Assembly: GCA_945897555.1 (NCBI GenBank)
Contig: CAMDGF010000008.1
Coordinates: 1 to 57,906, forward strand
DNA: 57,906 nucleotides
Direction: 5' to 3'
Source of the DNA: Klebsiella pneumoniae
Lineage (GTDB): Bacteria; Pseudomonadota; Gammaproteobacteria; Burkholderiales; UBA3065
The notes below the pieces were generated by a model. The model made no database searches and was not told the origin of the DNA. It saw only the letters and a list, made by a program, of their open reading frames with translations. Of this stretch, positions 1-57,906 are shown in pieces. Each line of letters starts with the position of its first letter. Within the stretch, counting starts at the first letter, position 1. A program made the position numbers and the translations under genes.

Positions 1-48
1 GCTCACCGGGCAGGGCCAGCCCGCCCCAACCCGTTCCTGACCCGCTGA

Positions 49-759
<711 letters not shown>

Positions 760-877
760 CACGTTGGCCTGAAGAGCCGGTACCGAAGGTTGCTGCGGTG
801 CAGTAAACTCGCCGCGCCCGATCGGCGACGTTCCCCGTCGCCGCAGCATGTCAACCCTTACTGCGCAAGGAGTCCGC

Positions 878-1870
878 ATGTCGTCCAAAGCCCCCGTCCG
901 TGTCACCGTCACCGGCGCCGCCGGCCAGATCGGCTACAGCCTGCTGTTCCGCATCGCTTCGGGCGAGATGTTGGGCCGCGACCAGCCGGTCATCCTGCAG
1001 CTGCTCGACCTGCCCGACTTCCAGAAGAAGGTCTCGGGCGTGATGATGGAACTGGACGATTGCGCGTTTCCGTTGTTGGCGGGCATGACGCAGAGCGACG
1101 ACCCCAACGTCGCTTTCAAGGACACCGACATCGCCCTGCTGGTGGGCGCCAAGCCGCGCGGACCGGGTGAGGAGCGCAAGGACCTGTTGGCTGGCAACGC
1201 CAAGATCTTTACCGTACAGGGTGCGGCCATCGGCCAGCACGCCAAGCCGGATTGCAAGGTGCTGGTGGTCGGCAACCCCTGCAACACCAATGCCTACATC
1301 GCCATGAAGACGGCGCAGAAACATGGCCGCGTCAACCCGGCCAACTTCACCGCCATGCTGCGCCTGGACCACAACCGCGCGCTGTCGCAGCTGGCCACCA
1401 AGACTGGCCGTGCGGTGACTTCGTTCAAGCACATGACGGTGTGGGGCAACCACTCACCGACCATGTACGCCGACTACCGCTTTGCCACCTCCCACGGCGA
1501 CGCGGTCAAGGGGCTGGTGAACGACGACGCCTGGAATCGCGATGTGTTCCTGCCCACCGTAGGCAAGCGTGGCGCCGCCATCATCGAGGCGCGCGGCTTG
1601 TCGTCAGCGGCCTCGGCGGCCTCGGCGGCGATCGATCACGTGCGCGACTGGGTGCTCGGCAGCAACGGCGAATGGGTGACGATGGGCGTGCCCTCCGACG
1701 GCAGCTACGGCATCCCCGAGGGCGTGGTGTTCGGCTACCCGTGCACCACCGCGGGTGGCACCTACAGCATCGTCCAAGGCTTGGAGATGGATGCGTTCAG
1801 CAACGAGCGCGTGGCCATCACCCTCAAGGAACTGGAAGAAGAGCGCGCGGCTGTGGCGGATCTGCTCTAA
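878..1870 (+). CDS. mdh: Malate dehydrogenase (NAD-dependent)
   Basis: TCA-cycle enzyme oxidising malate to oxaloacetate; in serine-cycle methylotrophs it also interconverts these acids with PEP carboxylase. The 330-residue product shows the Rossmann motif TGAAGQIG near the N-terminus, GNPCNTNAY, the substrate-binding/catalytic region LDHNRA and the active-site histidine in VWGNHSP. The sequence is of the cytosolic-like (type 2) MDH group usual in betaproteobacteria. I chose the ATG at 878 because an AAGGAG ribosome-binding site ends about 8 bases before it; an in-frame ATG 30 bases upstream has none. The DUF971 gene begins 4 bases after the stop, suggesting co-transcription. Confidence 0.96.
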
Positions 1871-1874
1871 GCCC

Positions 1875-2246
1875 ATGGCCGGCCTCACCCGCGACACCCC
1901 GATCCCCACCGAGATCACGCTGCACAAGGCGTCACGCGTGCTCGAGTTGGCCTTTGAGAGCGGCGAGCGCTTCCGGCTGCCCGCCGAGCTGCTGCGCGTC
2001 TATTCGCCCTCGGCCGAGGTGCGCGGCCATGGCCCGGGGCAGGAGACGCTGCAAGTGGGCAAGCGCGACGTCGAGATCACCGGCATCGAGGCGGTCGGCC
2101 ACTACGCCATCCGCCCGACCTTCAGCGATGGCCACGACACCGGCATCTTCTCGTGGGACCTGCTCTACGACATGGGCCGCCATGAAGACGACCTTTGGAC
2201 GACCTATCTCGAGCGCCTGAACGCGGCCGGGGCGAGCCGTGACTGA
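1875..2246 (+). CDS. DUF971 family protein (gamma-butyrobetaine hydroxylase-like N-terminal domain)
   Basis: A 123-residue protein matching the small stand-alone DUF971/GBBH-like family: an N-terminal segment [14 protein letters not shown], a central [14 protein letters not shown] stretch, and the characteristic [20 protein letters not shown] region. The family is related to the N-terminal domain of gamma-butyrobetaine hydroxylase and to Fe-S/ubiquinone-linked proteins, but its biochemical role is not established. In many betaproteobacteria it precedes ubiE; here it follows mdh and precedes a membrane hydroxylase gene instead. The start lies 4 bases after the mdh stop. Confidence 0.9.
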
Positions 2247-2253
2247 GGGGGTG

Positions 2254-3222
2254 ATGACTGCCCCGGCGGTCTCGGCCGGCGTGTCGCCGAATCTCGCCGC
2301 CGGCCAGCCGTCGGCAGCTCGGGAATCGCTGGCCTACCGCATGGTCGCCGCATTGTTGTGGCCCGGCATCCTCGCCGCCTGCATCACCTCTACTGCGCTC
2401 GGCATGCAGGCCGGGCAGGGGCCGCTGGTGTTCGTCATCACCTATGTGTGCCTGGCGCTGAGCCTGTTCGTGCTCGAGCGCGTCATGCCGTGGCAGCGCG
2501 AGTGGCTCAAGAACGACGGCCAGATCTGGCCTGACTTCCTCCACACCTTCGTCACCAAGACCTTTGTTTACTGGTTCACGCTGGCAGCGGCCGAACTGGG
2601 TCTGGCAGAGGCACTGCGCGTTGGGGAAGGCATGTGGCCGGACCAGTTGCCATTCGTTGTGCAGGTGCTGCTGGCGCTGGTCATCAGCGAGTTCGGCTTC
2701 TACTGGAGCCACCGGCTGGGGCACGAGTTCAAGCCGATCTGGCGCTTTCATGCGGTGCACCATTCGGTGCGGCGGCTCTGGTTCTTCAACACCGGGCGCT
2801 TTCATGTGGGCGACACGCTGCGCGCCATGCTGCTGGGCTTGCCGCTGCTGTTCATGATGGGTGCTCCGGCCGAGGTGATGACCTGGATCAGCGTGATCAC
2901 TGCCTTCTTTGGCTTGTTGACCCATTGCAACGTGGACATGCGCACGCGCTGGCTGCACCGCTGGTTCAACACGCCGTCCATGCACCGCTGGCACCACAGC
3001 AAGCGGCTCTACGAGGGCGACAAGAACTACGGCGAGAACCTGCTGCTCTGGGACCGCCTGTTCGGTACGTGGTACGACGCCGACTACCGCCCGGGCACCG
3101 ACATCGGCATCAAGGAATACATGCCGCGCACCTATCTGGCGCAACTCGCTGCGCCGCTGTGGTGGAACCGCATGCAGACCCGAGTGGCGAGCGGGGCGAT
3201 CGACCGGGCGGGTGGGCTCTAG
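2254..3222 (+). CDS. Fatty acid hydroxylase / sterol desaturase family membrane protein
   Basis: A roughly 322-residue integral membrane di-iron oxygenase of the FA hydroxylase superfamily. Four hydrophobic segments alternate with the histidine boxes expected to ligate the two irons: SHRLGHEF, HAVHHS and HRWHHS in the second half, with a further conserved GDKNYGENLLLWDRLFGTWY stretch near the C-terminus. The substrate (lipid, sterol, hopanoid or carotenoid) cannot be read from sequence. Start choice is uncertain: ATG at 2254 has a GAGGGG 3 bases upstream; a GTG at 2239 would overlap the previous gene by 8 bases. It is probably in one transcript with mdh and the DUF971 gene. Confidence 0.88.
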   Translation: MTAPAVSAGVSPNLAAGQPSAARESLAYRMVAALLWPGILAACITSTALGMQAGQGPLVFVITYVCLALSLFVLERVMPWQREWLKNDGQIWPDFLHTFVTKTFVYWFTLAAAELGLAEALRVGEGMWPDQLPFVVQVLLALVISEFGFYWSHRLGHEFKPIWRFHAVHHSVRRLWFFNTGRFHVGDTLRAMLLGLPLLFMMGAPAEVMTWISVITAFFGLLTHCNVDMRTRWLHRWFNTPSMHRWHHSKRLYEGDKNYGENLLLWDRLFGTWYDADYRPGTDIGIKEYMPRTYLAQLAAPLWWNRMQTRVASGAIDRAGGL

Positions 3223-3292
3223 GGCTTTTGGCGGATGACTCCGCTACGGGCATGGTTTAGATTGGGCTACTTCAGATTCATGCGAGGCAGTC

Positions 3293-3556
3293 ATGGGTGA
3301 CAGGTTCCGGGACATTCAGGCCAAGGCACTCGACCTCTCTCCTGAGGAACGCGATCGACTGATCGAAACGTTGGTTGAGAGCTTTGAGCCCGGCGACACC
3401 GAATCGCCGGAGGCTGTTGCCGATGCGTGGGCGGCGGAGATTGCCCGTCGCGTGGTTGGCGCCGACGCCGGCTGCGCAGATTGGGTCGATGCAGACGAGG
3501 TGCTGGCTCGCATCGAGCAAAAGATCGCCGCGGCGGTAGCCGCCCGTGCGGGTTAG
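3293..3556 (+). CDS. Putative addiction module antitoxin component
   Basis: An 87-residue acidic protein with the typical start of the addiction-module component family (unstable antitoxin, TIGR02574-like): an N-terminal helix followed by ALDLSPEERDRLIETLVESF, then a charged C-terminal part with DADEVLARIEQKI. It would bind and neutralise the toxin encoded directly downstream, whose GTG start overlaps its end by 11 bases. A GAGG ribosome-binding site precedes the ATG. The pair is small, self-contained and probably autoregulated, as is usual for the family. Confidence 0.85.
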   Translation: MGDRFRDIQAKALDLSPEERDRLIETLVESFEPGDTESPEAVADAWAAEIARRVVGADAGCADWVDADEVLARIEQKIAAAVAARAG

Positions 3557-3845
3557 GTTCTCGGCTACGGCTTCGACGGATCTGCAGGCGGCCGTAGATT
3601 GGTATCTCGATAAGGGTGCTCCGGTTGCCGCTGACAACCTTACAAGGGAGGTCAGGGCAGTCACCGCGATCATCGGCGAGCTCCCAGGTGCTGGTGGGTT
3701 AGTCGGCAGCGGTTGCCGCGCCATCGCCCTCAAGCGTTTCCCTTTCTCTCTCGTCTATCGAGTTGCTGAGCCATTTGTAGAGGTTCTCGCGTTCTCGCAC
3801 CAAAGCCGCCGGCCGGGATGGTGGGATGTCCGGAGTCGTGGCTAA
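3546..3845 (+). CDS. ParE/RelE superfamily toxin
   Basis: A 99-residue basic protein beginning with a GTG codon that overlaps the antitoxin gene by 11 bases. It has the RelE/ParE fold pattern: a first strand VRFSATASTDLQAAVDWY, a helix with DKGAPVAADNLTREV, and the terminal strands GCRAIALKRFPFSLVYRV and VEVLAFSHQSRRPGWW. The ending SHQSRRPGWW is typical of ParE-like toxins paired with addiction-module components. Whether it targets gyrase or ribosome-bound mRNA cannot be decided. Its stop codon overlaps the ATG of the next gene (TAATG). Confidence 0.86.
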   Translation: MRVRFSATASTDLQAAVDWYLDKGAPVAADNLTREVRAVTAIIGELPGAGGLVGSGCRAIALKRFPFSLVYRVAEPFVEVLAFSHQSRRPGWWDVRSRG

Positions 3846-4246
3846 TGACAGGCCGACCACTGCTGCCCCCCGACGCCGACCTCGAGCGGCTCGCCACTTG
3901 GGCCAAGTACCGCAACGGCCTGTGCGAACACTGCCACGCCACCTGCTGCACCATGCCGGTGGAAGTCAAGGTGCCGGACCTGGTGCGCCTTGGCGTACTC
4001 GACGCCTTTGATGCCGAGGGGCCGATGAAGCCCTGGCTTAAGCGCCTGCAGAAGGCCGGGGTGGTTGAACGGCACTCGCCAGCCACCGGGCTCTTTACGC
4101 TGGCGCGGCAGGCCGGCGGGGAGTGCGTGTTCCTCGACCGGCAGACGCGCCGCTGCACCGTCTACGAGCAGCGGCCGGACACCTGCCGCAACCACCCAAA
4201 GGTGGGTCCGAAACCTGGGCATTGCGCGTTCCGGCGGCGGGGCTGA
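3845..4246 (+). CDS. YkgJ-family zinc/iron-chelating cysteine-cluster protein
   Basis: A 133-residue protein with the CxxCxxxCC cluster (LCEHCHATCC, residues about 20-29) and further C-terminal cysteines in GGECVF, RRCTVY and DTCRNHP, all characteristic of the YkgJ/Fli-like Cx8Cx2C-type metal-chelating domain. The family is thought to bind zinc or iron, but no reaction is established. The ATG overlaps the toxin stop by one base (TAATG), so it is probably translated from the toxin-antitoxin transcript. An upstream in-frame GTG at 3818 lies inside the toxin gene and is less likely. Confidence 0.85.
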   Translation: MTGRPLLPPDADLERLATWAKYRNGLCEHCHATCCTMPVEVKVPDLVRLGVLDAFDAEGPMKPWLKRLQKAGVVERHSPATGLFTLARQAGGECVFLDRQTRRCTVYEQRPDTCRNHPKVGPKPGHCAFRRRG

Positions 4247-4258
4247 GGCCCAGCGGCC

Positions 4259-4522
4259 TCAGCTTGCGAGTTCGCCGAGCAATTCCGGGTGTCGGTCCAG
4301 CAGCTTGAGCAGCAGGAGCGTCGACCAGTGCGGGTGCGTCCTGCCGCGTTGGTATTCGGAGAATGCGTTGATTCCGCCGCCAAACAGCCGGCCCGCTTCA
4401 GCCTGCTTTAGTCCGAGCCGCTTGCGGATCGACCGCACAGTCGCTGCGATCTCGCGGTCCACTTCGGCGCTGAACGCATCTATCGCTGCGGAGTAACGCG
4501 CGGCTAACCCGCCCCCGCCGAG
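4259..4522 (-). pseudogene. Truncated MqsA-like antitoxin (C-terminal HTH domain only)
   Basis: The reading frame encodes the C-terminal helix-turn-helix half of an MqsA/YgiT antitoxin: IRKRLGLKQAEAGRLFGGG, then INAFSEYQRGRTHPHWSTLL and a final DRHPELL motif. The N-terminal zinc-binding domain with its two CxxC pairs is absent. Similarity continues upstream of the only plausible start codon (GTG at 4462), through a segment reading YSAAIDAFSAEVD, but the frame is closed by a stop at 4523-4525 before any start codon. No MqsR toxin gene lies nearby. It is either a decayed remnant or a 67-residue stand-alone repressor started at GTG. Confidence 0.65.
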
Positions 4523-4563
4523 TCACTCTCGGAACTGATACCTGCCGCCATACTCCAAGCACG

Positions 4564-4929
4564 ATGAAGCGCTGGCTCGCATCCTTCCTCGCCATGTTCC
4601 TGTTGGTCTCGACCATCGGGCAGGTGAGCATGGCCGCACGCATGCCGTACAGCGCCGGGCACGCGTCGGCAGCAGCATCGGCCGATGCGATGGGAGGCGA
4701 CCTTGCCCAGGCAGCGCAGCACACCGATGCCGCGCAAAGCCCTTGCCACGACTCCGGCGCCCAAGACTGCAGCGACGTCTGCAAGCGGCTGTGCGGCAAC
4801 GTGGCCTTTGTGCCGCAAGTTGCGGCCGAGCCCGCCGCCCCGTTGCTCGCGTCGCGCGTCTACCCGCAGATGAGCGCGGCACCGGCCACTCGCACCAGCC
4901 CGCCGGATACGCCGCCACCGATCGCCTGA
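4564..4929 (+). CDS. Small secreted Cys/His-containing protein of the metal module
   Basis: A 121-residue protein with an N-terminal signal peptide (basic MKRW, then a hydrophobic stretch to about residue 24). The mature part is Ala-rich with a compact cysteine cluster CHDSGAQDCSDVCKRLCG (residues about 61-78) followed by a Pro-rich tail. The shape resembles CopL/DUF2946-like small periplasmic proteins found next to metal-resistance genes, but I cannot assign a family firmly. It is followed 48 bases later by a probable outer-membrane protein and then by MerP-like and MerT-like genes. A role in binding or sensing a soft metal in the periplasm is inferred from the cysteines and the neighbours. 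Confidence 0.65.
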   Translation: MKRWLASFLAMFLLVSTIGQVSMAARMPYSAGHASAAASADAMGGDLAQAAQHTDAAQSPCHDSGAQDCSDVCKRLCGNVAFVPQVAAEPAAPLLASRVYPQMSAAPATRTSPPDTPPPIA

Positions 4930-4977
4930 TTGAGCCGCGCGGGCCTACGCCCGTCCCTCGATCACTGGAGATCCGGT

Positions 4978-5658
4978 ATGAACACATTCCGCCCCTGTTT
5001 CAGGGCGCGCCCTTGGGCTTACGCGTCCGCGTGGGTCTGGGGTGTCGCTCTGCTGGCCGCTGGTGTGGCACACGCCGCGCCGATGGGCTTCGCTGGCAGT
5101 GCCATGGCCATGTTCGATTACGATGAAAGCTGGCGTATGGTCTCGGCCAACTACGCGCTCACCCGTAGCGATGCCATCGGCGCCAGCGTCAGCGAGTTGC
5201 GGCCCGAGCGCGGTGCGGCACATGAGCGTCTCACCCAGCTTGAGTACGTCCGCTTGCTCAAGCGCTGGAACCTCAGCGATGCGCAGGCCAATGTCTGGCT
5301 GTTCGGTGGGCTCGGCGAGCTCGATCGCGGCGCGGCCGGCAGCAACGTGGCGTGGTCGCCCGGCATCCAGGCCGACTATGAGACCACCCGGCTTTACGCG
5401 GCAGCCACTGCGCGCTTGTATCGCGCCGGGCCGATCGATCGAGACGTCTACAGCGTCCGCGCCGGTTTCTCGTTCTACGAGGCCAGCTACGACGAGCCGC
5501 AACCGTGGCTGATCGTCGACGCCAAACGCATGGTCGGGCTCTACGACGGGTGGGAGGTCACGCCCATGCTGCGCATCATCCACAAGCGCTTTTTTATCGA
5601 GGGTGGCGTGAGTGATCGCGGCAACGTCCGCGCCAACCTCATGATCACTTTCTTCTAA
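4978..5658 (+). CDS. Probable outer-membrane beta-barrel protein of the metal module
   Basis: A 226-residue protein with a signal peptide (hydrophobic segment ending at VAHAA, about residue 33). The mature part is made of alternating amphipathic strands rich in Tyr, Trp and Arg, and ends in a C-terminal phenylalanine (NLMITFF), a common outer-membrane barrel signature. No family is recognised with certainty. It sits between the Cys/His secreted protein and a MerP-like periplasmic protein, all on the same strand, so an outer-membrane component of a metal-handling pathway is a reasonable inference. The ATG at 4978 gives a proper signal peptide; an upstream in-frame start at 4930 would not. Confidence 0.6.
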   Translation: MNTFRPCFRARPWAYASAWVWGVALLAAGVAHAAPMGFAGSAMAMFDYDESWRMVSANYALTRSDAIGASVSELRPERGAAHERLTQLEYVRLLKRWNLSDAQANVWLFGGLGELDRGAAGSNVAWSPGIQADYETTRLYAAATARLYRAGPIDRDVYSVRAGFSFYEASYDEPQPWLIVDAKRMVGLYDGWEVTPMLRIIHKRFFIEGGVSDRGNVRANLMITFF

Positions 5659-5732
5659 CAGGCGGGTCGCGACACAGCGGGGCAGACCCCGTTGGCCGAC
5701 GACCCCCCGCACCATGCAAAGGAAATCGCCAC

Positions 5733-6086
5733 ATGAACCTCAATCAACGCATCAAGACTTCTCCTATCGCCTCGGCCACTCTGCCCTTGCTGTGGGTCTT
5801 CACGCTGCTGGCATCGTCCCCCGCCAGCGCCGAGGGGGCACACAGCCTCACCGCTACCGTCAATGGCATGGTCTGTTCCTTTTGCGCGCAGGGCATCGAG
5901 AAGAAGCTCAAGGCGATGGCCGAGACGGAATCGGTCACGGTCGATCTCAAGGCCAAGTTTGTCTCGGTCACCGCCAAGCCTGGCCATCAGCTTGACGCGG
6001 CCAGGGTCAAGCAGGTCATCGTCGATGCCGGCTACGAGGTGCGAGAGCTCAAGGTGGGGGCGCGCGTTGAGTCGCCCGCGCGCTGA
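5733..6086 (+). CDS. Periplasmic MerP-like heavy-metal-associated (HMA) protein
   Basis: A 117-residue protein with a signal peptide (to about ASAEG, residue 35) and one HMA domain. The metal motif GMVCSFC places the two cysteines at about residues 48 and 51, followed by the usual helix AQGIEKKLKAM and strands VTVDLKAKFVSVTA. Such domains bind Hg(II), Cu(I) or similar soft metals and hand them to a membrane partner. The MerT-like gene follows within about 22 bases, which supports the MerP analogy, though the motif is GMVCSFC and metal specificity is unknown. A GGAAA sequence lies 9-13 bases before the ATG. Confidence 0.82.
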   Translation: MNLNQRIKTSPIASATLPLLWVFTLLASSPASAEGAHSLTATVNGMVCSFCAQGIEKKLKAMAETESVTVDLKAKFVSVTAKPGHQLDAARVKQVIVDAGYEVRELKVGARVESPAR

Positions 6087-6108
6087 TGGTGGAGCGACCC
6101 GTGTCGGC

Positions 6109-6453
6109 ATGCTCAGCGTGCTGGCTTCTGCCAGCACGCTGGTCTGTTGCACCATCCCAGCGATTCTCGTGCTGTTGGGCGCTGGATCGGTGCTGGCCGG
6201 GCTGGTCAGCTGGTTTCCCGGCATCGTCTGGCTCTCAGAGAACAAGCCACTGGTGTTTGGCTCAGCCACGCTGATGATGGTTGTTGCCGGTGTTGCGCAG
6301 CGTGCTGCCGATCGCTTGCCGTGCCCTGCCGACCCGGCGCTGGCTGCCGCGTGTGCTGCCAACCGTCGGCGCGGGCGGTGGCTGTTCCGCATCTCGGCGG
6401 GGCTGCTACTGCTGGGCGCCACCTTCGCATTCGTGTTGCCTCGGGTGATCTGA
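6109..6453 (+). CDS. MerT-like inner-membrane metal transporter
   Basis: A 114-residue membrane protein with three hydrophobic segments. It has a vicinal cysteine pair in the first membrane segment (residues 13-14, STLVCCTIP) and two cysteines in the loop before the third segment (residues 72 and 82). That cysteine layout, CC in TM1 plus two loop cysteines, is the layout of the mercuric transporter MerT. Overall sequence similarity looks low, and no merA or merR is present, so the cargo may be a metal other than mercury. The ATG at 6109 has GGTGGAG about 14 bases upstream, so an alternative earlier start is possible. Confidence 0.7.
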   Translation: MLSVLASASTLVCCTIPAILVLLGAGSVLAGLVSWFPGIVWLSENKPLVFGSATLMMVVAGVAQRAADRLPCPADPALAAACAANRRRGRWLFRISAGLLLLGATFAFVLPRVI

Positions 6454-6485
6454 GGCGCTGCTACCCGCGCGTCATCTCTCGGAAA

Positions 6486-6491
6486 TATAAT
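6486..6491 (+). promoter_or_regulatory. Candidate -10 element of the arsR promoter
   Basis: A perfect TATAAT lies 17 bases before the arsR ATG, within an A/T-rich patch that stands out from the GC-rich surroundings. No convincing -35 hexamer is visible. Transcription from here would give a very short leader. An ArsR operator would be expected to overlap it. Confidence 0.4.
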
Positions 6492-6508
6492 TGGATAAAA
6501 CTGGAACC

Positions 6509-6844
6509 ATGGAATCACAACAAGCCGTGCAAGCGCTTTCTGCTCTGGCTCAGCCACACCGGCTGGCTGTCTTTCGCCGGCTGGTGGTGGCGGGGAACTC
6601 AGGCATGACCCCCGGAGTGCTTGCCGAGCATCTTGGCCTGCCCGCGGCGACGCTCTCTTTTCATCTCAAGGAGTTGCTCAACGCCAGCCTAGTGAGCCAA
6701 GAGCGCGATGGTCGCAATCTCATCTACCGCGCACGCTTCGATCAGACGCAAGCACTGGTCGGTTTCTTGACCGAGAACTGTTGCAGTGGCGCCGCGTGTG
6801 TCGATGTCGCTCCCGTGTGTTCGAGCTGCGAAGCATTGGCGTGA
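6509..6844 (+). CDS. arsR: ArsR-family metalloregulator
   Basis: A 111-residue winged-helix repressor. The HTH is visible in MTPGVLAEHLGLPAATLSFH (about residues 33-52), and the ending is cysteine-rich: a vicinal pair in ENCCSG (residues 91-92) plus cysteines at 97, 104 and 107. A C-terminal NCC-xxxx-C arrangement is the As(III) site type described for Acidithiobacillus ferrooxidans-like ArsR, so arsenite or antimonite sensing is likely. I chose the ATG at 6509; the in-frame TTG at 6491 overlaps the -10 element. arsC and aqpS follow after a 185-base gap, which may carry a second regulated promoter. Confidence 0.88.
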   Translation: MESQQAVQALSALAQPHRLAVFRRLVVAGNSGMTPGVLAEHLGLPAATLSFHLKELLNASLVSQERDGRNLIYRARFDQTQALVGFLTENCCSGAACVDVAPVCSSCEALA

Positions 6845-7029
6845 TGCGTGCCAACGGTCGAGGGCACGCCGATGCCGGTGGTTCATGCAAGGTGGGCGTC
6901 CATATCCCTGCAACCATTCGGCTGTCCAATCGGCTTGGTGTATAAACATCCGCGTCCTTTCGTCCCAAGCTTGACCACACTGCCGCCCTGCCCAGGGCTT
7001 ACCCGTTCCAGTCACATCCAGGAGACCTC

Positions 7030-7518
7030 ATGAGCCGCAAGCCCTTCAACGTCCTCTTCATCTGCACTGGCAATAGCGCCCGCTCGATCATTGCCGAGGG
7101 CTTGCTCAACCAGTTGGGCAAGGGACGCTTCGTCGCCTACTCGGCAGGCAGTTCGCCCAAGGGCACGGTGAATCCTCACGCGCTGCAGGTGCTCGAGAAG
7201 CAGGGCGTATCGGTCGCGAATGCCCGTAGCAAGAGCTGGAGCGAATTCTCCGGCCCCGATGCGCCGCAGCTCGATTTCGTCTTCACCGTATGTGATAACG
7301 CCGCCGGTGAAGTCTGCCCGGTCTGGCCTGGCCAACCCATGACAGCCCATTGGGGCATCGACAACCCGGACACCAGTACGCCGGAGGAGGCGACCCGCAA
7401 GTTCATGGCGGCAACCGTCGCTCTCCGTCGCCGCATCGAGTTGTTCATCTCGCTGCCGCTGGAGAAGCTCGACGCGCTCTCGCTCAAGAAGGAACTCGAC
7501 GCGATCGCCAAGGCGTGA
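7030..7518 (+). CDS. arsC: Arsenate reductase, low-molecular-weight phosphatase type
   Basis: A 162-residue cytoplasmic enzyme expected to reduce arsenate to arsenite. The P-loop CTGNSAR (CX5R, Cys12 to Arg18) begins the protein, and TVCDNAAGEVCPVWPG supplies further cysteines at about 88 and 96. The nucleophilic Cys12 and this second motif are the LMW-PTP-fold ArsC pattern. The electron donor (thioredoxin or glutathione/glutaredoxin) cannot be decided here. AGGAG precedes the ATG. The aqpS GTG start overlaps the stop (GTGA), so the two are translationally coupled. Confidence 0.92.
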   Translation: MSRKPFNVLFICTGNSARSIIAEGLLNQLGKGRFVAYSAGSSPKGTVNPHALQVLEKQGVSVANARSKSWSEFSGPDAPQLDFVFTVCDNAAGEVCPVWPGQPMTAHWGIDNPDTSTPEEATRKFMAATVALRRRIELFISLPLEKLDALSLKKELDAIAKA

Positions 7519-8174
7519 CGCTGAGCCGCAGACTGCTCGCCGAGGCGCTCGGCACAGCGCTGCTGCTGGCCATCGTCATCGGTTCCGGCGTGATGGGTGA
7601 GACGCTCGCTGCGGGTAATGCTGCAGTGGCGCTGCTTGCGAATACGCTGGCGACCGTCTTTGGGCTGTATCTGCTGATCATCGTCTTTGGCCCGCTGAGT
7701 GGTGCCCACTTCAACCCAGTGGTGTCGCTGGTCATGGCGCTGCGGGGTGACCTGCCGCGTTCATACTTGGCCCCTTACATTGCGGTGCAACTGATCGGTG
7801 CCGCCTTGGGGGCCTGGCTGGTGCACGCCATGTTCGACCTGCCGGTCTGGCAGTTTTCCGCGCATGTTCGGGAAGGTGCCGGGCAGTGGCTCGCCGAGGT
7901 GGTCGCCACCGCTGGCTTGCTGCTGGTCATTTTGCGCGGGCCTCCGGCACATGTGCCCACACTGGTCGCGGCGTGGATCGGTGCGGCCTACTGGTTCACC
8001 GCTTCGACCTCTTTCGCCAACCCTGCAGCGGTGTTCGGCCGCATGTTGAGCGATACCTTTGCGGGCATCGCGCCCAGTAGCGCGCCGGGTTTCGTGCTGG
8101 CCGAGGTGGCGGGTGGTCTGGTCGGGCTCGCCATTGCGCACGCGCTTTCGGCAAACGACGATGCCGGTCGCTGA
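7515..8174 (+). CDS. aqpS: Aquaporin-like arsenite channel (MIP family)
   Basis: A 219-residue membrane protein of the major intrinsic protein family, with six hydrophobic segments and the two half-helix motifs: NPV at about 67-69 (AHFNPVVS) and NPA at about 169-171 (FANPAAVFGR). Its coupling by a GTGA overlap to arsC and its position after arsR match the AqpS-type arsenic loci known from Sinorhizobium. In those, arsenite produced by ArsC leaves by facilitated diffusion instead of through an ArsB or Acr3 pump. No arsB, acr3 or arsH is seen in the window. The gene name is assigned by context and is less certain than the family. Confidence 0.85.
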   Translation: MTLSRRLLAEALGTALLLAIVIGSGVMGETLAAGNAAVALLANTLATVFGLYLLIIVFGPLSGAHFNPVVSLVMALRGDLPRSYLAPYIAVQLIGAALGAWLVHAMFDLPVWQFSAHVREGAGQWLAEVVATAGLLLVILRGPPAHVPTLVAAWIGAAYWFTASTSFANPAAVFGRMLSDTFAGIAPSSAPGFVLAEVAGGLVGLAIAHALSANDDAGR

Positions 8175-8205
8175 CCGCGGGCCTTGATTCGCGGGGCCCG
8201 ACAGC

Positions 8206-9024
8206 CTACGCCCAGACCAGCACCTCGGCTTTGCCACCATTGCCGGTGTCGCCCATCCAGCGTTCGGCCCTCGGATTGACCGGCAGCGTGGCGAACGGCG
8301 CGCCAGCGTCTTTCCACGAGGCCATCAGCAGCGGCAAGAAGGCCAGCGTGTGTGTGCCGCAATCGGCAAAGGTGGCTGGCAGGGCAGGGCGCTGCCGCAC
8401 GATCAGCGAACCGCGCCGCATATTGTGGCCGCAGTGCTCACCGATACTGCCGAGCACCAGCACCGTTCCGGCGACCATGCGCGAGGCAGCATAAGCCCCG
8501 GCGTTGCCGGCTACCAGGATCTGTCCACGACGCAGCTGGTCCGCCAGCCGCTCGCCAGCGTTGCCGTGCACCACCAGCATGCCGCCCGACATGCCCTTCT
8601 TGTTGCCGGGCAAGGGCGCACCGGCGCAGTCGCCCACATTGCCCTGCACGATGATGCGGCCCTTCTTCATCTCGCAGGCAGCAAAGTCGCCGGCGTTGCC
8701 GGTCACGGTGATCTCGCTGCCCTTCATTTGCAATCCGAGGTGATCGCCGGCATCGCCCTCGACACAGATGCTGCCACCGGTGGCGCCGGCACCGATGCGG
8801 TGGCAGCGGCCGGTCGTCCCAGCGAACACGATCTGCGCCGCGTCCGCGCCGCTGACCTCAAACACATCGCCGACGCGCGCCGCGCGCCCACCCACCAGGA
8901 TCGGTCGCGCGGCGATCTCCGTGGCACTCAAGCCGCCCAGCGCATCCGCGGTCAGGCCGCTGCAGTCGATGTCGGCGGCTTCTGCGCCCGCACCAGCCTT
9001 CAGTGCAAAGGTCAACGCGCTCAC
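8206..9024 (-). CDS. fhcC: Formyltransferase/hydrolase complex subunit C (FhcC)
   Basis: A 272-residue homologue of formylmethanofuran dehydrogenase subunit C, one of four subunits of the Fhc complex that turns formyl-H4MPT into formate. The middle of the protein is a parallel beta-helix of glycine-rich repeats, seen as GNAGDF, GNVGDC, GNAGER and GNAGAY at near-regular spacing of about 20 residues. The GTG start overlaps the fhcD stop (GTGA), so it is the last gene of the leftward fhcBADC operon. It converges on aqpS with about 31 bases between the stops. Confidence 0.95.
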   Translation of the reverse strand: MSALTFALKAGAGAEAADIDCSGLTADALGGLSATEIAARPILVGGRAARVGDVFEVSGADAAQIVFAGTTGRCHRIGAGATGGSICVEGDAGDHLGLQMKGSEITVTGNAGDFAACEMKKGRIIVQGNVGDCAGAPLPGNKKGMSGGMLVVHGNAGERLADQLRRGQILVAGNAGAYAASRMVAGTVLVLGSIGEHCGHNMRRGSLIVRQRPALPATFADCGTHTLAFLPLLMASWKDAGAPFATLPVNPRAERWMGDTGNGGKAEVLVWA

Positions 9025-9953
9025 TTCGCACCTCCCATGATGTCGTGCAGGTGGAACTGGAACTGGCCCAGTTTGCCCCCGTAGTTGCCGGCCGAGATGC
9101 GGCGGATGCCGCCCGCCGCGCCGATGTCGCAGCAGGCCTGCACGCCGACGCGGGTCGCCTCGCGCACATCGGCCTCGGTCAGGCCATCGATGACGATCTC
9201 CATCACCGACTCGATACCCGGCGAGATCTCGCTGCGCGTGATGCCGCGGATGGTCGGGCAGAAGGCGTCGTTGGTGGAGGCCATCAGCGCTTTGTACTTG
9301 CTGCCGACCTTGGAGCCGGAGCGCACCACCCCGCCGGGGAAGGGCATCACCACGTTGGGCAGCTTCTTCATTGCGTCGATGGCGGCTTCGCACGCGGCCA
9401 GTGCTTGCGGTTGGCTGTCGGCCAACACCAGGAAATTGCCACCGCCCACCGCGCGCACCATGCCGGTGGTCTCCTCGACCAGGAACTCGCCGTCCATCAC
9501 CGGGATGCGCCAGTAGCGCCGCGATCCGATCTTCTTGCTCTGCTGGAAGCCGTCGCCAAAGAAGCGCAGGTTCTTACCCAGGTTGATGCGGTCGCCACCG
9601 TCGATGCCGCTAAAAGCAGCACTCGTGGGAGAAGTGAGCACGCACTGTCCCATCCGTGTCTCGACTTGCTTGATGAGCACGGCCGATGCAGCGGCAAACA
9701 GCAGCACTGAGTAGCCGGGGCGGCCATCGGGGGTCTCGTCCGGGCTCAGTTCCCGCTCGATGCCGGCCTCGACACCGCAGGCGATCACCGAGGTGGCGAA
9801 GCCAGTCATGGCGTTGGCGGCGTTGTAGGCCCAGCGGTGGTTCTGCGCGGTGATGAGGATGCGCGTGCCGCGCATGCCAAAACCCTCGGCAAAGGTGTCG
9901 TCGATTCGGGTGCCGTTGATGACCATGTCGCGGACGGGCGTCGTGTCGCTCAT
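9021..9953 (-). CDS. fhcD: Formylmethanofuran:H4MPT formyltransferase (FhcD/Ftr)
   Basis: A 310-residue formyltransferase that moves the formyl group between H4MPT and methylofuran inside the Fhc complex. Family hallmarks are visible: the N-terminal INGTRIDDTFAEGFGM, GYSVLLFAAA, RRYWRIPVMDGEF with the following glutamate-rich turn, and FPGGVVRSGSKVGSKYK. Its length matches archaeal and methylotroph Ftr. The ATG overlaps the fhcA stop by four bases (ATGA), and its own stop overlaps the fhcC start. It probably assembles with FhcA, B and C as in Methylorubrum. Confidence 0.96.
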   Translation of the reverse strand: MSDTTPVRDMVINGTRIDDTFAEGFGMRGTRILITAQNHRWAYNAANAMTGFATSVIACGVEAGIERELSPDETPDGRPGYSVLLFAAASAVLIKQVETRMGQCVLTSPTSAAFSGIDGGDRINLGKNLRFFGDGFQQSKKIGSRRYWRIPVMDGEFLVEETTGMVRAVGGGNFLVLADSQPQALAACEAAIDAMKKLPNVVMPFPGGVVRSGSKVGSKYKALMASTNDAFCPTIRGITRSEISPGIESVMEIVIDGLTEADVREATRVGVQACCDIGAAGGIRRISAGNYGGKLGQFQFHLHDIMGGAK

Positions 9954-11623
9954 TGCGTCCTCCCGTGCGTGCAGTCGTGCACATGCAGCTTGGAGCCGTG
10001 ACCGCACTCGCACATCTCGTCATTGGAGATCTTGAAGTTGCCCATGCGCTGCGTACGGAAGCGCCTGAAATGCGGCTCGATCACCTTCTCGATGCTGGCG
10101 TCGTATTCCGGCTTGACCACATGGGTGTTGCCCCACACCACCTGCACGATCTGGCCATCGCGGGCCACCAGCGTGCCGTCCTTGAACACGTAGTTGGGCT
10201 TGGCGAACATCTTCTCGCGGTCGGCGTCCTCGGTGTAGACAGTGATGTCAGCCGCAGCGCCCACGCCCAGGTGCCCACGGTCACGCAGGCCGAGCGTCTT
10301 GGCGGGCGCGGCGCGCGTCATGATGGCGATCTCGTAGAGCGAGTATTCGCGGTCGAGCGAGCCCAATGTCGAGAGACCTGCGGCATCGGTGTTGATGCGT
10401 GCCAGCTGCTCGTTGCGGAACGACTTGTCCATCAGCAGCCGGATCAGGTGCGGGTAGCTCGTAAACGGCGCTCCGTTGGGATGGTCGGTGGTGAGGAACA
10501 CGCGCCATGGGTCGTCGATGAGCAGGAAGGTCTCCAGCCCGATGCACCACTGCAGCGCGTTCACAAAGTTGGTGTCGCGGTACCTGAAAGGCACCACGCC
10601 GCAACCGGCGTCGCATTCGATGTCCATGATCACCGATTTGGACGGGTCGGCATGCGCGGCGTTGCGGTGCTGGCTCATGTTGTCGCCGGAGGCGGTCACA
10701 GTCTGGCCGAACAGGATCTGCCCGACGTCCACCGAGATGTTCTTGTGGGTGTTGACCATCTCGGCGATGTGCGCCGCGCCGCTGGAGAACTTGCGGTCGC
10801 CCTCGGTCCCGTAGCTGTGGAACTGGATGTGGGTGAAGTGCGCCGGCAGCCCATCCAGCGCGGCGAACGAGTCTAGCGTCGTCTGCACATTGCCCGGCAC
10901 GCCGAGGTTGCAGCCGTGCACGTGCAGCGGGTGCGGCACGCCCAGATCATGCAGCGCCTGCGCCAGGGTCTTGAGGATCTGCCGTGGGGTCACGCCGTAG
11001 AAGGGTGCCTGTTCGTCGAGGTCGAGCCTGCGCTGGTTGAACTTGAAGGCCGAGATGCCACCCGGGTTGACCACTTTGAGGCCCATGGCCTGGCTGTGGG
11101 TGATGGTCCAGGCCACGTAGTCATTGATCACGCGCTGGTCGGCGCCGTCCTTCATCAGGCTCAGCAGCAGGTCGTCGCTGCCGAGCATGGCGTAGGCGCC
11201 CTTGTCGATGATCGGCGTGTCGCCCATCTCCATGTGTGCCTGGCGCGCGTTGACCGGCATCATCGCCGGCTCAAAGCCGGCGGTGTAGCCCATCTCGGCG
11301 TAGCGGTAGCCGGTGGTGAAGGTGCTCGGCGCTGCGTGGCCGCAGCCGGAGCGCTGAAGGTCGGTGGCGGCGCAGAGGTCGGGCCGGTGGTCCTCAGGCA
11401 GCATGGCGCGGGCGATGTTGACCTTGCCACCGCCGATGTGGGTGTGCAGGTCGATGGCGCCGGCCATGACCAGCTTGCCGCGCAGGTCGTACTCTTGATC
11501 GACCTTGGTGCCTGGCTCGGGCGCGTCGACGATGCGGCCGTCGCGGATGTAGATGTCCTGCGCGACGCCGTCGCGGTTGTGCGCCGGGTCGATGACCTTG
11601 CCGCCGGTGAGCTTGATCAGCAT
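9950..11623 (-). CDS. fhcA: Formyltransferase/hydrolase complex subunit A (FhcA)
   Basis: A 557-residue amidohydrolase-superfamily protein that hydrolyses formyl-methylofuran to formate in the bacterial Fhc complex. The metal-binding HxH is at residues 60-62 (IDLHTHIGGGK), and further conserved metal-site regions are PLHVHGCNLG and LTTDHPNGAPF. In Methylorubrum this subunit carries methylofuran as a bound prosthetic group, and the dehydrogenase function of archaeal homologues is lost. The start overlaps the fhcB end by 7 bases; the stop overlaps the fhcD start. Confidence 0.96.
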   Translation of the reverse strand: MLIKLTGGKVIDPAHNRDGVAQDIYIRDGRIVDAPEPGTKVDQEYDLRGKLVMAGAIDLHTHIGGGKVNIARAMLPEDHRPDLCAATDLQRSGCGHAAPSTFTTGYRYAEMGYTAGFEPAMMPVNARQAHMEMGDTPIIDKGAYAMLGSDDLLLSLMKDGADQRVINDYVAWTITHSQAMGLKVVNPGGISAFKFNQRRLDLDEQAPFYGVTPRQILKTLAQALHDLGVPHPLHVHGCNLGVPGNVQTTLDSFAALDGLPAHFTHIQFHSYGTEGDRKFSSGAAHIAEMVNTHKNISVDVGQILFGQTVTASGDNMSQHRNAAHADPSKSVIMDIECDAGCGVVPFRYRDTNFVNALQWCIGLETFLLIDDPWRVFLTTDHPNGAPFTSYPHLIRLLMDKSFRNEQLARINTDAAGLSTLGSLDREYSLYEIAIMTRAAPAKTLGLRDRGHLGVGAAADITVYTEDADREKMFAKPNYVFKDGTLVARDGQIVQVVWGNTHVVKPEYDASIEKVIEPHFRRFRTQRMGNFKISNDEMCECGHGSKLHVHDCTHGRTQ

Positions 11624-12936
11624 GCGCGGACCTCCTGCGTGCCGGTTGCACGCTGCGGCTTGAGCGCGGCGAGGATGGCTGCGGTCACGTCTGCCACGTC
11701 CGGCAGCCCGATGTCGCGCAGGCTGCGCATCGGCACCGCCACCGAGCTGTCAGTGCGGAATAGGTGCCCGGCGCTGTCGATGCCTGGGATGCCGACCGGG
11801 ATGAAGACGTTACACTCCACCTGCATGGCCGGATGGCCGAGCACCACGCTCGGGACCTTGCCTGCCGGCGGCGTCTTGTCCGGGTCGAAGCTCGACACCC
11901 AGAACAGCGCGTCGGCGCGGCCCTCGGCGAGCACGCGTTCCGCGTCCAGCGCCACCGGGTCGTGTTGCGGGCCGGCGGCCGACAGGCGCGTGCGCACGGT
12001 GAAGCCGGTCTGCCAGGTGATCACCTGATGCGCGGTGTAATCGCCGTCGCTGCCGCCCAGCGGCAGGCCGTTGCAACGGGTGTGGGCGTTGAGTTCGCGC
12101 ACCAGGTCGCAGGCGGACTGCACCGCCAGTTCGGCGTGGTCGAAGTCAAGGTCGGAGGTGACCCACGCCACCACGCCGTACTTGGCCGCCTTGAGCCGCT
12201 CGGCCAGACGCGCCAGTTCCGCCAGCGGGATGCCGGCGACCGCGTCGCCGCTCACCGGTGCGCCGCGCGCAAAAGCGCGCAGCGCCTGCGCCACTTCGCC
12301 CAGTTGCTCGTTGCGGCAGGCCAAAACCTGCGGGGCGCGTCCAGCCGGCGAGGTCGCCAGTGCGGCGTCCTTCGGCTCACCGAGGATCACCACTTCGCGG
12401 TCCTCGGCGCGCAGGCCGAACAGCGTGTCGTCGACCCACAGGCAGCGCTCGTAGAAGCGCGGCAGGCGGCTGGCGATGTCGGTGCCGAAGCAGACCAGCA
12501 GGTCGGCGCGGTTGCGCACTTCGGAGAGGCTCGTGACCACCCAGCCCGAGTTCTGCACCACGTGGAAATTGCGGAACATGCTGTAGCTGTTCATGTGATC
12601 GACCGTGCCGCCGGTGGCATCGGCCAGTGCCATGACGCCACGCATGCCTGGCAGGTGTGTGCCGCAGCCTCCGAACAAGGGCGCGCGGGCGCCACGCAGC
12701 AACTCGGCCGCCGCGGCCACCGCCTGTTCGAGAGTGGCCGACTGGCCATCGACTCTGGCGGTGGCGCCGGCCTCAAGGTGGCGGTTGGCGGCATCGAAGC
12801 CGGCTACGGCGCGCGGGCAGTTGCCGGCATCGATACGGACGCGTCCGTGGTCGGCAGTCACGCTCAGGTCATCGCATAACAGGCCGCAGAAGCCGCAGGG
12901 CACGTCGTGGTGTGTCTCGGGTGGATGGTGGCTCAT
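11617..12936 (-). CDS. fhcB: Formyltransferase/hydrolase complex subunit B (FhcB)
   Basis: A 439-residue homologue of the molybdopterin-binding subunit FmdB/FwdB of formylmethanofuran dehydrogenase. The N-terminus keeps a CGFCGLLCDDL motif, and GTHLPGMRG and NSYSMFRNFHVVQNSGW are recognisable. In bacterial Fhc complexes this subunit is regarded as a scaffold that has lost the Mo/W active site. It is the first gene of the leftward fhcBADC operon. The ATG at 12936 begins MSHHPPETHH; an in-frame TTG lies two codons upstream. Confidence 0.93.
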   Translation of the reverse strand: MSHHPPETHHDVPCGFCGLLCDDLSVTADHGRVRIDAGNCPRAVAGFDAANRHLEAGATARVDGQSATLEQAVAAAAELLRGARAPLFGGCGTHLPGMRGVMALADATGGTVDHMNSYSMFRNFHVVQNSGWVVTSLSEVRNRADLLVCFGTDIASRLPRFYERCLWVDDTLFGLRAEDREVVILGEPKDAALATSPAGRAPQVLACRNEQLGEVAQALRAFARGAPVSGDAVAGIPLAELARLAERLKAAKYGVVAWVTSDLDFDHAELAVQSACDLVRELNAHTRCNGLPLGGSDGDYTAHQVITWQTGFTVRTRLSAAGPQHDPVALDAERVLAEGRADALFWVSSFDPDKTPPAGKVPSVVLGHPAMQVECNVFIPVGIPGIDSAGHLFRTDSSVAVPMRSLRDIGLPDVADVTAAILAALKPQRATGTQEVRAC

Positions 12937-13155
12937 GCGCAAGGCGCCCTGTGTTTGATGTTCTGCCGACCATGGCGGCTTGACGTCGCTGCGTTTGCGA
13001 GCGAGTTTTATAAGCGGTCTTACTCGTGCGGGAGCCAGAGTTTAACCTCGTCATGCGGCGAATTGAGCGCTGCCGGCCAGCGGCCGCCCCGCCGACCTTG
13101 ATGCATAATCGGCACAGTCTAAAAAACCGGCGCTGTGTCCGGCCAAACGGAGCTC
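12937..13155. promoter_or_regulatory. Divergent intergenic region between fhcB and mptG
   Basis: This 219-base gap must hold the promoters for both the leftward fhc operon and the rightward mptG-mtdB genes. Two A/T-rich patches are visible: a TATAAA on the minus strand (13007-13012), about 70 bases before fhcB, and a CATAAT on the plus strand (13104-13109), about 47 bases before mptG. Neither has a clear -35 hexamer, and no obvious shared operator palindrome was found. Confidence 0.45.
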
Positions 13156-14190
13156 ATGTCCCGTAACCCGCAGGCGCTCACGCGCTCACCCACATCTGTC
13201 GCCACTGCCAGGGTCGCTCATGGCGTGTCGGTGTGGGCGCCGGCTCGCCTGCACATGGGTTTTCTCGACCTCGACGGCGGCCTCGGACGGCGCTTTGGCA
13301 GCCTCGGCTTCACCCTGCAGCACCCCGGCACCCGCGTCACTGCAGCACCCGCAGCCGACCTCCAGGTGGAAGGTGTCGCTGCCGATCGCGCGCGGCGCTA
13401 TGTGCAGCGCGCGGCCGAGCACTTTGGTGTTTCGCCGTCTGGGCATTTTCATATCGCCGAAGCGGTTCCGGCCCATGTCGGCCTCGGTTCCGGCACGCAA
13501 CTCGCCCTTGCCCTCGCCCGCAGCCTGTGCTGGATCGCCGGCATCGATGCCAGCGACGCCGATCTCGCCCGAGCGACTGGCCGGGGCCTGCGCTCGGGTA
13601 TCGGCATCGCCGGTTTTGGACAAGGCGGTTTCTTGGTCGATGGCGGCAACCATGGCAATGGCGTGGCGCCGATCGTGTCGCGTCTCGACATTCCCGAGGC
13701 ATGGAGCGTGTTGCTGCTCTACGACGAGTGGGCCACAGGGCTGCACGGTGATGAGGAGATCGAGGCCTTCCGACGTTTGCCGCCCTTCACCGCTGCGCGT
13801 GCCGAGCGCCTGTGCCGTGCCGCGCTCATGCAGATGTTGCCGGGCCTCGCCGACGGCGATCTGGCCGCGTTCGGTGCCGCTGTGAATCGGGTGCAGGATG
13901 AGTGCGGTGACCACTTCGCGCCGGCACAGGGTGGACGCTTTGCAAGCCCGCGCATCCGAGCCGTCCTGGAATGGCTGGATGCCCAGGGGGTGCCGTGTCG
14001 TGGCCAGAGTTCATGGGGGCCCACGGGGTTTGCCGTGTTGCCCGATGCCGCCGCGGGCAACGCCATGGCCGCAGCCCTTCGCGAGCGTTTCGGCCCACAG
14101 GGTGTGCGCATCGAGACCACCCGCGGCCGCAATTGCGGTGCCGACATCGCCCCCGTTGCCGCCGGCGCTCGCGTCGTCTCGGCGGGTTGA
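13156..14190 (+). CDS. mptG: Beta-ribofuranosylaminobenzene 5'-phosphate synthase (RFAP synthase)
   Basis: First committed enzyme of (dephospho)H4MPT biosynthesis, condensing p-aminobenzoate with PRPP. The 344-residue protein has the GHMP-kinase-like fold: an N-terminal VWAPARLHMGFLDLDG, the glycine-rich phosphate loop PAHVGLGSGTQLALALA (about residues 108-124), GLRSGIGIAGFGQGGFLVDGG, and a C-terminal SSWGPTGFAV. These match bacterial MptG. I chose the ATG at 13156 with CGGAG just upstream; a GTG at 13135 is in frame without a ribosome-binding site. pabB, which supplies its substrate, is about 9 kb downstream in the same island. Confidence 0.93.
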   Translation: MSRNPQALTRSPTSVATARVAHGVSVWAPARLHMGFLDLDGGLGRRFGSLGFTLQHPGTRVTAAPAADLQVEGVAADRARRYVQRAAEHFGVSPSGHFHIAEAVPAHVGLGSGTQLALALARSLCWIAGIDASDADLARATGRGLRSGIGIAGFGQGGFLVDGGNHGNGVAPIVSRLDIPEAWSVLLLYDEWATGLHGDEEIEAFRRLPPFTAARAERLCRAALMQMLPGLADGDLAAFGAAVNRVQDECGDHFAPAQGGRFASPRIRAVLEWLDAQGVPCRGQSSWGPTGFAVLPDAAAGNAMAAALRERFGPQGVRIETTRGRNCGADIAPVAAGARVVSAG

Positions 14191-14306
14191 GGGCCGGTCC
14201 AGCCGGCAGCGCCGGCATCCTGGCGCGAGTCCAGGCTGGGCCGTCGGCGCCTTCCGAACCACCCCAAACGCATCACCGATCTGAAGCCCGAACCCTGGAG
14301 ACCCTG

Positions 14307-15221
14307 ATGTCCGATTCGCCTTACATCCTGCACATGTTCACCCACGCGCCCAACGTCAGCCCGTTCGACGTGAACATGGCGGTGGATTCCGGCTATGACG
14401 TTGTCATCCCCTACACCCATCTCACGGTCGATCAGGTGCAGGGCATGACGCAGGACGCCATCTTCTCGCGCGGACCCAAAGGCGTGAAGCGCACCGCCAT
14501 CTTCATCGGTGGTCGCGACAATGAGATCGCCAACGACATGGTCGAGGCAGCGCACCGCGCCATGGTGCCGCCGTTCGAGGTCAGCGTGTTCGCCGACCCA
14601 TCGGGGGCCTTCACCACAGCCGCCGCCATGGTCGCCTGTGTCGAGCGTGCGCTCAAACGCGACCACAGCACCACGCTGGAGGGCAAGCGCGTGGCGGTGA
14701 TCGGCGGCACCGGGCCGGTGGGCGCGGCCGCTGCAGTGCTCTCGGCCGATGCCGGCGCCGAGGTGCATGTCATCGGCTACGAGCCGATGACGCATGCACG
14801 CACCACGGCCAATCGGCTGGCCAGCAAGTATGGGGTGCAGATCACCCCGGCTGAGGCCGACCTCGAGCAGATCAAGTTGGGCATGATCTGCGATGCCGAT
14901 GTGGTGCTGGCCACCTCCAAGGCGGGTGTGGAGGTGCTGGGCCCGGCTGGGCTGGCCACCACGAAGCGTCTTTTGGTGGCGGCTGATGTCAACGCCGTGC
15001 CACCGGCCGGTATCGCTGGCATCGACCGGATGGATGACGGCAAACACATCGATTCAGCCTCCGGCAAGACGGTGGCGATCGGTCCGCTGGCCATCGGCAA
15101 TGTCAAGTATCAGACCATGCAGCGCATGTTCCGAAGCATGGTCAAGGCGGACAAGCCGGTCTACTACGACTTCCGTGCGGCTTTCTCTTTCGCTCGTGCC
15201 TTCGTCGCGGAGGCGCGCTGA
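14307..15221 (+). CDS. mtdB: NAD(P)-dependent methylene-H4MPT dehydrogenase
   Basis: Cytoplasmic enzyme oxidising methylene-H4MPT to methenyl-H4MPT, the step after Fae. The 304-residue protein begins YILHMFTHAPNVSPFDVNMA and carries the Rossmann nucleotide motif VIGGTGPVGAAAA (about residues 131-143), both typical of the MtdB/MtdA family. The distinction from MtdA or MtdC rests on overall resemblance and context, with mch and fae in the same island. GGAG lies 6-9 bases before the ATG. Confidence 0.92.
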   Translation: MSDSPYILHMFTHAPNVSPFDVNMAVDSGYDVVIPYTHLTVDQVQGMTQDAIFSRGPKGVKRTAIFIGGRDNEIANDMVEAAHRAMVPPFEVSVFADPSGAFTTAAAMVACVERALKRDHSTTLEGKRVAVIGGTGPVGAAAAVLSADAGAEVHVIGYEPMTHARTTANRLASKYGVQITPAEADLEQIKLGMICDADVVLATSKAGVEVLGPAGLATTKRLLVAADVNAVPPAGIAGIDRMDDGKHIDSASGKTVAIGPLAIGNVKYQTMQRMFRSMVKADKPVYYDFRAAFSFARAFVAEAR

Positions 15222-15276
15222 GCGGCCTCGCGTGGCCTCGCGCTGCTGATCGCGTCGCGTCGACCTCGCCCATGCC

Positions 15277-16470
15277 GTGAGTGCAGTGCTGGATGCCGTG
15301 CCGCTCGTTGTTGTAGCGGCGTCCGCACGGGCGCTGGCAGAGTGCCTGCGCCGTGCAGGACTGCCCGCTGCGGGGGGGCGACTGTTGGCCGTCGATGCGT
15401 TTGGCGATGACGATCTGCTGGCGGCAGTGGACGGCTGGCAGCATCTGCCCCTGGATGAACTCGCACGTCCGGAAAGGCTGCGGCACGCCATCGCGAACGT
15501 GTTGCAGCCTCCTCGCGGCGAACAGCGGGACGCCGCAGGGCCAGTGTCCTGCCAGCGCGCAGATGTGCTGATCGGCGGTGGCCTGGACGGTGCTCGCGAC
15601 GCTTTGCGGGCCATTGGCGCCGAGTATCGGCTGCTCAATACGCCGCTGGAGTCGTGGTTGGCAGCCCGCGAGCCCTTGCTGTTCGGACAACTCGGCATCG
15701 ATGCACCACAGACGCGTGCGCATCCGCCGCCCGACCCCCGCGGTTGGTTGTGCAAGCATGCGGACAGCAGCGCCGGCCTCGGCGTGACCCCGGCTGCCGC
15801 CGTGGCTCTCCGTGTTGACGGCCGGCACGACACGGTGGCCGCATATTGGCAACGCCGGGTTGGCGGCACACCGGTCTCCTTGCTGTTCTGCGCCCATGCT
15901 GGTGGCATCGTTCCGGTCGGCATCAACCGGCAGTGGTGTAGCCCGGCGCCGGGATTGCCGTTCCGCTTTGGCGGCATCGTCGGCGGTTTCGACCCCGGAG
16001 AGGGCCCCCGTGCCGCCTTGCGCTTGGCGGCCGAGCGGGTCAGCGCGGCCAGCGGGCTGCGCGGGCTCTGCAGTCTCGATGCGGTGCTCGACCGGGAGGG
16101 TCGAACGCTGGCTCTCGAGGTCAACCCGCGACCGACGGCGAGTGTCGAGCTCTACGATCGCGCGGCCCCTGGGCTCATGGCGCTGCACATGGCTGCTGTG
16201 CTCGGGGCGGCGCTGCCGGCCTGGCGCCCGGCTGCGACATGTCGAGCTCTGGCGTGGGTTCGGGCGCCGTTGCCTTTGTGCACTGGAGATGCACCTCGCG
16301 CTTGTGCAGACTGGCGTCGGGGGGCTGTGCTGCGCGTCGATGACCCCTTGTGCACGCTGCACGCGGAGGCGTCGGATGCGCGCACAGCGATGCGGCAGGT
16401 ACGCTCTGCTGCCGCGCATCTGCGGCGAAGGCTGCGATGCCGGGCGGTTGGCAGCGCCCCGGCCGGCTGA
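15277..16470 (+). CDS. ATP-grasp family protein of the H4MPT C1 island (COG2232-like)
   Basis: A 397-residue protein starting at GTG, probably a carboxylate-amine ligase. It has an N-terminal segment with VLIGGGLDGARDAL, the ATP-grasp lysine region GWLCKHADSSAGLGV (about residues 151-165), a variable central domain, and the metal-binding ending LALEVNPRPTASVELYD (about residues 269-285). The pattern fits the COG2232 group repeatedly found in bacterial methanopterin gene islands and in methanogens, whose substrate is not established. It lies between mtdB and mch on the same strand with short gaps. A role in modifying H4MPT or methylofuran is inference from context. Confidence 0.8.
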   Translation: MSAVLDAVPLVVVAASARALAECLRRAGLPAAGGRLLAVDAFGDDDLLAAVDGWQHLPLDELARPERLRHAIANVLQPPRGEQRDAAGPVSCQRADVLIGGGLDGARDALRAIGAEYRLLNTPLESWLAAREPLLFGQLGIDAPQTRAHPPPDPRGWLCKHADSSAGLGVTPAAAVALRVDGRHDTVAAYWQRRVGGTPVSLLFCAHAGGIVPVGINRQWCSPAPGLPFRFGGIVGGFDPGEGPRAALRLAAERVSAASGLRGLCSLDAVLDREGRTLALEVNPRPTASVELYDRAAPGLMALHMAAVLGAALPAWRPAATCRALAWVRAPLPLCTGDAPRACADWRRGAVLRVDDPLCTLHAEASDARTAMRQVRSAAAHLRRRLRCRAVGSAPAG

Positions 16471-16526
16471 AGTTTTCTTACAATCCCGTCGGTTGAACAA
16501 ACCATTGATGACTCTCAGGAGAGACC

Positions 16527-17507
16527 ATGCTTGATATGAGCCCGGGCCAGTGGCCCAGTGTGAGTGCCACGGCGCAGCCGCTGGTTGAACGGCTGGTGCG
16601 TGAAGCGCGTGCACTGCGTGTGGGTGTGAGCCAGACCGCCAACGGTGCCACCATCATCGACGCCGGCGTGCGGGCACCGGGCGGGGTCGAGGCAGGTCGC
16701 TTGATCGCCGAGATCTGCCTGGGCGGGCTCGGCAGCGTCTCGCTCTCCTACGCCCCCTACGAACGCTGGGCGTGGCAGATCGTGGTCAGCACCTCCAACC
16801 CGCTGCTTGCTTGCCTCGGTTCTCAATACGCCGGCTGGAGCCTTTCGCACGGTGAGGGGAAGGATGCCTTCTTTGCGCTGGGCAGTGGGCCCGGCCGTGC
16901 GCTTGCAGCCCGCGAAGAGCTGTTCCGCACGCTCGGCTACAAGGACGAGCACGATCATTGCGTGCTGGTCATCGAGACTGACAAGACGCCGCCGCCCGAG
17001 GTCATGGAAAAGGTGGCGCGCGATACCGGGGTGCCGGCTGAGCGCCAGACCTATATCCTCACCCCGACCCGCAGCCTTGCCGGGGCCACGCAGGTGGTGG
17101 CGCGCGTGCTCGAGGTGGGCTTGCACAAGGCGAACACCTTGGGTTTCCCGCTCGACCACATCCTCGACGGCCATGGTGCTGCACCGCTGTGCCCCTCGGC
17201 GCCCCGCTTCACCGATGCCATGGGGCGCACCAACGACGCCATCCTGCTGTGCGGCGAAGTCCATCTGGTCGTACTGGGTCCGGACAGCGATGCCCGCGAC
17301 CTTGCCGAGAAGATGCCGGCTTGCACATCGAGCGATTACGGCAAGCCGTTTTCCGAGGTGTTCGAGGCGGTCAACTACGATTTCTACAAGATCGATCCGG
17401 CGCTGTTCGCGCCAGCGGTGGTCTCGGTGACGTCTTACGAATCCGGCCGCACCTACCGTGCCGGCAAGGCTGATCCGGAGTTGCTCGACCAGTCCTTTGG
17501 TGCCTGA
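16527..17507 (+). CDS. mch: Methenyl-H4MPT cyclohydrolase
   Basis: Hydrolyses methenyl-H4MPT to formyl-H4MPT between MtdB and the Fhc complex. The 326-residue protein shows the family regions GGVEAGRLIAEICLGGLGSV, QYAGWSLSHGEGKDAFFALGSGP (as a continuous block about residues 108-130) and a C-terminal PACTSSDYGKPFSEVFEAVN. Its length equals known Mch enzymes. CAGGAGAG precedes the ATG. Its end overlaps the RimK-like gene, whose GTG start lies 8 bases before the mch stop is complete. Confidence 0.96.
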   Translation: MLDMSPGQWPSVSATAQPLVERLVREARALRVGVSQTANGATIIDAGVRAPGGVEAGRLIAEICLGGLGSVSLSYAPYERWAWQIVVSTSNPLLACLGSQYAGWSLSHGEGKDAFFALGSGPGRALAAREELFRTLGYKDEHDHCVLVIETDKTPPPEVMEKVARDTGVPAERQTYILTPTRSLAGATQVVARVLEVGLHKANTLGFPLDHILDGHGAAPLCPSAPRFTDAMGRTNDAILLCGEVHLVVLGPDSDARDLAEKMPACTSSDYGKPFSEVFEAVNYDFYKIDPALFAPAVVSVTSYESGRTYRAGKADPELLDQSFGA

Positions 17508-18396
17508 GGCGCCAAGGGTCCTCATCGCCACCGACGACGCCGGCTGGCACGGCCGGCGTCTGGATGCCGCGCTGGTGGCGCGTGGCCTGCGGCCGGTCAC
17601 GGCCAGCCTGCGTGACTGCCGCATCGACCTTGCGCGGCCTTCGGGGCTCCTCATCCCTGGCTTTGCGGATGCGCCGGACGGTCTGCCCCACGCGGTGTTC
17701 GTGCGGGGCATATCGGGCGGCAGCCTAGAGCAGATCACCCTCCGCCTCGATGTCTTGCACGCGTTGCAGGCGCTCGGTGTGCCGGTGTTCAATCACGGCC
17801 GCGCCATCGAGCGGAGTGTCGACAAGGCGATGACCAGCCTGCTGCTGCACCGCGCCGGCATCCCCACGCCGCCGACCTGGGCCTGTGAGTCGCGTGAGCA
17901 AGCGCAGGCGGTGGTCGACGCCGAGACTGTCGCTGGCTATGGGCTGGTGGTCAAACCGCTGTTCGGCTCGCAGGGCATCGGCGTGCAGCGGGTCGTCGAC
18001 CGCCAACTGCCGGCGCCTGAGGCGCTCCGGCATGCCTACTACCTGCAGCGCTTCGTCGACACCAGCGCGGCTGGCTGGCACGACTTCCGTGTCTTTGTGA
18101 TCGGTCGTGCAGTGGTGGCGGCGATGATCCGGCGTGGCAGCGACTGGATCAGCAATGTGGCGCAGGGTGCGCGCTGCGAAGCGGTACCGGCCGCGGGGCA
18201 ACTGGCCCGGTTGGCGGTCGATGCGGCCGCCGCCCTGGAGATGGACTACGCCGGCGTCGATCTCATTTGCGGCCGCGACGGCCAGCTCATGGTGGTCGAA
18301 GTCAATGGCATCCCGGCCTGGCGTGGCCTGCAGTCGGTCTGCGGTTTCGATGTGGCGCAGCGGCTGGTCGACGACCTGTTGCCGATGGCGGCTTGA
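17500..18396 (+). CDS. RimK-like ATP-grasp ligase, candidate cofactor glutamate ligase
   Basis: A roughly 298-residue protein of the RimK/MptN-type ATP-grasp family, which adds glutamate to an existing carboxylate. Visible parts are the hinge SVDKAMTSLLLHRAGIPTPP (about residues 107-126), the ATP lysine loop GLVVKPLFGSQGIGV, the DFRVFVIG segment, and the metal-binding VVEVNGIPAWRGLQ ending. The GTG start (or TTG 3 bases earlier) overlaps the mch stop, so the two are translationally coupled. Archaeal MptN adds glutamate to H4MPT. Bacterial cofactors carry polyglutamate on methylofuran, so this enzyme is a candidate for that step, by inference only. Confidence 0.82.
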   Translation: MPEAPRVLIATDDAGWHGRRLDAALVARGLRPVTASLRDCRIDLARPSGLLIPGFADAPDGLPHAVFVRGISGGSLEQITLRLDVLHALQALGVPVFNHGRAIERSVDKAMTSLLLHRAGIPTPPTWACESREQAQAVVDAETVAGYGLVVKPLFGSQGIGVQRVVDRQLPAPEALRHAYYLQRFVDTSAAGWHDFRVFVIGRAVVAAMIRRGSDWISNVAQGARCEAVPAAGQLARLAVDAAAALEMDYAGVDLICGRDGQLMVVEVNGIPAWRGLQSVCGFDVAQRLVDDLLPMAA

Positions 18397-19307
18397 TGTC
18401 CCCGCCATCGACGCCGACCTTGGAGCGGGCCACCCGGTCGCCACTGCAACTGGCCGTGCTGCGCGCCTGCCGCGCCGATGTCGAGGCCTTCAAGCCAGGC
18501 AACGTCGCCGTCGGCATGCCAGCGCACCGGATGACTGCGGACGATTTCCAGCGCAGCGCGACGGTGGTGGTGGGGCCGCTCACCGACGCGCACAGTGGGC
18601 TTGGCGCGCGCATCGAAGCCGCGGTGGCCGCCACCGTGGCCGCTGTCGGCTGCAACACCAACCTCGGTATCGTGCTCTTGCTGGCGCCGCTGGTCGCTGC
18701 GGCGATGCGTGCGCAGGCCAATGACGAGGTGCCGCGGGCCTGGAGGCGGCATCTGCCGGCGGTACTCTCGGGCACCACCGCCGCCGACGGTCTTGCCACC
18801 GCACGCGCCATCCTTCGCGCTCATCCCGCCGGCTTGGGTGCCGCGCCAGAGGCCGATGTGTCGGCAGCCGCTGGGGCCGGTCCAGGTTTTCGGCACACGC
18901 TGTTCGAGGCCATGGCGCTGGCAGCCAGCCGCGATCTGATCGCGCAGCAGTACACCTCCGGATTTGCCACCGTGGGGCGCATGGCCGATCGGCTGAGTGG
19001 CCTCATGCAGGGCGGGGCCAGCCGCAATGACGCGGTGACCGCGAGCTTTCTGCACCAGCTCGTCGAGCAGCCCGACAGCCACATCCGCCGCAAGCACGGT
19101 GACGCAATGGCGTCCGCGGTCTCTGCGCAGGTGTCTGGCATCATGGCCGGACTGCCCGACCCGCCTCACTGGTCGCCGGCTATGGTTCGCTCATTAACCG
19201 AGCTTCATGACCGGCTGCTTTTGCGCGGCATCAACCCGGGCACCACGGCCGACCTGACCGTCGCAGCTGTTTTCGTAACAGAACTGGACGCGATGCAGAA
19301 GTTTTAG
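18396..19307 (+). CDS. CitG-like triphosphoribosyl-dephospho-CoA synthase family protein of the C1 island
   Basis: A 303-residue, mostly helical protein resembling CitG/MdcB: FKPGNVAVG near residue 30, SGLGARIEAAV, the CNTNLGIVLLLAPL motif (about residues 85-98), and SHIRRKHG near residue 230. CitG proper makes 2'-(5''-triphosphoribosyl)-3'-dephospho-CoA. In H4MPT islands the homologue (orf19 type) has been linked to cofactor synthesis, possibly a ribosyl-transfer step, but its reaction is not settled. No citrate lyase or malonate decarboxylase genes are nearby. The ATG overlaps the RimK-like stop by one base (TGATG). Confidence 0.83.
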   Translation: MSPPSTPTLERATRSPLQLAVLRACRADVEAFKPGNVAVGMPAHRMTADDFQRSATVVVGPLTDAHSGLGARIEAAVAATVAAVGCNTNLGIVLLLAPLVAAAMRAQANDEVPRAWRRHLPAVLSGTTAADGLATARAILRAHPAGLGAAPEADVSAAAGAGPGFRHTLFEAMALAASRDLIAQQYTSGFATVGRMADRLSGLMQGGASRNDAVTASFLHQLVEQPDSHIRRKHGDAMASAVSAQVSGIMAGLPDPPHWSPAMVRSLTELHDRLLLRGINPGTTADLTVAAVFVTELDAMQKF

Positions 19308-19397
19308 GACAATTCGGCCCGACCAGCCTTCCGATAGCGGCGGGCGGGCATGGTTTCCCCAAGAAGTTTTCCCGTAAATACTCAAGGAGTGCTGGAA

Positions 19398-19907
19398 ATG
19401 GCAAAGATCGATCGCGTTATGGTGGGCGAATCCCTGGTTGGCGACGGCAATGAAGTTGCTCACATCGACCTGATCATCGGCCCCCGGGGCTCGGCTGCCG
19501 AAGCTGCTTTCTGCAACACGCTGACCAACAACAAGGACGGTTTCACCTCCCTCCTCGCCGTGGTGGCCCCCAACCTGATGTGCAAGCCGGCGACCGTGAT
19601 GTTCAACAAGGTCACCATCAAGGGTGCCAAGCAGGCTGTGCAGATGTTCGGTCCGGCCCAGCGTGGTGTCGCCATGGCAGTGGCAGATTCGGTGGAAGAC
19701 GGCACGATCCCGGCCGACGAAGCCGATGACCTGTTCATCTCGGTCGGCGTGTTCATCCACTGGATGGCCGAAGACGACAAGAAGATCCAAGACTACAACT
19801 ACACCGCCACCAAGGAAGCTCTGGCACGCGCTGTCAAGGGCGAGCCGAAGGCCAAGGACGTTGTGGCAGCCAAGGGCACCTCGGCCCACCCGTTCGCCGC
19901 CCACTAA
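19398..19907 (+). CDS. fae: Formaldehyde-activating enzyme, canonical copy
   Basis: Condenses formaldehyde with H4MPT to methylene-H4MPT, the entry of the pathway. The 169-residue product matches Fae along its full length: [20 protein letters not shown] with the conserved histidine at residue 22, [41 protein letters not shown] and the C-terminal AHPFAAH. The ATG has AAGGAG 9 bases upstream, a strong site fitting a very highly expressed enzyme. A second fae copy follows after a gap holding a strong hairpin. This copy lacks any N-terminal extension. Confidence 0.97.
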
Positions 19908-19917
19908 GGCGTACTTC

Positions 19918-19947
19918 ACTGGCTTGGTTGCATGCAGCCAAGCCAGT
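19918..19947 (+). promoter_or_regulatory. Strong hairpin between fae and the second fae copy
   Basis: ACTGGCTTGG (19918-19927) is perfectly complementary to CCAAGCCAGT (19938-19947); the inner bases add a T-G wobble and two more pairs around a CATG loop. It lies 10 bases after the first fae stop. There is no following T-run, so it is not a classical terminator. An mRNA-stabilising or processing element that sets the ratio of the two Fae products is plausible. Confidence 0.6.
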
Positions 19948-20001
19948 GGGTCGACGTACGTTCCGCCTGTTCGGGCGGAATGGCACCGCAAGGGAGTCAA
20001 C

Positions 20002-20670
20002 ATGGGAATCCTCGACAGCATCCTCGGCGCGCTGGGCCTCAAGTCGCAGCCCGCAGCGTCCTCTCCGGCACCTGCGCCGGCACCCGCAACGGCTGCCAGC
20101 CAGCCCGCTGCAAATCCGGTCAGCGCCAAGCCTGCAACAGCGGGATCCGCTGCCAAGCGCTCGGCCAAGATCGACAAGGTCATGATCGGCGAATCGTTGG
20201 TGGGCGATGGCAATGAGGTCGCTCACATCGATCTGATCGTCGGTCCGCGCGGTTCCGCAGCCGAGATCGCCTTCAACAACAGCCTGACCAACAACAAGCA
20301 TGGCTTTACTGCCCTGCTCGCCGTGGTCGCGCCGAACCTGATGGCGAAGCCCAACTGCGTGATGTTCAACAAGGTCACCATCAAAGGTGCCAAGCAGGCG
20401 GTGCAGATGTTCGGCCCGGCCCAGCGGGGTGTCGCCATGGCGGTGGCAGATTCGGTCGAGGACGGCACGATCCCCGTCGATCAGGCCGACGACCTGTTCA
20501 TCTCGGTCGGCGTGTTCATCCATTGGGATGCGTCTGACGACAAGAAGATCCAGGACTTCAACTACCGCGCGACGCGGGAAGCCCTCCAGCGAGCTGTTGC
20601 CGGCGAGCCCACGGCCAAGGACGTGGTCGCGCAAAAGGGTCAAGCCACGCATCCCTTCGCGGCGAACTGA
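20002..20670 (+). CDS. Formaldehyde-activating enzyme paralogue with N-terminal extension
   Basis: A 222-residue second Fae. From about residue 54 it is highly similar to the upstream copy, including [18 protein letters not shown] with the conserved histidine at residue 75, and the ending THPFAAN, so the catalytic core looks intact. The extra N-terminus has two parts: an amphipathic helix [14 protein letters not shown], and a linker of about 35 residues made mostly of Ala, Pro and Ser. That layout suggests membrane or protein docking. The ATG has AGGGAG 6 bases upstream, so the extension is translated. A good intrinsic terminator follows at 20729. Confidence 0.92.
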
Positions 20671-20728
20671 TCGGGCAGTCGTGGTGCAGCCCGGCTGACC
20701 CGGGCCCCGCGCCGGCTTCCGGTGATCG

Positions 20729-20754
20729 AGCCCCCGTCTCGGGGGCTTCTTTTT
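20729..20754 (+). terminator. Intrinsic terminator after the second fae copy
   Basis: AGCCCCCG (20729-20736) and CGGGGGCT (20740-20747) form an 8-pair stem with a TCT loop, followed by TCTTTTT. It ends the rightward fae transcript and lies just before the stop of the convergent HisA-like gene. There is no T-run on the opposite strand. Confidence 0.85.
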
Positions 20755-20755
20755 G

Positions 20756-21445
20756 TCAGCTGCTCAGAGTGCCGTCGTGCAGCGCAGTGGCCACCAATGC
20801 CGCCGCTGTCCCCGCCACACTCAGGGCCTGCAGATCCTGCCGATGACGTACGCTCCCGGCTGCGATCCAGGTCGTTCCTGCCGACATCGACATGCAAGCC
20901 TCGAGCCATCTGCCGACCCCGCCGAGCGCCGCACCGACACGCGTAAGGTCCATCGCAATGACGCGCTGCGGCCACAATTCCGGCCGCCGCAGGATGCCCG
21001 CCGGGTCGCGCGCACCCAGCCGGTCCCGATCGAGCGAAAGGATCCAGTGCTCTGCGTCGATCCGGCCCTCTCCCTCGAAGCCTTCCAGTGATGTCAGTGA
21101 TTCGCTGCCGACGATCGGCACCACGCCACGCGCGCGGGCGGCTCTGGCCGCCGCCGCGCTGGCAAGGCCGGCATCGACCCAGAGCGGGTGCGGCGATGCC
21201 CTTTGCAGGCGTTCGATGAGCCCCCACTGCGCGTTGCCGCTGACGATCGCGTCAAGGTCGGCCACATAGGCCGCGCAGGTATGCAGCCCGCTGGCATGGA
21301 TGCAGTCGAACATGGCTTGCAGCATCGCGACGGGATCGCTGCTGGTGGTCAAGACCGAGCGCACAGGCGCGTAGGATGCTCTCTCACCGCGTACAGCATG
21401 CACCACGGTGCCACCGCGGATGTCGAGGACCGGGACAATCTCCAT
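20756..21445 (-). CDS. HisA-related TIM-barrel protein of the C1 island (COG1411-like)
   Basis: A 229-residue protein resembling HisA/HisF: MEIVPVLDIRGGTVVHAVRG at the N-terminus, AAYVADLDAIVSG, PLWVDAGLAS, VPIVGSESL and a C-terminal GTTWIAAGSVRHRQDL phosphate-site-like turn. HisA proper is part of a his operon; none is here, and this class recurs in methanopterin islands and methanogens with unknown function. It is read leftward, opposite to its neighbours. The ATG (21443-21445) shares its bases with the ATG of the divergent MfnD-like gene. AAGAAG upstream in the neighbour's coding region can act as its ribosome-binding site. Confidence 0.82.
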   Translation of the reverse strand: MEIVPVLDIRGGTVVHAVRGERASYAPVRSVLTTSSDPVAMLQAMFDCIHASGLHTCAAYVADLDAIVSGNAQWGLIERLQRASPHPLWVDAGLASAAAARAARARGVVPIVGSESLTSLEGFEGEGRIDAEHWILSLDRDRLGARDPAGILRRPELWPQRVIAMDLTRVGAALGGVGRWLEACMSMSAGTTWIAAGSVRHRQDLQALSVAGTAAALVATALHDGTLSS

Positions 21446-22421
21446 GCAGCTTCTTTTGATCGAGTCGGTGACCGCCGGTGCTTTTGACCGGCCACTCGAG
21501 CACGCCTTGCTTGAGGAGGCTGAGGGCATGCTCGCTGCCATGGTAGCCGAGGTGTGTCGCCCCTCGGGATCGCCACGTCAGGGTCTCGAGCCGCGCCTGT
21601 TGCGTCGAGCGGGACTCAGGCCACGCTGGCCGGCGATCTCATCGCAGGTCGAGCCCGGGTGCTGGTCATCGCTCTGGCCTGCTGCTGTCTCAGCGGCCGA
21701 CGCGGTCTGGTTGGTCGCACCCGAGACGGATGGCCAACTGGCCAGCTTGGCGCGCGCCGTGGAGTCGGCCGGGACCCGGCTACTCGGGCCCTCAGCCAGC
21801 GCGATCGCCGTCGCTGCGTCCAAGACCGATTGCCACAGGGCTCTCGCTGGCCGTGTCCGTCAGCCGGATGATCTGCCGGCGGCAGCGGGTTGGGTGGTCA
21901 AGCCGGACGATGGCGTTGCAGCGGCCTGGGTCCGCCGCTTGCCTGTCGGGCCGCGCCCGCGTGCATCTTCGGCGTCGCTGGTGCAGCCATTCGTCGAGGG
22001 CGTGCCGCTGAGCCTGTGCGTGCTCAGCGACGGTGTCGATGCGCGAGTGTTGTCGGTGAACCGCCAGCATATTCATTGGGACGCGAGCGGGGTCGCGTCT
22101 TACCGGGGCGGTGTGACCAATGTCCGTGCCGACCGTGACCGTTTCGCGGCCCTCGCCCAAGCCGTCCAGATCAGCATCCCCGGGCTCTGGGGGTGTTGGG
22201 GCATCGATCTGGTCTTGCCGTACGATGACGATCCGGTGCTCATCGAGGTCAATCCACGCCTCACCACCGCTTTTGTGGCGCTGCACGCTGCCACCGGCGT
22301 GGATCTGCTCGGTGCCTTGCTGATGCTGGCTGAAGGACGCTCGATCGAGGCGGTGGCGCTGGCACCGGCGGGGCGAGCCGTAGCATTCACGCTCGACAGT
22401 ACTCTCGAGGTGGAGATGTGA
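21444..22421 (+). CDS. mfnD: MfnD-like ATP-grasp enzyme (tyramine-glutamate ligase family)
   Basis: A 325-residue ATP-grasp protein whose start MQLLLIESVTAGAF resembles MfnD, which joins tyramine to glutamate in methanofuran synthesis. Visible elements are the ATP lysine region GWVVKPDDGVAAAWV (about residues 151-165), SLVQPFVEGVPLSLCVLSDG, the GCWGIDLVLPYDDDPVLIEV strand pair with metal ligands, and NPRLTTAFVALH. It heads the rightward mfnD-mfnF-pabB-mfnE set; its stop overlaps the next GTG (GTGA). In-frame starts at 21408 and 21420 exist but would add residues not expected for the family. Only a weak GAGGA precedes the ATG, by 14 bases. The exact substrate is inferred. Confidence 0.8.
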   Translation: MQLLLIESVTAGAFDRPLEHALLEEAEGMLAAMVAEVCRPSGSPRQGLEPRLLRRAGLRPRWPAISSQVEPGCWSSLWPAAVSAADAVWLVAPETDGQLASLARAVESAGTRLLGPSASAIAVAASKTDCHRALAGRVRQPDDLPAAAGWVVKPDDGVAAAWVRRLPVGPRPRASSASLVQPFVEGVPLSLCVLSDGVDARVLSVNRQHIHWDASGVASYRGGVTNVRADRDRFAALAQAVQISIPGLWGCWGIDLVLPYDDDPVLIEVNPRLTTAFVALHAATGVDLLGALLMLAEGRSIEAVALAPAGRAVAFTLDSTLEVEM

Positions 22422-23557
22422 GCCAGTGGATCTGCGGTTGGGACATCGGCGGTGCCCACCTCAAGGTCGCCTTGCGCGACCCGGCCGGCCGCTGGACGCA
22501 GGTGCAGCAGCTTCCGTGCCCGCTCTGGCGGGGCATCGAGCACCTTGCCAGGGCCCTGCAGGAGGCTGTGCATGGCTGGCCGGTCGCACCCCATCATGTT
22601 GCGCATGCGGCGACCATGACCGGCGAGTTGGTCGATGCTTTCGCCAACCGCGCGGCGGGTGTCGTCGCCATCGTCGACTGCTGCGAGGCGGCTTTCGCGG
22701 GTGCGGTGTGGCGTTGGTTCGGCATCGACGGTCGCATGCACGGTCGCGACATCACGCGCAGCGACCCGTTGCGTCTTGCCTCGGCCAACTGGCTGGCCAG
22801 CGCAGATTGCGCGGCGCAACGTGCGAGCGGCCTGTTCATCGACATCGGCTCGACAACCACCGACATCGTGCGACTCGATCAAGGTGTGGCGCAGCCGCGC
22901 GGGTTCACCGACGGCGAGCGCCTTTCCGCCGGCGAGCTGGTCTACCGCGGCGTCGTACGCACGCCGCTGATGGCGGTGGCCGACGCCATCGATTGGCGCG
23001 GTGCGGTGCGTCCGTTGATGGCCGAGCATTTCGCCACCAGCGCCGACATCTTCCGGCTCACCGGCGATCTCGATGAGTCGGCAGACGTCTGGCCAGCGGC
23101 TGACGGTGGTGAGAAGACGCCCGCTACCAGCGCTCGCCGCATCGCCCGCCTGATCGGTGAGGATGTCGAGGCAGCCCCTCTGGACGAATGGTGCAGGGTG
23201 GCGGAACAGCTTGCCGGGGCCATGTCGGAGACGATCCTTGCCGCTGCCACCCAGGTGTTCGGTGCGTCGCTTGTGCGACCGTCCCTTGTGCAACAGCGGG
23301 GGCAGCCGGCCGAACCACCGCCGGGTGCGAGGGGAGCCGCCCTTGCATGGGCATCGGTCGCGCCGCAGCGGGTGGTCTGTGCCGGCGTGGGCCACTGGTT
23401 CGCCGCGCGCATCGCTGGCCGTCTCGGATTGCCGGCGGTGGATTTTGGCGCTCTAGTGGGTGCCGCCGACGTGCTCGGCGCGCGTGAGCACGCACCGGCG
23501 TTGGCGGTGGCGGAACTCGCCGCCGCTGCCAGCGCCGAACACCATTCGGCTGGTTGA
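22418..23557 (+). CDS. mfnF: MfnF-like protein, H4MPT-linked C1 pathway (hydantoinase/oxoprolinase-type ASKHA fold)
   Basis: A 379-residue protein with an ASKHA nucleotide-binding fold: phosphate 1 motif GWDIGGAHLKVAL near residue 8, a second motif LFIDIGSTTTDIVRLD (about residues 139-154), and a C-terminal CAGVGHWFAARIAGRLGLP. It fits the COG1548 group found only with H4MPT islands. In methanogens the homologue MfnF joins aminomethylfuran phosphate to tyramine-glutamate. General databases often call such proteins hydantoinase/oxoprolinase, which the context does not support. The GTG start overlaps the mfnD-like stop by four bases. Confidence 0.82.
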   Translation: MSQWICGWDIGGAHLKVALRDPAGRWTQVQQLPCPLWRGIEHLARALQEAVHGWPVAPHHVAHAATMTGELVDAFANRAAGVVAIVDCCEAAFAGAVWRWFGIDGRMHGRDITRSDPLRLASANWLASADCAAQRASGLFIDIGSTTTDIVRLDQGVAQPRGFTDGERLSAGELVYRGVVRTPLMAVADAIDWRGAVRPLMAEHFATSADIFRLTGDLDESADVWPAADGGEKTPATSARRIARLIGEDVEAAPLDEWCRVAEQLAGAMSETILAAATQVFGASLVRPSLVQQRGQPAEPPPGARGAALAWASVAPQRVVCAGVGHWFAARIAGRLGLPAVDFGALVGAADVLGAREHAPALAVAELAAAASAEHHSAG

Positions 23558-23561
23558 GGCT

Positions 23562-24953
23562 ATGGTTACAGTCATGCGAGCGCAGATCCCTTACCGAGAG
23601 GACAGTGCCGACCTGTTCGAGGCCGTGGCCGACCTGCCATGGGCGATGTTCATCGACAGTGGCCCACCGCGCGGTGGCCAGGCGCGCTACGACATCCTCG
23701 TCGCCGAGCCCTTCGCCACGCTCACCACGCGCGGCGCGGTGACCGAGATCCGTCGCGGTGATGCCGTCGAGCTGTCGCCGCGTGACCCCTTCGAGTTGCT
23801 GCGAGAGGCGCTTGGCGAACGGGTCCCGGTGGAAGACGACCTGCCGTTCCCGGGCGGCGCGGTGGGCTATTTTGCCTATGACCTCGGTCGCCGCATCGAG
23901 CGCTTGCCGGTGGCGGCGGAGGATGCCGAACGTATCCCCGAGATGGCGGTGGGTCTCTACGATTGGGCGTTGTGCGTGGACCATGAGCGGCGCACCGCCA
24001 CCCTTGTCGGCGCTGGCCGCGACCCGTCCACGGCCGGCCGCTGGGATGCATTGGTGAGGCGCTTTTCAAGCCTGCCGGCGCAAAAGCTGCGAGCGCCGTT
24101 CCGCGTGTTGTCCAAGGTCACGTCCAATCTCAGCCGTGCGGCCTACGGCGAGGCTTTCCGCCGGGTGCAGGACTACATCGCTGCCGGTGATTGCTACCAG
24201 GTCAACCTCGCACAGCGCTTTTGCGCGCGCGCGCAAGGCGATGGCTGGCCTGCCTACCGACAGCTGCGGCTGATCAACCCGGCGCCGCAGGCGGCCTATC
24301 TCAACTTGCCGTTCGTGCAGGTGCTCTCGGCTTCGCCTGAGCGGTTCCTGTTGTCGAGTGGCGGCCGCGTGGAGACCAAGCCGATCAAGGGCACGCGGCG
24401 GCGCTCAGGCTTGCCCCAGGAGGATATGTCGCTGGCGGTCAGCCTGCGCGAGAGCCTCAAGGACCGTGCCGAGAATCTGATGATCGTCGACCTGCTGCGC
24501 AACGACATCTCGCGTGTCTGCAAGGTGGGCTCGGTAAGCGTGCCCAAGATCTTCGACATCGAGAGCTACGCCACCGTGCACCACATGGTCAGCACCGTCT
24601 CTGGCGAGTTGGCGGAGGGGCGCGATGCGCTTGACCTGCTGCGTGCGTGCTTTCCCGGTGGGTCGATCACCGGCGCGCCCAAGTTGCGCAGCATGGAGAT
24701 CATCGAGGAGCTTGAGCCGCACCGGCGCGGGCTCTATTGCGGGTCGATCGGCTATGTCGGCTTTGATGGCAGCATGGACACCAGCATCGCCATCCGCACG
24801 CTGGTCTACTCGCAGGGTGTCGTGCGCTTCTGGGCCGGCGGTGGCATCGTCGCCGATTCGCGCGAGGAGGACGAGTACCAGGAGACGCTGCACAAAGGGG
24901 CTGCGCTACTGCGCCTGCTGGCGCAGGTCGAGGCGAGCGGGGTCGGCGCCTGA
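23562..24953 (+). CDS. pabB: Aminodeoxychorismate synthase component I
   Basis: A roughly 463-residue chorismate-utilising enzyme making aminodeoxychorismate, precursor of p-aminobenzoate. The PIKGT motif (in VETKPIKGTRRR), with lysine instead of the alanine of anthranilate synthase, marks it as PabB and not TrpE. GDCYQVNLAQRF, LMIVDLLRNDISRV and CFPGGSITGAPKLRSMEIIE are also present. Component II and the lyase PabC are not in the window. It starts 4 bases after the mfnF-like stop, with GAGG nearby; an in-frame ATG at 23574 is the alternative. Its place in the cofactor cluster suggests it supplies MptG. Confidence 0.93.
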   Translation: MVTVMRAQIPYREDSADLFEAVADLPWAMFIDSGPPRGGQARYDILVAEPFATLTTRGAVTEIRRGDAVELSPRDPFELLREALGERVPVEDDLPFPGGAVGYFAYDLGRRIERLPVAAEDAERIPEMAVGLYDWALCVDHERRTATLVGAGRDPSTAGRWDALVRRFSSLPAQKLRAPFRVLSKVTSNLSRAAYGEAFRRVQDYIAAGDCYQVNLAQRFCARAQGDGWPAYRQLRLINPAPQAAYLNLPFVQVLSASPERFLLSSGGRVETKPIKGTRRRSGLPQEDMSLAVSLRESLKDRAENLMIVDLLRNDISRVCKVGSVSVPKIFDIESYATVHHMVSTVSGELAEGRDALDLLRACFPGGSITGAPKLRSMEIIEELEPHRRGLYCGSIGYVGFDGSMDTSIAIRTLVYSQGVVRFWAGGGIVADSREEDEYQETLHKGAALLRLLAQVEASGVGA

Positions 24954-25051
24954 GGTCGGGTCCACCGAGCCGGGGCCCGGCGTGTCGGCGCACGCCGCTG
25001 CGCGTGCGGCCAGCTGGTGCCTGAGCCGGATCGCGGCTGGGCTATCCGACC

Positions 25052-25672
25052 ATGTGGGCGCTCAAGATCGGTGGCAGCATCCTGCATGCGACGCCTGGCA
25101 GTAGTCTAGCGGACGCGTGCGACGCGCTCATCGACGACCTCAGGTCACAGCCAGCCGGCTGCCTGCTGGTGCCCGGGGGAGGGCGACACGCCGACGCGGT
25201 GCGCGAGGCGCAGGCGCGCGAGGGCTTCGACGACGACAGTGCCCATGTGCGCGCACTTGTTGCGGTGGATGACTGTGCCGCGGAACTGGCCGCTCGGCTC
25301 GGTTCGTCGGCCCGCGTCGTCGTTCGCCTTGCCGACGCGTTTGCCGCGGTGACGGTCGGCGTCACGCCGATCTGGGCGCCGCACGCCGATCTGGCGGGTG
25401 ACCTCTCGGTGCCCCGAAACTGGGGTCTCACTTCGGACAGTCTTGCCGCGATCGCCGCGCAACGGCTCCAGCTCAAAGGCGTCTGTCTTCTCAAAGCCTG
25501 CGATGTCCCGGCGCATGGAAGTGCGCAAACCCTCGCCGACCTCGGCATCGTCGATGTCGAGTGGCCGCGATGGGTCGCTGGTCTGAGCCACCGGGTCCTC
25601 GGGCCCGGAACCTGGGCTGCCCGCGGCGGCCTGCAGGCTGCACTTCGTGAAGCGCGTCTGGCAGCCCCATGA
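25052..25672 (+). CDS. mfnE: MfnE-like amino acid kinase family protein
   Basis: A 206-residue protein of the amino acid kinase fold: an N-terminal KIGGSIL, LLVPGGGRHADAVREAQ (about residues 38-54), a nucleotide-site segment NWGLTSDSLAAIAAQRL, and LLKACDVPAHG. It matches the archaeal-type MfnE/COG2054 group, which phosphorylates aminomethylfuran phosphate to the diphosphate used by MfnF. The ATG is about 100 bases after pabB. It is the last rightward gene of the C1 island and converges on rlmI, 37 bases apart. Assignment rests on fold motifs plus context. Confidence 0.78.
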   Translation: MWALKIGGSILHATPGSSLADACDALIDDLRSQPAGCLLVPGGGRHADAVREAQAREGFDDDSAHVRALVAVDDCAAELAARLGSSARVVVRLADAFAAVTVGVTPIWAPHADLAGDLSVPRNWGLTSDSLAAIAAQRLQLKGVCLLKACDVPAHGSAQTLADLGIVDVEWPRWVAGLSHRVLGPGTWAARGGLQAALREARLAAP

Positions 25673-25709
25673 AGCGCCGGGCCGCTGGCCTTGCGGTGGC
25701 CCCAATGCT

Positions 25710-26900
25710 TCAGCCCCGTGTGATCAGCAGGCCCTTAAGATACTCCCCCTCCGATGCCGCCAATGCGACCGGGTGGTCCGGCCCCGCTTGCAAGTGCTGC
25801 AGCACCACGGCATCGACCCCGGCATCGGCCGCCGCCGATGCAACGAACCCGCGAAAGCGTTCCGCCGACACACCGCCCGAGCATGAGTAGGTCATCAGCA
25901 GCCCGCCCGGCGCTAGCAGTTGCAGCCCAAGCCGGTTGATGTCGCGATAGGCGCGGCCGGCGCGCTCGGCGTGCGCGCTAGACGGCGCGAACTTGGGCGG
26001 GTCGAGGATGACGAGGTCGAAGGTCTCGCCAGCCGTGCGCAACTCGCGCAGCAGCTCGAAGACGTCTGCGTCACGCCAGCACGCGCGCGTGGCGTCGAGC
26101 TCGGGATTCAGTGCGAGGCTGGCCTGCGCAGCGGCCAGCGCCGGCCCCGAGCTGTCCACCGACAGGACTTGGCGAGCGCCGCCGGCGAGCGCCTGCAGGC
26201 TGAAACCACCGGTGTAGCAGAAGCAGTTAAGCACGCGCTTGCCGGCCGCCAAGCTGCGCGTCAGGAGGCGGTTGTCACGCTGGTCGAGATAGAAGCCGGT
26301 CTTGTGGCCGCCCACCAGATCCACCAGCAGGCGCACGCCATGCTCGGTGATGACGGTTGCCGACGGCGGCGCGCCGTGCAGCGGCCCGACCCTCGGTTCG
26401 AGCCCCTCAAGACGGCGCACATCGCTGTCGCTGCGCTCGTACACATGCGTGATGCCAGTGGCGCGCAGCAGCGCACCGATGATGGCATCGCGCCATCTAT
26501 CGGCGCCGGCGCTGTTGAGCGCGACCACCAGGACCTCGCCGTAACGATCGACGATGAGTCCGGGCAGGCCGTCGGCCTCGCCGTGTACCAGCCGCACGCC
26601 GTCTTGGCCCACCAGTGCCGGCAGCGCGGTGCGGTGTGCCACCGCAGCCTCGATGCGGCGACGAAAGAAGGCATCGTCGATGCCCTCGCTGGCGTCGAAG
26701 GTCCACATCCGGGCGCGGATCTGCGAGGCGGGGCTCCAGGCGGCGCGGCCCAGCGCGCGGCCGTCGTGAGTCTCCACCATCACCGTATCACCGGGGCGGG
26801 CGCGGCCGACCAGCGCCTCCACAGCGTTCGCGAACACCCACGGGTGGCGGCGGAACTGCGGCGCCTCCTTGCCGCGCGCCAGAACGATGCGAGCGCTCAC
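25710..26900 (-). CDS. rlmI: 23S rRNA (cytosine-C5)-methyltransferase, RlmI family
   Basis: A 396-residue SAM-dependent methyltransferase expected to modify a cytosine of 23S rRNA. The N-terminal PUA-like domain (RRHPWVFANAVEAL) is followed by a Rossmann methyltransferase domain with GGHKTGFYLDQRDNR, VLNCFCYTGGFSL (SAM motif), LVILDPPKFAPS and a catalytic cysteine in TYSCSGGVS. These are the RlmI/RlmK C-like signatures. The GTG start overlaps the xerC stop by four bases (GTGA), so it ends the DUF484-xerC-rlmI leftward operon. Confidence 0.92.
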   Translation of the reverse strand: MSARIVLARGKEAPQFRRHPWVFANAVEALVGRARPGDTVMVETHDGRALGRAAWSPASQIRARMWTFDASEGIDDAFFRRRIEAAVAHRTALPALVGQDGVRLVHGEADGLPGLIVDRYGEVLVVALNSAGADRWRDAIIGALLRATGITHVYERSDSDVRRLEGLEPRVGPLHGAPPSATVITEHGVRLLVDLVGGHKTGFYLDQRDNRLLTRSLAAGKRVLNCFCYTGGFSLQALAGGARQVLSVDSSGPALAAAQASLALNPELDATRACWRDADVFELLRELRTAGETFDLVILDPPKFAPSSAHAERAGRAYRDINRLGLQLLAPGGLLMTYSCSGGVSAERFRGFVASAAADAGVDAVVLQHLQAGPDHPVALAASEGEYLKGLLITRG

Positions 26901-27829
26901 TTCGCCTCTGACGCTTTCTTTCTGGCACGCGGATGCGCCGCGTCATACACCTTGGCCAAGTGCTGGAAGTCCAGATGCGCGTAGACCTGCGTCGTGCTGA
27001 TGCTGGCGTGGCCCAGCAGCTCCTGCACCGCGCGCAGGTCGCCCGAGGATTGCAAGAGGTGGCTGGCAAAGGCGTGACGCAGCATGTGCGGATGCACGTG
27101 TTGCTCGAGGCCGCGCGCGCGCGCCAGCCGGTCGAGCCGCGTCTGCACCGTGCGCGGCCCGAGGCGTCGGCCACGCCGCGATATGAACAGAGCGGGCTCG
27201 TCGATGCGGGCGTGTTCGGGCCGCACTTCAAGCCAGTCGCGCACTGCCGCGAGGGCTGTCTCACCCACAGGTACTTCGCGCGTCTTTGCGCCTTTACCGA
27301 GCACACGTAGCGTGCCGTCGCAGGCTTCGATGACACCGATGTCCAGCCCTATCGCTTCGGAGAGCCGCAGGCCCGAGGAGTAGATGAGTTCGAACAGGGC
27401 GCGGTCACAGCGCTCGTCAAAATTCTCGGGCTCGAAGTCCAGCAGGTGTCCGGTAAGGTCCGGCGAGAGCGTCTCAGGCAGGCGTTTGGGGGCTTTTGGC
27501 GCGCGGATGCCGGTACACGGGTTGTCGGTGATCTCGCCGCGGCGTTGCAGCCAACGAAAGAAGCTCCGCCACGCCGAAAGGCGTCGAGCGAGGCTGCGGC
27601 CGCCCAGCCCGGCGGCGTGCTGACGGGCAAGCGCACGGCGCAGTTGCGGGGCGGTCAACCGGGTCAGTTCGGCGCCACCGCAATCCTTGAGCAGCGCGTC
27701 GAGATCGTGACGATAGGCGCCGGCGGTGTGCGCCGACAGGCGACGTTCAGCCTCAAGATGGGCGATGAAGGCGTCGATGCGGCGCGGGTCATCGCCCTCG
27801 CCGCGGGCAGCGGGTTCAGGTGTCTCCAT
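26897..27829 (-). CDS. xerC: Tyrosine recombinase XerC
   Basis: A 310-residue site-specific recombinase that works with XerD at dif to resolve chromosome dimers. The N-terminal SAM-like domain contains SAHTAGAYRHDLDALL, and the catalytic part has SGLRLSEAIGLD (first Arg), HMLRHAFASHLL (His-x-x-Arg), LLGHASISTTQVYAHLD (His and nucleophilic Tyr). The ATG lies within the end of the DUF484 gene (14-base overlap), the usual betaproteobacterial arrangement DUF484-xerC. A partner, xerD, is present at 40 kb. Confidence 0.95.
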   Translation of the reverse strand: METPEPAARGEGDDPRRIDAFIAHLEAERRLSAHTAGAYRHDLDALLKDCGGAELTRLTAPQLRRALARQHAAGLGGRSLARRLSAWRSFFRWLQRRGEITDNPCTGIRAPKAPKRLPETLSPDLTGHLLDFEPENFDERCDRALFELIYSSGLRLSEAIGLDIGVIEACDGTLRVLGKGAKTREVPVGETALAAVRDWLEVRPEHARIDEPALFISRRGRRLGPRTVQTRLDRLARARGLEQHVHPHMLRHAFASHLLQSSGDLRAVQELLGHASISTTQVYAHLDFQHLAKVYDAAHPRARKKASEAK

Positions 27830-28424
27830 CAAGGAGCACGGTGAGCATCTCGCCAACCCGCTGCAGATACTGCGGCCCGGCGCCAGACGGGAAACGGGTG
27901 GGCTCGCCACTGCCCAGCAGCAGCACGCGTTGCCCGAGCGCCGTCTCCATCGGCACCCACGCCAGCGAGGCGATGGGTTGGCCAGCGAGTGCGGTCAGGC
28001 GTTCGGCCTGCCTGCCGATCACTGCACCGCAACTGGGTTCAGTGGCTGCGTCTGGATGTTCGGCAAGGGCCTCGTGTTCGGCGCCGACTCCGGACAGATA
28101 GACCCAAGGGATACCAAAATCCGTGCGCAGGCCTTCGAGCAGCGCCGCCACGCCTTGTCCTCGCCCGGCTTCGAGCACTCGTATCACGAGCCGATGCATA
28201 CGATCGCTGCGATCATCATTGGCGTGCCCGTTGTCGATCCAGGTCGCGACCTGTGCTTCGAGTTGCCGGCAGCGTTCGCGTAGGCTCAGGAGCTGCCGCT
28301 CGTTGATCGAGATGGCGCGACCCTGATCCGGGTGGGGGATGTTGATCTGCGCGATCTCTCCGGCATGGGCCTCGAAGAACTCAGGGTTGCTGCGCAGGTA
28401 GTGCAGGACACTCTCGGGATTCAT
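27816..28424 (-). CDS. DUF484 family protein
   Basis: A roughly 202-residue GAF-like protein commonly encoded between dapF and xerC. The N-terminus MNPESVLHYLRSNPEFFEAH is the family signature, followed by a coiled-coil stretch SINERQLLSLRERCRQLEAQ (about residues 43-62) and a GAF-type domain ending in LLGSGEPTRFPSG. Its function is unknown. Alternative starts (ATG or GTG) lie 12-15 bases upstream; I prefer the ATG that gives the family N-terminus. dapF is not seen upstream, where argA reads away in the other direction. Confidence 0.88.
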   Translation of the reverse strand: MNPESVLHYLRSNPEFFEAHAGEIAQINIPHPDQGRAISINERQLLSLRERCRQLEAQVATWIDNGHANDDRSDRMHRLVIRVLEAGRGQGVAALLEGLRTDFGIPWVYLSGVGAEHEALAEHPDAATEPSCGAVIGRQAERLTALAGQPIASLAWVPMETALGQRVLLLGSGEPTRFPSGAGPQYLQRVGEMLTVLLDGDT

Positions 28425-28510
28425 GGCGGGCCACATCACCTTGGGTGACGCGACTCTACCATTGCCGTCGACCTTTGAAGCCCGAGCGGCTTTGCGCTAT
28501 GGTCGCGACG

Positions 28511-29854
28511 ATGAAGAACCCGACACGCACCTTCCGCTCGCGGCATCCGCACGATCAGCGCTTTGTCGACTGGTTCCGCTCGACCACGCCGTACATCAAC
28601 GCCTTTGGCGGCCGCGTGTTCGTCATCGCGTTTGGCGGAGATGTGGTCGACAGCCCCACCTTCACCGGGCTGGTGCACGACTTCAACCTGCTGGAGAGTC
28701 TTGGCGTACGTCTTGTCATCGTGCATGGCGTACGGCCGCACATCGAGCGCCGCATGGTGCGCGGCGAGATCGAGGGACGCTATGTGGGCGATCTGCGGGT
28801 CACCGACGCGGCGGCGCTCGAGTGTGTCAAGGAGGCCGTGGGCGAGGTGCGTTGCGAGCTCGAGGCGGCGCTCTCCATGGGCTTGCCCAACACGCCGATG
28901 GCCGGCGCCGACATCCGTGTCTCGGGCGGTAATTTTGTGACCGCCCAGCCGGTCGGCGTGGTCGACGGGGTGGACCTGCAGTTCACCGGTCGCGTGCGCA
29001 AGATCGACGCGGTGGCCATCAACAACCGCCTGCGGGATGAGGAGATCGTTCTGCTGTCGCCGCTCGGCTATTCGCCCACCGGCGAGATCTTCAACCTCAC
29101 CGTCGAGGACGTCGCCGCCTCGACTGCGGCGGCGATCGGGGCCGACAAGCTGATCTTCATGATGGACAGCGAGGGCGTGATCGATGCCGCGGGCGAGTTG
29201 CGCGCCGAGCTCACCATCGCCGAGGCCGAGGCGCTGCTGCCACAGCTCGCGGCGGGCGATGCCCGGCTCTATCTGCCGCATGCCGTGCGCGCTTGCCGGG
29301 CCGGCGTGGCGCGTGCGCATCTGATCAGCGCTGCCACTGACGGTGCGCTGCTCACCGAGGTGTTCACCCACGATGGCATCGGCACCATGCTCACCGCGAG
29401 CGGGCTCGATGAATTGCGGGAGGCGACCATCGACGATGTCGGCGGCATCCTGCAGCTCCTCGAGCCTTTGGAAGAGCAGGGCGTGCTGGTCAAGCGCTCG
29501 CGCGAGCGACTCGAACAGGAGATCGATCGCTTCTTCGTGCTCGAGCACGATGGCTTGATCGTCGCCTGCGGCGCGCTCTACCCCTTTGATGGCGAGGCGG
29601 CGGCCGAGCTGGCCTGTCTGGCAGTGGCGCCGGCTTATCGCGATGCGGGCCTGGGCGACCGCATGCTGCGGCACGCCATGACCCGGGCTCGGGAGACCAA
29701 GCTCAAGCGCTTGTTCGTCCTTACCACCCAGACCACCCACTGGTTCCTCGAGCGCGGCTTCACGGAAGGCGAGGTCGAGATGTTGCCGGCGTCAAAGAAG
29801 CGGCTCTACAACTGGCAGCGGCGCTCCAAGGTGTTGATCCGCCGTTGCGACTGA
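28511..29854 (+). CDS. argA: Amino-acid N-acetyltransferase (N-acetylglutamate synthase)
   Basis: First enzyme of arginine synthesis, acetylating glutamate with acetyl-CoA. The roughly 447-residue protein has the classical two-domain form: an N-terminal amino-acid-kinase-like domain (FVIAFGGDVV, LVIVHGVRPHIERRM, ADKLIFMMDSEGV) that binds arginine, and a C-terminal GNAT domain with LACLAVAPAYRDAGLGDRML for acetyl-CoA, ending TTHWFLERGF. The feedback-sensitive architecture is that of E. coli ArgA. An in-frame ATG 12 bases upstream is possible. It is divergent from DUF484 and converges on hemY with only 10 bases between the stops. Confidence 0.94.
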   Translation: MKNPTRTFRSRHPHDQRFVDWFRSTTPYINAFGGRVFVIAFGGDVVDSPTFTGLVHDFNLLESLGVRLVIVHGVRPHIERRMVRGEIEGRYVGDLRVTDAAALECVKEAVGEVRCELEAALSMGLPNTPMAGADIRVSGGNFVTAQPVGVVDGVDLQFTGRVRKIDAVAINNRLRDEEIVLLSPLGYSPTGEIFNLTVEDVAASTAAAIGADKLIFMMDSEGVIDAAGELRAELTIAEAEALLPQLAAGDARLYLPHAVRACRAGVARAHLISAATDGALLTEVFTHDGIGTMLTASGLDELREATIDDVGGILQLLEPLEEQGVLVKRSRERLEQEIDRFFVLEHDGLIVACGALYPFDGEAAAELACLAVAPAYRDAGLGDRMLRHAMTRARETKLKRLFVLTTQTTHWFLERGFTEGEVEMLPASKKRLYNWQRRSKVLIRRCD

Positions 29855-29864
29855 GGCGACGCCT

Positions 29865-31061
29865 TCAACGGCCTGCCAGATCGCCTCGCGCCGCCAGACC
29901 TGCTGCAGCCCGCAGGTGTGGCAGCGCCGCATCGCCCTCACCGAGGCTCTCGAGCAGCTCGGCAAGGCTGAGGTGGGTCGTGGTGCTCGGACGGATGGCG
30001 ACTGCGGCTTCGAGATAGTTGCGCGCCTTTCCCCACAGGCTGCGACGTCTGCACAACAGGCCGAGCGCGTGCAGGAGCGTCGCGTCGGCCGGGTGCTGTG
30101 CCAACCAGGCCTCGCCGAGTTGCAAGGCCTGCGCGGCCTCGCTCTCATCGCCAAGCTCAAGATAGAGCGCTGCCAGTTCGCTTGACCATTGCGCCGGCAG
30201 GCCTTCGCTGAGCAACTCGAGGGCGCGCCCGAGCGCATCGGCACGCGCCAAGGCGCGGGCGGTCGCTGCCCGGAGGGTCTCGCGGCTCTTGAGTTCGGCC
30301 GGTGTGTCGCGCCACAGGCGCTCGATCGTCGATGCATCGTGGCCGGTCTCGTCAAGTGCGCCGATGGTGGCTGTCTCGCGGTACTGCGCGAGACTGGCGG
30401 GGTCGAGGGCGCCGTGCTTGGCGGCTTGGTCGGCGAGACGCAACACCTCACGCCACTGGCCGGCGTTGAGTTGTGCCTGCATCTCCAGACGCAAGGCGCC
30501 GGAATGTGTGGGTGCTCGCTTGCGCAACCGGCGCAACAGGGGCAAGGCCTCCGCAGCGCGCTTGCGTTGAACGAGGAGTTCGGCGCGCGCCAGTTCGCCC
30601 ATCCAGCGTTCGTCGCCACTCGCCGCCGTCTCGCGGTCGAGGTGTTCCTCGGCGCGGCCGTACTGCCGTTGTGCCTGCGCTGCCCGCGCTGCGACGATCT
30701 GCCCCAATACGCTCGTGGAGGCGGTATCCATGGCGCGCACGGCGTGGCGTTCGGCGCGGCTCCAGCGATTCTCGAAGTAGGCGCGCAGCGCTGCGTCGAG
30801 TTCGGTGCGGGCGCGACGCTCGGCCACTGTCTGACGGTGGGCACTGACCCGGCGAGGCAGGCTCAGCGCAGCGCGGATCAAGCGCACCAGCGTACCGAAC
30901 ACCACGCCAAACGCCAGCAGCAGCACGACGAACAGCGAGAACGCCAGCTCGACCCGCAGCGACGGAAAGACGAACTGGACGATGCCTTGCTGCGTCTGCG
31001 CGAGCGTGGCGAGGCCGACAGCGACGCCGAACAGCGTGATGACCCACAGCAACGAGCGCAT
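29865..31061 (-). CDS. hemY: HemY, TPR-containing inner-membrane protein of the heme cluster
   Basis: A 398-residue protein with two N-terminal membrane segments (LLWVITLFGVAVGLATLA and LFVVLLLAFGVVFGTLV) and a long soluble region of TPR-like helices, as in proteobacterial HemY of the hemCDXY operon. It is not the protoporphyrinogen oxidase of the same name. Its role in tetrapyrrole metabolism is accepted from genetic context, but no reaction is firmly established. The ATG overlaps the hemX stop by one base. It is the last gene of the leftward hemCDXY operon. Confidence 0.9.
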   Translation of the reverse strand: MRSLLWVITLFGVAVGLATLAQTQQGIVQFVFPSLRVELAFSLFVVLLLAFGVVFGTLVRLIRAALSLPRRVSAHRQTVAERRARTELDAALRAYFENRWSRAERHAVRAMDTASTSVLGQIVAARAAQAQRQYGRAEEHLDRETAASGDERWMGELARAELLVQRKRAAEALPLLRRLRKRAPTHSGALRLEMQAQLNAGQWREVLRLADQAAKHGALDPASLAQYRETATIGALDETGHDASTIERLWRDTPAELKSRETLRAATARALARADALGRALELLSEGLPAQWSSELAALYLELGDESEAAQALQLGEAWLAQHPADATLLHALGLLCRRRSLWGKARNYLEAAVAIRPSTTTHLSLAELLESLGEGDAALPHLRAAAGLAARGDLAGR

Positions 31062-32095
31062 CAGCCCTGCCGCTCGAAAGCGCGTCGAGCTTGCCGCAAG
31101 GCCTCCAGTGTGGCGCCGATCTGTAGAGGGTCCCCGGGTGCAGCGCCACTGCGCAGCTCTCCGATCTGCTGCAACGCCTTGCGGACATCGCTGGAGCGTT
31201 CGTTGAAATAACGCGGTATCCACTCGGCGGTCAGACCTAGTTCGCGCGCGATCTGCTCCTCGTCGCCCCGGATCATGGCGTAACGCACGGAGGTGAGGCG
31301 CAGGCGCAGGTTCTCGCGGAGTAGCAGGCCGGCCTCGGGGGACACGGCGACGAGGTCACGGTCGCCGCTGTACTGGATGCTGATGAGGCTACGCACATCG
31401 GCCCAGAGGCCGGCCAATCCGCCCAGCGGTGCGACGTCGGCGCCGGTCGACCGCGCCTGCAGCCGCGACTGGTGGCGCAGTGGCCACTCATCGACCTTGG
31501 CGATCAGCGCATCCACCCTCGCCACGCCCCCCACCACATCTCGCTGCGGGCGGCTGCGTAAGGCGTCGATGTCAGCCGCCAGCGCGCGGCGCAGGGGGAT
31601 CAGGGCAGGGCGTTCCTGCCGCTGGAGGACCTGGTCGGCGGCTTGCAGAGCGTTGAGTGCGCCGCGGATGTTCCCCGCCAGTTGCAACTGTTGGTCGGCG
31701 GTGAGCAGCATCTGTTCGATCTCGCCCAGAACCCACTCGTCGCGGGTGCGCGCCAGATTGCGATAGAGCGCCTCCATGGCCGCCTGTTGGCCTTGCCAGT
31801 CGGTGAGCCGCTGCTCGACCGTCTCGATGCGATTGTCGAGCGACCGCGCGATGCTGTCGGCGCGGTCGGCCAGTTGTCTCGATTCGGTGTTGGTGCGATC
31901 GCCGCGAGCCAGGTAGTCGACCATCTGTTGACGCAACTTGGACTGGCTGCGGGCAGCGTCGATGGCCAGCCAGACGCAACCGGCGATCGCGACGAGCGCG
32001 AGCAGCAGTGCGAGCGTCGATGTGAACGACGGCGCGGTCGGCCGCTGTGGGGCTGTGTCGCCGGGCGGCGCTGGGGGAAGGATCGGTTCATTCAT
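31061..32095 (-). CDS. hemX: HemX, membrane-anchored protein of the heme cluster
   Basis: A 344-residue protein with a short Pro-rich cytoplasmic N-terminus, one membrane anchor (about residues 27-47) and a periplasmic coiled-coil region containing REDSIAR-type charged helices, matching the HemX family. Databases often name it uroporphyrinogen-III C-methyltransferase, but methyltransferase motifs are not visible. It sits between hemD and hemY, with its start overlapping the hemD end by 8 bases and its stop overlapping the hemY ATG. Confidence 0.9.
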   Translation of the reverse strand: MNEPILPPAPPGDTAPQRPTAPSFTSTLALLLALVAIAGCVWLAIDAARSQSKLRQQMVDYLARGDRTNTESRQLADRADSIARSLDNRIETVEQRLTDWQGQQAAMEALYRNLARTRDEWVLGEIEQMLLTADQQLQLAGNIRGALNALQAADQVLQRQERPALIPLRRALAADIDALRSRPQRDVVGGVARVDALIAKVDEWPLRHQSRLQARSTGADVAPLGGLAGLWADVRSLISIQYSGDRDLVAVSPEAGLLLRENLRLRLTSVRYAMIRGDEEQIARELGLTAEWIPRYFNERSSDVRKALQQIGELRSGAAPGDPLQIGATLEALRQARRAFERQG

Positions 32096-32816
32096 GATCG
32101 TTCGCATCAAACCATGTCCGCAGAGCCTGCATCAAGCCAGCGTCGCCCCCGTCGCTGATGATGGTCATCCAGCCCGCCTGACGGGCCGCCTCGACGATCC
32201 GTGGGTGGGCCGCGAAGACCGGCGCGGTGCGCTCTGCACCTTCCGGCCAAGCGGCCTCGAGGTTCGCAAGTGCTTCGCTGCTGGTCAGTACCCACGCATC
32301 GGGGGGGGCGTCCAGCAGCGCAGTCAGATGCTCGCGCAGGTGCGCCGGTGGCCGGCGCGTATAGCAAAGCCACTCCACCACTGCTGCGCCGCGCGCTCGC
32401 AACGTCGGGCCCAGCAGGTCACGGCCACCCTCACCGCGCAGGATGACGATGCGCTGACCGGCGACATCCTGCAACGCGGCATGCGCGAGCAAGGCCTCGC
32501 TGTCGCCGCTGCCCTCAGGTTCGATCACGTGCGCTGCACCCGCGTCGCGCCAGGCGCGGCCGGTGCCGGCGCCGACAGCGGCCACTGCGCAGGTGGGTGG
32601 CCAAGGCTGCGGCCACCAATCGCGGCCGAATGTGACGGCGCTGGGGCTGATGGCGATGACCTGATGCGCCTCGGTCGCCTGCCGGTGCAAGGTGTCGGTG
32701 GCGGGTGGGGGCAGTGCAGCCAGATCGAGCAGTGGCAGGCTGATGGGCTGCATGCCCGCTCCGCGCAAGGCCTCCATGAGGCCCGCCGCCTGGCCCGCAG
32801 GGCGGGTGACGACCAC
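32088..32816 (-). CDS. hemD: Uroporphyrinogen-III synthase
   Basis: Cyclises hydroxymethylbilane to uroporphyrinogen III. The roughly 242-residue protein begins VVTRPAGQAAGLMEAL, the typical first strand and helix, and shows ISPSAVTFG, the central AAVGAGTGRAW, ILRGEGGRDLL and the ending VLTSSEALANL. Conservation in this family is low but these segments fit. The GTG start lies 14 bases after the hemC stop; no ATG exists nearby, so the start is approximate. Part of hemCDXY. Confidence 0.9.
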   Translation of the reverse strand: MVVTRPAGQAAGLMEALRGAGMQPISLPLLDLAALPPPATDTLHRQATEAHQVIAISPSAVTFGRDWWPQPWPPTCAVAAVGAGTGRAWRDAGAAHVIEPEGSGDSEALLAHAALQDVAGQRIVILRGEGGRDLLGPTLRARGAAVVEWLCYTRRPPAHLREHLTALLDAPPDAWVLTSSEALANLEAAWPEGAERTAPVFAAHPRIVEAARQAGWMTIISDGGDAGLMQALRTWFDANDHE

Positions 32817-32830
32817 CCTGGGTGCGCCGC

Positions 32831-33817
32831 TCAGTTGGCGGGCCCGCTCAGGTGGTCGGCGAGCAGTGCCATCACCTCGCCCGCGCCACGGCCGCGCAGT
32901 TGCTCTGCGAGGTCGAGCCCGATGGCCTCGGCGTCGGCAGCCAGGCCTTCGCTCTCGCCGCGGATCATGCGGCTGCCATCGGGCATGGCGACGAAGCCGG
33001 TCAGGTGCAGGCGGTCGCCCGTGAGCACGGCGTGGCAGCCAAGCGGCACGTTGCAGCTACCCCCCAGGGCGCGACTCATGGCGCGCTCTGCGGTGACACG
33101 CTGGCGCGTCGGCTCGTGGTTGAGCACCTGAAGCAGGTCGGCCACATCGGTGCGATCGGCGCGCACCTCAAAACCGAGCGCGCCCTGTCCCACCGCCGGC
33201 AGGCTCACTGCCGGGTCGATCACTTCGCGGATGCGGTCGGCCAGACCCAAGCGAATGAGCCCGGCAGCAGCCAGCAGGATGCCGTCGAACTCGCCGGCAT
33301 CGAGCTTGCGCAGGCGGGTGCCGACATTTCCGCGCAGCGTCTCCACTTGCAGGTCGGGCCGACGTGCGCGCAACTGGCAGGCGCGGCGCAGGCTGGCGGT
33401 ACCCACGCGCGCACCCTTGGGCAGGTCGTCGATGCGGTCATACTGGTTGGAGACGAAGGCATCGCGCGGGTCTTCGCGCTCACCGATGGCGACCAGCGCA
33501 AATGGGGCCTCCAGCGTCATCGGCACATCCTTGAGCGAGTGCACGGCGAGGTCGGCGCGGCCTTCGAGCAGCGCGATCTCGAGTTCTTTGATGAAGAGCC
33601 CTTTGCCGCCCGCCTGGTAGAGCGGCGTCTCGAGGATCTGGTCGCCACGCGTGGTCATGCGCGCAAGGTCTACGCGGGTTTGCCGGTATACTGCGCTCAA
33701 ACGACTCTGGACGTGTTCAGCCTGCCAGAGAGCCAATGGGCTCTCGCGCGTTGCAATGACAAGACGTTCCGGAGCGGTGCGACCTGCGTTGGGTTGGCCG
33801 TTGTTGTTGTAGGACAT
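32831..33817 (-). CDS. hemC: Hydroxymethylbilane synthase (porphobilinogen deaminase)
   Basis: Polymerises four porphobilinogen units to hydroxymethylbilane. The 328-residue protein has VIATRESPLALWQAEHV at the start, TTRGDQI, VHSLKDVPM, RVGTASLRRACQLRARRPDL and the cofactor cysteine in LGGSCNVPLG that holds the dipyrromethane. It heads the leftward hemCDXY operon and is divergent from ppc across 130 bases. The ATG at 33817 gives a short polar N-terminal extension (MSYNNNGQPN); longer upstream frames do not resemble the family. Confidence 0.96.
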   Translation of the reverse strand: MSYNNNGQPNAGRTAPERLVIATRESPLALWQAEHVQSRLSAVYRQTRVDLARMTTRGDQILETPLYQAGGKGLFIKELEIALLEGRADLAVHSLKDVPMTLEAPFALVAIGEREDPRDAFVSNQYDRIDDLPKGARVGTASLRRACQLRARRPDLQVETLRGNVGTRLRKLDAGEFDGILLAAAGLIRLGLADRIREVIDPAVSLPAVGQGALGFEVRADRTDVADLLQVLNHEPTRQRVTAERAMSRALGGSCNVPLGCHAVLTGDRLHLTGFVAMPDGSRMIRGESEGLAADAEAIGLDLAEQLRGRGAGEVMALLADHLSGPAN

Positions 33818-33947
33818 GACCCGTCGGTTCGGCGCATGCGGCGCCAAGGTTGAATCGTCCTGCAGTCTAACATGGGCCGACACCCGGCCTCTCCGGCCCG
33901 AACGCTTGCCGTCCCGGCCCATAGAACAATGACATCCGGAGTGAGGA

Positions 33948-36707
33948 ATGAGCCGTAGCATCGACCTGCAGTCGCGCCTGCGCGACGACATCCGTTATCT
34001 CGGGCGCCTGCTCGGCGACACGCTGCGTGCGCTCGAGGGCGACGACATCTTCGCTCTGATCGAGGAGGTCCGTAGCCTCTCGATCCGCTTCCATCGTGAT
34101 GGCGACCAAGCCAGTGAGGCCAAGCTGCAGGCGCTGTTGGCCAGCATCGACACCGCTGGCACGGTGCGCGTGGCGCGCGCTTTCAGCTTCTTCTACCAGC
34201 TCGCCAACATCGCCGAGGACGTCCACCTCAACCGTCGCCATCGGCAGATGCGCAAGTCCGGTTCGCCGCGCGAAGATGGCGACTTCGAGCTCGCGCTCGA
34301 GCGTATCCGCGAGGCTGGCATCGAGGCCGGCAAAGTGGTGGACACCCTCAACGGCATGCTCACGGCGCCGGTCTTCACTGCGCACCCCACCGAGGTCCAG
34401 CGCAAGAGCATCCTCGACAACCTGCGCGAAGTGCACAACCGCATGGACGAGCGCGACCAGGTGGACATGACACCCGAAGAGGCGCAGGACGTCGACGACG
34501 CCATCCGTCACACGCTGCAGGTGCTGTGGCGCACGCGCATGCTGCGTGTCGAGAAGCTGCAGGTGCAGGACGAGATCGAGAACGGCCTGTCGTTCTACCG
34601 CTACACCGTGCTGCGCGAATTGCCGCGCGTCTACAGCCGCGTTGAAGACGCCATTGCGCGCGCCTTCCCTGAGCATGCCAACACCAGCCTCGACAATTTC
34701 GTGATGATGGGCAGCTGGATCGGCGGCGACCGCGACGGCAACCCTTTCGTCACCGCGCAGGTCACCCGCCACGCCATGCGCCGGCATGCCGTGATCGCTT
34801 TCGAGTTCTATCTCGCCGAGGTGCTCAAGCTCATCCGCGAGCTGGCGCAGTCGCGCCTGCTCATGCCGATGACGCCGGAACTGGTGGCGATGGCCGAGGC
34901 CTCGCCGGAGGAGTCGCCGCACCGGGCCGACGAGCCTTATCGGCGCGCCTTCGTCTCGATCTACTGCCGCCTCTATGCCACCGCGCAAGCGCTGCAACTC
35001 GACATGTACGCGCAGCCACCGATGGCCGATGGCAAGCCCTACGCCGATGCTGCCGAGTTCGTCCATGAGCTCGATGTCATCGATACGGCGCTGCGCTCGC
35101 AAGGCTCGGTCTGGGCCGCGCGCGGCCGCCTGCGCGAGTTGCGCCGCGCGGCGCGCGTCTTCGGCTTTCACCTCGCGCCGCTCGACTCGCGCCAGCACAG
35201 CCGCCTGCATGAGAACTCGGTGGCCGAGCTGCTCGCTCGCTCGCTGGTGCACGCCAACTACAGCGGCCTCGACGAGGAGGCCAAGATCGCTCTGCTGGTG
35301 CAGGAGATCGCCGACCCGCGTCCGCTCAAGTCGCCCTTCATCGATTACAGCGAGACGGTGGCCGGCGAGCTCGAGATCTTCAGCGAGATCGCTGCGATCC
35401 ATCGCGATTTCGGTCGCCAGGCGATGCCGAACTACATCATCTCCAACTGCGCCGGCATCTCCGACATCCTCGAGGCCGCGCTGCTGCTCAAGGAACATGG
35501 CCTGCTGCAGCCGGGCGAGACGCCGCAGCTGCACATGAACATCATCCCGCTGTTCGAGACCATCGGCGATCTGCGCGCCTGCGGCCCGATCATGGACCGC
35601 CTGTTCACGATCCCCGAATACCGCGCTCTGTTGGCCTCGCGCGACATGACCCAGGAGGTCATGCTCGGCTACTCCGACAGCAACAAGGACGGCGGCATCT
35701 TCACCTCCAACTGGGAGCTCTACCTTGCCGAGCGCAACCTGACCAAGGTCGCTAACCGCCACGGCGTGCGTTTGCGCCTGTTCCACGGCCGCGGCGGCAC
35801 GGTGAGCCGCGGCGGTGGCCCGAGCTACCAAGCCATCATGGCCCAGCCCCCGGGCGCCGTGAACGGCCAGATCCGTCTGACCGAGCAGGGCGAGGTCATC
35901 GCTTCTAAGTACACCGACGCCAAGATCGGCCACCGCAACCTTGAGACGCTGGTCTCGGCCACGCTCGAGGCCACGCTGCTGCGGGCTTCTGGCGAAGACG
36001 GCTTCAGCCAGGCCGACCGCGAGGTGCTGTCCAACCTCTCCGACAGCGCCTTCCACGCCTACCGCGACCTCGTCTACGAGACCGATGGCTTCCTCACCTT
36101 CTTCTGGGAAGGCACGCCGATCAACGAGATCCGCCAGTTGCAGGTGGGTAGCCGCCCAGCGTCGCGCACCCAGTCCAACCGCATCGAGGACCTGCGCGCC
36201 ATCCCCTGGGTGTTCAGCTGGAGTCAGAGCCGCATCGTGCTGCCCGGCTGGTATGGCATCGGTTCGGCGATCGACGACTTCCTCGCCAAGGAGGGCGCGT
36301 CTGGCATGAAGCGCCTGCGCCAGGTCTATGCCCACTGGCCGTTCTTGCGCGCCGTCATCTCCAATGTCGAGCAGGTGCTCGTCAAGTCGGACCTGTCGAT
36401 CGGCGAGCGCTACGCCGATCTGGTGTCCGACCGCGAGGCCGCTGATCGCATCTTCGGCCGCATCCGAACGGCCTTTGAGCGCACCACCGAGCATGTCTTG
36501 GCCATCACCGAACAGAAGTCGCTGTTGGCGGCCGATCCGGTGCTGGGCGAGAACCTGCGCGCCCGGATGGTCTACGTGGCACCACTCAACCACCTGCAGG
36601 TGGACCTGTTGGCACGCTTCCGCCAGGGCGATCCGGAACCACGCCTGCGCAACTCCATTCTGATGACCATCAATGGGATTGCTGCAGGAATGCGCAACAG
36701 CGGATAA
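33948..36707 (+). CDS. ppc: Phosphoenolpyruvate carboxylase
   Basis: Anaplerotic enzyme making oxaloacetate from PEP and bicarbonate; in serine-cycle methylotrophs it is a pathway enzyme. The 919-residue product has the catalytic-histidine motif VFTAHPTEVQRKS (about residues 140-152), GGDRDGNPFV, LGYSDSNKDGGIFTSNWELY (about residues 573-592), the glycine loop FHGRGGTVSRGGGP and the C-terminal ILMTINGIAAGMRNSG ending. GGAGTGAGGA lies before the ATG. The opposite strand holds a long open frame, which is only a shadow. Confidence 0.97.
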   Translation: MSRSIDLQSRLRDDIRYLGRLLGDTLRALEGDDIFALIEEVRSLSIRFHRDGDQASEAKLQALLASIDTAGTVRVARAFSFFYQLANIAEDVHLNRRHRQMRKSGSPREDGDFELALERIREAGIEAGKVVDTLNGMLTAPVFTAHPTEVQRKSILDNLREVHNRMDERDQVDMTPEEAQDVDDAIRHTLQVLWRTRMLRVEKLQVQDEIENGLSFYRYTVLRELPRVYSRVEDAIARAFPEHANTSLDNFVMMGSWIGGDRDGNPFVTAQVTRHAMRRHAVIAFEFYLAEVLKLIRELAQSRLLMPMTPELVAMAEASPEESPHRADEPYRRAFVSIYCRLYATAQALQLDMYAQPPMADGKPYADAAEFVHELDVIDTALRSQGSVWAARGRLRELRRAARVFGFHLAPLDSRQHSRLHENSVAELLARSLVHANYSGLDEEAKIALLVQEIADPRPLKSPFIDYSETVAGELEIFSEIAAIHRDFGRQAMPNYIISNCAGISDILEAALLLKEHGLLQPGETPQLHMNIIPLFETIGDLRACGPIMDRLFTIPEYRALLASRDMTQEVMLGYSDSNKDGGIFTSNWELYLAERNLTKVANRHGVRLRLFHGRGGTVSRGGGPSYQAIMAQPPGAVNGQIRLTEQGEVIASKYTDAKIGHRNLETLVSATLEATLLRASGEDGFSQADREVLSNLSDSAFHAYRDLVYETDGFLTFFWEGTPINEIRQLQVGSRPASRTQSNRIEDLRAIPWVFSWSQSRIVLPGWYGIGSAIDDFLAKEGASGMKRLRQVYAHWPFLRAVISNVEQVLVKSDLSIGERYADLVSDREAADRIFGRIRTAFERTTEHVLAITEQKSLLAADPVLGENLRARMVYVAPLNHLQVDLLARFRQGDPEPRLRNSILMTINGIAAGMRNSG

Positions 36708-36778
36708 CATCCGCCCACAACCTGCCGCAAAAGACCGTTCCAGCGCGGCGTTCTCAAAAACAAGAACAGGTGAACTGT

Positions 36779-37483
36779 ATGAACCCTCTTTATCGATGCG
36801 CCGCCGCCGTTGTGTTTGCAGCAGGCCTTGCCGGTTGCGCTTCGGCGCCTCAGCAGACGGCTCACCCGCGTGATCCGATCGAGGGCTTCAACCGTGGTGT
36901 CTACGCCTTCAACAAGGGCGTAGACAAGGTCATCCTTACACCGGTGGCCAAGGGTTACAACGTCCTCCCGGCTGTGTTGCGTACCGGCATCGGTAACTTC
37001 TTCTCCAACATCGGCGACGTCATGATCGGCGTCAACAACCTGCTTCAGGGCAAGGGTGCGGCCGGCGTCAGCGATTTCATGCGCTTTGCTTTCAACAGCA
37101 CCTTCGGCCTGTTGGGTTTTGTCGATGTCGCCACCCCGGCGGGTCTTGAGAAGCACAACGAGGATTTCGGACAGACGTTTGGCAAATGGGGTGTCGGCAG
37201 CGGTGCTTACGTGGTGGTGCCATTCTTTGGTCCACGCACTGTTCGCGACACCGTCGGCTTGGTGGGTGACCTGCTCACCGACCCGATCTTTTATGTCGAC
37301 CCGAGTTCGGCGCGCGCGCAACTGGGGGGCGGTCGCCTTGTGAGCCGACGCGCCGAGTTCCTCGACGCGCAAGACATCGTCGACGCAGCGGGTCGGGATG
37401 AGTACTCAGTGGTACGCGATTTCTACCTCAACCGCCGCGACGCGCTGGTGAACGATTCCAGCTTGGTGGGCGCGGACGAGTAA
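36779..37483 (+). CDS. mlaA: MlaA (VacJ) outer-membrane lipoprotein
   Basis: Outer-membrane component of the Mla system, which removes phospholipids from the outer leaflet. The 234-residue protein has a lipoprotein signal (lipobox LAGC, cysteine about residue 19), the DPIEGFNRGVYAFNKGVDK start of the domain, IGDVMIGVNNLLQGK, and FGQTFGKWGVGSGAYVVVPF, all VacJ signatures. The ATG at 36779 is chosen over a GTG 9 bases upstream. The other mla genes are not in the window. It converges on the motB-type gene. Confidence 0.95.
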   Translation: MNPLYRCAAAVVFAAGLAGCASAPQQTAHPRDPIEGFNRGVYAFNKGVDKVILTPVAKGYNVLPAVLRTGIGNFFSNIGDVMIGVNNLLQGKGAAGVSDFMRFAFNSTFGLLGFVDVATPAGLEKHNEDFGQTFGKWGVGSGAYVVVPFFGPRTVRDTVGLVGDLLTDPIFYVDPSSARAQLGGGRLVSRRAEFLDAQDIVDAAGRDEYSVVRDFYLNRRDALVNDSSLVGADE

Positions 37484-37552
37484 GGCGGCAGCGCCGCGAC
37501 CGCTGGCACCGGCGGGCTGACCACTCTTCGCGGCTTGTCCCGGGCGGGGTTG

Positions 37553-38278
37553 CTAGGGCTCCGTCGGCGCGGGATCTCTGAGAATGGCCATCACGCGGCG
37601 ATTGCGTGCGCGGCCCTCGGCGGTGTCGTTGGTGGCTACCGGGCGGTTGGGGCCAAAGCCTTGCGCGGCAAGGCGCTCGCCACTCACCCCCTCACTCTCG
37701 AACATGCGGGCTACTGCTGCAGCCCGCGCGGCAGATAACTCCCAGTTCGATGCGAACACGCGGTTGCTGATCGGGGTGTCGTCGGTGTGGCCCTCCACCG
37801 TGACCTGATAGTCGGTCGGCGCCACGAGCAGGGCAGCGGCCTTCAATGCCTCGCGCGCCTCGGCAGAAGGTTCGGCCACACCGGTCTCGAACAGCGCATT
37901 GGCGGTGAAGTCGATCACCAGACCATCCGGCATCTCCGTGACGCGCACCTTGCCCGCATCGACCATACCCTTCAGTGCTTCGCGCATGCCTTTGGCGGTC
38001 CGTTGGCGGATAGCGATGCGCTGTTCCACGAGTGATGCCACTGCAGTAGGCGCCGGCAGATTGCCCACCACGCGACCGGCGGCTGGCAGGAGCCCGCCAC
38101 CCGAGCGACCGAAGGCTTCGCCGAGAGACTCGGACAGCGCCTTGTATTTGCCCTCGTTCACCTGTGAATAGGCGTAGAGCACCACGAACAGGGCGAATAG
38201 CAGGGTGATGAAGTCGGCGTAGGAGATCAGCCAACGGTCCGGCTTGTCCGCATCGTCATCTTCGCGGAGATTGTTCAT
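37553..38278 (-). CDS. motB: Flagellar motor stator protein MotB/MotD type
   Basis: A 241-residue stator subunit with one membrane segment (ISYADFITLLFALFVVLYAY) carrying the proton-binding aspartate at residue 22, and a C-terminal OmpA-like peptidoglycan-binding domain (VEGHTDDTPISN, ELSAARAAAVARMFE, NRRVMAIL). The length and the partner fit the MotC/MotD pair known from pseudomonads as well as MotA/MotB. The ATG overlaps the motA stop (ATGA). No other flagellar genes are nearby. Confidence 0.9.
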   Translation of the reverse strand: MNNLREDDDADKPDRWLISYADFITLLFALFVVLYAYSQVNEGKYKALSESLGEAFGRSGGGLLPAAGRVVGNLPAPTAVASLVEQRIAIRQRTAKGMREALKGMVDAGKVRVTEMPDGLVIDFTANALFETGVAEPSAEAREALKAAALLVAPTDYQVTVEGHTDDTPISNRVFASNWELSAARAAAVARMFESEGVSGERLAAQGFGPNRPVATNDTAEGRARNRRVMAILRDPAPTEP

Positions 38279-39018
38279 GTGCCGACATGCCCGCGCATGC
38301 GCCGCTCCACCACCCGCGGGTTGCTCCCCGCAGCAACAGCGCAGAAACCTTCGATCAGCATGCGTCGGCGGCGCACCTCGTCGACGATGCGGGCCTTGAT
38401 GCGATTGGCCAGTGGCAGCAACAGGAGATTGGCGAAACCCACCCCGTATAGCGTCGACACGAAAGCGACCGCGATGCCACTCCCCAGAGCGCTCGGCTCG
38501 GAGAGATTCTGCATGACCTGGATAAGGCCCATCACGGCGCCGATGATGCCCATGGTCGGCGCGTAGGCACCTGCCGATTCCCAGATGCGTCCGGCCTGTC
38601 GCTCCCGCGCTTCGTAGGTTTCCAGATCCAGCGACAGCGTCTTGCGCAACTCCTCGGGCTCGATCCCATCGACCAGCATCTCGAGGGCCAGGCGCTGGAA
38701 CGGATCGGTCTCCGACAGCGCCGCCGGCTCGAGCGCGAGGAAGCCGTCCCGGCGTGTCAGGCGGCTGTAGGCCACCACCTGCTCGATCAGCGGCTCGACC
38801 GCGATCGGCTTGTCGTCGCGCAGGCAGTTTGCGAGTTCGAGTCCCCGCCGTATCATCGGCCGCGGCGTCTGCAAGAGCACTGCACTCGCGCTGCCGCCGA
38901 CAACGATGAGCAGGGCAGTGCCGTGCAGCAGCGTGCCGATGTGGCCGCCATCCAGCATGTGTCCACCCACGACGGCAAGGAGGGCGAGCAGGAGGGCAGG
39001 GAGCGTCGAGTTCATCAT
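38275..39018 (-). CDS. motA: Flagellar motor stator protein MotA/MotC type
   Basis: A 247-residue inner-membrane stator subunit with four hydrophobic segments: two near the N-terminus (LLALLAVVGGHMLDGG, LIVVGGSASAVLL) and two after the charged cytoplasmic loop (APTMGIIGAVMGLIQVMQNL and AFVSTLYGVGFANLLLLPLA). These match MotA/MotC. The short N-terminal region fits the MotC form. Its ATG overlaps the plsY stop by three bases and its stop overlaps the motB start, so plsY-motA-motB form one overlap chain. Confidence 0.9.
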   Translation of the reverse strand: MMNSTLPALLLALLAVVGGHMLDGGHIGTLLHGTALLIVVGGSASAVLLQTPRPMIRRGLELANCLRDDKPIAVEPLIEQVVAYSRLTRRDGFLALEPAALSETDPFQRLALEMLVDGIEPEELRKTLSLDLETYEARERQAGRIWESAGAYAPTMGIIGAVMGLIQVMQNLSEPSALGSGIAVAFVSTLYGVGFANLLLLPLANRIKARIVDEVRRRRMLIEGFCAVAAGSNPRVVERRMRGHVGT

Positions 39019-39593
39019 GGCTTCGGGTCGCCTTGTCGGGACAGCAGTTGGCGGATATTGCTGTGATGTCTCGCCAGCAGCACGGCGGACATGACGGTCA
39101 TGGCCCACGCCGCAGTCCCATCGCCGAGAGCCAGCCATGCCAACGGTATGGCTGCACACCCGGCAGCCAGGGCGCCGATCGCCGACACTCGGGAAAGGCC
39201 ATAGCCGACCAGCCAGACCGCCACCACCGCCCCGCCGAGCTGCGCGTCGAGCGCGAGCATCACGCCGGCCGCAGTGGCTACGCCCTTGCCGCCGCGCCAG
39301 CCGAGAAAGACGTTGAACACATGTCCGACAAAAGCGGCAAGCCCACACAAGGCGAGCGCATCGACGTCCAGGCCCGCCCAGCGGGCCACCAGCACAACCA
39401 TGATGCCCTTGCCCGCATCTCCCAGCAGCGTCAGTGCCGCTGCCCGGCGCGAGCCTGTACGCATGACGTTGGTGGCGCCAGGGTTGCCGGAGCCAAAGGT
39501 GCGAGGGTCGGGCAGCCCCATGATACGGCTCACCAGTACGGCGAAGGGTATGCAGCCGACCAGGTAAGCCAGCGGCAGGGCGAATGGCAGCAT
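39015..39593 (-). CDS. plsY: Glycerol-3-phosphate acyltransferase PlsY
   Basis: Membrane enzyme acylating glycerol-3-phosphate from acyl phosphate, first step of phospholipid synthesis. The 192-residue protein is mostly hydrophobic and carries the three PlsY motifs: GSGNPGATNVMR (residues about 35-46), the GHVFNVFLGWRGGKGVATA stretch (residues about 90-108) and RHHSNIRQLL near the C-terminus. The ATG at 39593 is preferred to the GTG one codon earlier. It is divergent from folB, as often seen in proteobacteria. Confidence 0.95.
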   Translation of the reverse strand: MLPFALPLAYLVGCIPFAVLVSRIMGLPDPRTFGSGNPGATNVMRTGSRRAAALTLLGDAGKGIMVVLVARWAGLDVDALALCGLAAFVGHVFNVFLGWRGGKGVATAAGVMLALDAQLGGAVVAVWLVGYGLSRVSAIGALAAGCAAIPLAWLALGDGTAAWAMTVMSAVLLARHHSNIRQLLSRQGDPKP

Positions 39594-39646
39594 CACACGG
39601 AGTCCACTACAATCGGCGGCCGTTTCAGATTGCCGGATTGTCGCAG

Positions 39647-40009
39647 ATGGATGTCATCTTCATTGAGGAATTCCGCATCGATACGCTGGTGGGTGTGTAC
39701 GAGTGGGAGCGCAAGGTCCCGCAGACCATCCAGTTCGATATCCAGATCGGCGTGCCGGGCCCCGACGCCGCGCAGAGCGACGACCTCGACGACACCATCG
39801 ACTATGGCGAGGTGGTGGCACGTATCCGCGACAGTCTTGCCGTCGACCATTTCCTTCTGCTCGAGCGTCTGGCCGAGCATGTCGCTGACATCATCCTTGA
39901 CGAGTTCGGTGCGCCCTGGTGCAGAGTCAGCGTCGCCAAGCTCAATCTGATCCGCGGCGTCGCGCGTCTGGGTGTGCGCATCGAGCGCACCGCCGGCAAG
40001 GCCGCCTGA
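39647..40009 (+). CDS. folB: Dihydroneopterin aldolase
   Basis: Folate-pathway enzyme cleaving dihydroneopterin to the hydroxymethyl pterin and glycolaldehyde. The 120-residue protein shows the FolB features: IFIEEFRIDTLVGVYEWER at the start with the conserved glutamate, DDTIDYGEVVARI, LLERLAEHVADIIL and RVSVAKLN near the end. Its length fits the family. It is divergent from plsY and converges on xerD. The H4MPT pathway may draw on related pterin chemistry, but this gene is placed as standard folate synthesis. Confidence 0.95.
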   Translation: MDVIFIEEFRIDTLVGVYEWERKVPQTIQFDIQIGVPGPDAAQSDDLDDTIDYGEVVARIRDSLAVDHFLLLERLAEHVADIILDEFGAPWCRVSVAKLNLIRGVARLGVRIERTAGKAA

Positions 40010-40016
40010 CTGCGAT

Positions 40017-40961
40017 TCATCCACGCGGGTGATGTTGCCGGTGCAGTTGCTTGAGTCGCTCGCGCGCCACATGGGTGTAGATCTGCGTGGTCGAGATGTC
40101 GGCGTGGCCGAGCAGCATCTGGACCACCCTGAGGTCGGCACCATGGTTTAGCAGGTGCGTGGCGAAGGCGTGGCGCAGCACATGCGGTGACACGGCGCTG
40201 CGGATGCCAGCCACGGCCGCGTGGCGCTTGAGTCGCAGCCAGAAGGCCTGGCGTGTCATCGGGCCGCCGCGGCGGGTGACGAACAGCGCTTCGCTCTGCT
40301 GCCTGTCCAGCAGTTCGTTGCGCGGACCGCGCAGGTAGCGGCCGATCCAATCCAGTGCCTCCTCGCCGAGCGGCACCAGCCGTTCCTTGGCGCCCTTGCC
40401 GAGCACCCGCACCACACCCATGTCGAGGCTCACCGCAGCGATCGGTAGCCCGACCAGTTCCGAGACGCGCAAGCCGGTGGCGTACAGCACCTCGAGCATC
40501 ACGCGGTCGCGAAAGCCCTCAGCAGCAACGATGTCGGGTGCTTCGAGCAACGCTTCGACCTGAGCCTCGCTCAGGCTCTTGGGCAGGCTGCGCGGCAAGC
40601 GCGGACTGGCGGTGAGTGCGGTGGGGTCGTCGCTGCGTTCGCCATCGCGCTGCAACTGTCTGTAGAAGCGGCGCAGGCTGCTCACCGCGCGCGCGGCCGA
40701 GCGCGCGCGCAGCCCGCCCTCGCCGAACAGGTGAGCGAGATAGGCGTCGATGTCGGTGCGCTCTGCTTCGCCAAGGCTGCCACCACGGTTCTTCAGCCAA
40801 CGCGCGAAGCGGAGCAGGTCGGCGCGGTAGCTTGCAAGGGTGCGGGGGGAGAGGCCATCTTCGAGCCAGAGTGCGTCGCAGAAGCGGTCGAGCCGGGCCT
40901 GCTCGGCGGGTGCGATGTCGCTGGCGGTCGAGGTGAGGGCTGGGGGGCGGACGGCGCTCAT
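40017..40961 (-). CDS. xerD: Tyrosine recombinase XerD
   Basis: A 314-residue recombinase, partner of XerC at dif. Present are the N-terminal DGLSPRTLASYRADLLRFAR, the first catalytic arginine in ATGLRVSELVGLP, the HVLRHAFATHLLNHGADLRV box (His-x-x-Arg), and LLGHADISTTQIYTHVARE with the nucleophilic tyrosine. The acidic N-terminal region and motif details fit XerD better than XerC. The ATG at 40961 removes a short upstream tail. It converges on folB with only 7 bases between stops. Confidence 0.94.
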   Translation of the reverse strand: MSAVRPPALTSTASDIAPAEQARLDRFCDALWLEDGLSPRTLASYRADLLRFARWLKNRGGSLGEAERTDIDAYLAHLFGEGGLRARSAARAVSSLRRFYRQLQRDGERSDDPTALTASPRLPRSLPKSLSEAQVEALLEAPDIVAAEGFRDRVMLEVLYATGLRVSELVGLPIAAVSLDMGVVRVLGKGAKERLVPLGEEALDWIGRYLRGPRNELLDRQQSEALFVTRRGGPMTRQAFWLRLKRHAAVAGIRSAVSPHVLRHAFATHLLNHGADLRVVQMLLGHADISTTQIYTHVARERLKQLHRQHHPRG

Positions 40962-40998
40962 ACGACAGATTATCGGCGCTGCGTGGGCCACACAGCAG

Positions 40999-41021
40999 AA
41001 CGCCCGGCAGCGCCGGGCGTT
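40999..41021 (-). terminator. Probable terminator of the rpsP-rplS operon
   Basis: AACGCCCGGC and GCCGGGCGTT form a perfect 10-pair stem around a 3-base loop, 28-50 bases after the rplS stop in the minus-strand direction. Only a short T-containing tail follows, so efficiency is uncertain. It separates the operon from xerD, read in the same direction. Confidence 0.7.
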
Positions 41022-41048
41022 CCTGAGCGAGCCGGTGTCCGGCGACGC

Positions 41049-41432
41049 TTATTCGGCGCTGGCGGCGGCCTTGGCCGAGTAGGAGAGCTTCTCCTTGATG
41101 CGCGCAGCCTTGCCGGTGCGGCCGCGCAGGTAATACAGCTTGGCGCGGCGCACATCTCCGCGGCGCTTCACCTCGACACTCGCCACCAGCGGCGAGTGGG
41201 TCTGGAAGGTGCGCTCGACGCCTTCGCCAGCCGAGATCTTGCGCACCACAAAGTTGCTGTTGAGGCCACGATTGCGCTTGGCGATGACCACGCCCTCAAA
41301 AGCCTGCAGACGTTCGCGGTTGCCTTCCTTGACCTTGACTTGGACGATCACGGTGTCACCCGGGAAGAAGGCGGGCAGGGTCTTGCTCAGCCGTGCGATC
41401 TCTTCCTGTTCCAACTGCTCGATGAGGTTCAT
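41049..41432 (-). CDS. rplS: 50S ribosomal protein L19
   Basis: A 127-residue ribosomal protein at the 30S-50S interface. [20 protein letters not shown] at the N-terminus, [20 protein letters not shown] and [20 protein letters not shown] are diagnostic for L19. The ATG overlaps the trmD stop by four bases (ATGA), so translation is coupled to trmD. It is the last gene of the conserved rpsP-rimM-trmD-rplS operon. Confidence 0.98.
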
Positions 41433-42253
41433 CTCTTCTCCTTTCCGGCGATGCCGGCAGTGTTTTTCTCGTTCGAGACCTGTTCCTGCAGCGCCCCTCC
41501 CGTCCCTTGCTCCGTCCGGGATTCGGCCAGCAGCCGAGTCTCTTCCTCGTTCAATCGCCTGTGTTGCAGCAAATCGGGGCGGCGCGCGAACGTGCGGCCC
41601 AGACTCTGCTTGAGGCGCCAGCGACGGATCGCCTCGTGGTGCCCCGACATCAGCACCGCGGGTACTGCCTCGCCGTGGCGGTCGACCTCCGGCCGGGTGT
41701 AGTGCGGGCAATCCAGCAGCCCATCGGCGAACGATTCCTCGACCACCGACAGCGCATCGTTGACCGCGCCCGGAAGATGCCGGACCACGGCATCGATCAG
41801 CACCATCGCCGGCAGCTCGCCGCCGCTCAGCACATAGTCGCCGATCGACACTTCTTCATCCACCGCGCGGTCGATCAACCGCTGGTCGATGCCCTCATAG
41901 CGCCCCGCCAGCAAGATCAGCCCCGGGCGTTGCGCCAATTCCATCACCTTCGCATGATCCAGCACGCAGCCTTGTGGGCTCATGTGGATCGCCTGCGGGT
42001 CGGTGATTCCCGCATCGCGCTGCGCCTGACGCGCCGCGCTGATCGCCTGCTCCAGCGGTTCTGCCAACATCACCATGCCGGGCCCGCCGCCATAAGGGCG
42101 ATCGTCCACGGTCCGGTAGTTGTCGCTCGTGAAATCACGCGGATTCCACGTCTGCAACGCTGCCAGCCCGCGCTCGAAGGCGCGACCCGTGATGCCACCC
42201 GCGGCAACGGCTGCCACCAACTCGGGCAACAGCGTGATCACGTCGAACCTCAC
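41429..42253 (-). CDS. trmD: tRNA (guanine-N1)-methyltransferase TrmD
   Basis: Methylates G37 of tRNAs next to the anticodon. The 274-residue SPOUT methyltransferase shows [29 protein letters not shown], and [20 protein letters not shown] (knot region, about residues 135-154), and [22 protein letters not shown]-terminal tail of about 20 residues (after ESRTEQG) goes beyond the usual length. GTG is the only good start, giving [10 protein letters not shown]. It overlaps rplS by four bases. Confidence 0.97.
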
Positions 42254-42322
42254 GCCGCCTCCCCGATCAAAAACCGCCCATTCCCAGCCCAGAGACCCAC
42301 GACTGCGGCGTCCGGTCTTGGC

Positions 42323-42823
42323 CTAGTAATCCTCTTCCCAGTCGACCCGGATACTGCGCGCCGCCACATCGACCTCTTCAACCACACCGTCGATGTATGG
42401 GAGCAAGCGCTCGATGCGTGCAGCATCCCGTTCCGACACCACGACCAGCACATCGTTTGCGCCAGTCTCCAGCAGACTCTCTACCCGACCAAGGACCACA
42501 CCCTCACGGTTTGTGACCTCGCAACCGATCAGGTCGACCCAGTACACCTCACCCGCGCCGGCCGCCGGCAGGTCGCCGCGCCGGATCGCCACCTCGTTAC
42601 CACGCAGGGCCCGCGCCGCCTCGGGGGTGTCGACTCCGTCGAAACGCACCACCAAGCCATCGCCGTGGACCCCGGCCTCAAGCACCCTGCGTGCCTGCCA
42701 TCGACCGTCGCGCCCAAGCAGCCATTCGGCAAACTCGAGCAGGCTATCGATGGCCTCGGTGAACACCTGGACGCGCGCGAAGCCGCGCACCCCATATGGG
42801 CCGGCGATCCGGCCCATCACCAC
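42323..42823 (-). CDS. rimM: 16S rRNA processing protein RimM
   Basis: Assembly factor for the 30S subunit head that binds S19. The roughly 166-residue protein has VVMGRIAGPYGVRGFARVQV at the start of the N-terminal domain, and the PRC-barrel part with EVYWVDLIGCEV and ANDVLVVV, ending in LLPYIDGVVEEVDV. The start is uncertain: GTG at 42823 gives the family N-terminus; an in-frame GTG at 42847 would overlap rpsP by 17 bases. It lies between rpsP and trmD, in the standard order. Confidence 0.94.
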   Translation of the reverse strand: MVMGRIAGPYGVRGFARVQVFTEAIDSLLEFAEWLLGRDGRWQARRVLEAGVHGDGLVVRFDGVDTPEAARALRGNEVAIRRGDLPAAGAGEVYWVDLIGCEVTNREGVVLGRVESLLETGANDVLVVVSERDAARIERLLPYIDGVVEEVDVAARSIRVDWEEDY

Positions 42824-42830
42824 GGGTTGG

Positions 42831-43079
42831 TCAGGCGGCAGCGACACCAGTCTTGAGCAGACGCTGCACCGTTGGCGAGACCTGCGCGCCCTTGGCCACC
42901 CACGCCTTGACCTTCTCGGCGTCGATGCGGATCTCCTGCTCTGCGCCGCTGGCGACCGGGTTATAGAAGCCCACGCGCTCGATGAAGCGACCATCGCGAC
43001 GGTTGCGCGAGTCGGTCACCACGACGCTGTAGAAAGGGCGCTGCTTGGCGCCACCACGTGCCAGACGAATCACCACCAT
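42831..43079 (-). CDS. rpsP: 30S ribosomal protein S16
   Basis: An 82-residue ribosomal protein. [20 protein letters not shown] at the N-terminus, [20 protein letters not shown] and [18 protein letters not shown] identify S16. First gene of the rpsP-rimM-trmD-rplS operon; the promoter should lie in the 69-base gap before the upstream hypothetical gene or inside it. Confidence 0.98.
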
Positions 43080-43148
43080 GGCTTTGTTCCTGATGTGAAA
43101 GCGGAAAAGCCCTCAAGTTTACTGGTGTTCGTGCTCGCTCCGCAAGCG

Positions 43149-43766
43149 TCAGGTGGGGTCTGCCGGGTCGTCGAGCGCATCGAGCAGGGCGCGCACCGCC
43201 TCGACGTCGGCCCGCTCAGCGCGATGCCCGTTCTGCCGCGGACGGTCGTTGCGGTCACGCGGTTCCAGCACCTCAAGGTTGACCACCGTGTCATCCACGA
43301 AGACCGAGAGCACCGGGACCCGCCGCACTTCTCCGCGCAAGGTCCGCTTGCGCTCGCCCGGTTCGAACGGGATGCCGCGGTTGAGCAGGTCGATCTCGAC
43401 ATCCTTGTCGCTGTCGGCGTAGAGCAGCAGGTTGACATCCGATTCGGGGCCTGCGGTACCGTTGAGCACTGATCCGGTCAGTTGTGGCCGATATCGCTGC
43501 ATCTGTCCCATCACTTCGACCGCGATGCCGAGCAATTCGCGCAACAGGTCGGGATGGCTGTCGGTCTGGAACACCTCCCGGTAGGCACGCACCGCGGCCT
43601 CGATCTCGTCGTTGTTGGGCAATTGCTGCCGCTCCGAGGCGCCGAGCATCTTTGCCGCCTTGCGCTTGGCCAGGCCGTAGTCGTGCAACCCGTCTTCGGC
43701 GATCATGCGGGCCGCAGCCTGTGCGATGGCCTCGCGCAGCATGCGCGATGGGATGTCTCGGGTCAT
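43149..43766 (-). CDS. Conserved hypothetical protein, possible nucleotidyltransferase-like
   Basis: A 205-residue acidic protein of unknown function. The first half (MTRDIPSRMLREAIAQAAAR, YGLAKRKAAKMLG, NNDEIEAAVRAYREVF) is helical. The middle reads LTGSVLNGTAGPESDVNLLL (about residues 97-116), which recalls the GS-x(n)-SDh pattern of the nucleotidyltransferase superfamily, and is followed by alternating strands with paired acidic residues and a charged C-terminus. It lies upstream of rpsP on the same strand and 15 bases after the end of mrcA. Homologues in related bacteria are, as far as I recall, sometimes named UDP-N-acetylmuramate ligases, but no Mur ligase motif is seen. Confidence 0.75.
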   Translation of the reverse strand: MTRDIPSRMLREAIAQAAARMIAEDGLHDYGLAKRKAAKMLGASERQQLPNNDEIEAAVRAYREVFQTDSHPDLLRELLGIAVEVMGQMQRYRPQLTGSVLNGTAGPESDVNLLLYADSDKDVEIDLLNRGIPFEPGERKRTLRGEVRRVPVLSVFVDDTVVNLEVLEPRDRNDRPRQNGHRAERADVEAVRALLDALDDPADPT

Positions 43767-43781
43767 CGTCGGTGTCCGGTC

Positions 43782-46073
43782 TCAGTTGGGCGGTGGCGGC
43801 TCGGCTGCATCGCCAGGCGAGCCGTCGGGGACGTCCTCCTGGTAGAAGAATTCGGTGAGGCCGTAGCTCGAAAAGCGGCCGCTGCCAGGGTCGATCAAGG
43901 CGGTGGCGATGCCAGCGGGCTCCGCCATCTCCGTCTCCGGTATGCCTTGCAACGCGACTCGCATGTAGTCGATCCAGATCGGCAGCGCGGCGACACCGCC
44001 GGTCTCTTTCGGGCCAAGGCTCTTGGGCTGGTCGTATCCGATCCAGCTCACGGCGACCAGCCGGGGTGTGTAGCCGGCGAACCACGCATCGACATTGTCG
44101 TTGGTGGTGCCAGTCTTGCCCGCCAGATCGCTGCGGCCGAGGCTGAGCGCCCGGGTCGCGGTGCCGGAACGGACCACATCCTTGAGCAGGCTGGTCATCA
44201 ACCAGGCATTGCGCGGTTCGATCACTTGCTCGGCCGTGTTCCCGACCTGCACGGGTTGCGCCTGCGCCAGCAGGCGTCCCTTGCTGTCGAGGATCTTCTT
44301 GACCAGATAGGGCTTCACCCGGTAGCCGCCATTGGCCAGCACCGCGTAGGCCTCGACCATCTGCATCGGCGTCACGGCACCCGACCCGAGTGCCAGACTC
44401 AGGTAGGCGGGGTTGCGGCGTGCATCAAAGCCGAACCGGGTGATCCATTCCTGCGCAAACAGCGGCGTGACGGTTTGCAGCACACGGATCGCCACCATGT
44501 TCTTGGACTTCGCCAGTGCCACGCGCAATCGTAACGGCCCTTCGAACTTGCCGTCGTAGTTCTGCGGCGTCCACGCGCTGCTGCCGGTCACGCTGGCCTC
44601 GAAATGCAGGGGGGCGTCTTCGACCAGCGTCGCTGGCGTAAAGCCCTTCTCCAGCGCCGCCGAGTAGATGAAGGGCTTGAACGTCGAGCCGGGCTGACGC
44701 CATGCCTGGGTGACGTGGTTGAACTGGTTGCGGGTGGCATCGAGACCGCCGGCGAGGGCGCGGATGGCGCCGTCAAAGGGGTCGATGGAGACGATGGCAG
44801 CTTCTGCTTCCGGCAACTGACGCAGCTTCCAACTGCCGTCCTCACTTTGCTTGAGCCAGACTTCGGCACCCCGTTGCAGACGTCTACCCGCCGGTGCCTT
44901 GTCGCCGATCCAGTTCTTGACCATGCCAAGCCCGTCGCCGCTCAGGGTCAGGTTGTCGCCGAGACGGGTACGCACCTTGACCTCGCGCGCATCCACCGCA
45001 AGGACGATCGCTGGTTGCATGCCAGCCACCGGGAGCGCGTCTTGCAGCACCTCGTCGGCCGCTTTCTCTGCGAGTGTCGGCACGTCGGGCAGACGCACGG
45101 TGCGGGTCGGACCGCGGTAACCACGACGCTCGTCGTAGTCGAGCAGGCCTTGGCGCAGCGCCGTCTGCGCTGCTGTCTGGTGTGTCGAAAGGATGGTCGT
45201 GTGTACGGTGATGCCGCTGTTGTAGGCCGCCTCGCCGTAGCGCTCGTAGATGTCGCGGCGGACCATCTCCGCGACGAAATCCGCCGACTCGCCAGCCGTC
45301 AGCCGCGCTGCGCGCACATTGATCGGCTGCGCCTTTGCCGCCTCGAGTTGCGCCTCGGTGATGTGCCCCAGCGAGCCCATGCGCTCAAGCACGTAGTTCA
45401 TGCGGGCCCGAGCGCGTCGGGGGTTGGTGATGGGGTTGCCGGTAGAAGGGGCCTTGGGCAGTCCGGCGAGCATGGCTGTCTCGGCCAGGCTGAGCTGCTT
45501 GAGGTCTTTGCCGAAGTAGGTCCGGGCCGCTGCTGCGAAGCCGTAACTGCGTTGCCCAAGGTAGATCTGGTTGATGTACAGCTCGAGGATCTGGTCCTTG
45601 CTCAGATTCGATTCGATCTTGTAGGAGAGCAGAGCCTCGTTGAATTTGCGCGTGAGTGTGCGCTCACTCGAGAGAAAGAAGTTCTTGGCCACCTGCATGG
45701 TGATGGTGCTGGCGCCCTGGCGGGTCTCGCCGGCCACGAAGTTGGCCAGCATGGCGCGCAGGACGCCGGCGTAGTCGATGCCGCCATGCTGGTAGAAGCG
45801 CTCGTCCTCGGCCGCCAGAATGGCATCCACCAAGGGCCGCGGGACATCCTTGAAGCGCACTACGGAGCGGCGTTCCTCGCCGAACTCGCCGATCAGCTTG
45901 CCGTCCTCGGACAGGATGCGCAGCGGCAGCTTGGGCCGGTAGTCGGTGAGGACCTCGAGCGAGGGCAGCTTGGGGTAGGTGATCAGCGCAGCAAAGGCCC
46001 CCAGCATGCCGCCGCTCAGGACCAGCGTGGTGGCGACGAGGGCGAGGCCGAGCAGCAGTCTTTTGGGCTTCAA
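43782..46073 (-). CDS. mrcA: Penicillin-binding protein 1A (bifunctional transglycosylase/transpeptidase)
   Basis: A 763-residue peptidoglycan synthase anchored by one N-terminal membrane segment (LLLGLALVATTLVLSGGMLG). The GT51 glycosyltransferase part has EDERFYQHGGIDYAGVLRA with the catalytic glutamate (about residue 82) and GASTITMQVAKNFFLS. The transpeptidase part has the catalytic serine in GSTFKPFIYSAALEKG, the SKN triad and KTGTTND. The start appears to be TTG, giving MKPKRLLLG; no nearby ATG or GTG with a ribosome-binding site is seen. It is divergent from pilM across 133 bases, as in many beta- and gammaproteobacteria. Confidence 0.95.
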   Translation of the reverse strand: MKPKRLLLGLALVATTLVLSGGMLGAFAALITYPKLPSLEVLTDYRPKLPLRILSEDGKLIGEFGEERRSVVRFKDVPRPLVDAILAAEDERFYQHGGIDYAGVLRAMLANFVAGETRQGASTITMQVAKNFFLSSERTLTRKFNEALLSYKIESNLSKDQILELYINQIYLGQRSYGFAAAARTYFGKDLKQLSLAETAMLAGLPKAPSTGNPITNPRRARARMNYVLERMGSLGHITEAQLEAAKAQPINVRAARLTAGESADFVAEMVRRDIYERYGEAAYNSGITVHTTILSTHQTAAQTALRQGLLDYDERRGYRGPTRTVRLPDVPTLAEKAADEVLQDALPVAGMQPAIVLAVDAREVKVRTRLGDNLTLSGDGLGMVKNWIGDKAPAGRRLQRGAEVWLKQSEDGSWKLRQLPEAEAAIVSIDPFDGAIRALAGGLDATRNQFNHVTQAWRQPGSTFKPFIYSAALEKGFTPATLVEDAPLHFEASVTGSSAWTPQNYDGKFEGPLRLRVALAKSKNMVAIRVLQTVTPLFAQEWITRFGFDARRNPAYLSLALGSGAVTPMQMVEAYAVLANGGYRVKPYLVKKILDSKGRLLAQAQPVQVGNTAEQVIEPRNAWLMTSLLKDVVRSGTATRALSLGRSDLAGKTGTTNDNVDAWFAGYTPRLVAVSWIGYDQPKSLGPKETGGVAALPIWIDYMRVALQGIPETEMAEPAGIATALIDPGSGRFSSYGLTEFFYQEDVPDGSPGDAAEPPPPN

Positions 46074-46157
46074 GTGGGATTCCGGCGTGGCGGGAACGGC
46101 GCGACCCTGACGTTGATGGGGTATCGGTCGGATGACGAATTCTCAGACCGGCCCGAT

Positions 46158-46171
46158 TGGATTGCAATCCA
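46158..46171. promoter_or_regulatory. Perfect 14-base palindrome between mrcA and pilM
   Basis: TGGATTGCAATCCA is perfectly self-complementary and lies in the divergent mrcA/pilM intergenic region, about 36 bases before pilM. A second short palindrome, TCGTACGA, lies 12 bases further on. Such symmetry suits a dimeric repressor or activator, but no regulator gene is nearby. Confidence 0.4.
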
Positions 46172-46206
46172 GCACATCGCGAATCGTACGACAGGGGTCG
46201 TGACAA

Positions 46207-47181
46207 ATGTTTCCGGTGCAGTCCAAGCGGCTGTTGCAGCACGTCCGCCAGCGTTTGCCGGCCGTTGCAGTCGGCATCGATGTCGGGCGCTCGGTCATCC
46301 GGGTCGCCACCTTGCTCGGGTCGCCGCGCGGCATCGAGCTGGCGGGGCTGGCCTCCGCGCCGGTCACCTCCCTTCAAGGTGCGGCGGGCGAGGTGCCCCT
46401 GCTTCGCCAGACGGTCGAGCGGGCCTGCCGGCACGCATCGTGTTGGCCGAGGCGGCCAGCCATGGCGGTGGCCGCTGGCAACGTGCTGGCGCGTGCACTG
46501 CAGGTCCCGCTGGAGGTCGACGATGAGGCGGTCAGCGAGCTGGTCGAGCGCGCCGCACGTCAGCTGCCGGTGGCTGCGGCGGACCTGAGCGTGGCTTGGG
46601 CCGTGCCTGGCGACTCGGCTGAGGCTCCCTCCGCAGGCACCTCGAGCCGTCCGGTCCTCATGGTGGCGGCGCGACGGGAGGCTGTGCTGGCGCGACAGTC
46701 CCTTGCCGCGCGTGCGGGGCTCGGTCGAGTGCCGATCGAGGTCGACCTGTTTGCCAGCCTGCGCGCCGCCGCGGCCGCCTGGCAAGACTCCGGGGTGCCT
46801 GGGGCGGTCCACTTGCTGGTCGATGCCGGCCTAGATTCGGTCCGCGCCGTGGCATCTTGCGGACAAGGGCAACTGCCGAGCTTCCGTGTCGTTCCGGCGC
46901 CGCGATCGTGCACCACCGCCCAGCTCGCCAGCGCAGTCGCCGAAGCCCTGCATGGGCTGCGCTCGCCCACGCCGGCAGTCGCTCAGGTCGTCATCCTGTC
47001 AGGTGGTCGTGCCGGTGCTGAGGGTCTCGCGCTGGCCATCACCTCGCTCACCGGGCTGTCGTGCTGCTTTGCCGAGCCCTTTGCCGGGCTGGCCGACCCG
47101 CGCGGACTTGCGCCGATTTCAGGCCCGTCGGCGGCCGTGTGGTCGTGCGCCATCGGCCTCGCGCGCCGGGGTTTGGCATGA
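46207..47181 (+). CDS. pilM: Type IV pilus assembly ATPase-like protein PilM (divergent)
   Basis: A 324-residue cytoplasmic actin-like protein of the type IV pilus alignment complex. The phosphate motif VAVGIDVGRSVIRVATL (about residues 20-36), GRVPIEVDLFASLRAAA and the C-terminal glycine-rich loop VVILSGGRAGAEGLALA fit PilM, but similarity to standard PilM appears low. It starts the rightward pilM-N-OP-Q-aroKB set and its stop overlaps the pilN ATG (ATGA). The position next to mrcA is the usual place for this cluster. Confidence 0.82.
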   Translation: MFPVQSKRLLQHVRQRLPAVAVGIDVGRSVIRVATLLGSPRGIELAGLASAPVTSLQGAAGEVPLLRQTVERACRHASCWPRRPAMAVAAGNVLARALQVPLEVDDEAVSELVERAARQLPVAAADLSVAWAVPGDSAEAPSAGTSSRPVLMVAARREAVLARQSLAARAGLGRVPIEVDLFASLRAAAAAWQDSGVPGAVHLLVDAGLDSVRAVASCGQGQLPSFRVVPAPRSCTTAQLASAVAEALHGLRSPTPAVAQVVILSGGRAGAEGLALAITSLTGLSCCFAEPFAGLADPRGLAPISGPSAAVWSCAIGLARRGLA

Positions 47182-47726
47182 GGCCGATCGACCTCGCCGA
47201 TCCGACAGCGCCGATCACGCCACCACCGGCGCACCTGCTGCAGCCGGCGGTCCTGTTGCTGGTGCTCGCTCCGCTGGGATCGGTGGCGGTGCTGCAGCAC
47301 GCGCGATCGGAGGCATTGCTGCGCAGCGATGCCCTGCAGCAGGCCATCATCAGGGCCGAAGCGGCGGTTGCCGAGCATGCGGAAGCCCAGCGCCGCATCC
47401 AGTGGTATCAGGCCGTGCTCGACGGTGTCGACAGCCTGCATGGGGCCAACACGGCGACGCTGGCGCTGCTGCCAGCCATCTCCCGACACCTCCCATCGGG
47501 CATCCGCTTTTCCGAGCTATCGATCGATGCCAGAAGCATCCGCATCGCGGGCAGTGCACGCGCCCCAGCGGAGGTCTCGCAGTGGCTCGGTCACGCTTCC
47601 ATGAGCACGCCCGGGCTGCGCTGGGACGGCCCCGAGATCCGCGATGCTGCAGCCGAGCCCGGTCAGGTCGGTTTCGGTCTGCACATCCGGCGTCAATCAC
47701 TGGCCGTACGCGTGCCAGCACCATGA
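47178..47726 (+). CDS. pilN: Type IV pilus inner-membrane protein PilN (divergent)
   Basis: A 182-residue bitopic protein with one membrane segment (PAVLLLVLAPLGSVAVL, about residues 23-39) followed by a coiled coil (AIIRAEAAVAEHAEAQRR) and a ferredoxin-like periplasmic domain with LPSGIRFSELSIDARSIRIA. Position and shape identify PilN. The short cytoplasmic tail reads MRPIDLADPTAP, not the INLLPWR-like motif by which typical PilN binds PilM. The ATG overlaps pilM and the stop overlaps the pilO start. Confidence 0.8.
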   Translation: MRPIDLADPTAPITPPPAHLLQPAVLLLVLAPLGSVAVLQHARSEALLRSDALQQAIIRAEAAVAEHAEAQRRIQWYQAVLDGVDSLHGANTATLALLPAISRHLPSGIRFSELSIDARSIRIAGSARAPAEVSQWLGHASMSTPGLRWDGPEIRDAAAEPGQVGFGLHIRRQSLAVRVPAP

Positions 47727-48718
47727 CCCGAGCCACCATCGACCTAGAGGCCGCAGTGGCCACTGCGCCGACCGATGGCGCATCCGTGACGCGTCTGTCC
47801 AGCCGCGAGCGGGCTTTGCTCTGGGCGCCTTGGGGGGTTCTGGCGGTGTGCGCGGGCTGCTCACTGCTGCTGGCGGCCGACTCGTTGCGGCGCTTGCTCG
47901 AGGTAGGGTCGACGCTCGATCGGCAGCACCAGACGCTGCAGAGAGCCGACCTTCATGGACGCTCGGAAGGCGATCCGTCGAGGGCTGACCTGCCAGCGCA
48001 TATGACCGCCTTGACTGAGGCCGTGGCACAGTCGGTGATGGCGGCCCCTGGCCTGCTCGCTCACTTTGAAGCGCTCGCAGCTGACGCCGGAGTGACCATG
48101 TTGCAGTTCGTGCCGGAGGCCACTGCGACCGACACGCCCTCGCCGATGCGCTTGCGGCTGAATGTGCAGGGCTCGTTGTCCGGAGTCGACGGCTTCCTCA
48201 CAGATATGGATCGACCGGCACTTGCCATCGAGCTGTTGGCGTTGCGCTTTGCGCCCGGGTCTGCGGCCGGCACGGTCCTTTGCGAGCTGACCGTGCAGAT
48301 CCACGACCAGGAAGGGCTTGCGGAATTGGGCCGTTTGCACGCTACGAGCTCTGTGGTGACGGGCGAGCGGCCGGAGGCGCTCGTGCCAGAAGCCCTTCTG
48401 AGCAGCGCAGCCGGGCCGCATGCTGCACCTTCTGCCAGGGCCAAGCCGGTCGCCAACGATCCGGGTCACCGTACGCCGAAGCCCGATGCGCTGGCAGGTG
48501 TACGGCTGGCGGGGATCCTGCGTCAGGGCGACCGGCTCGCCGCACTGCTCGAAGTCCCCGGCGAGGGGTTGCGCATGTTCGGTCTGGCTGACCCGCTCGG
48601 CGCCAGCGGATTCAGGCTCGCAGGTGCCGGCGTGGCGAGTGTGGTGCTGGCCAGCGCCACCGGTGAGCGACGCACGCTGTGGCTTGCCGGGTCTGACGAG
48701 GCAGGGCCGTGGAAGTGA
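47723..48718 (+). CDS. PilO-PilP fusion protein of the type IV pilus assembly
   Basis: A 331-residue protein. Residues about 32-52 form a membrane anchor (LLWAPWGVLAVCAGCSLLLA), followed by a coiled coil and a PilO-like domain with MRLRLNVQGSLSGVDGFL. After a Pro/Ala-rich linker (about residues 220-262), the last 65 residues (GVRLAGILRQGDRLAALLEV onward) look like the PilP/GspC homology region. No separate pilP lies before pilQ, which overlaps this gene by 10 bases. The fusion call is inference from size and pattern. Confidence 0.72.
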   Translation: MTRATIDLEAAVATAPTDGASVTRLSSRERALLWAPWGVLAVCAGCSLLLAADSLRRLLEVGSTLDRQHQTLQRADLHGRSEGDPSRADLPAHMTALTEAVAQSVMAAPGLLAHFEALAADAGVTMLQFVPEATATDTPSPMRLRLNVQGSLSGVDGFLTDMDRPALAIELLALRFAPGSAAGTVLCELTVQIHDQEGLAELGRLHATSSVVTGERPEALVPEALLSSAAGPHAAPSARAKPVANDPGHRTPKPDALAGVRLAGILRQGDRLAALLEVPGEGLRMFGLADPLGASGFRLAGAGVASVVLASATGERRTLWLAGSDEAGPWK

Positions 48719-50241
48719 GGCACGTTGGCTGCGCGCTCCTCGCCTGTCTGGTGCTGCAGCCGGGCGCTGCCATGGCCGAGACATCGTCACCGCGCGCGGG
48801 GCCTGTTGCGGGCACCCTGCCAGCCGTAGCCAGCATCAACGAGTCGGCGGGCATCAGTCTGCAATTCAGTCAGGCTGACATCCGCGCTGTACTCGAGGCG
48901 ATCGCCGATTTCTCGGGGCTCGGCATCGTCGCTGCGGAGTCGGTCGAAGGGCGCGTCAGCCTGCGCGTGCGGGACGTGCCTTGGCAGACCGCGCTGGATC
49001 TGGTTCTACTGAGTCGAGACCTCGAGCAGAGGCGCGTCGGCGATCTCATCCTCGTGGCGCCGCGACAGGAGTTGCTCGAGCGGGAGCGTCAGTTGCAGGC
49101 CCTTGAGGCGCAGCGCGCCGATCTGGAGCCGATCATCGGCGAGAGTATCCAGCTGCACTATCAGCGCGCCGAGGCGTTTCGGCTATTGCTGGGCGAGCAG
49201 GGCAATCGCGTGCTGTCGAAACGCGGTGTGGTCATCGCCGATGCTCGCACCAACCGCATCTTCGTGCAGGACACAGCCGTACGTCTGGCTGAGGTCCGTC
49301 GGCTGGTGGCCGACACCGACATCCCTTTGCGACAGGTCATGATCGAGGCGCGCATCGTCGAGGCCGCCGACACCTTTGGCCGCAATCTTGGCGCGCGTCT
49401 CGGCGTCAATGACATGTCGAACGCCCGCGGAAGCACGCCCGGCATCGGCGGCGGTGTGCGGCTCCTGCCGGGAGGGGGGCTGCCCGGGGCCGGCGGAGTC
49501 GCTGGTCAGTCCGGTCAGTATGACCTGCCTGCCAACACGCTGGTCGAGCCACCCACATTGGGTCCGGCGGTCGATGCGCTGGCGCAGTCGCTCTGGGTCA
49601 ACCTGCCGGCTGCTGCCATCCGTGGCGCTGCACCCGGCGCCTTCAGCCTCGCCCTGTTCGACGCTGGGCTCACCCGCTTCTTGAACCTCGAGGTCACGGC
49701 GCTCGAGGCTGATGGTCGTGGGCGCATCGTCTCCAGTCCGCGTGTCATCGCGGCGGACCAGGAGGAGGCCGTGATCGAGCAGGGCACCGAGATCCCGTTC
49801 CAGCTGGCGACGTCCAGCGGGGCCACTGCAGTCACCTTCAAAAAAGCCACCCTGTCGCTGCGCGTCCGTCCGCAGATCACTCCGGATAACCACATCATCA
49901 TGAATTTGCGAGTGAACAAGGATTCCCCCAATTTTGTGAATGTCACGGCGTTCGGTCCGCCGATCGACACGCGACAGATCCAGACCCAGGTGCGCACTCA
50001 GAACGGTGGCACGGTGGTCATCGGCGGCATCCTCACCGAGTCCGAGCAGAACAACCGCGCGGGCATCCCATGGCTTGCCGGTCTGCCCGCCATCGGACGG
50101 CTTTTTCGCAGCAACAGTGCGCAGCGCGACAAGACAGAGCTGCTGATCTTCGTCACTCCGCGGATCGTCGAGCAAGCGCCGATCGTCGCGCCTGGGCCTG
50201 CCCATGGAGCGACCCCGCAGTGGCCAGCCGCGTCAGACTGA
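48709..50241 (+). CDS. pilQ: Type IV pilus secretin PilQ (short form)
   Basis: A 510-residue outer-membrane secretin with a signal peptide (about residues 1-23). After a short linker come an STN/N0-like segment (ISLQFSQADIRAVLEAIADF), an N1-type region with TNRIFVQDTAVRLAEVRRLV, and the secretin domain (GRIVSSPRVIAADQEEAVIE, GTEIPFQLATSSGATAV, TVVIGGILTESEQNNRAGIP and RSNSAQRDKTELLIFVTPRI). The AMIN repeats found at the start of standard PilQ proteins, usually about 700 residues long, are missing. A GTG at 48715 is the alternative start. aroK and aroB follow, the classical order. Confidence 0.88.
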   Translation: MEVRHVGCALLACLVLQPGAAMAETSSPRAGPVAGTLPAVASINESAGISLQFSQADIRAVLEAIADFSGLGIVAAESVEGRVSLRVRDVPWQTALDLVLLSRDLEQRRVGDLILVAPRQELLERERQLQALEAQRADLEPIIGESIQLHYQRAEAFRLLLGEQGNRVLSKRGVVIADARTNRIFVQDTAVRLAEVRRLVADTDIPLRQVMIEARIVEAADTFGRNLGARLGVNDMSNARGSTPGIGGGVRLLPGGGLPGAGGVAGQSGQYDLPANTLVEPPTLGPAVDALAQSLWVNLPAAAIRGAAPGAFSLALFDAGLTRFLNLEVTALEADGRGRIVSSPRVIAADQEEAVIEQGTEIPFQLATSSGATAVTFKKATLSLRVRPQITPDNHIIMNLRVNKDSPNFVNVTAFGPPIDTRQIQTQVRTQNGGTVVIGGILTESEQNNRAGIPWLAGLPAIGRLFRSNSAQRDKTELLIFVTPRIVEQAPIVAPGPAHGATPQWPAASD

Positions 50242-50295
50242 CCGGGTCCGCGCCGTGACCCGAGATGCGCCGGGCGCCTCGTTTAGAATGCGGCC

Positions 50296-50856
50296 ATGTC
50301 CGCTGTCACGCGAATCTTCCTCGTCGGTCTCATGGGCGCCGGTAAATCGACGGTGGGCCGCCTGCTCGCGCGCGAATTCGGGCTGACTTTCGTCGACAGC
50401 GACCACGAGATCGAGGCGCGCAATGGCGTGCCCATCGCCACCATCTTCGAACTCGAGGGTGAGGCCGGTTTCCGTGCGCGCGAGCGCAAGGTCATCGAGG
50501 AACTCACGTGTCGCGACCATATCGTCCTTGCCACAGGCGGCGGCGCCATCATCGACCCCGATAACCGCCGGGATCTGGGAGGGCGCGGTTTTGTCATCTA
50601 CCTGCATGCCCGGCCGGAGAGCCTGTTCGTGCGCTTGCGCAACGACCGTGCCCGCCCCCTGTTGCAGACCGCCGATCCTCGTGCGCGCCTCGTCGAGCTC
50701 TATGACGAGCGCGACCCTTGGTATCGCGAGGTCGCTGATCTGGTGGTCGAGACGGGTCGCCAGAGCGCGGGCAAACTGGCCCGGCAGATCGCCGCGCGCT
50801 TCTCTCCGCCACGGGTCGAGGACGTCTCCGGGGGGGTGCCTGCATGCAATCCCTGA
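50296..50856 (+). CDS. aroK: Shikimate kinase
   Basis: Phosphorylates shikimate in aromatic amino acid synthesis. The 186-residue protein has the P-loop [15 protein letters not shown] (residues about 11-25), [11 protein letters not shown] (substrate site), [19 protein letters not shown] and RPLLQT with the LID arginine. AroK supplies chorismate and hence the PabB substrate. It starts 54 bases after pilQ; its end overlaps aroB by 13 bases. Confidence 0.96.
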
Positions 50857-51938
50857 CCGTCGCGCTGGGCGACCGCAGCTACCCGATCCATATCGGGCCC
50901 GGGCTGCTCGGCCAGGCCGACCTCATCGTGCCGCACTTGGCTGCGCCGAGTGTCGCCATCGTCTCCAACACCACGGTGGCACCCCTCTATCTGGCCCGTC
51001 TGGCCGAACCGCTGCGTCAGGCGGGGGTGTCTGTCACCGAGGTGGTCTTGCCCGACGGTGAGGCCTACAAGACCCTCGACACCCTCGATCAGGTGTTCGA
51101 TGCCCTGTTGCGGGCGCGCTGCGAGCGCAAGACCACCCTGATCGCTCTCGGCGGTGGCGTCATCGGCGACCTCACCGGCTTTGCCGCTGCAAGCTACCTG
51201 CGCGGCGTGCCCTTCATTCAGGTGCCGACGACCCTTTTGTCGCAGGTTGATTCCTCGGTCGGTGGCAAGACAGGCGTCAACCACGCGCTCGGCAAGAACA
51301 TGATCGGCGCCTTCTACCAGCCGCGGTTGGTTCTGGCCGACACGGATACGCTGCGGACACTGCCTGATGCCGAACTGGCCGCCGGGCTGGCGGAGGTCAT
51401 CAAATACGGCCTGATCCGCGATCTGCCTTTTCTGGAGTGGCTCGAGGCAAAGATGCCAGCGCTGGTCGCCCGCGACACCGATGCGCTGATCGAGGCGATC
51501 CTGCGATCCTGCCGCAACAAAGCCGAGGTGGTGGCTGAGGACGAGCATGAAGGAGGGGTGCGCGCGCTTCTCAACCTCGGTCACACCTTCGGCCATGCCA
51601 TCGAGACCGCGGCCGGTTATGGCAACTGGCTGCACGGACATGCGGTGGCGGCCGGCACGTTGCTGGCGGCGGAGACCTCGCTCGGCTTGGGCTGGATCGG
51701 CGAGGCGGATGTGGCCCGCATCGAAGCTTTGTTCCGTCGCGCCGGGTTGCCGGTGCGCGCGCCCGATTACGGGGCCGAGCGCTACTTCGAGCTGATGGCG
51801 CAGGACAAGAAGGTCGAAGCCGGTCGCATCCGCTTCGTGCTGCTCAAGGCGATCGGTCAGGCAGTGCTCAGCGCACAGGTGCCGCGCGAGCTTCTGCAGA
51901 GCGTCCTGACGGGCCGTTTCATTCAGCCGAACGCCTGA
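50844..51938 (+). CDS. aroB: 3-Dehydroquinate synthase
   Basis: NAD- and metal-dependent enzyme converting DAHP to 3-dehydroquinate. The 364-residue protein has [39 protein letters not shown], the [20 protein letters not shown] loop, EVIKYGLI, and the metal site [12 protein letters not shown] with HGHAVAAG. Overlaps aroK (13 bases) and converges on the DegS-like gene across about 11 bases. AroK-AroB together are the usual partners of the pilMNOPQ cluster. Confidence 0.97.
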
Positions 51939-51949
51939 GAGGCTGGGGT

Positions 51950-53113
51950 TCAGCCAGGGGCTCGTCGCCGTGGTTCGGTCGGCCGACGCCCGATCTCGAC
52001 ATTCGCCACGACGACCTTGCCGTTGCGCAACACGTCCACCTGGACCACGCTGCCCGGCTGCAGCCCGGCCACCTGGTTGAGCAATGTCGCGGCCTCACGT
52101 GCCGGTTTGCGGTCGATGGCGACGATGATGTCGCCGGGACGCACGCCGGCGCGCGCCGCCGGGCCGCCTCGCATCACCCCTGCGACCAGCACGCCCTGCT
52201 GTCCGCTGGCGCCGAGTGAAGCAGCGAGGTCGGGCGTGAGCGGTTGCATCTCGATGCCCATCCAGCCGCGTGTCACGCTGCCGCTGCGGACGATCTGGTC
52301 GAGAACGCCGCGCGCCAGATCGACCGGGATGGCAAAGCCGATGCCCATCGAACCACCATTGCGCGTGAAGATCGCCGTGTTGATGCCAAGCAGGTTGCCG
52401 CGCATGTCGACCAGCGCCCCACCGGAGTTGCCCGGGTTGATCGCAGCGTCGGTCTGGATAAAGTTTTCGAACGTGTTGAGATTGAGTCGCGAGCGGCCGA
52501 GCGCGCTGATGATCCCGTGCGTCACCGTCTGGCCCACACCGAAAGGGTTGCCGATGGCGAGCACGGGTTCTCCGACCTGCGCCTGCGAGGGGTCGGCGAA
52601 GGTGATCGCCGGCAGGTCCTCGAGGTTGAGGCGGAGCACCGCGAGGTCGGTGTCGGGATCGACCCCGACCACCAGCGCGGGCGCGGTGCGACCGTCTGCC
52701 AGCGCCACCTCGATGGCGTCTGCCGCTTCGATGACATGGTTGTTGGTGAGGATGTAGCCGTTCTGGCTGACGATCACCCCGGATCCGAGACCCGGCTGGT
52801 CCTCGGTCTGTGGGCCGCCCTCGAACAAGGGGCCGAGCAAGGGGTGGCCGCGCAAGGGGTTGCTGCGAGTGACCTCGCGGGAGGTGTAGATGCTCACCAC
52901 CGACCGGCTGGCACGAGCCGCAGCGAAAGCGCTGCCGGCCTCGGCCGCCGCCGCAGCGCCCGGAGCCGTCGGGGTCACCTCGCGGATGGTGGGCAGCGGG
53001 GCGGGCTGTCCGAGCGGGCGTCGCAGCCATTCCGGGTGGAAGGTCCAGACGACGAACAGCACGGCCACGGCGACGGTGACGGTCTGACTGAACAATTGCC
53101 AGAGACGGAGCAT
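51950..53113 (-). CDS. Periplasmic serine protease, DegS/AlgW type
   Basis: A 387-residue HtrA-family protease with an N-terminal membrane anchor (TVTVAVAVLFVVWTFHPEWL, about residues 12-31), a trypsin-like domain with catalytic His in ILTNNHVIEAADAI, Asp in DTDLAVLRLNLEDL and Ser in INPGNSGGALVDM, and a single PDZ domain with GGPAARAGVRPGDIIVAIDR. One PDZ and an uncleaved anchor fit DegS/AlgW better than the two-PDZ DegP/DegQ. DegS homologues cleave RseA-type anti-sigma factors in the envelope-stress response; the target here is unknown. Confidence 0.9.
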   Translation of the reverse strand: MLRLWQLFSQTVTVAVAVLFVVWTFHPEWLRRPLGQPAPLPTIREVTPTAPGAAAAAEAGSAFAAARASRSVVSIYTSREVTRSNPLRGHPLLGPLFEGGPQTEDQPGLGSGVIVSQNGYILTNNHVIEAADAIEVALADGRTAPALVVGVDPDTDLAVLRLNLEDLPAITFADPSQAQVGEPVLAIGNPFGVGQTVTHGIISALGRSRLNLNTFENFIQTDAAINPGNSGGALVDMRGNLLGINTAIFTRNGGSMGIGFAIPVDLARGVLDQIVRSGSVTRGWMGIEMQPLTPDLAASLGASGQQGVLVAGVMRGGPAARAGVRPGDIIVAIDRKPAREAATLLNQVAGLQPGSVVQVDVLRNGKVVVANVEIGRRPTEPRRRAPG

Positions 53114-53202
53114 GGGTCTGAAAGTGGGGCCGGCAGGCGGCTCATCAAGGTTTGGTACATTCTAGCCGCGTACCCACCCAGCGCTCGGAGCCGCCACGCG
53201 AG

Positions 53203-53991
53203 ATGATCACAGCCCACCCCTCTGCGTCAGCCGCCGAGCCGACCATCGGCCTCCAGGAACTGGTCGCCCGGCTCGACGGTTTGCTGGAGCCAGGCCGCTT
53301 CCGCGATTACGCGCCCAACGGCTTGCAGGTCGAGGGCCGCGCGACGGTGAGCAAGGTGGTGACCGGGGTCACTGCCTGCCAGGCGCTGCTCGATCGAGCG
53401 GTGGCCGAGGGGGCCGATGCCGTGCTGGTGCATCACGGTTATTTCTGGCGCAATGAGGCGCAGCCCGTCATCGGTCTCAAGCGCAGGCGCATCGCGACCC
53501 TCATCAATCATGACATGTCCTTGCTCGCCTATCACCTGCCGCTGGATGCCCACCCCGAGGTGGGCAATAACGCGGGTCTCGGCCGTGCCATGGGCGTGGT
53601 GACGAGCCACTTCTTTGGTGAGCAGTCGCTCGGTTGCGCGGGTGAGCTCCCCGGCTCGCTGGACGCTGGCGGTCTCGCACGCCGGCTGGCCGTGACACTT
53701 GGCCGCGAACCCTTGTTGCTCGGCGACCCTCGGCGGCCTGTTGGCAGGGTCGGCTGGTGTACGGGCGGCGCGCAGGAGTACTTTGCTGATGCCATCGCTG
53801 CCGGCGTCGATGTGTTCGTCACGGGGGAGGTGAGCGAGGCGTGCGCGCATCTCGCGCAAGAGTCCGGCGTCGCCTTCATCGCCGCCGGCCATCACGCGAC
53901 CGAGCGCTTCGGCGTCTGTTCGCTGGCGGCCTGGCTGGCCGCGGATGTCGGGCTCGACTGCCGCTTCATCGACATCCCCAACCCGGTCTAA
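53203..53991 (+). CDS. Nif3-like dinuclear metal centre family protein
   Basis: A 262-residue protein of the Nif3/YbgI family. LEPGRFRDYAPNGLQVEGRA at the N-terminal side, metal-binding histidines in AVLVHHGYFWRNE, HLPLDAHPEVGNN, GWCTGGAQEYF, and FIAAGHHATERFGVCSLAAW are family signatures. The two-metal site is present in sequence, but the biological role of the family is not settled. The ATG at 53203 avoids an upstream 17-residue tail starting at 53152. petA follows after 92 bases. Confidence 0.92.
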   Translation: MITAHPSASAAEPTIGLQELVARLDGLLEPGRFRDYAPNGLQVEGRATVSKVVTGVTACQALLDRAVAEGADAVLVHHGYFWRNEAQPVIGLKRRRIATLINHDMSLLAYHLPLDAHPEVGNNAGLGRAMGVVTSHFFGEQSLGCAGELPGSLDAGGLARRLAVTLGREPLLLGDPRRPVGRVGWCTGGAQEYFADAIAAGVDVFVTGEVSEACAHLAQESGVAFIAAGHHATERFGVCSLAAWLAADVGLDCRFIDIPNPV

Positions 53992-54083
53992 TCCTAGTCT
54001 GAAAGGTCTTGTCGAGCGGATGGACTTTCCGATTCGCTACAATCGCCTATATTTTGACGCGTTCTTCGCGAAGGAAGGATCTC

Positions 54084-54677
54084 ATGAGTGACACGCAGGT
54101 GGATTCCGGCAAACGCCGGTTCTTGCTGATGGCGACGGGCGTGGTCGGCGGTGCGGCCGCGGCCGGCGTTGCGGTGCCTTTTGTCGGGAGCATGCTGCCG
54201 AGCGCCAAGGCCAAGGCTGCCGGTGCGCCGGTCGAGGTGGACGTCTCCAAGCTCGAGCCTGGTGCACAACTGACCGTGGAGTGGCGCGGCAAGCCGGTGT
54301 GGGTGGTGCGTCGCACCCCCGAGATGGTGGCGCAACTGGAGAAGATCGCCGACAAGCTGAGCGATCCGGCCTCCGAGGCGCCGCAGCAGCCGGAGTACTG
54401 CAAGAACAAGACCCGTTCGCTCAAGCCGGAGTATCTGGTGGTGGTCGGCGTCTGTACCCACCTCGGCTGCTCGCCGACCTTCCGCGCTGACGTCGGTGCT
54501 GCAGATCTGGGCGGTGACTGGCCGGGCGGCTATTATTGTCCGTGCCATGGTTCTCGCTTCGACCTCGCGGGCCGCGTCTTCAAGAACGTTCCCGCACCAG
54601 TCAACCTGGTGGTTCCCCCGCATCAATTCGTGAGCGACGCCGTCCTGCTGGTCGGTGCCGACGGCAAGGAGACATGA
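54084..54677 (+). CDS. petA: Ubiquinol-cytochrome c reductase Rieske iron-sulfur subunit
   Basis: A 197-residue subunit of the cytochrome bc1 complex. An N-terminal twin-arginine-type region KRRFLLMATGVVGGAAAAG anchors it in the membrane, and the [2Fe-2S] ligands are in CTHLGCSP and CPCHGSRFD. AAGGAAG precedes the ATG. petB begins one base after the stop, and petC overlaps petB. A TACAAT (54038-54043) upstream may be the -10 of the petABC operon, with no clear -35. Confidence 0.97.
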   Translation: MSDTQVDSGKRRFLLMATGVVGGAAAAGVAVPFVGSMLPSAKAKAAGAPVEVDVSKLEPGAQLTVEWRGKPVWVVRRTPEMVAQLEKIADKLSDPASEAPQQPEYCKNKTRSLKPEYLVVVGVCTHLGCSPTFRADVGAADLGGDWPGGYYCPCHGSRFDLAGRVFKNVPAPVNLVVPPHQFVSDAVLLVGADGKET

Positions 54678-54678
54678 C

Positions 54679-55959
54679 ATGAGCCGCATCGAAGCCCTGC
54701 GGGGCTGGGTCGACGCGCGTTTCCCCCTTACCGCCATGTGGAAGGAGCACATCGGTGAGTATTACGCGCCCAAGAACTTCAACTTTTGGTACTACTTCGG
54801 CGCGCTGTCGCTGCTGGTGCTGGTCATGCAGATCCTGACCGGGATCTTCTTGACCATGAATTACAAGCCGGATGCCGCCAGTGCGTTCGCTTCGGTCGAG
54901 TACATCATGCGCGACGTCAGCTGGGGCTGGCTGATCCGCTACATGCACTCCACCGGTGCTTCGATGTTCTTCGTCGTGGTGTATCTGCACATGTTCCGCG
55001 CGCTCATGTACGGCTCGTTCCGTGCGCCTCGCGAACTGGTCTGGGTGATCGGCGTGGTCATCTACCTTGCGCTGATGGCCGAGGCTTTCATGGGTTATCT
55101 CCTGCCATGGGGCCAGATGAGCTATTGGGGTGCCCAGGTCATCGTCAATCTGTTTGCGGCGGTTCCCTTCATCGGGCCCGATCTGGCGCTCTGGATCCGC
55201 GGTGACTACGTGGTCTCCGACGCCACCCTCAACCGTTTCTTCGCCTTCCACGTCATCGCCCTGCCGATCGTGCTGCTGGGCCTGGTGGTGGTGCACATCA
55301 TCGCGTTGCACGAGGTCGGTTCCAACAACCCGGACGGCGTCGACATCAAGAAGCTCAAGGACGCCAAGACCGGCATTCCGCTCGACGGCATCCCTTTCCA
55401 CCCCTACTACACGGTCAAGGACATGGTGGGTGCAACCGTCTTCCTGATCGTCTTCTCGGCGGTCGTCTTCTTTGCTCCGGAGATGGGGGGGTATTTCCTC
55501 GAGGCCAACAATTTCATCCCTGCCGATCCGCTCAAGACCCCGGAGCACATCGCCCCCGTCTGGTACTTCACGCCGTTCTACTCGGTGTTGCGGGCCATTC
55601 CGCCGATGTTCGGCTCACAGTTCCCGGGCGTGGCGGCGATGGGCGCAGCCGTGTTGATCCTGTTCGCGGTGCCATGGCTCGACCGCGCACCGGTGCGCTC
55701 GATCCGCTATCGCGGCCCCTTGTTCAAGCGCTGGCTGGCAGCGTTCATCGTGGCCTTCGTCATCCTAGGCTACCTCGGCATCCAGCCCACCGGTGTATGG
55801 GGCACAGTGCCCGCGGGCTTGCCGCTGGTCGGCGGCACTCCGGTGGCGACGCTGGTGGCGCAACTGTGCACCGTCATCTACTTCGCCTTCTTCGTCGCGA
55901 TGCCTTGGTACACCGCGCGCGACACCTACAAGACCGTTCCGGAGAGGGTCACCGCATGA
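54679..55959 (+). CDS. petB: Cytochrome b subunit of the bc1 complex
   Basis: A 426-residue membrane protein with the eight-helix core and two b-hemes. FNFWYYFGALSLLVLVMQIL, MHSTGASMFFVVVYLHMFRA (first heme histidines), GQMSYWGAQVIVNLF, and FFAFHVIALPIVLLGLVVVH (second heme pair), plus the quinol-oxidation PEWYF-equivalent APVWYFTPFYSV are present. It catalyses quinol oxidation with PetA and PetC. The ATG follows petA by one base and its stop overlaps petC (ATGA). Confidence 0.97.
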   Translation: MSRIEALRGWVDARFPLTAMWKEHIGEYYAPKNFNFWYYFGALSLLVLVMQILTGIFLTMNYKPDAASAFASVEYIMRDVSWGWLIRYMHSTGASMFFVVVYLHMFRALMYGSFRAPRELVWVIGVVIYLALMAEAFMGYLLPWGQMSYWGAQVIVNLFAAVPFIGPDLALWIRGDYVVSDATLNRFFAFHVIALPIVLLGLVVVHIIALHEVGSNNPDGVDIKKLKDAKTGIPLDGIPFHPYYTVKDMVGATVFLIVFSAVVFFAPEMGGYFLEANNFIPADPLKTPEHIAPVWYFTPFYSVLRAIPPMFGSQFPGVAAMGAAVLILFAVPWLDRAPVRSIRYRGPLFKRWLAAFIVAFVILGYLGIQPTGVWGTVPAGLPLVGGTPVATLVAQLCTVIYFAFFVAMPWYTARDTYKTVPERVTA

Positions 55960-56666
55960 AGCTGTTCGCATTCCTATCGGCGGCTCTTTTCAGCGCTGTC
56001 GCATTCGCCTCGGGCGGGGAGTATCCGCTCGAAAAGGCGCCAGTCGACTTGAGCAACAACGTCTCGCTCCAGCGTGGTGCGGCGGCATTCCAAAACTATT
56101 GCTCGGGCTGTCACAGCCTCGGTTACATGCGTTACAGCCGCCTGACCGACATCGGTTTGAGCGAGGAGGAGATCAAGAAGGCCTTGTTGCCCACCGGGGC
56201 GAAGCTCGGCGACACCATGGGTATCCCGATGCGGCCTCAGGATGCCAAGACATGGTTCGGCGTGATGCCGCCCGATCTGTCGGTCGAGGCCCGCTCGCGC
56301 GGCTCCGACTGGATCTATACCTACCTGCGCACCTTCTACCGCGACGATTCGCGCCCCACCGGCTGGAACAATCTGGTCTACGAGCGCGTAGGCATGCCGC
56401 ATGTGCTCTACCAGTTGCAGGGCGACGTGGCTCTTGAGCATGGCGACGGCCACGGTGCGCCCAAGCTGGTGAAGGTCAGCGATGGGCAGTTGAACGCCGC
56501 GGAGTACGATGCGCTCATCGGAGACATCACCAACTACCTGACCTGGGTCGCCGAGCCGGTGCGTGAATCGCGTGTGCGCATGGGCTTTCTCGTGATCGGT
56601 TTTTTGCTTGTCATGCTGGTGCTGGTGTACAACCTCAAAAAGGAATTCTGGAAGGACGTCCACTGA
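55956..56666 (+). CDS. petC: Cytochrome c1 subunit of the bc1 complex
   Basis: A 236-residue membrane-anchored c-type cytochrome. A signal peptide (about residues 1-18), the heme motif CSGCH (in FQNYCSGCHSLGYMRYSRL), the axial-methionine region MPPDLSVEARSRGSDWIYTY, and a C-terminal anchor MGFLVIGFLLVMLVLVYNLK are seen. It passes electrons from the Rieske centre to a soluble cytochrome c. The ATG overlaps the petB stop by four bases. Confidence 0.97.
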   Translation: MKLFAFLSAALFSAVAFASGGEYPLEKAPVDLSNNVSLQRGAAAFQNYCSGCHSLGYMRYSRLTDIGLSEEEIKKALLPTGAKLGDTMGIPMRPQDAKTWFGVMPPDLSVEARSRGSDWIYTYLRTFYRDDSRPTGWNNLVYERVGMPHVLYQLQGDVALEHGDGHGAPKLVKVSDGQLNAAEYDALIGDITNYLTWVAEPVRESRVRMGFLVIGFLLVMLVLVYNLKKEFWKDVH

Positions 56667-56697
56667 TGGTGTCGGTCTGGCGTCGGGGTCGCGGGGG

Positions 56698-57294
56698 ATG
56701 ATGACGCTGTTCTCGGGCACTACCTGCCCGAGGAGTCATCGCTGCCGCATCGTCCTCTTTGAGAAGGGGATGGATTTTCACGTCGAATATGTCGACTCCC
56801 CCGGCAAGTCGGAAGACCTCGCGGTGATGAACCCGCACAACGAGGTGCCGGTGCTGGTCGATCGCGACCTGGTGCTCTACGAAGCCAACATCATCAACGA
56901 GTACATCGACGACCGCTTTCCCCACCCTCAGTTGATGCCGTCAGACCCGGGCATGCGGGCGCGGGCGAGGCTCATGCTCCTTGAGTTCGAGCGCGACCTC
57001 TTCTGCCACGTTGATACGCTCGAGCTCGATGGGGCGGGCGTGGCGGCTGCCCGCGATGCGGTGGCGGCCGGTCTCACCCAGCTGGTACCCATCTTTGCCC
57101 GCGGGCGCTTTCTGCTCGGCGACGACCTCTCGATGCTCGACATCGCGGTGGCATCGCTGCTGTGGCGCTTGCCGCGCTATGACATCGATCTCGGCCGCGA
57201 CGCGGCGCCCCTCGACGCTTATCTGGCCCGGCTGTTCGACCGACCGGCTTTTTTGGAGGCGACCACTGCGGCGGAGAAAGCGATGCGCCTATGA
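56698..57294 (+). CDS. sspA: Stringent starvation protein A (GST-like)
   Basis: A 198-residue RNA-polymerase-associated protein with the GST fold. MMTLFSGTTCPRSHRCRIVL at the start, NPHNEVPVLVDRDLVLYEAN (residues about 46-65), IINEYIDDRFPHPQLMPSDP and the C-terminal GDDLSMLDIAVASLLWRLPR are typical. SspA sits between petABC and sspB in most betaproteobacteria. GGGGG precedes the tandem ATGs; either may be used. Its end overlaps sspB by 4 bases. Confidence 0.95.
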   Translation: MMTLFSGTTCPRSHRCRIVLFEKGMDFHVEYVDSPGKSEDLAVMNPHNEVPVLVDRDLVLYEANIINEYIDDRFPHPQLMPSDPGMRARARLMLLEFERDLFCHVDTLELDGAGVAAARDAVAAGLTQLVPIFARGRFLLGDDLSMLDIAVASLLWRLPRYDIDLGRDAAPLDAYLARLFDRPAFLEATTAAEKAMRL

Positions 57295-57680
57295 GTGCGC
57301 GTCGATCGACCAAGCCCTACCTTGTACGCGCCATCTATGAGTGGTGCATCGATTGCGCGGAGACGCCGTTCCTCTCGGTGCGGGTCTCCGACCGGGTGGT
57401 TGTTCCTCGCGACTACGTGAGGGATGGCGAGATCGTCCTTAATATAAGCGCCGGTGCCACGCGACACCTCGTGGTCGGGAATGACGCCATCAGCTTCTCG
57501 ACCCGCTTCAGCGGTGTCTCGCACGAGGTCTATGTGCCGATCGAGTCAGTGGCTGGTATCTTTTCGCGCGAGTCGGGTCAAGGCATGTTCTTTGACGTGG
57601 ACGAACCAGTCCAGCCCCCTCCCGTGGATGCGCCACCTTCACGGCCTGTCGGCCGTCCGCGCCTGCACCTCGTCAAGTAG
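57291..57680 (+). CDS. sspB: ClpXP protease specificity-enhancing factor SspB
   Basis: A 129-residue adaptor that delivers ssrA-tagged proteins to ClpXP. KPYLVRAIYEWCIDCAETPF at the N-terminus, VLNISAGATRHLVVGNDAIS, FSTRFSGVSHEVYVPIESVA and a C-terminal Pro-rich tail ending RPRLHLVK (the ClpX-binding segment) match SspB. The ATG overlaps the sspA stop (ATGA), so the pair is translationally coupled. Confidence 0.95.
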   Translation: MSARRSTKPYLVRAIYEWCIDCAETPFLSVRVSDRVVVPRDYVRDGEIVLNISAGATRHLVVGNDAISFSTRFSGVSHEVYVPIESVAGIFSRESGQGMFFDVDEPVQPPPVDAPPSRPVGRPRLHLVK

Positions 57681-57696
57681 CGTCGCGTCTGTTTCT

Positions 57697-57772
<76 letters not shown>

Positions 57773-57835
57773 TCCCCCCAGTGTCCGACCATTGACAGCG
57801 TCGGGCGCCGCGTTCGATAATCGGCGGTTTGCACA

Positions 57836-57906
57836 GGAGGGGTTCCCGAGCGGTCAAAGGGATCAGACTGTAAATCTGACGGCTCTGCCTTCGAAGGTTC
57901 GAATCC
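57836..57906 (+). tRNA. tRNA-Tyr (anticodon GUA), cut by the window end
   Basis: The first 71 bases of a class II tRNA: acceptor 5' strand GGAGGGG, D-arm TTCCCGAGCGGTCAAAGGGA, anticodon stem-loop with CTGTAAA and anticodon GTA, a long variable arm (about GACGGCTCTGCCTTC), and the T-loop GGTTCGAATCC. The 3' end with the acceptor strand is outside the window. The order Thr-Tyr suggests tRNA-Gly, tRNA-Thr and tuf follow. Confidence 0.95.

Follow-up and report, generated by a model that had tools for sequence, protein, structure and literature searches.

The window, a 57,906-nucleotide stretch of DNA, carries a type IV pilus assembly operon, pilM-pilN-pilOP-pilQ, at positions 46207–50241, in which the genes for PilO and PilP are joined into one. 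Gene pilM lies at 46207..47181 (+ strand, 324 aa), pilN at 47178..47726 (+ strand, 182 aa), the pilO-pilP fusion gene at 47723..48718 (+ strand, one open frame of 331 aa), and pilQ at 48709..50241 (+ strand, 510 aa, GTG start). ATGA overlaps couple pilM to pilN and pilN to the fusion gene, and the start of pilQ overlaps the end of the fusion gene by 10 nt. The operon is flanked by mrcA and aroKB. The divergent upstream neighbor, mrcA (PBP1A; 43782..46073, − strand; TIGR02074, 625 bits, cut-off 509), is the usual neighbor of pilMNOPQ. Downstream lie aroK (50296..50856, + strand) and aroB (50844..51938, + strand), and the same two neighbors were found in L025. Reading of the sequence confirmed the gene order, the coordinates, the overlapping starts and stops, and the downstream aroKB that had been given in the original prediction, which was made from the DNA letters alone. 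The genome containing the window is 1.81 Mb and 98.5% complete. It belongs to a small freshwater betaproteobacterial lineage; in our data set a single genus with five species makes up the whole family.

The third protein of the operon is a genuine PilO-PilP fusion. In the AF2 model, a transmembrane helix and coiled coil (aa 27–121; 47801..48085, + strand), with helices at residues 27–77 and 92–121, precede a ferredoxin-like core (aa 125–194; 48095..48304, + strand; pLDDT 62–90) that matched the PilO structures 3jc8_O and 2rjz, as well as 5uvr, in Foldseek searches. These two segments form the PilO part. A disordered Pro/Ala linker follows (aa 204–258; 48332..48496, + strand; pLDDT mostly <50), and then a six-strand module resembling PilP and the HR domain of GspC (aa 261–321; 48503..48685, + strand; pLDDT 82–90). 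The model had an input alignment of five sequences, and its full-length pTM was weak (0.35). The same chain that matched PilO also matched PilP (2ivw, 2lc4) and the GspC HR (3oss_C, taken from the GspD complex), the last with a TM-score of 0.81 over the target and an rmsd of 1.9.

Profile comparisons agreed with the structural matches. The last 80 residues, taken as a profile, matched in hhalign one built from nine canonical PilPs of the family's order (P = 2.5e-6); against the PDB, the C-terminal profile found four distinct PilP sequences, including those of Neisseria and Pseudomonas (E = 0.02–0.1). The sole stronger PDB match of this profile was a designed beta-propeller, aligned on short repeats. 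The window's 331-residue protein reached no Pfam or NCBIfam cut-off, PilO family included, and phmmer found no match in the PDB for the single sequence. The fusion was assigned by its profile and fold matches and by its synteny. The PilP module inside the fused frame has no lipobox of its own. The predicted layout, a PilO-like domain joined through a Pro/Ala linker to a PilP/GspC-like module in one gene, was borne out by AF2, Foldseek and hhalign, and the HMM comparison with PilP that had been proposed as a check gave a match when run profile against profile.

We then compared the fusion across the family and its order. The fused frame was open in all five species, and the relatives' versions shared 24–42% identity with that of the window; both halves could be aligned, and the linker varied in length. 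A fused frame with coupled starts in five species at this level of divergence ruled out a sequencing artefact or frameshift. Two ordinary genomes of the order had pilN, pilO (207 aa) and a lipoprotein pilP (174–176 aa) as separate genes. Long PilP frames in the ordinary genomes L036, L091 and L103 were considered as fusions and proved to be spurious extensions or separate genes. Of 150 genomes from the order, which served as the positive control, 119 had a separate PilP by PF04351, whereas all five family genomes lacked a match; since this model also misses the fused module, the search rules out an ordinary second PilP rather than a very divergent one. Thus, the C-terminal module matched PilP and no separate lipoprotein PilP was recognized, these being the two points on which the original prediction had said it could fail.

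PilQ consists of N0, N1 and secretin domains, with matches to PF00263, PF03958 and PF07660. It matched the type IV pilus subfamily model TIGR02515 (428 bits, cut-off 284), and its alignment with the PDB PilQ 6ve2 (E = 3e-86) starts at N0. No match to an AMIN domain was found in the protein, and only ~48 residues stand before N0, versus roughly 265–330 in AMIN-bearing relatives. A PilQ of 510 residues without AMIN repeats had been predicted, and the Pfam, TIGR02515 and PDB results upheld this. The sole AMIN domain found in the genome is in an AmiC-type N-acetylmuramoyl-L-alanine amidase. In the PilQ tree, the family was nested within the AMIN-bearing PilQs of its order, and the order-level clade had SH-aLRT values of 99–100. 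We concluded from this nesting that AMIN loss and the PilO-PilP fusion arose in the family's ancestor. Horizontal gain of the fused operon was unsupported, as PilQ groups with the order's own PilQs.

Other parts of a pilus machine were present in the genome. PilT matched TIGR01420, the PilT/PilU family (402 bits, cut-off 319). For the extension ATPase the best family was PilB (TIGR02538, 591 bits), slightly below the cut-off of 676. A PilC/GspF-family protein adjoins pilB, and beside pilB we read by eye a likely prepilin peptidase that had no NCBIfam match. ComEC was found in all five family genomes. The genome also carries a T2SS-like set and two Tad-type loci. Judged from their sequences, PilB, the PilC-like protein and PilT, along with ComEC, would fit a retractable type IVa pilus (T4aP) able to take up DNA. 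The original prediction had suggested competence or a different pilus as the purpose of the simplified set, and either may apply.

This composition raises the question of whether the set is now a dedicated DNA-uptake machine that no longer supports twitching, like the comABCDE and hofMNOPQ sets of Pasteurellaceae and Enterobacteriaceae. The comABCDE operon of H. influenzae and hofMNOPQ of E. coli have the same synteny, coming after mrcA and before aroKB, and encode a short, AMIN-less secretin and a degenerate PilM-like protein; unlike the fusion in the window, ComC and ComD (HofO and HofP) are products of separate genes. The degenerate PilM and PilN tail, the short AMIN-less secretin and the ComEC of all family members are consistent with such a machine. 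The HofQ model was the second-best NCBIfam match of PilQ (278 bits), and AMIN-less PilQs of 398–475 residues with degenerate partners recur in other families. However, a clean PilT and a PilB-type ATPase are present, which twitching also needs, and the PilQ tree groups the window's protein with the AMIN-bearing, ordinary PilQs of its order and not with the AMIN-less group. We considered a machine given over to DNA uptake to be possible but somewhat unlikely.

The two remaining proteins have diverged strongly. PilN has an N-terminal tail (MRPIDLADP), a helix at residues 18–102 and a ferredoxin-like periplasmic domain (AF2 pLDDT 82). Its match to PF05137 (E = 6e-4) fell just below the cut-off, and its Foldseek matches were to PulL/XcpY/EpsL, PulM and PilO domains. 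The tail motif was IDLA[D/E]P in four species and INLAP in the deepest-branching species, the N being kept in one of five. Ordinary PilNs of the order carried INLLPHR in 12 of 12 sampled genomes, with a basic stretch after the motif; lysines and arginines in the first 24 residues numbered 5–7 in these proteins versus 0–2 in all five family members. The original prediction had described a PilN without the PilM-binding motif. The basic stretch is indeed lost, but the motif itself appears eroded, and its absence was overstated.

PilM matched PF11104 (62.9 bits, cut-off 27) and the PDB PilMs 2ych, 3jc8 and 5eox, whereas its score with TIGR01175 (73.7 bits) was below the cut-off of 133. About 29 residues of its domain 2 (FGG..LTQEIQ...EAEAAK) were missing in all four readable family members. 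The missing segment is presumably part of the nucleotide-binding domain, which has the actin/FtsA fold. The deletion had gone unremarked in the original prediction. In the phosphate-1-like motif of these four PilMs, which reads GIDVGRSVIR in the window, R replaces the K of GxDIxxxxxK. Three ordinary PilMs are identical at 193 positions, and the four family PilMs all keep only 20 of these.

These changes could mean that PilM-PilN coupling has been lost and that PilM is on its way out. The N to D change, the disappearance of LLP from the PilN tail, the missing basic stretch in all five species, and a PilM deletion shared by all readable members at such low conservation are what one would expect in that case. 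On the other hand, pilM is an intact, translationally coupled frame wherever it could be read, and conservation in the PilN N-terminus is highest at I-[N/D]-L-A. A loss of coupling therefore appeared unlikely.

With a probability that we put at about 0.78, the operon encodes the alignment subcomplex and secretin of an ordinary, vertically inherited T4aP that underwent compaction in the ancestor of a single family of betaproteobacteria, leaving a working machine in which the role of PilP has moved onto PilO. Counting against this explanation are the scores of the window's fusion protein, all below the curated Pfam cut-offs, the shallow alignment and weak full-length score of its AF2 model, the strong divergence of PilM and PilN and the possible loss of binding between them. 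With the canonical PilMNOPQ sets of its order and that of Pseudomonas the window shares the gene order, the PilN and PilO folds, the PilP beta-module and the N0-N1-secretin build of PilQ. It differs from them in that PilO and PilP are fused, the PilP lipobox and the AMIN domain are absent, the PilN tail is without LLP and the basic stretch, and PilM is ~29 residues shorter. The suggestion that the alignment complex had been simplified was thus supported against the ordinary set of the order. What separates the window from the com and hof systems is the place of its PilQ, among the AMIN-bearing PilQs of the order.

The domains, their distribution and the descent of PilQ were computed; the binding contacts, the placement of the pilus and the function of a compacted T4aP of this kind we infer as follows. 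Cytoplasmic PilM would still hold PilN through the eroded N-terminal tail, in a contact that may have been weakened or reshaped. To judge from its fold, PilN would pair with the fusion's PilO part. In PilP, the unstructured N-terminus binds PilNO and the beta-domain binds PilQ (PMC5805733). In the fusion, the PilP module would sit at the end of PilO on a flexible Pro/Ala linker and bind N0 of PilQ as PilP or the GspC HR does. The PilO membrane helix would replace the lipid anchor of PilP, and the PilO:PilP ratio would be fixed at 1:1. PilB, the PilC-like protein and PilT would drive extension and retraction, and DNA uptake is a likely use given ComEC. With AMIN gone, PilQ would have no peptidoglycan-guided placement, and the machines may be dispersed rather than polar. 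This last step is drawn from analogy with the AMIN-less T4aP secretins of Burkholderia cepacia, Moraxella catarrhalis and Synechocystis, which have been linked to peritrichous pili (PMC10653833). Those systems and the window have in common a PilQ without AMIN in a T4aP.

The type II secretion system (T2SS) offers a further comparison. GspC resembles the fusion in having an HR module that binds N0 of the secretin and in being anchored by a transmembrane helix, not by lipid. Between the helix and the HR of GspC, no PilO/GspM ferredoxin domain is known, which sets it apart from the fusion. An origin of the C-terminal module in a T2SS, as a GspC-type HR domain and not a diverged PilP, was judged very improbable: for one family member PF11356 (T2SSC) gave E = 3e-4 and PilP the weaker E = 0.08, and the GspC HR was among the best-fitting solved structures, but HR and the PilP core form one fold family that a fold match cannot separate, the module occupies the place of pilP between pilN and pilQ, and its profile found the four PilP sequences in the PDB and no GspC.

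PilO-PilP fusions were already reported in 2011, in a few cases that include Pseudomonas putida Q88CU9, and a possible 1:1 stoichiometry was read from them (Korotkov et al., PMC3169554). The P. putida protein, which comes from another order and was compared by description only, likewise holds PilO and PilP in one type IV pilus polypeptide. The original prediction mentioned neither these fusions nor the AMIN-less PilQs described before (PMC10653833). The operon in the window is therefore a real, well-preserved and lineage-specific compaction, an independent further example of the reported fusion type and no new kind of machine. It adds to the arguments from nature for a PilO:PilP ratio of 1:1, serves as a natural experiment on what AMIN domains, PilM domain 2 and the lipid anchor of PilP do, and would make the family a simple source of pre-fused PilO-PilP for structural work.

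Lastly, we sampled 369 genomes of the class; 305 had PilQ and 298 had PilP (PF04351). PilO-PilP fusions were found in seven other families, all gammaproteobacterial (f67, f81, f88, f110, f129, f146 and f202); those outside the focal family were sought at loci where the PilP match was weak or absent, which biases this count. In two of these families, one chain exceeded the Pfam cut-offs of PilO and PilP alike (36.1 and 36.5 bits in G208; 37.3 and 26.5 bits in G244). In three further fused families the PilP cut-off alone was passed, and f67 and f129 fell below the cut-offs. Placement of all fusions in one clade was rejected by the AU test (p = 8.7e-10 for 47 rows, and p = 1.4e-4 after three had been added to make 50), indicating at least two origins of the fusion.

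The PilQs of the seven fused families have about 398–449 residues and are too short for AMIN. It is tempting to see AMIN loss and the move of PilP onto PilO as a single linked path, followed independently by the betaproteobacterial family and by a divergent group of mostly small-genome gammaproteobacteria, toward a minimal alignment complex; the fused strut would take over the holding together of inner platform and secretin once peptidoglycan no longer places the secretin. We regard this idea as doubtful and offer it tentatively. Every fused case sampled, in eight families, had an AMIN-less PilQ. The reverse was untrue, as AMIN-less PilQ occurred with separate PilO and PilP in f105, f154, f202, f219 and f222. 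A comparison of fusion with AMIN state yielded no more than two well-supported independent contrasts, one of which differed in AMIN.

We found PilO, Secretin_N and Secretin in a single open frame of 534 residues at locus L120 (847–2451; genome G255, family f157), which encodes an apparent PilO-PilQ fusion. Its PilO domain scored 22.5 bits against PF04350 (cut-off 22) and abutted Secretin_N directly, and PilP and N0 matches were absent from the frame. The fused frame probably originated by in-frame deletion. The arrangement is odd in topology. In the type IV pilus operons L111 (G395), L122 (G173) and L123 (G364), PilO adjoined PilQ and a PilP module was not visible between them; N0 also seemed to be missing from PilQ of L122 and L123.

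Family f31, of the window's order, had a third architecture (loci L070 and L071; genomes G034 and G078), in which an HR-like protein was followed by a secretin and then by aroKB. The first protein, which in L070 had 230 residues comprising transmembrane, coiled-coil and HR-like parts, gave zero Pfam matches. The secretin directly after it was AMIN-less and 365 residues long.

The product of the window's pilM (46207–47181) lacked ~29 residues of domain 2 (the FGG..LTQEIQ...EAEAAK segment). The loss was shared by all four readable family members, and the lysine of the GxDIxxxxxK motif was arginine in 4/4.

The window's genome (1.8 Mb) also carried a T2SS-like cluster, gspG-F-E-...-gspD, and two Tad/Flp-type loci with cpaB, cpaC and cpaF-like genes (L059, L060 and L061, on contigs C31, C34 and C15). 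Four secretin genes were thus present in a small genome. On the window's minus strand, fhcB, fhcA and fhcD (9021–12942) encode subunits of formylmethanofuran dehydrogenase and formyltransferase, of the tetrahydromethanopterin C1 pathway, and the organism is therefore probably a methylotroph or formaldehyde oxidiser.
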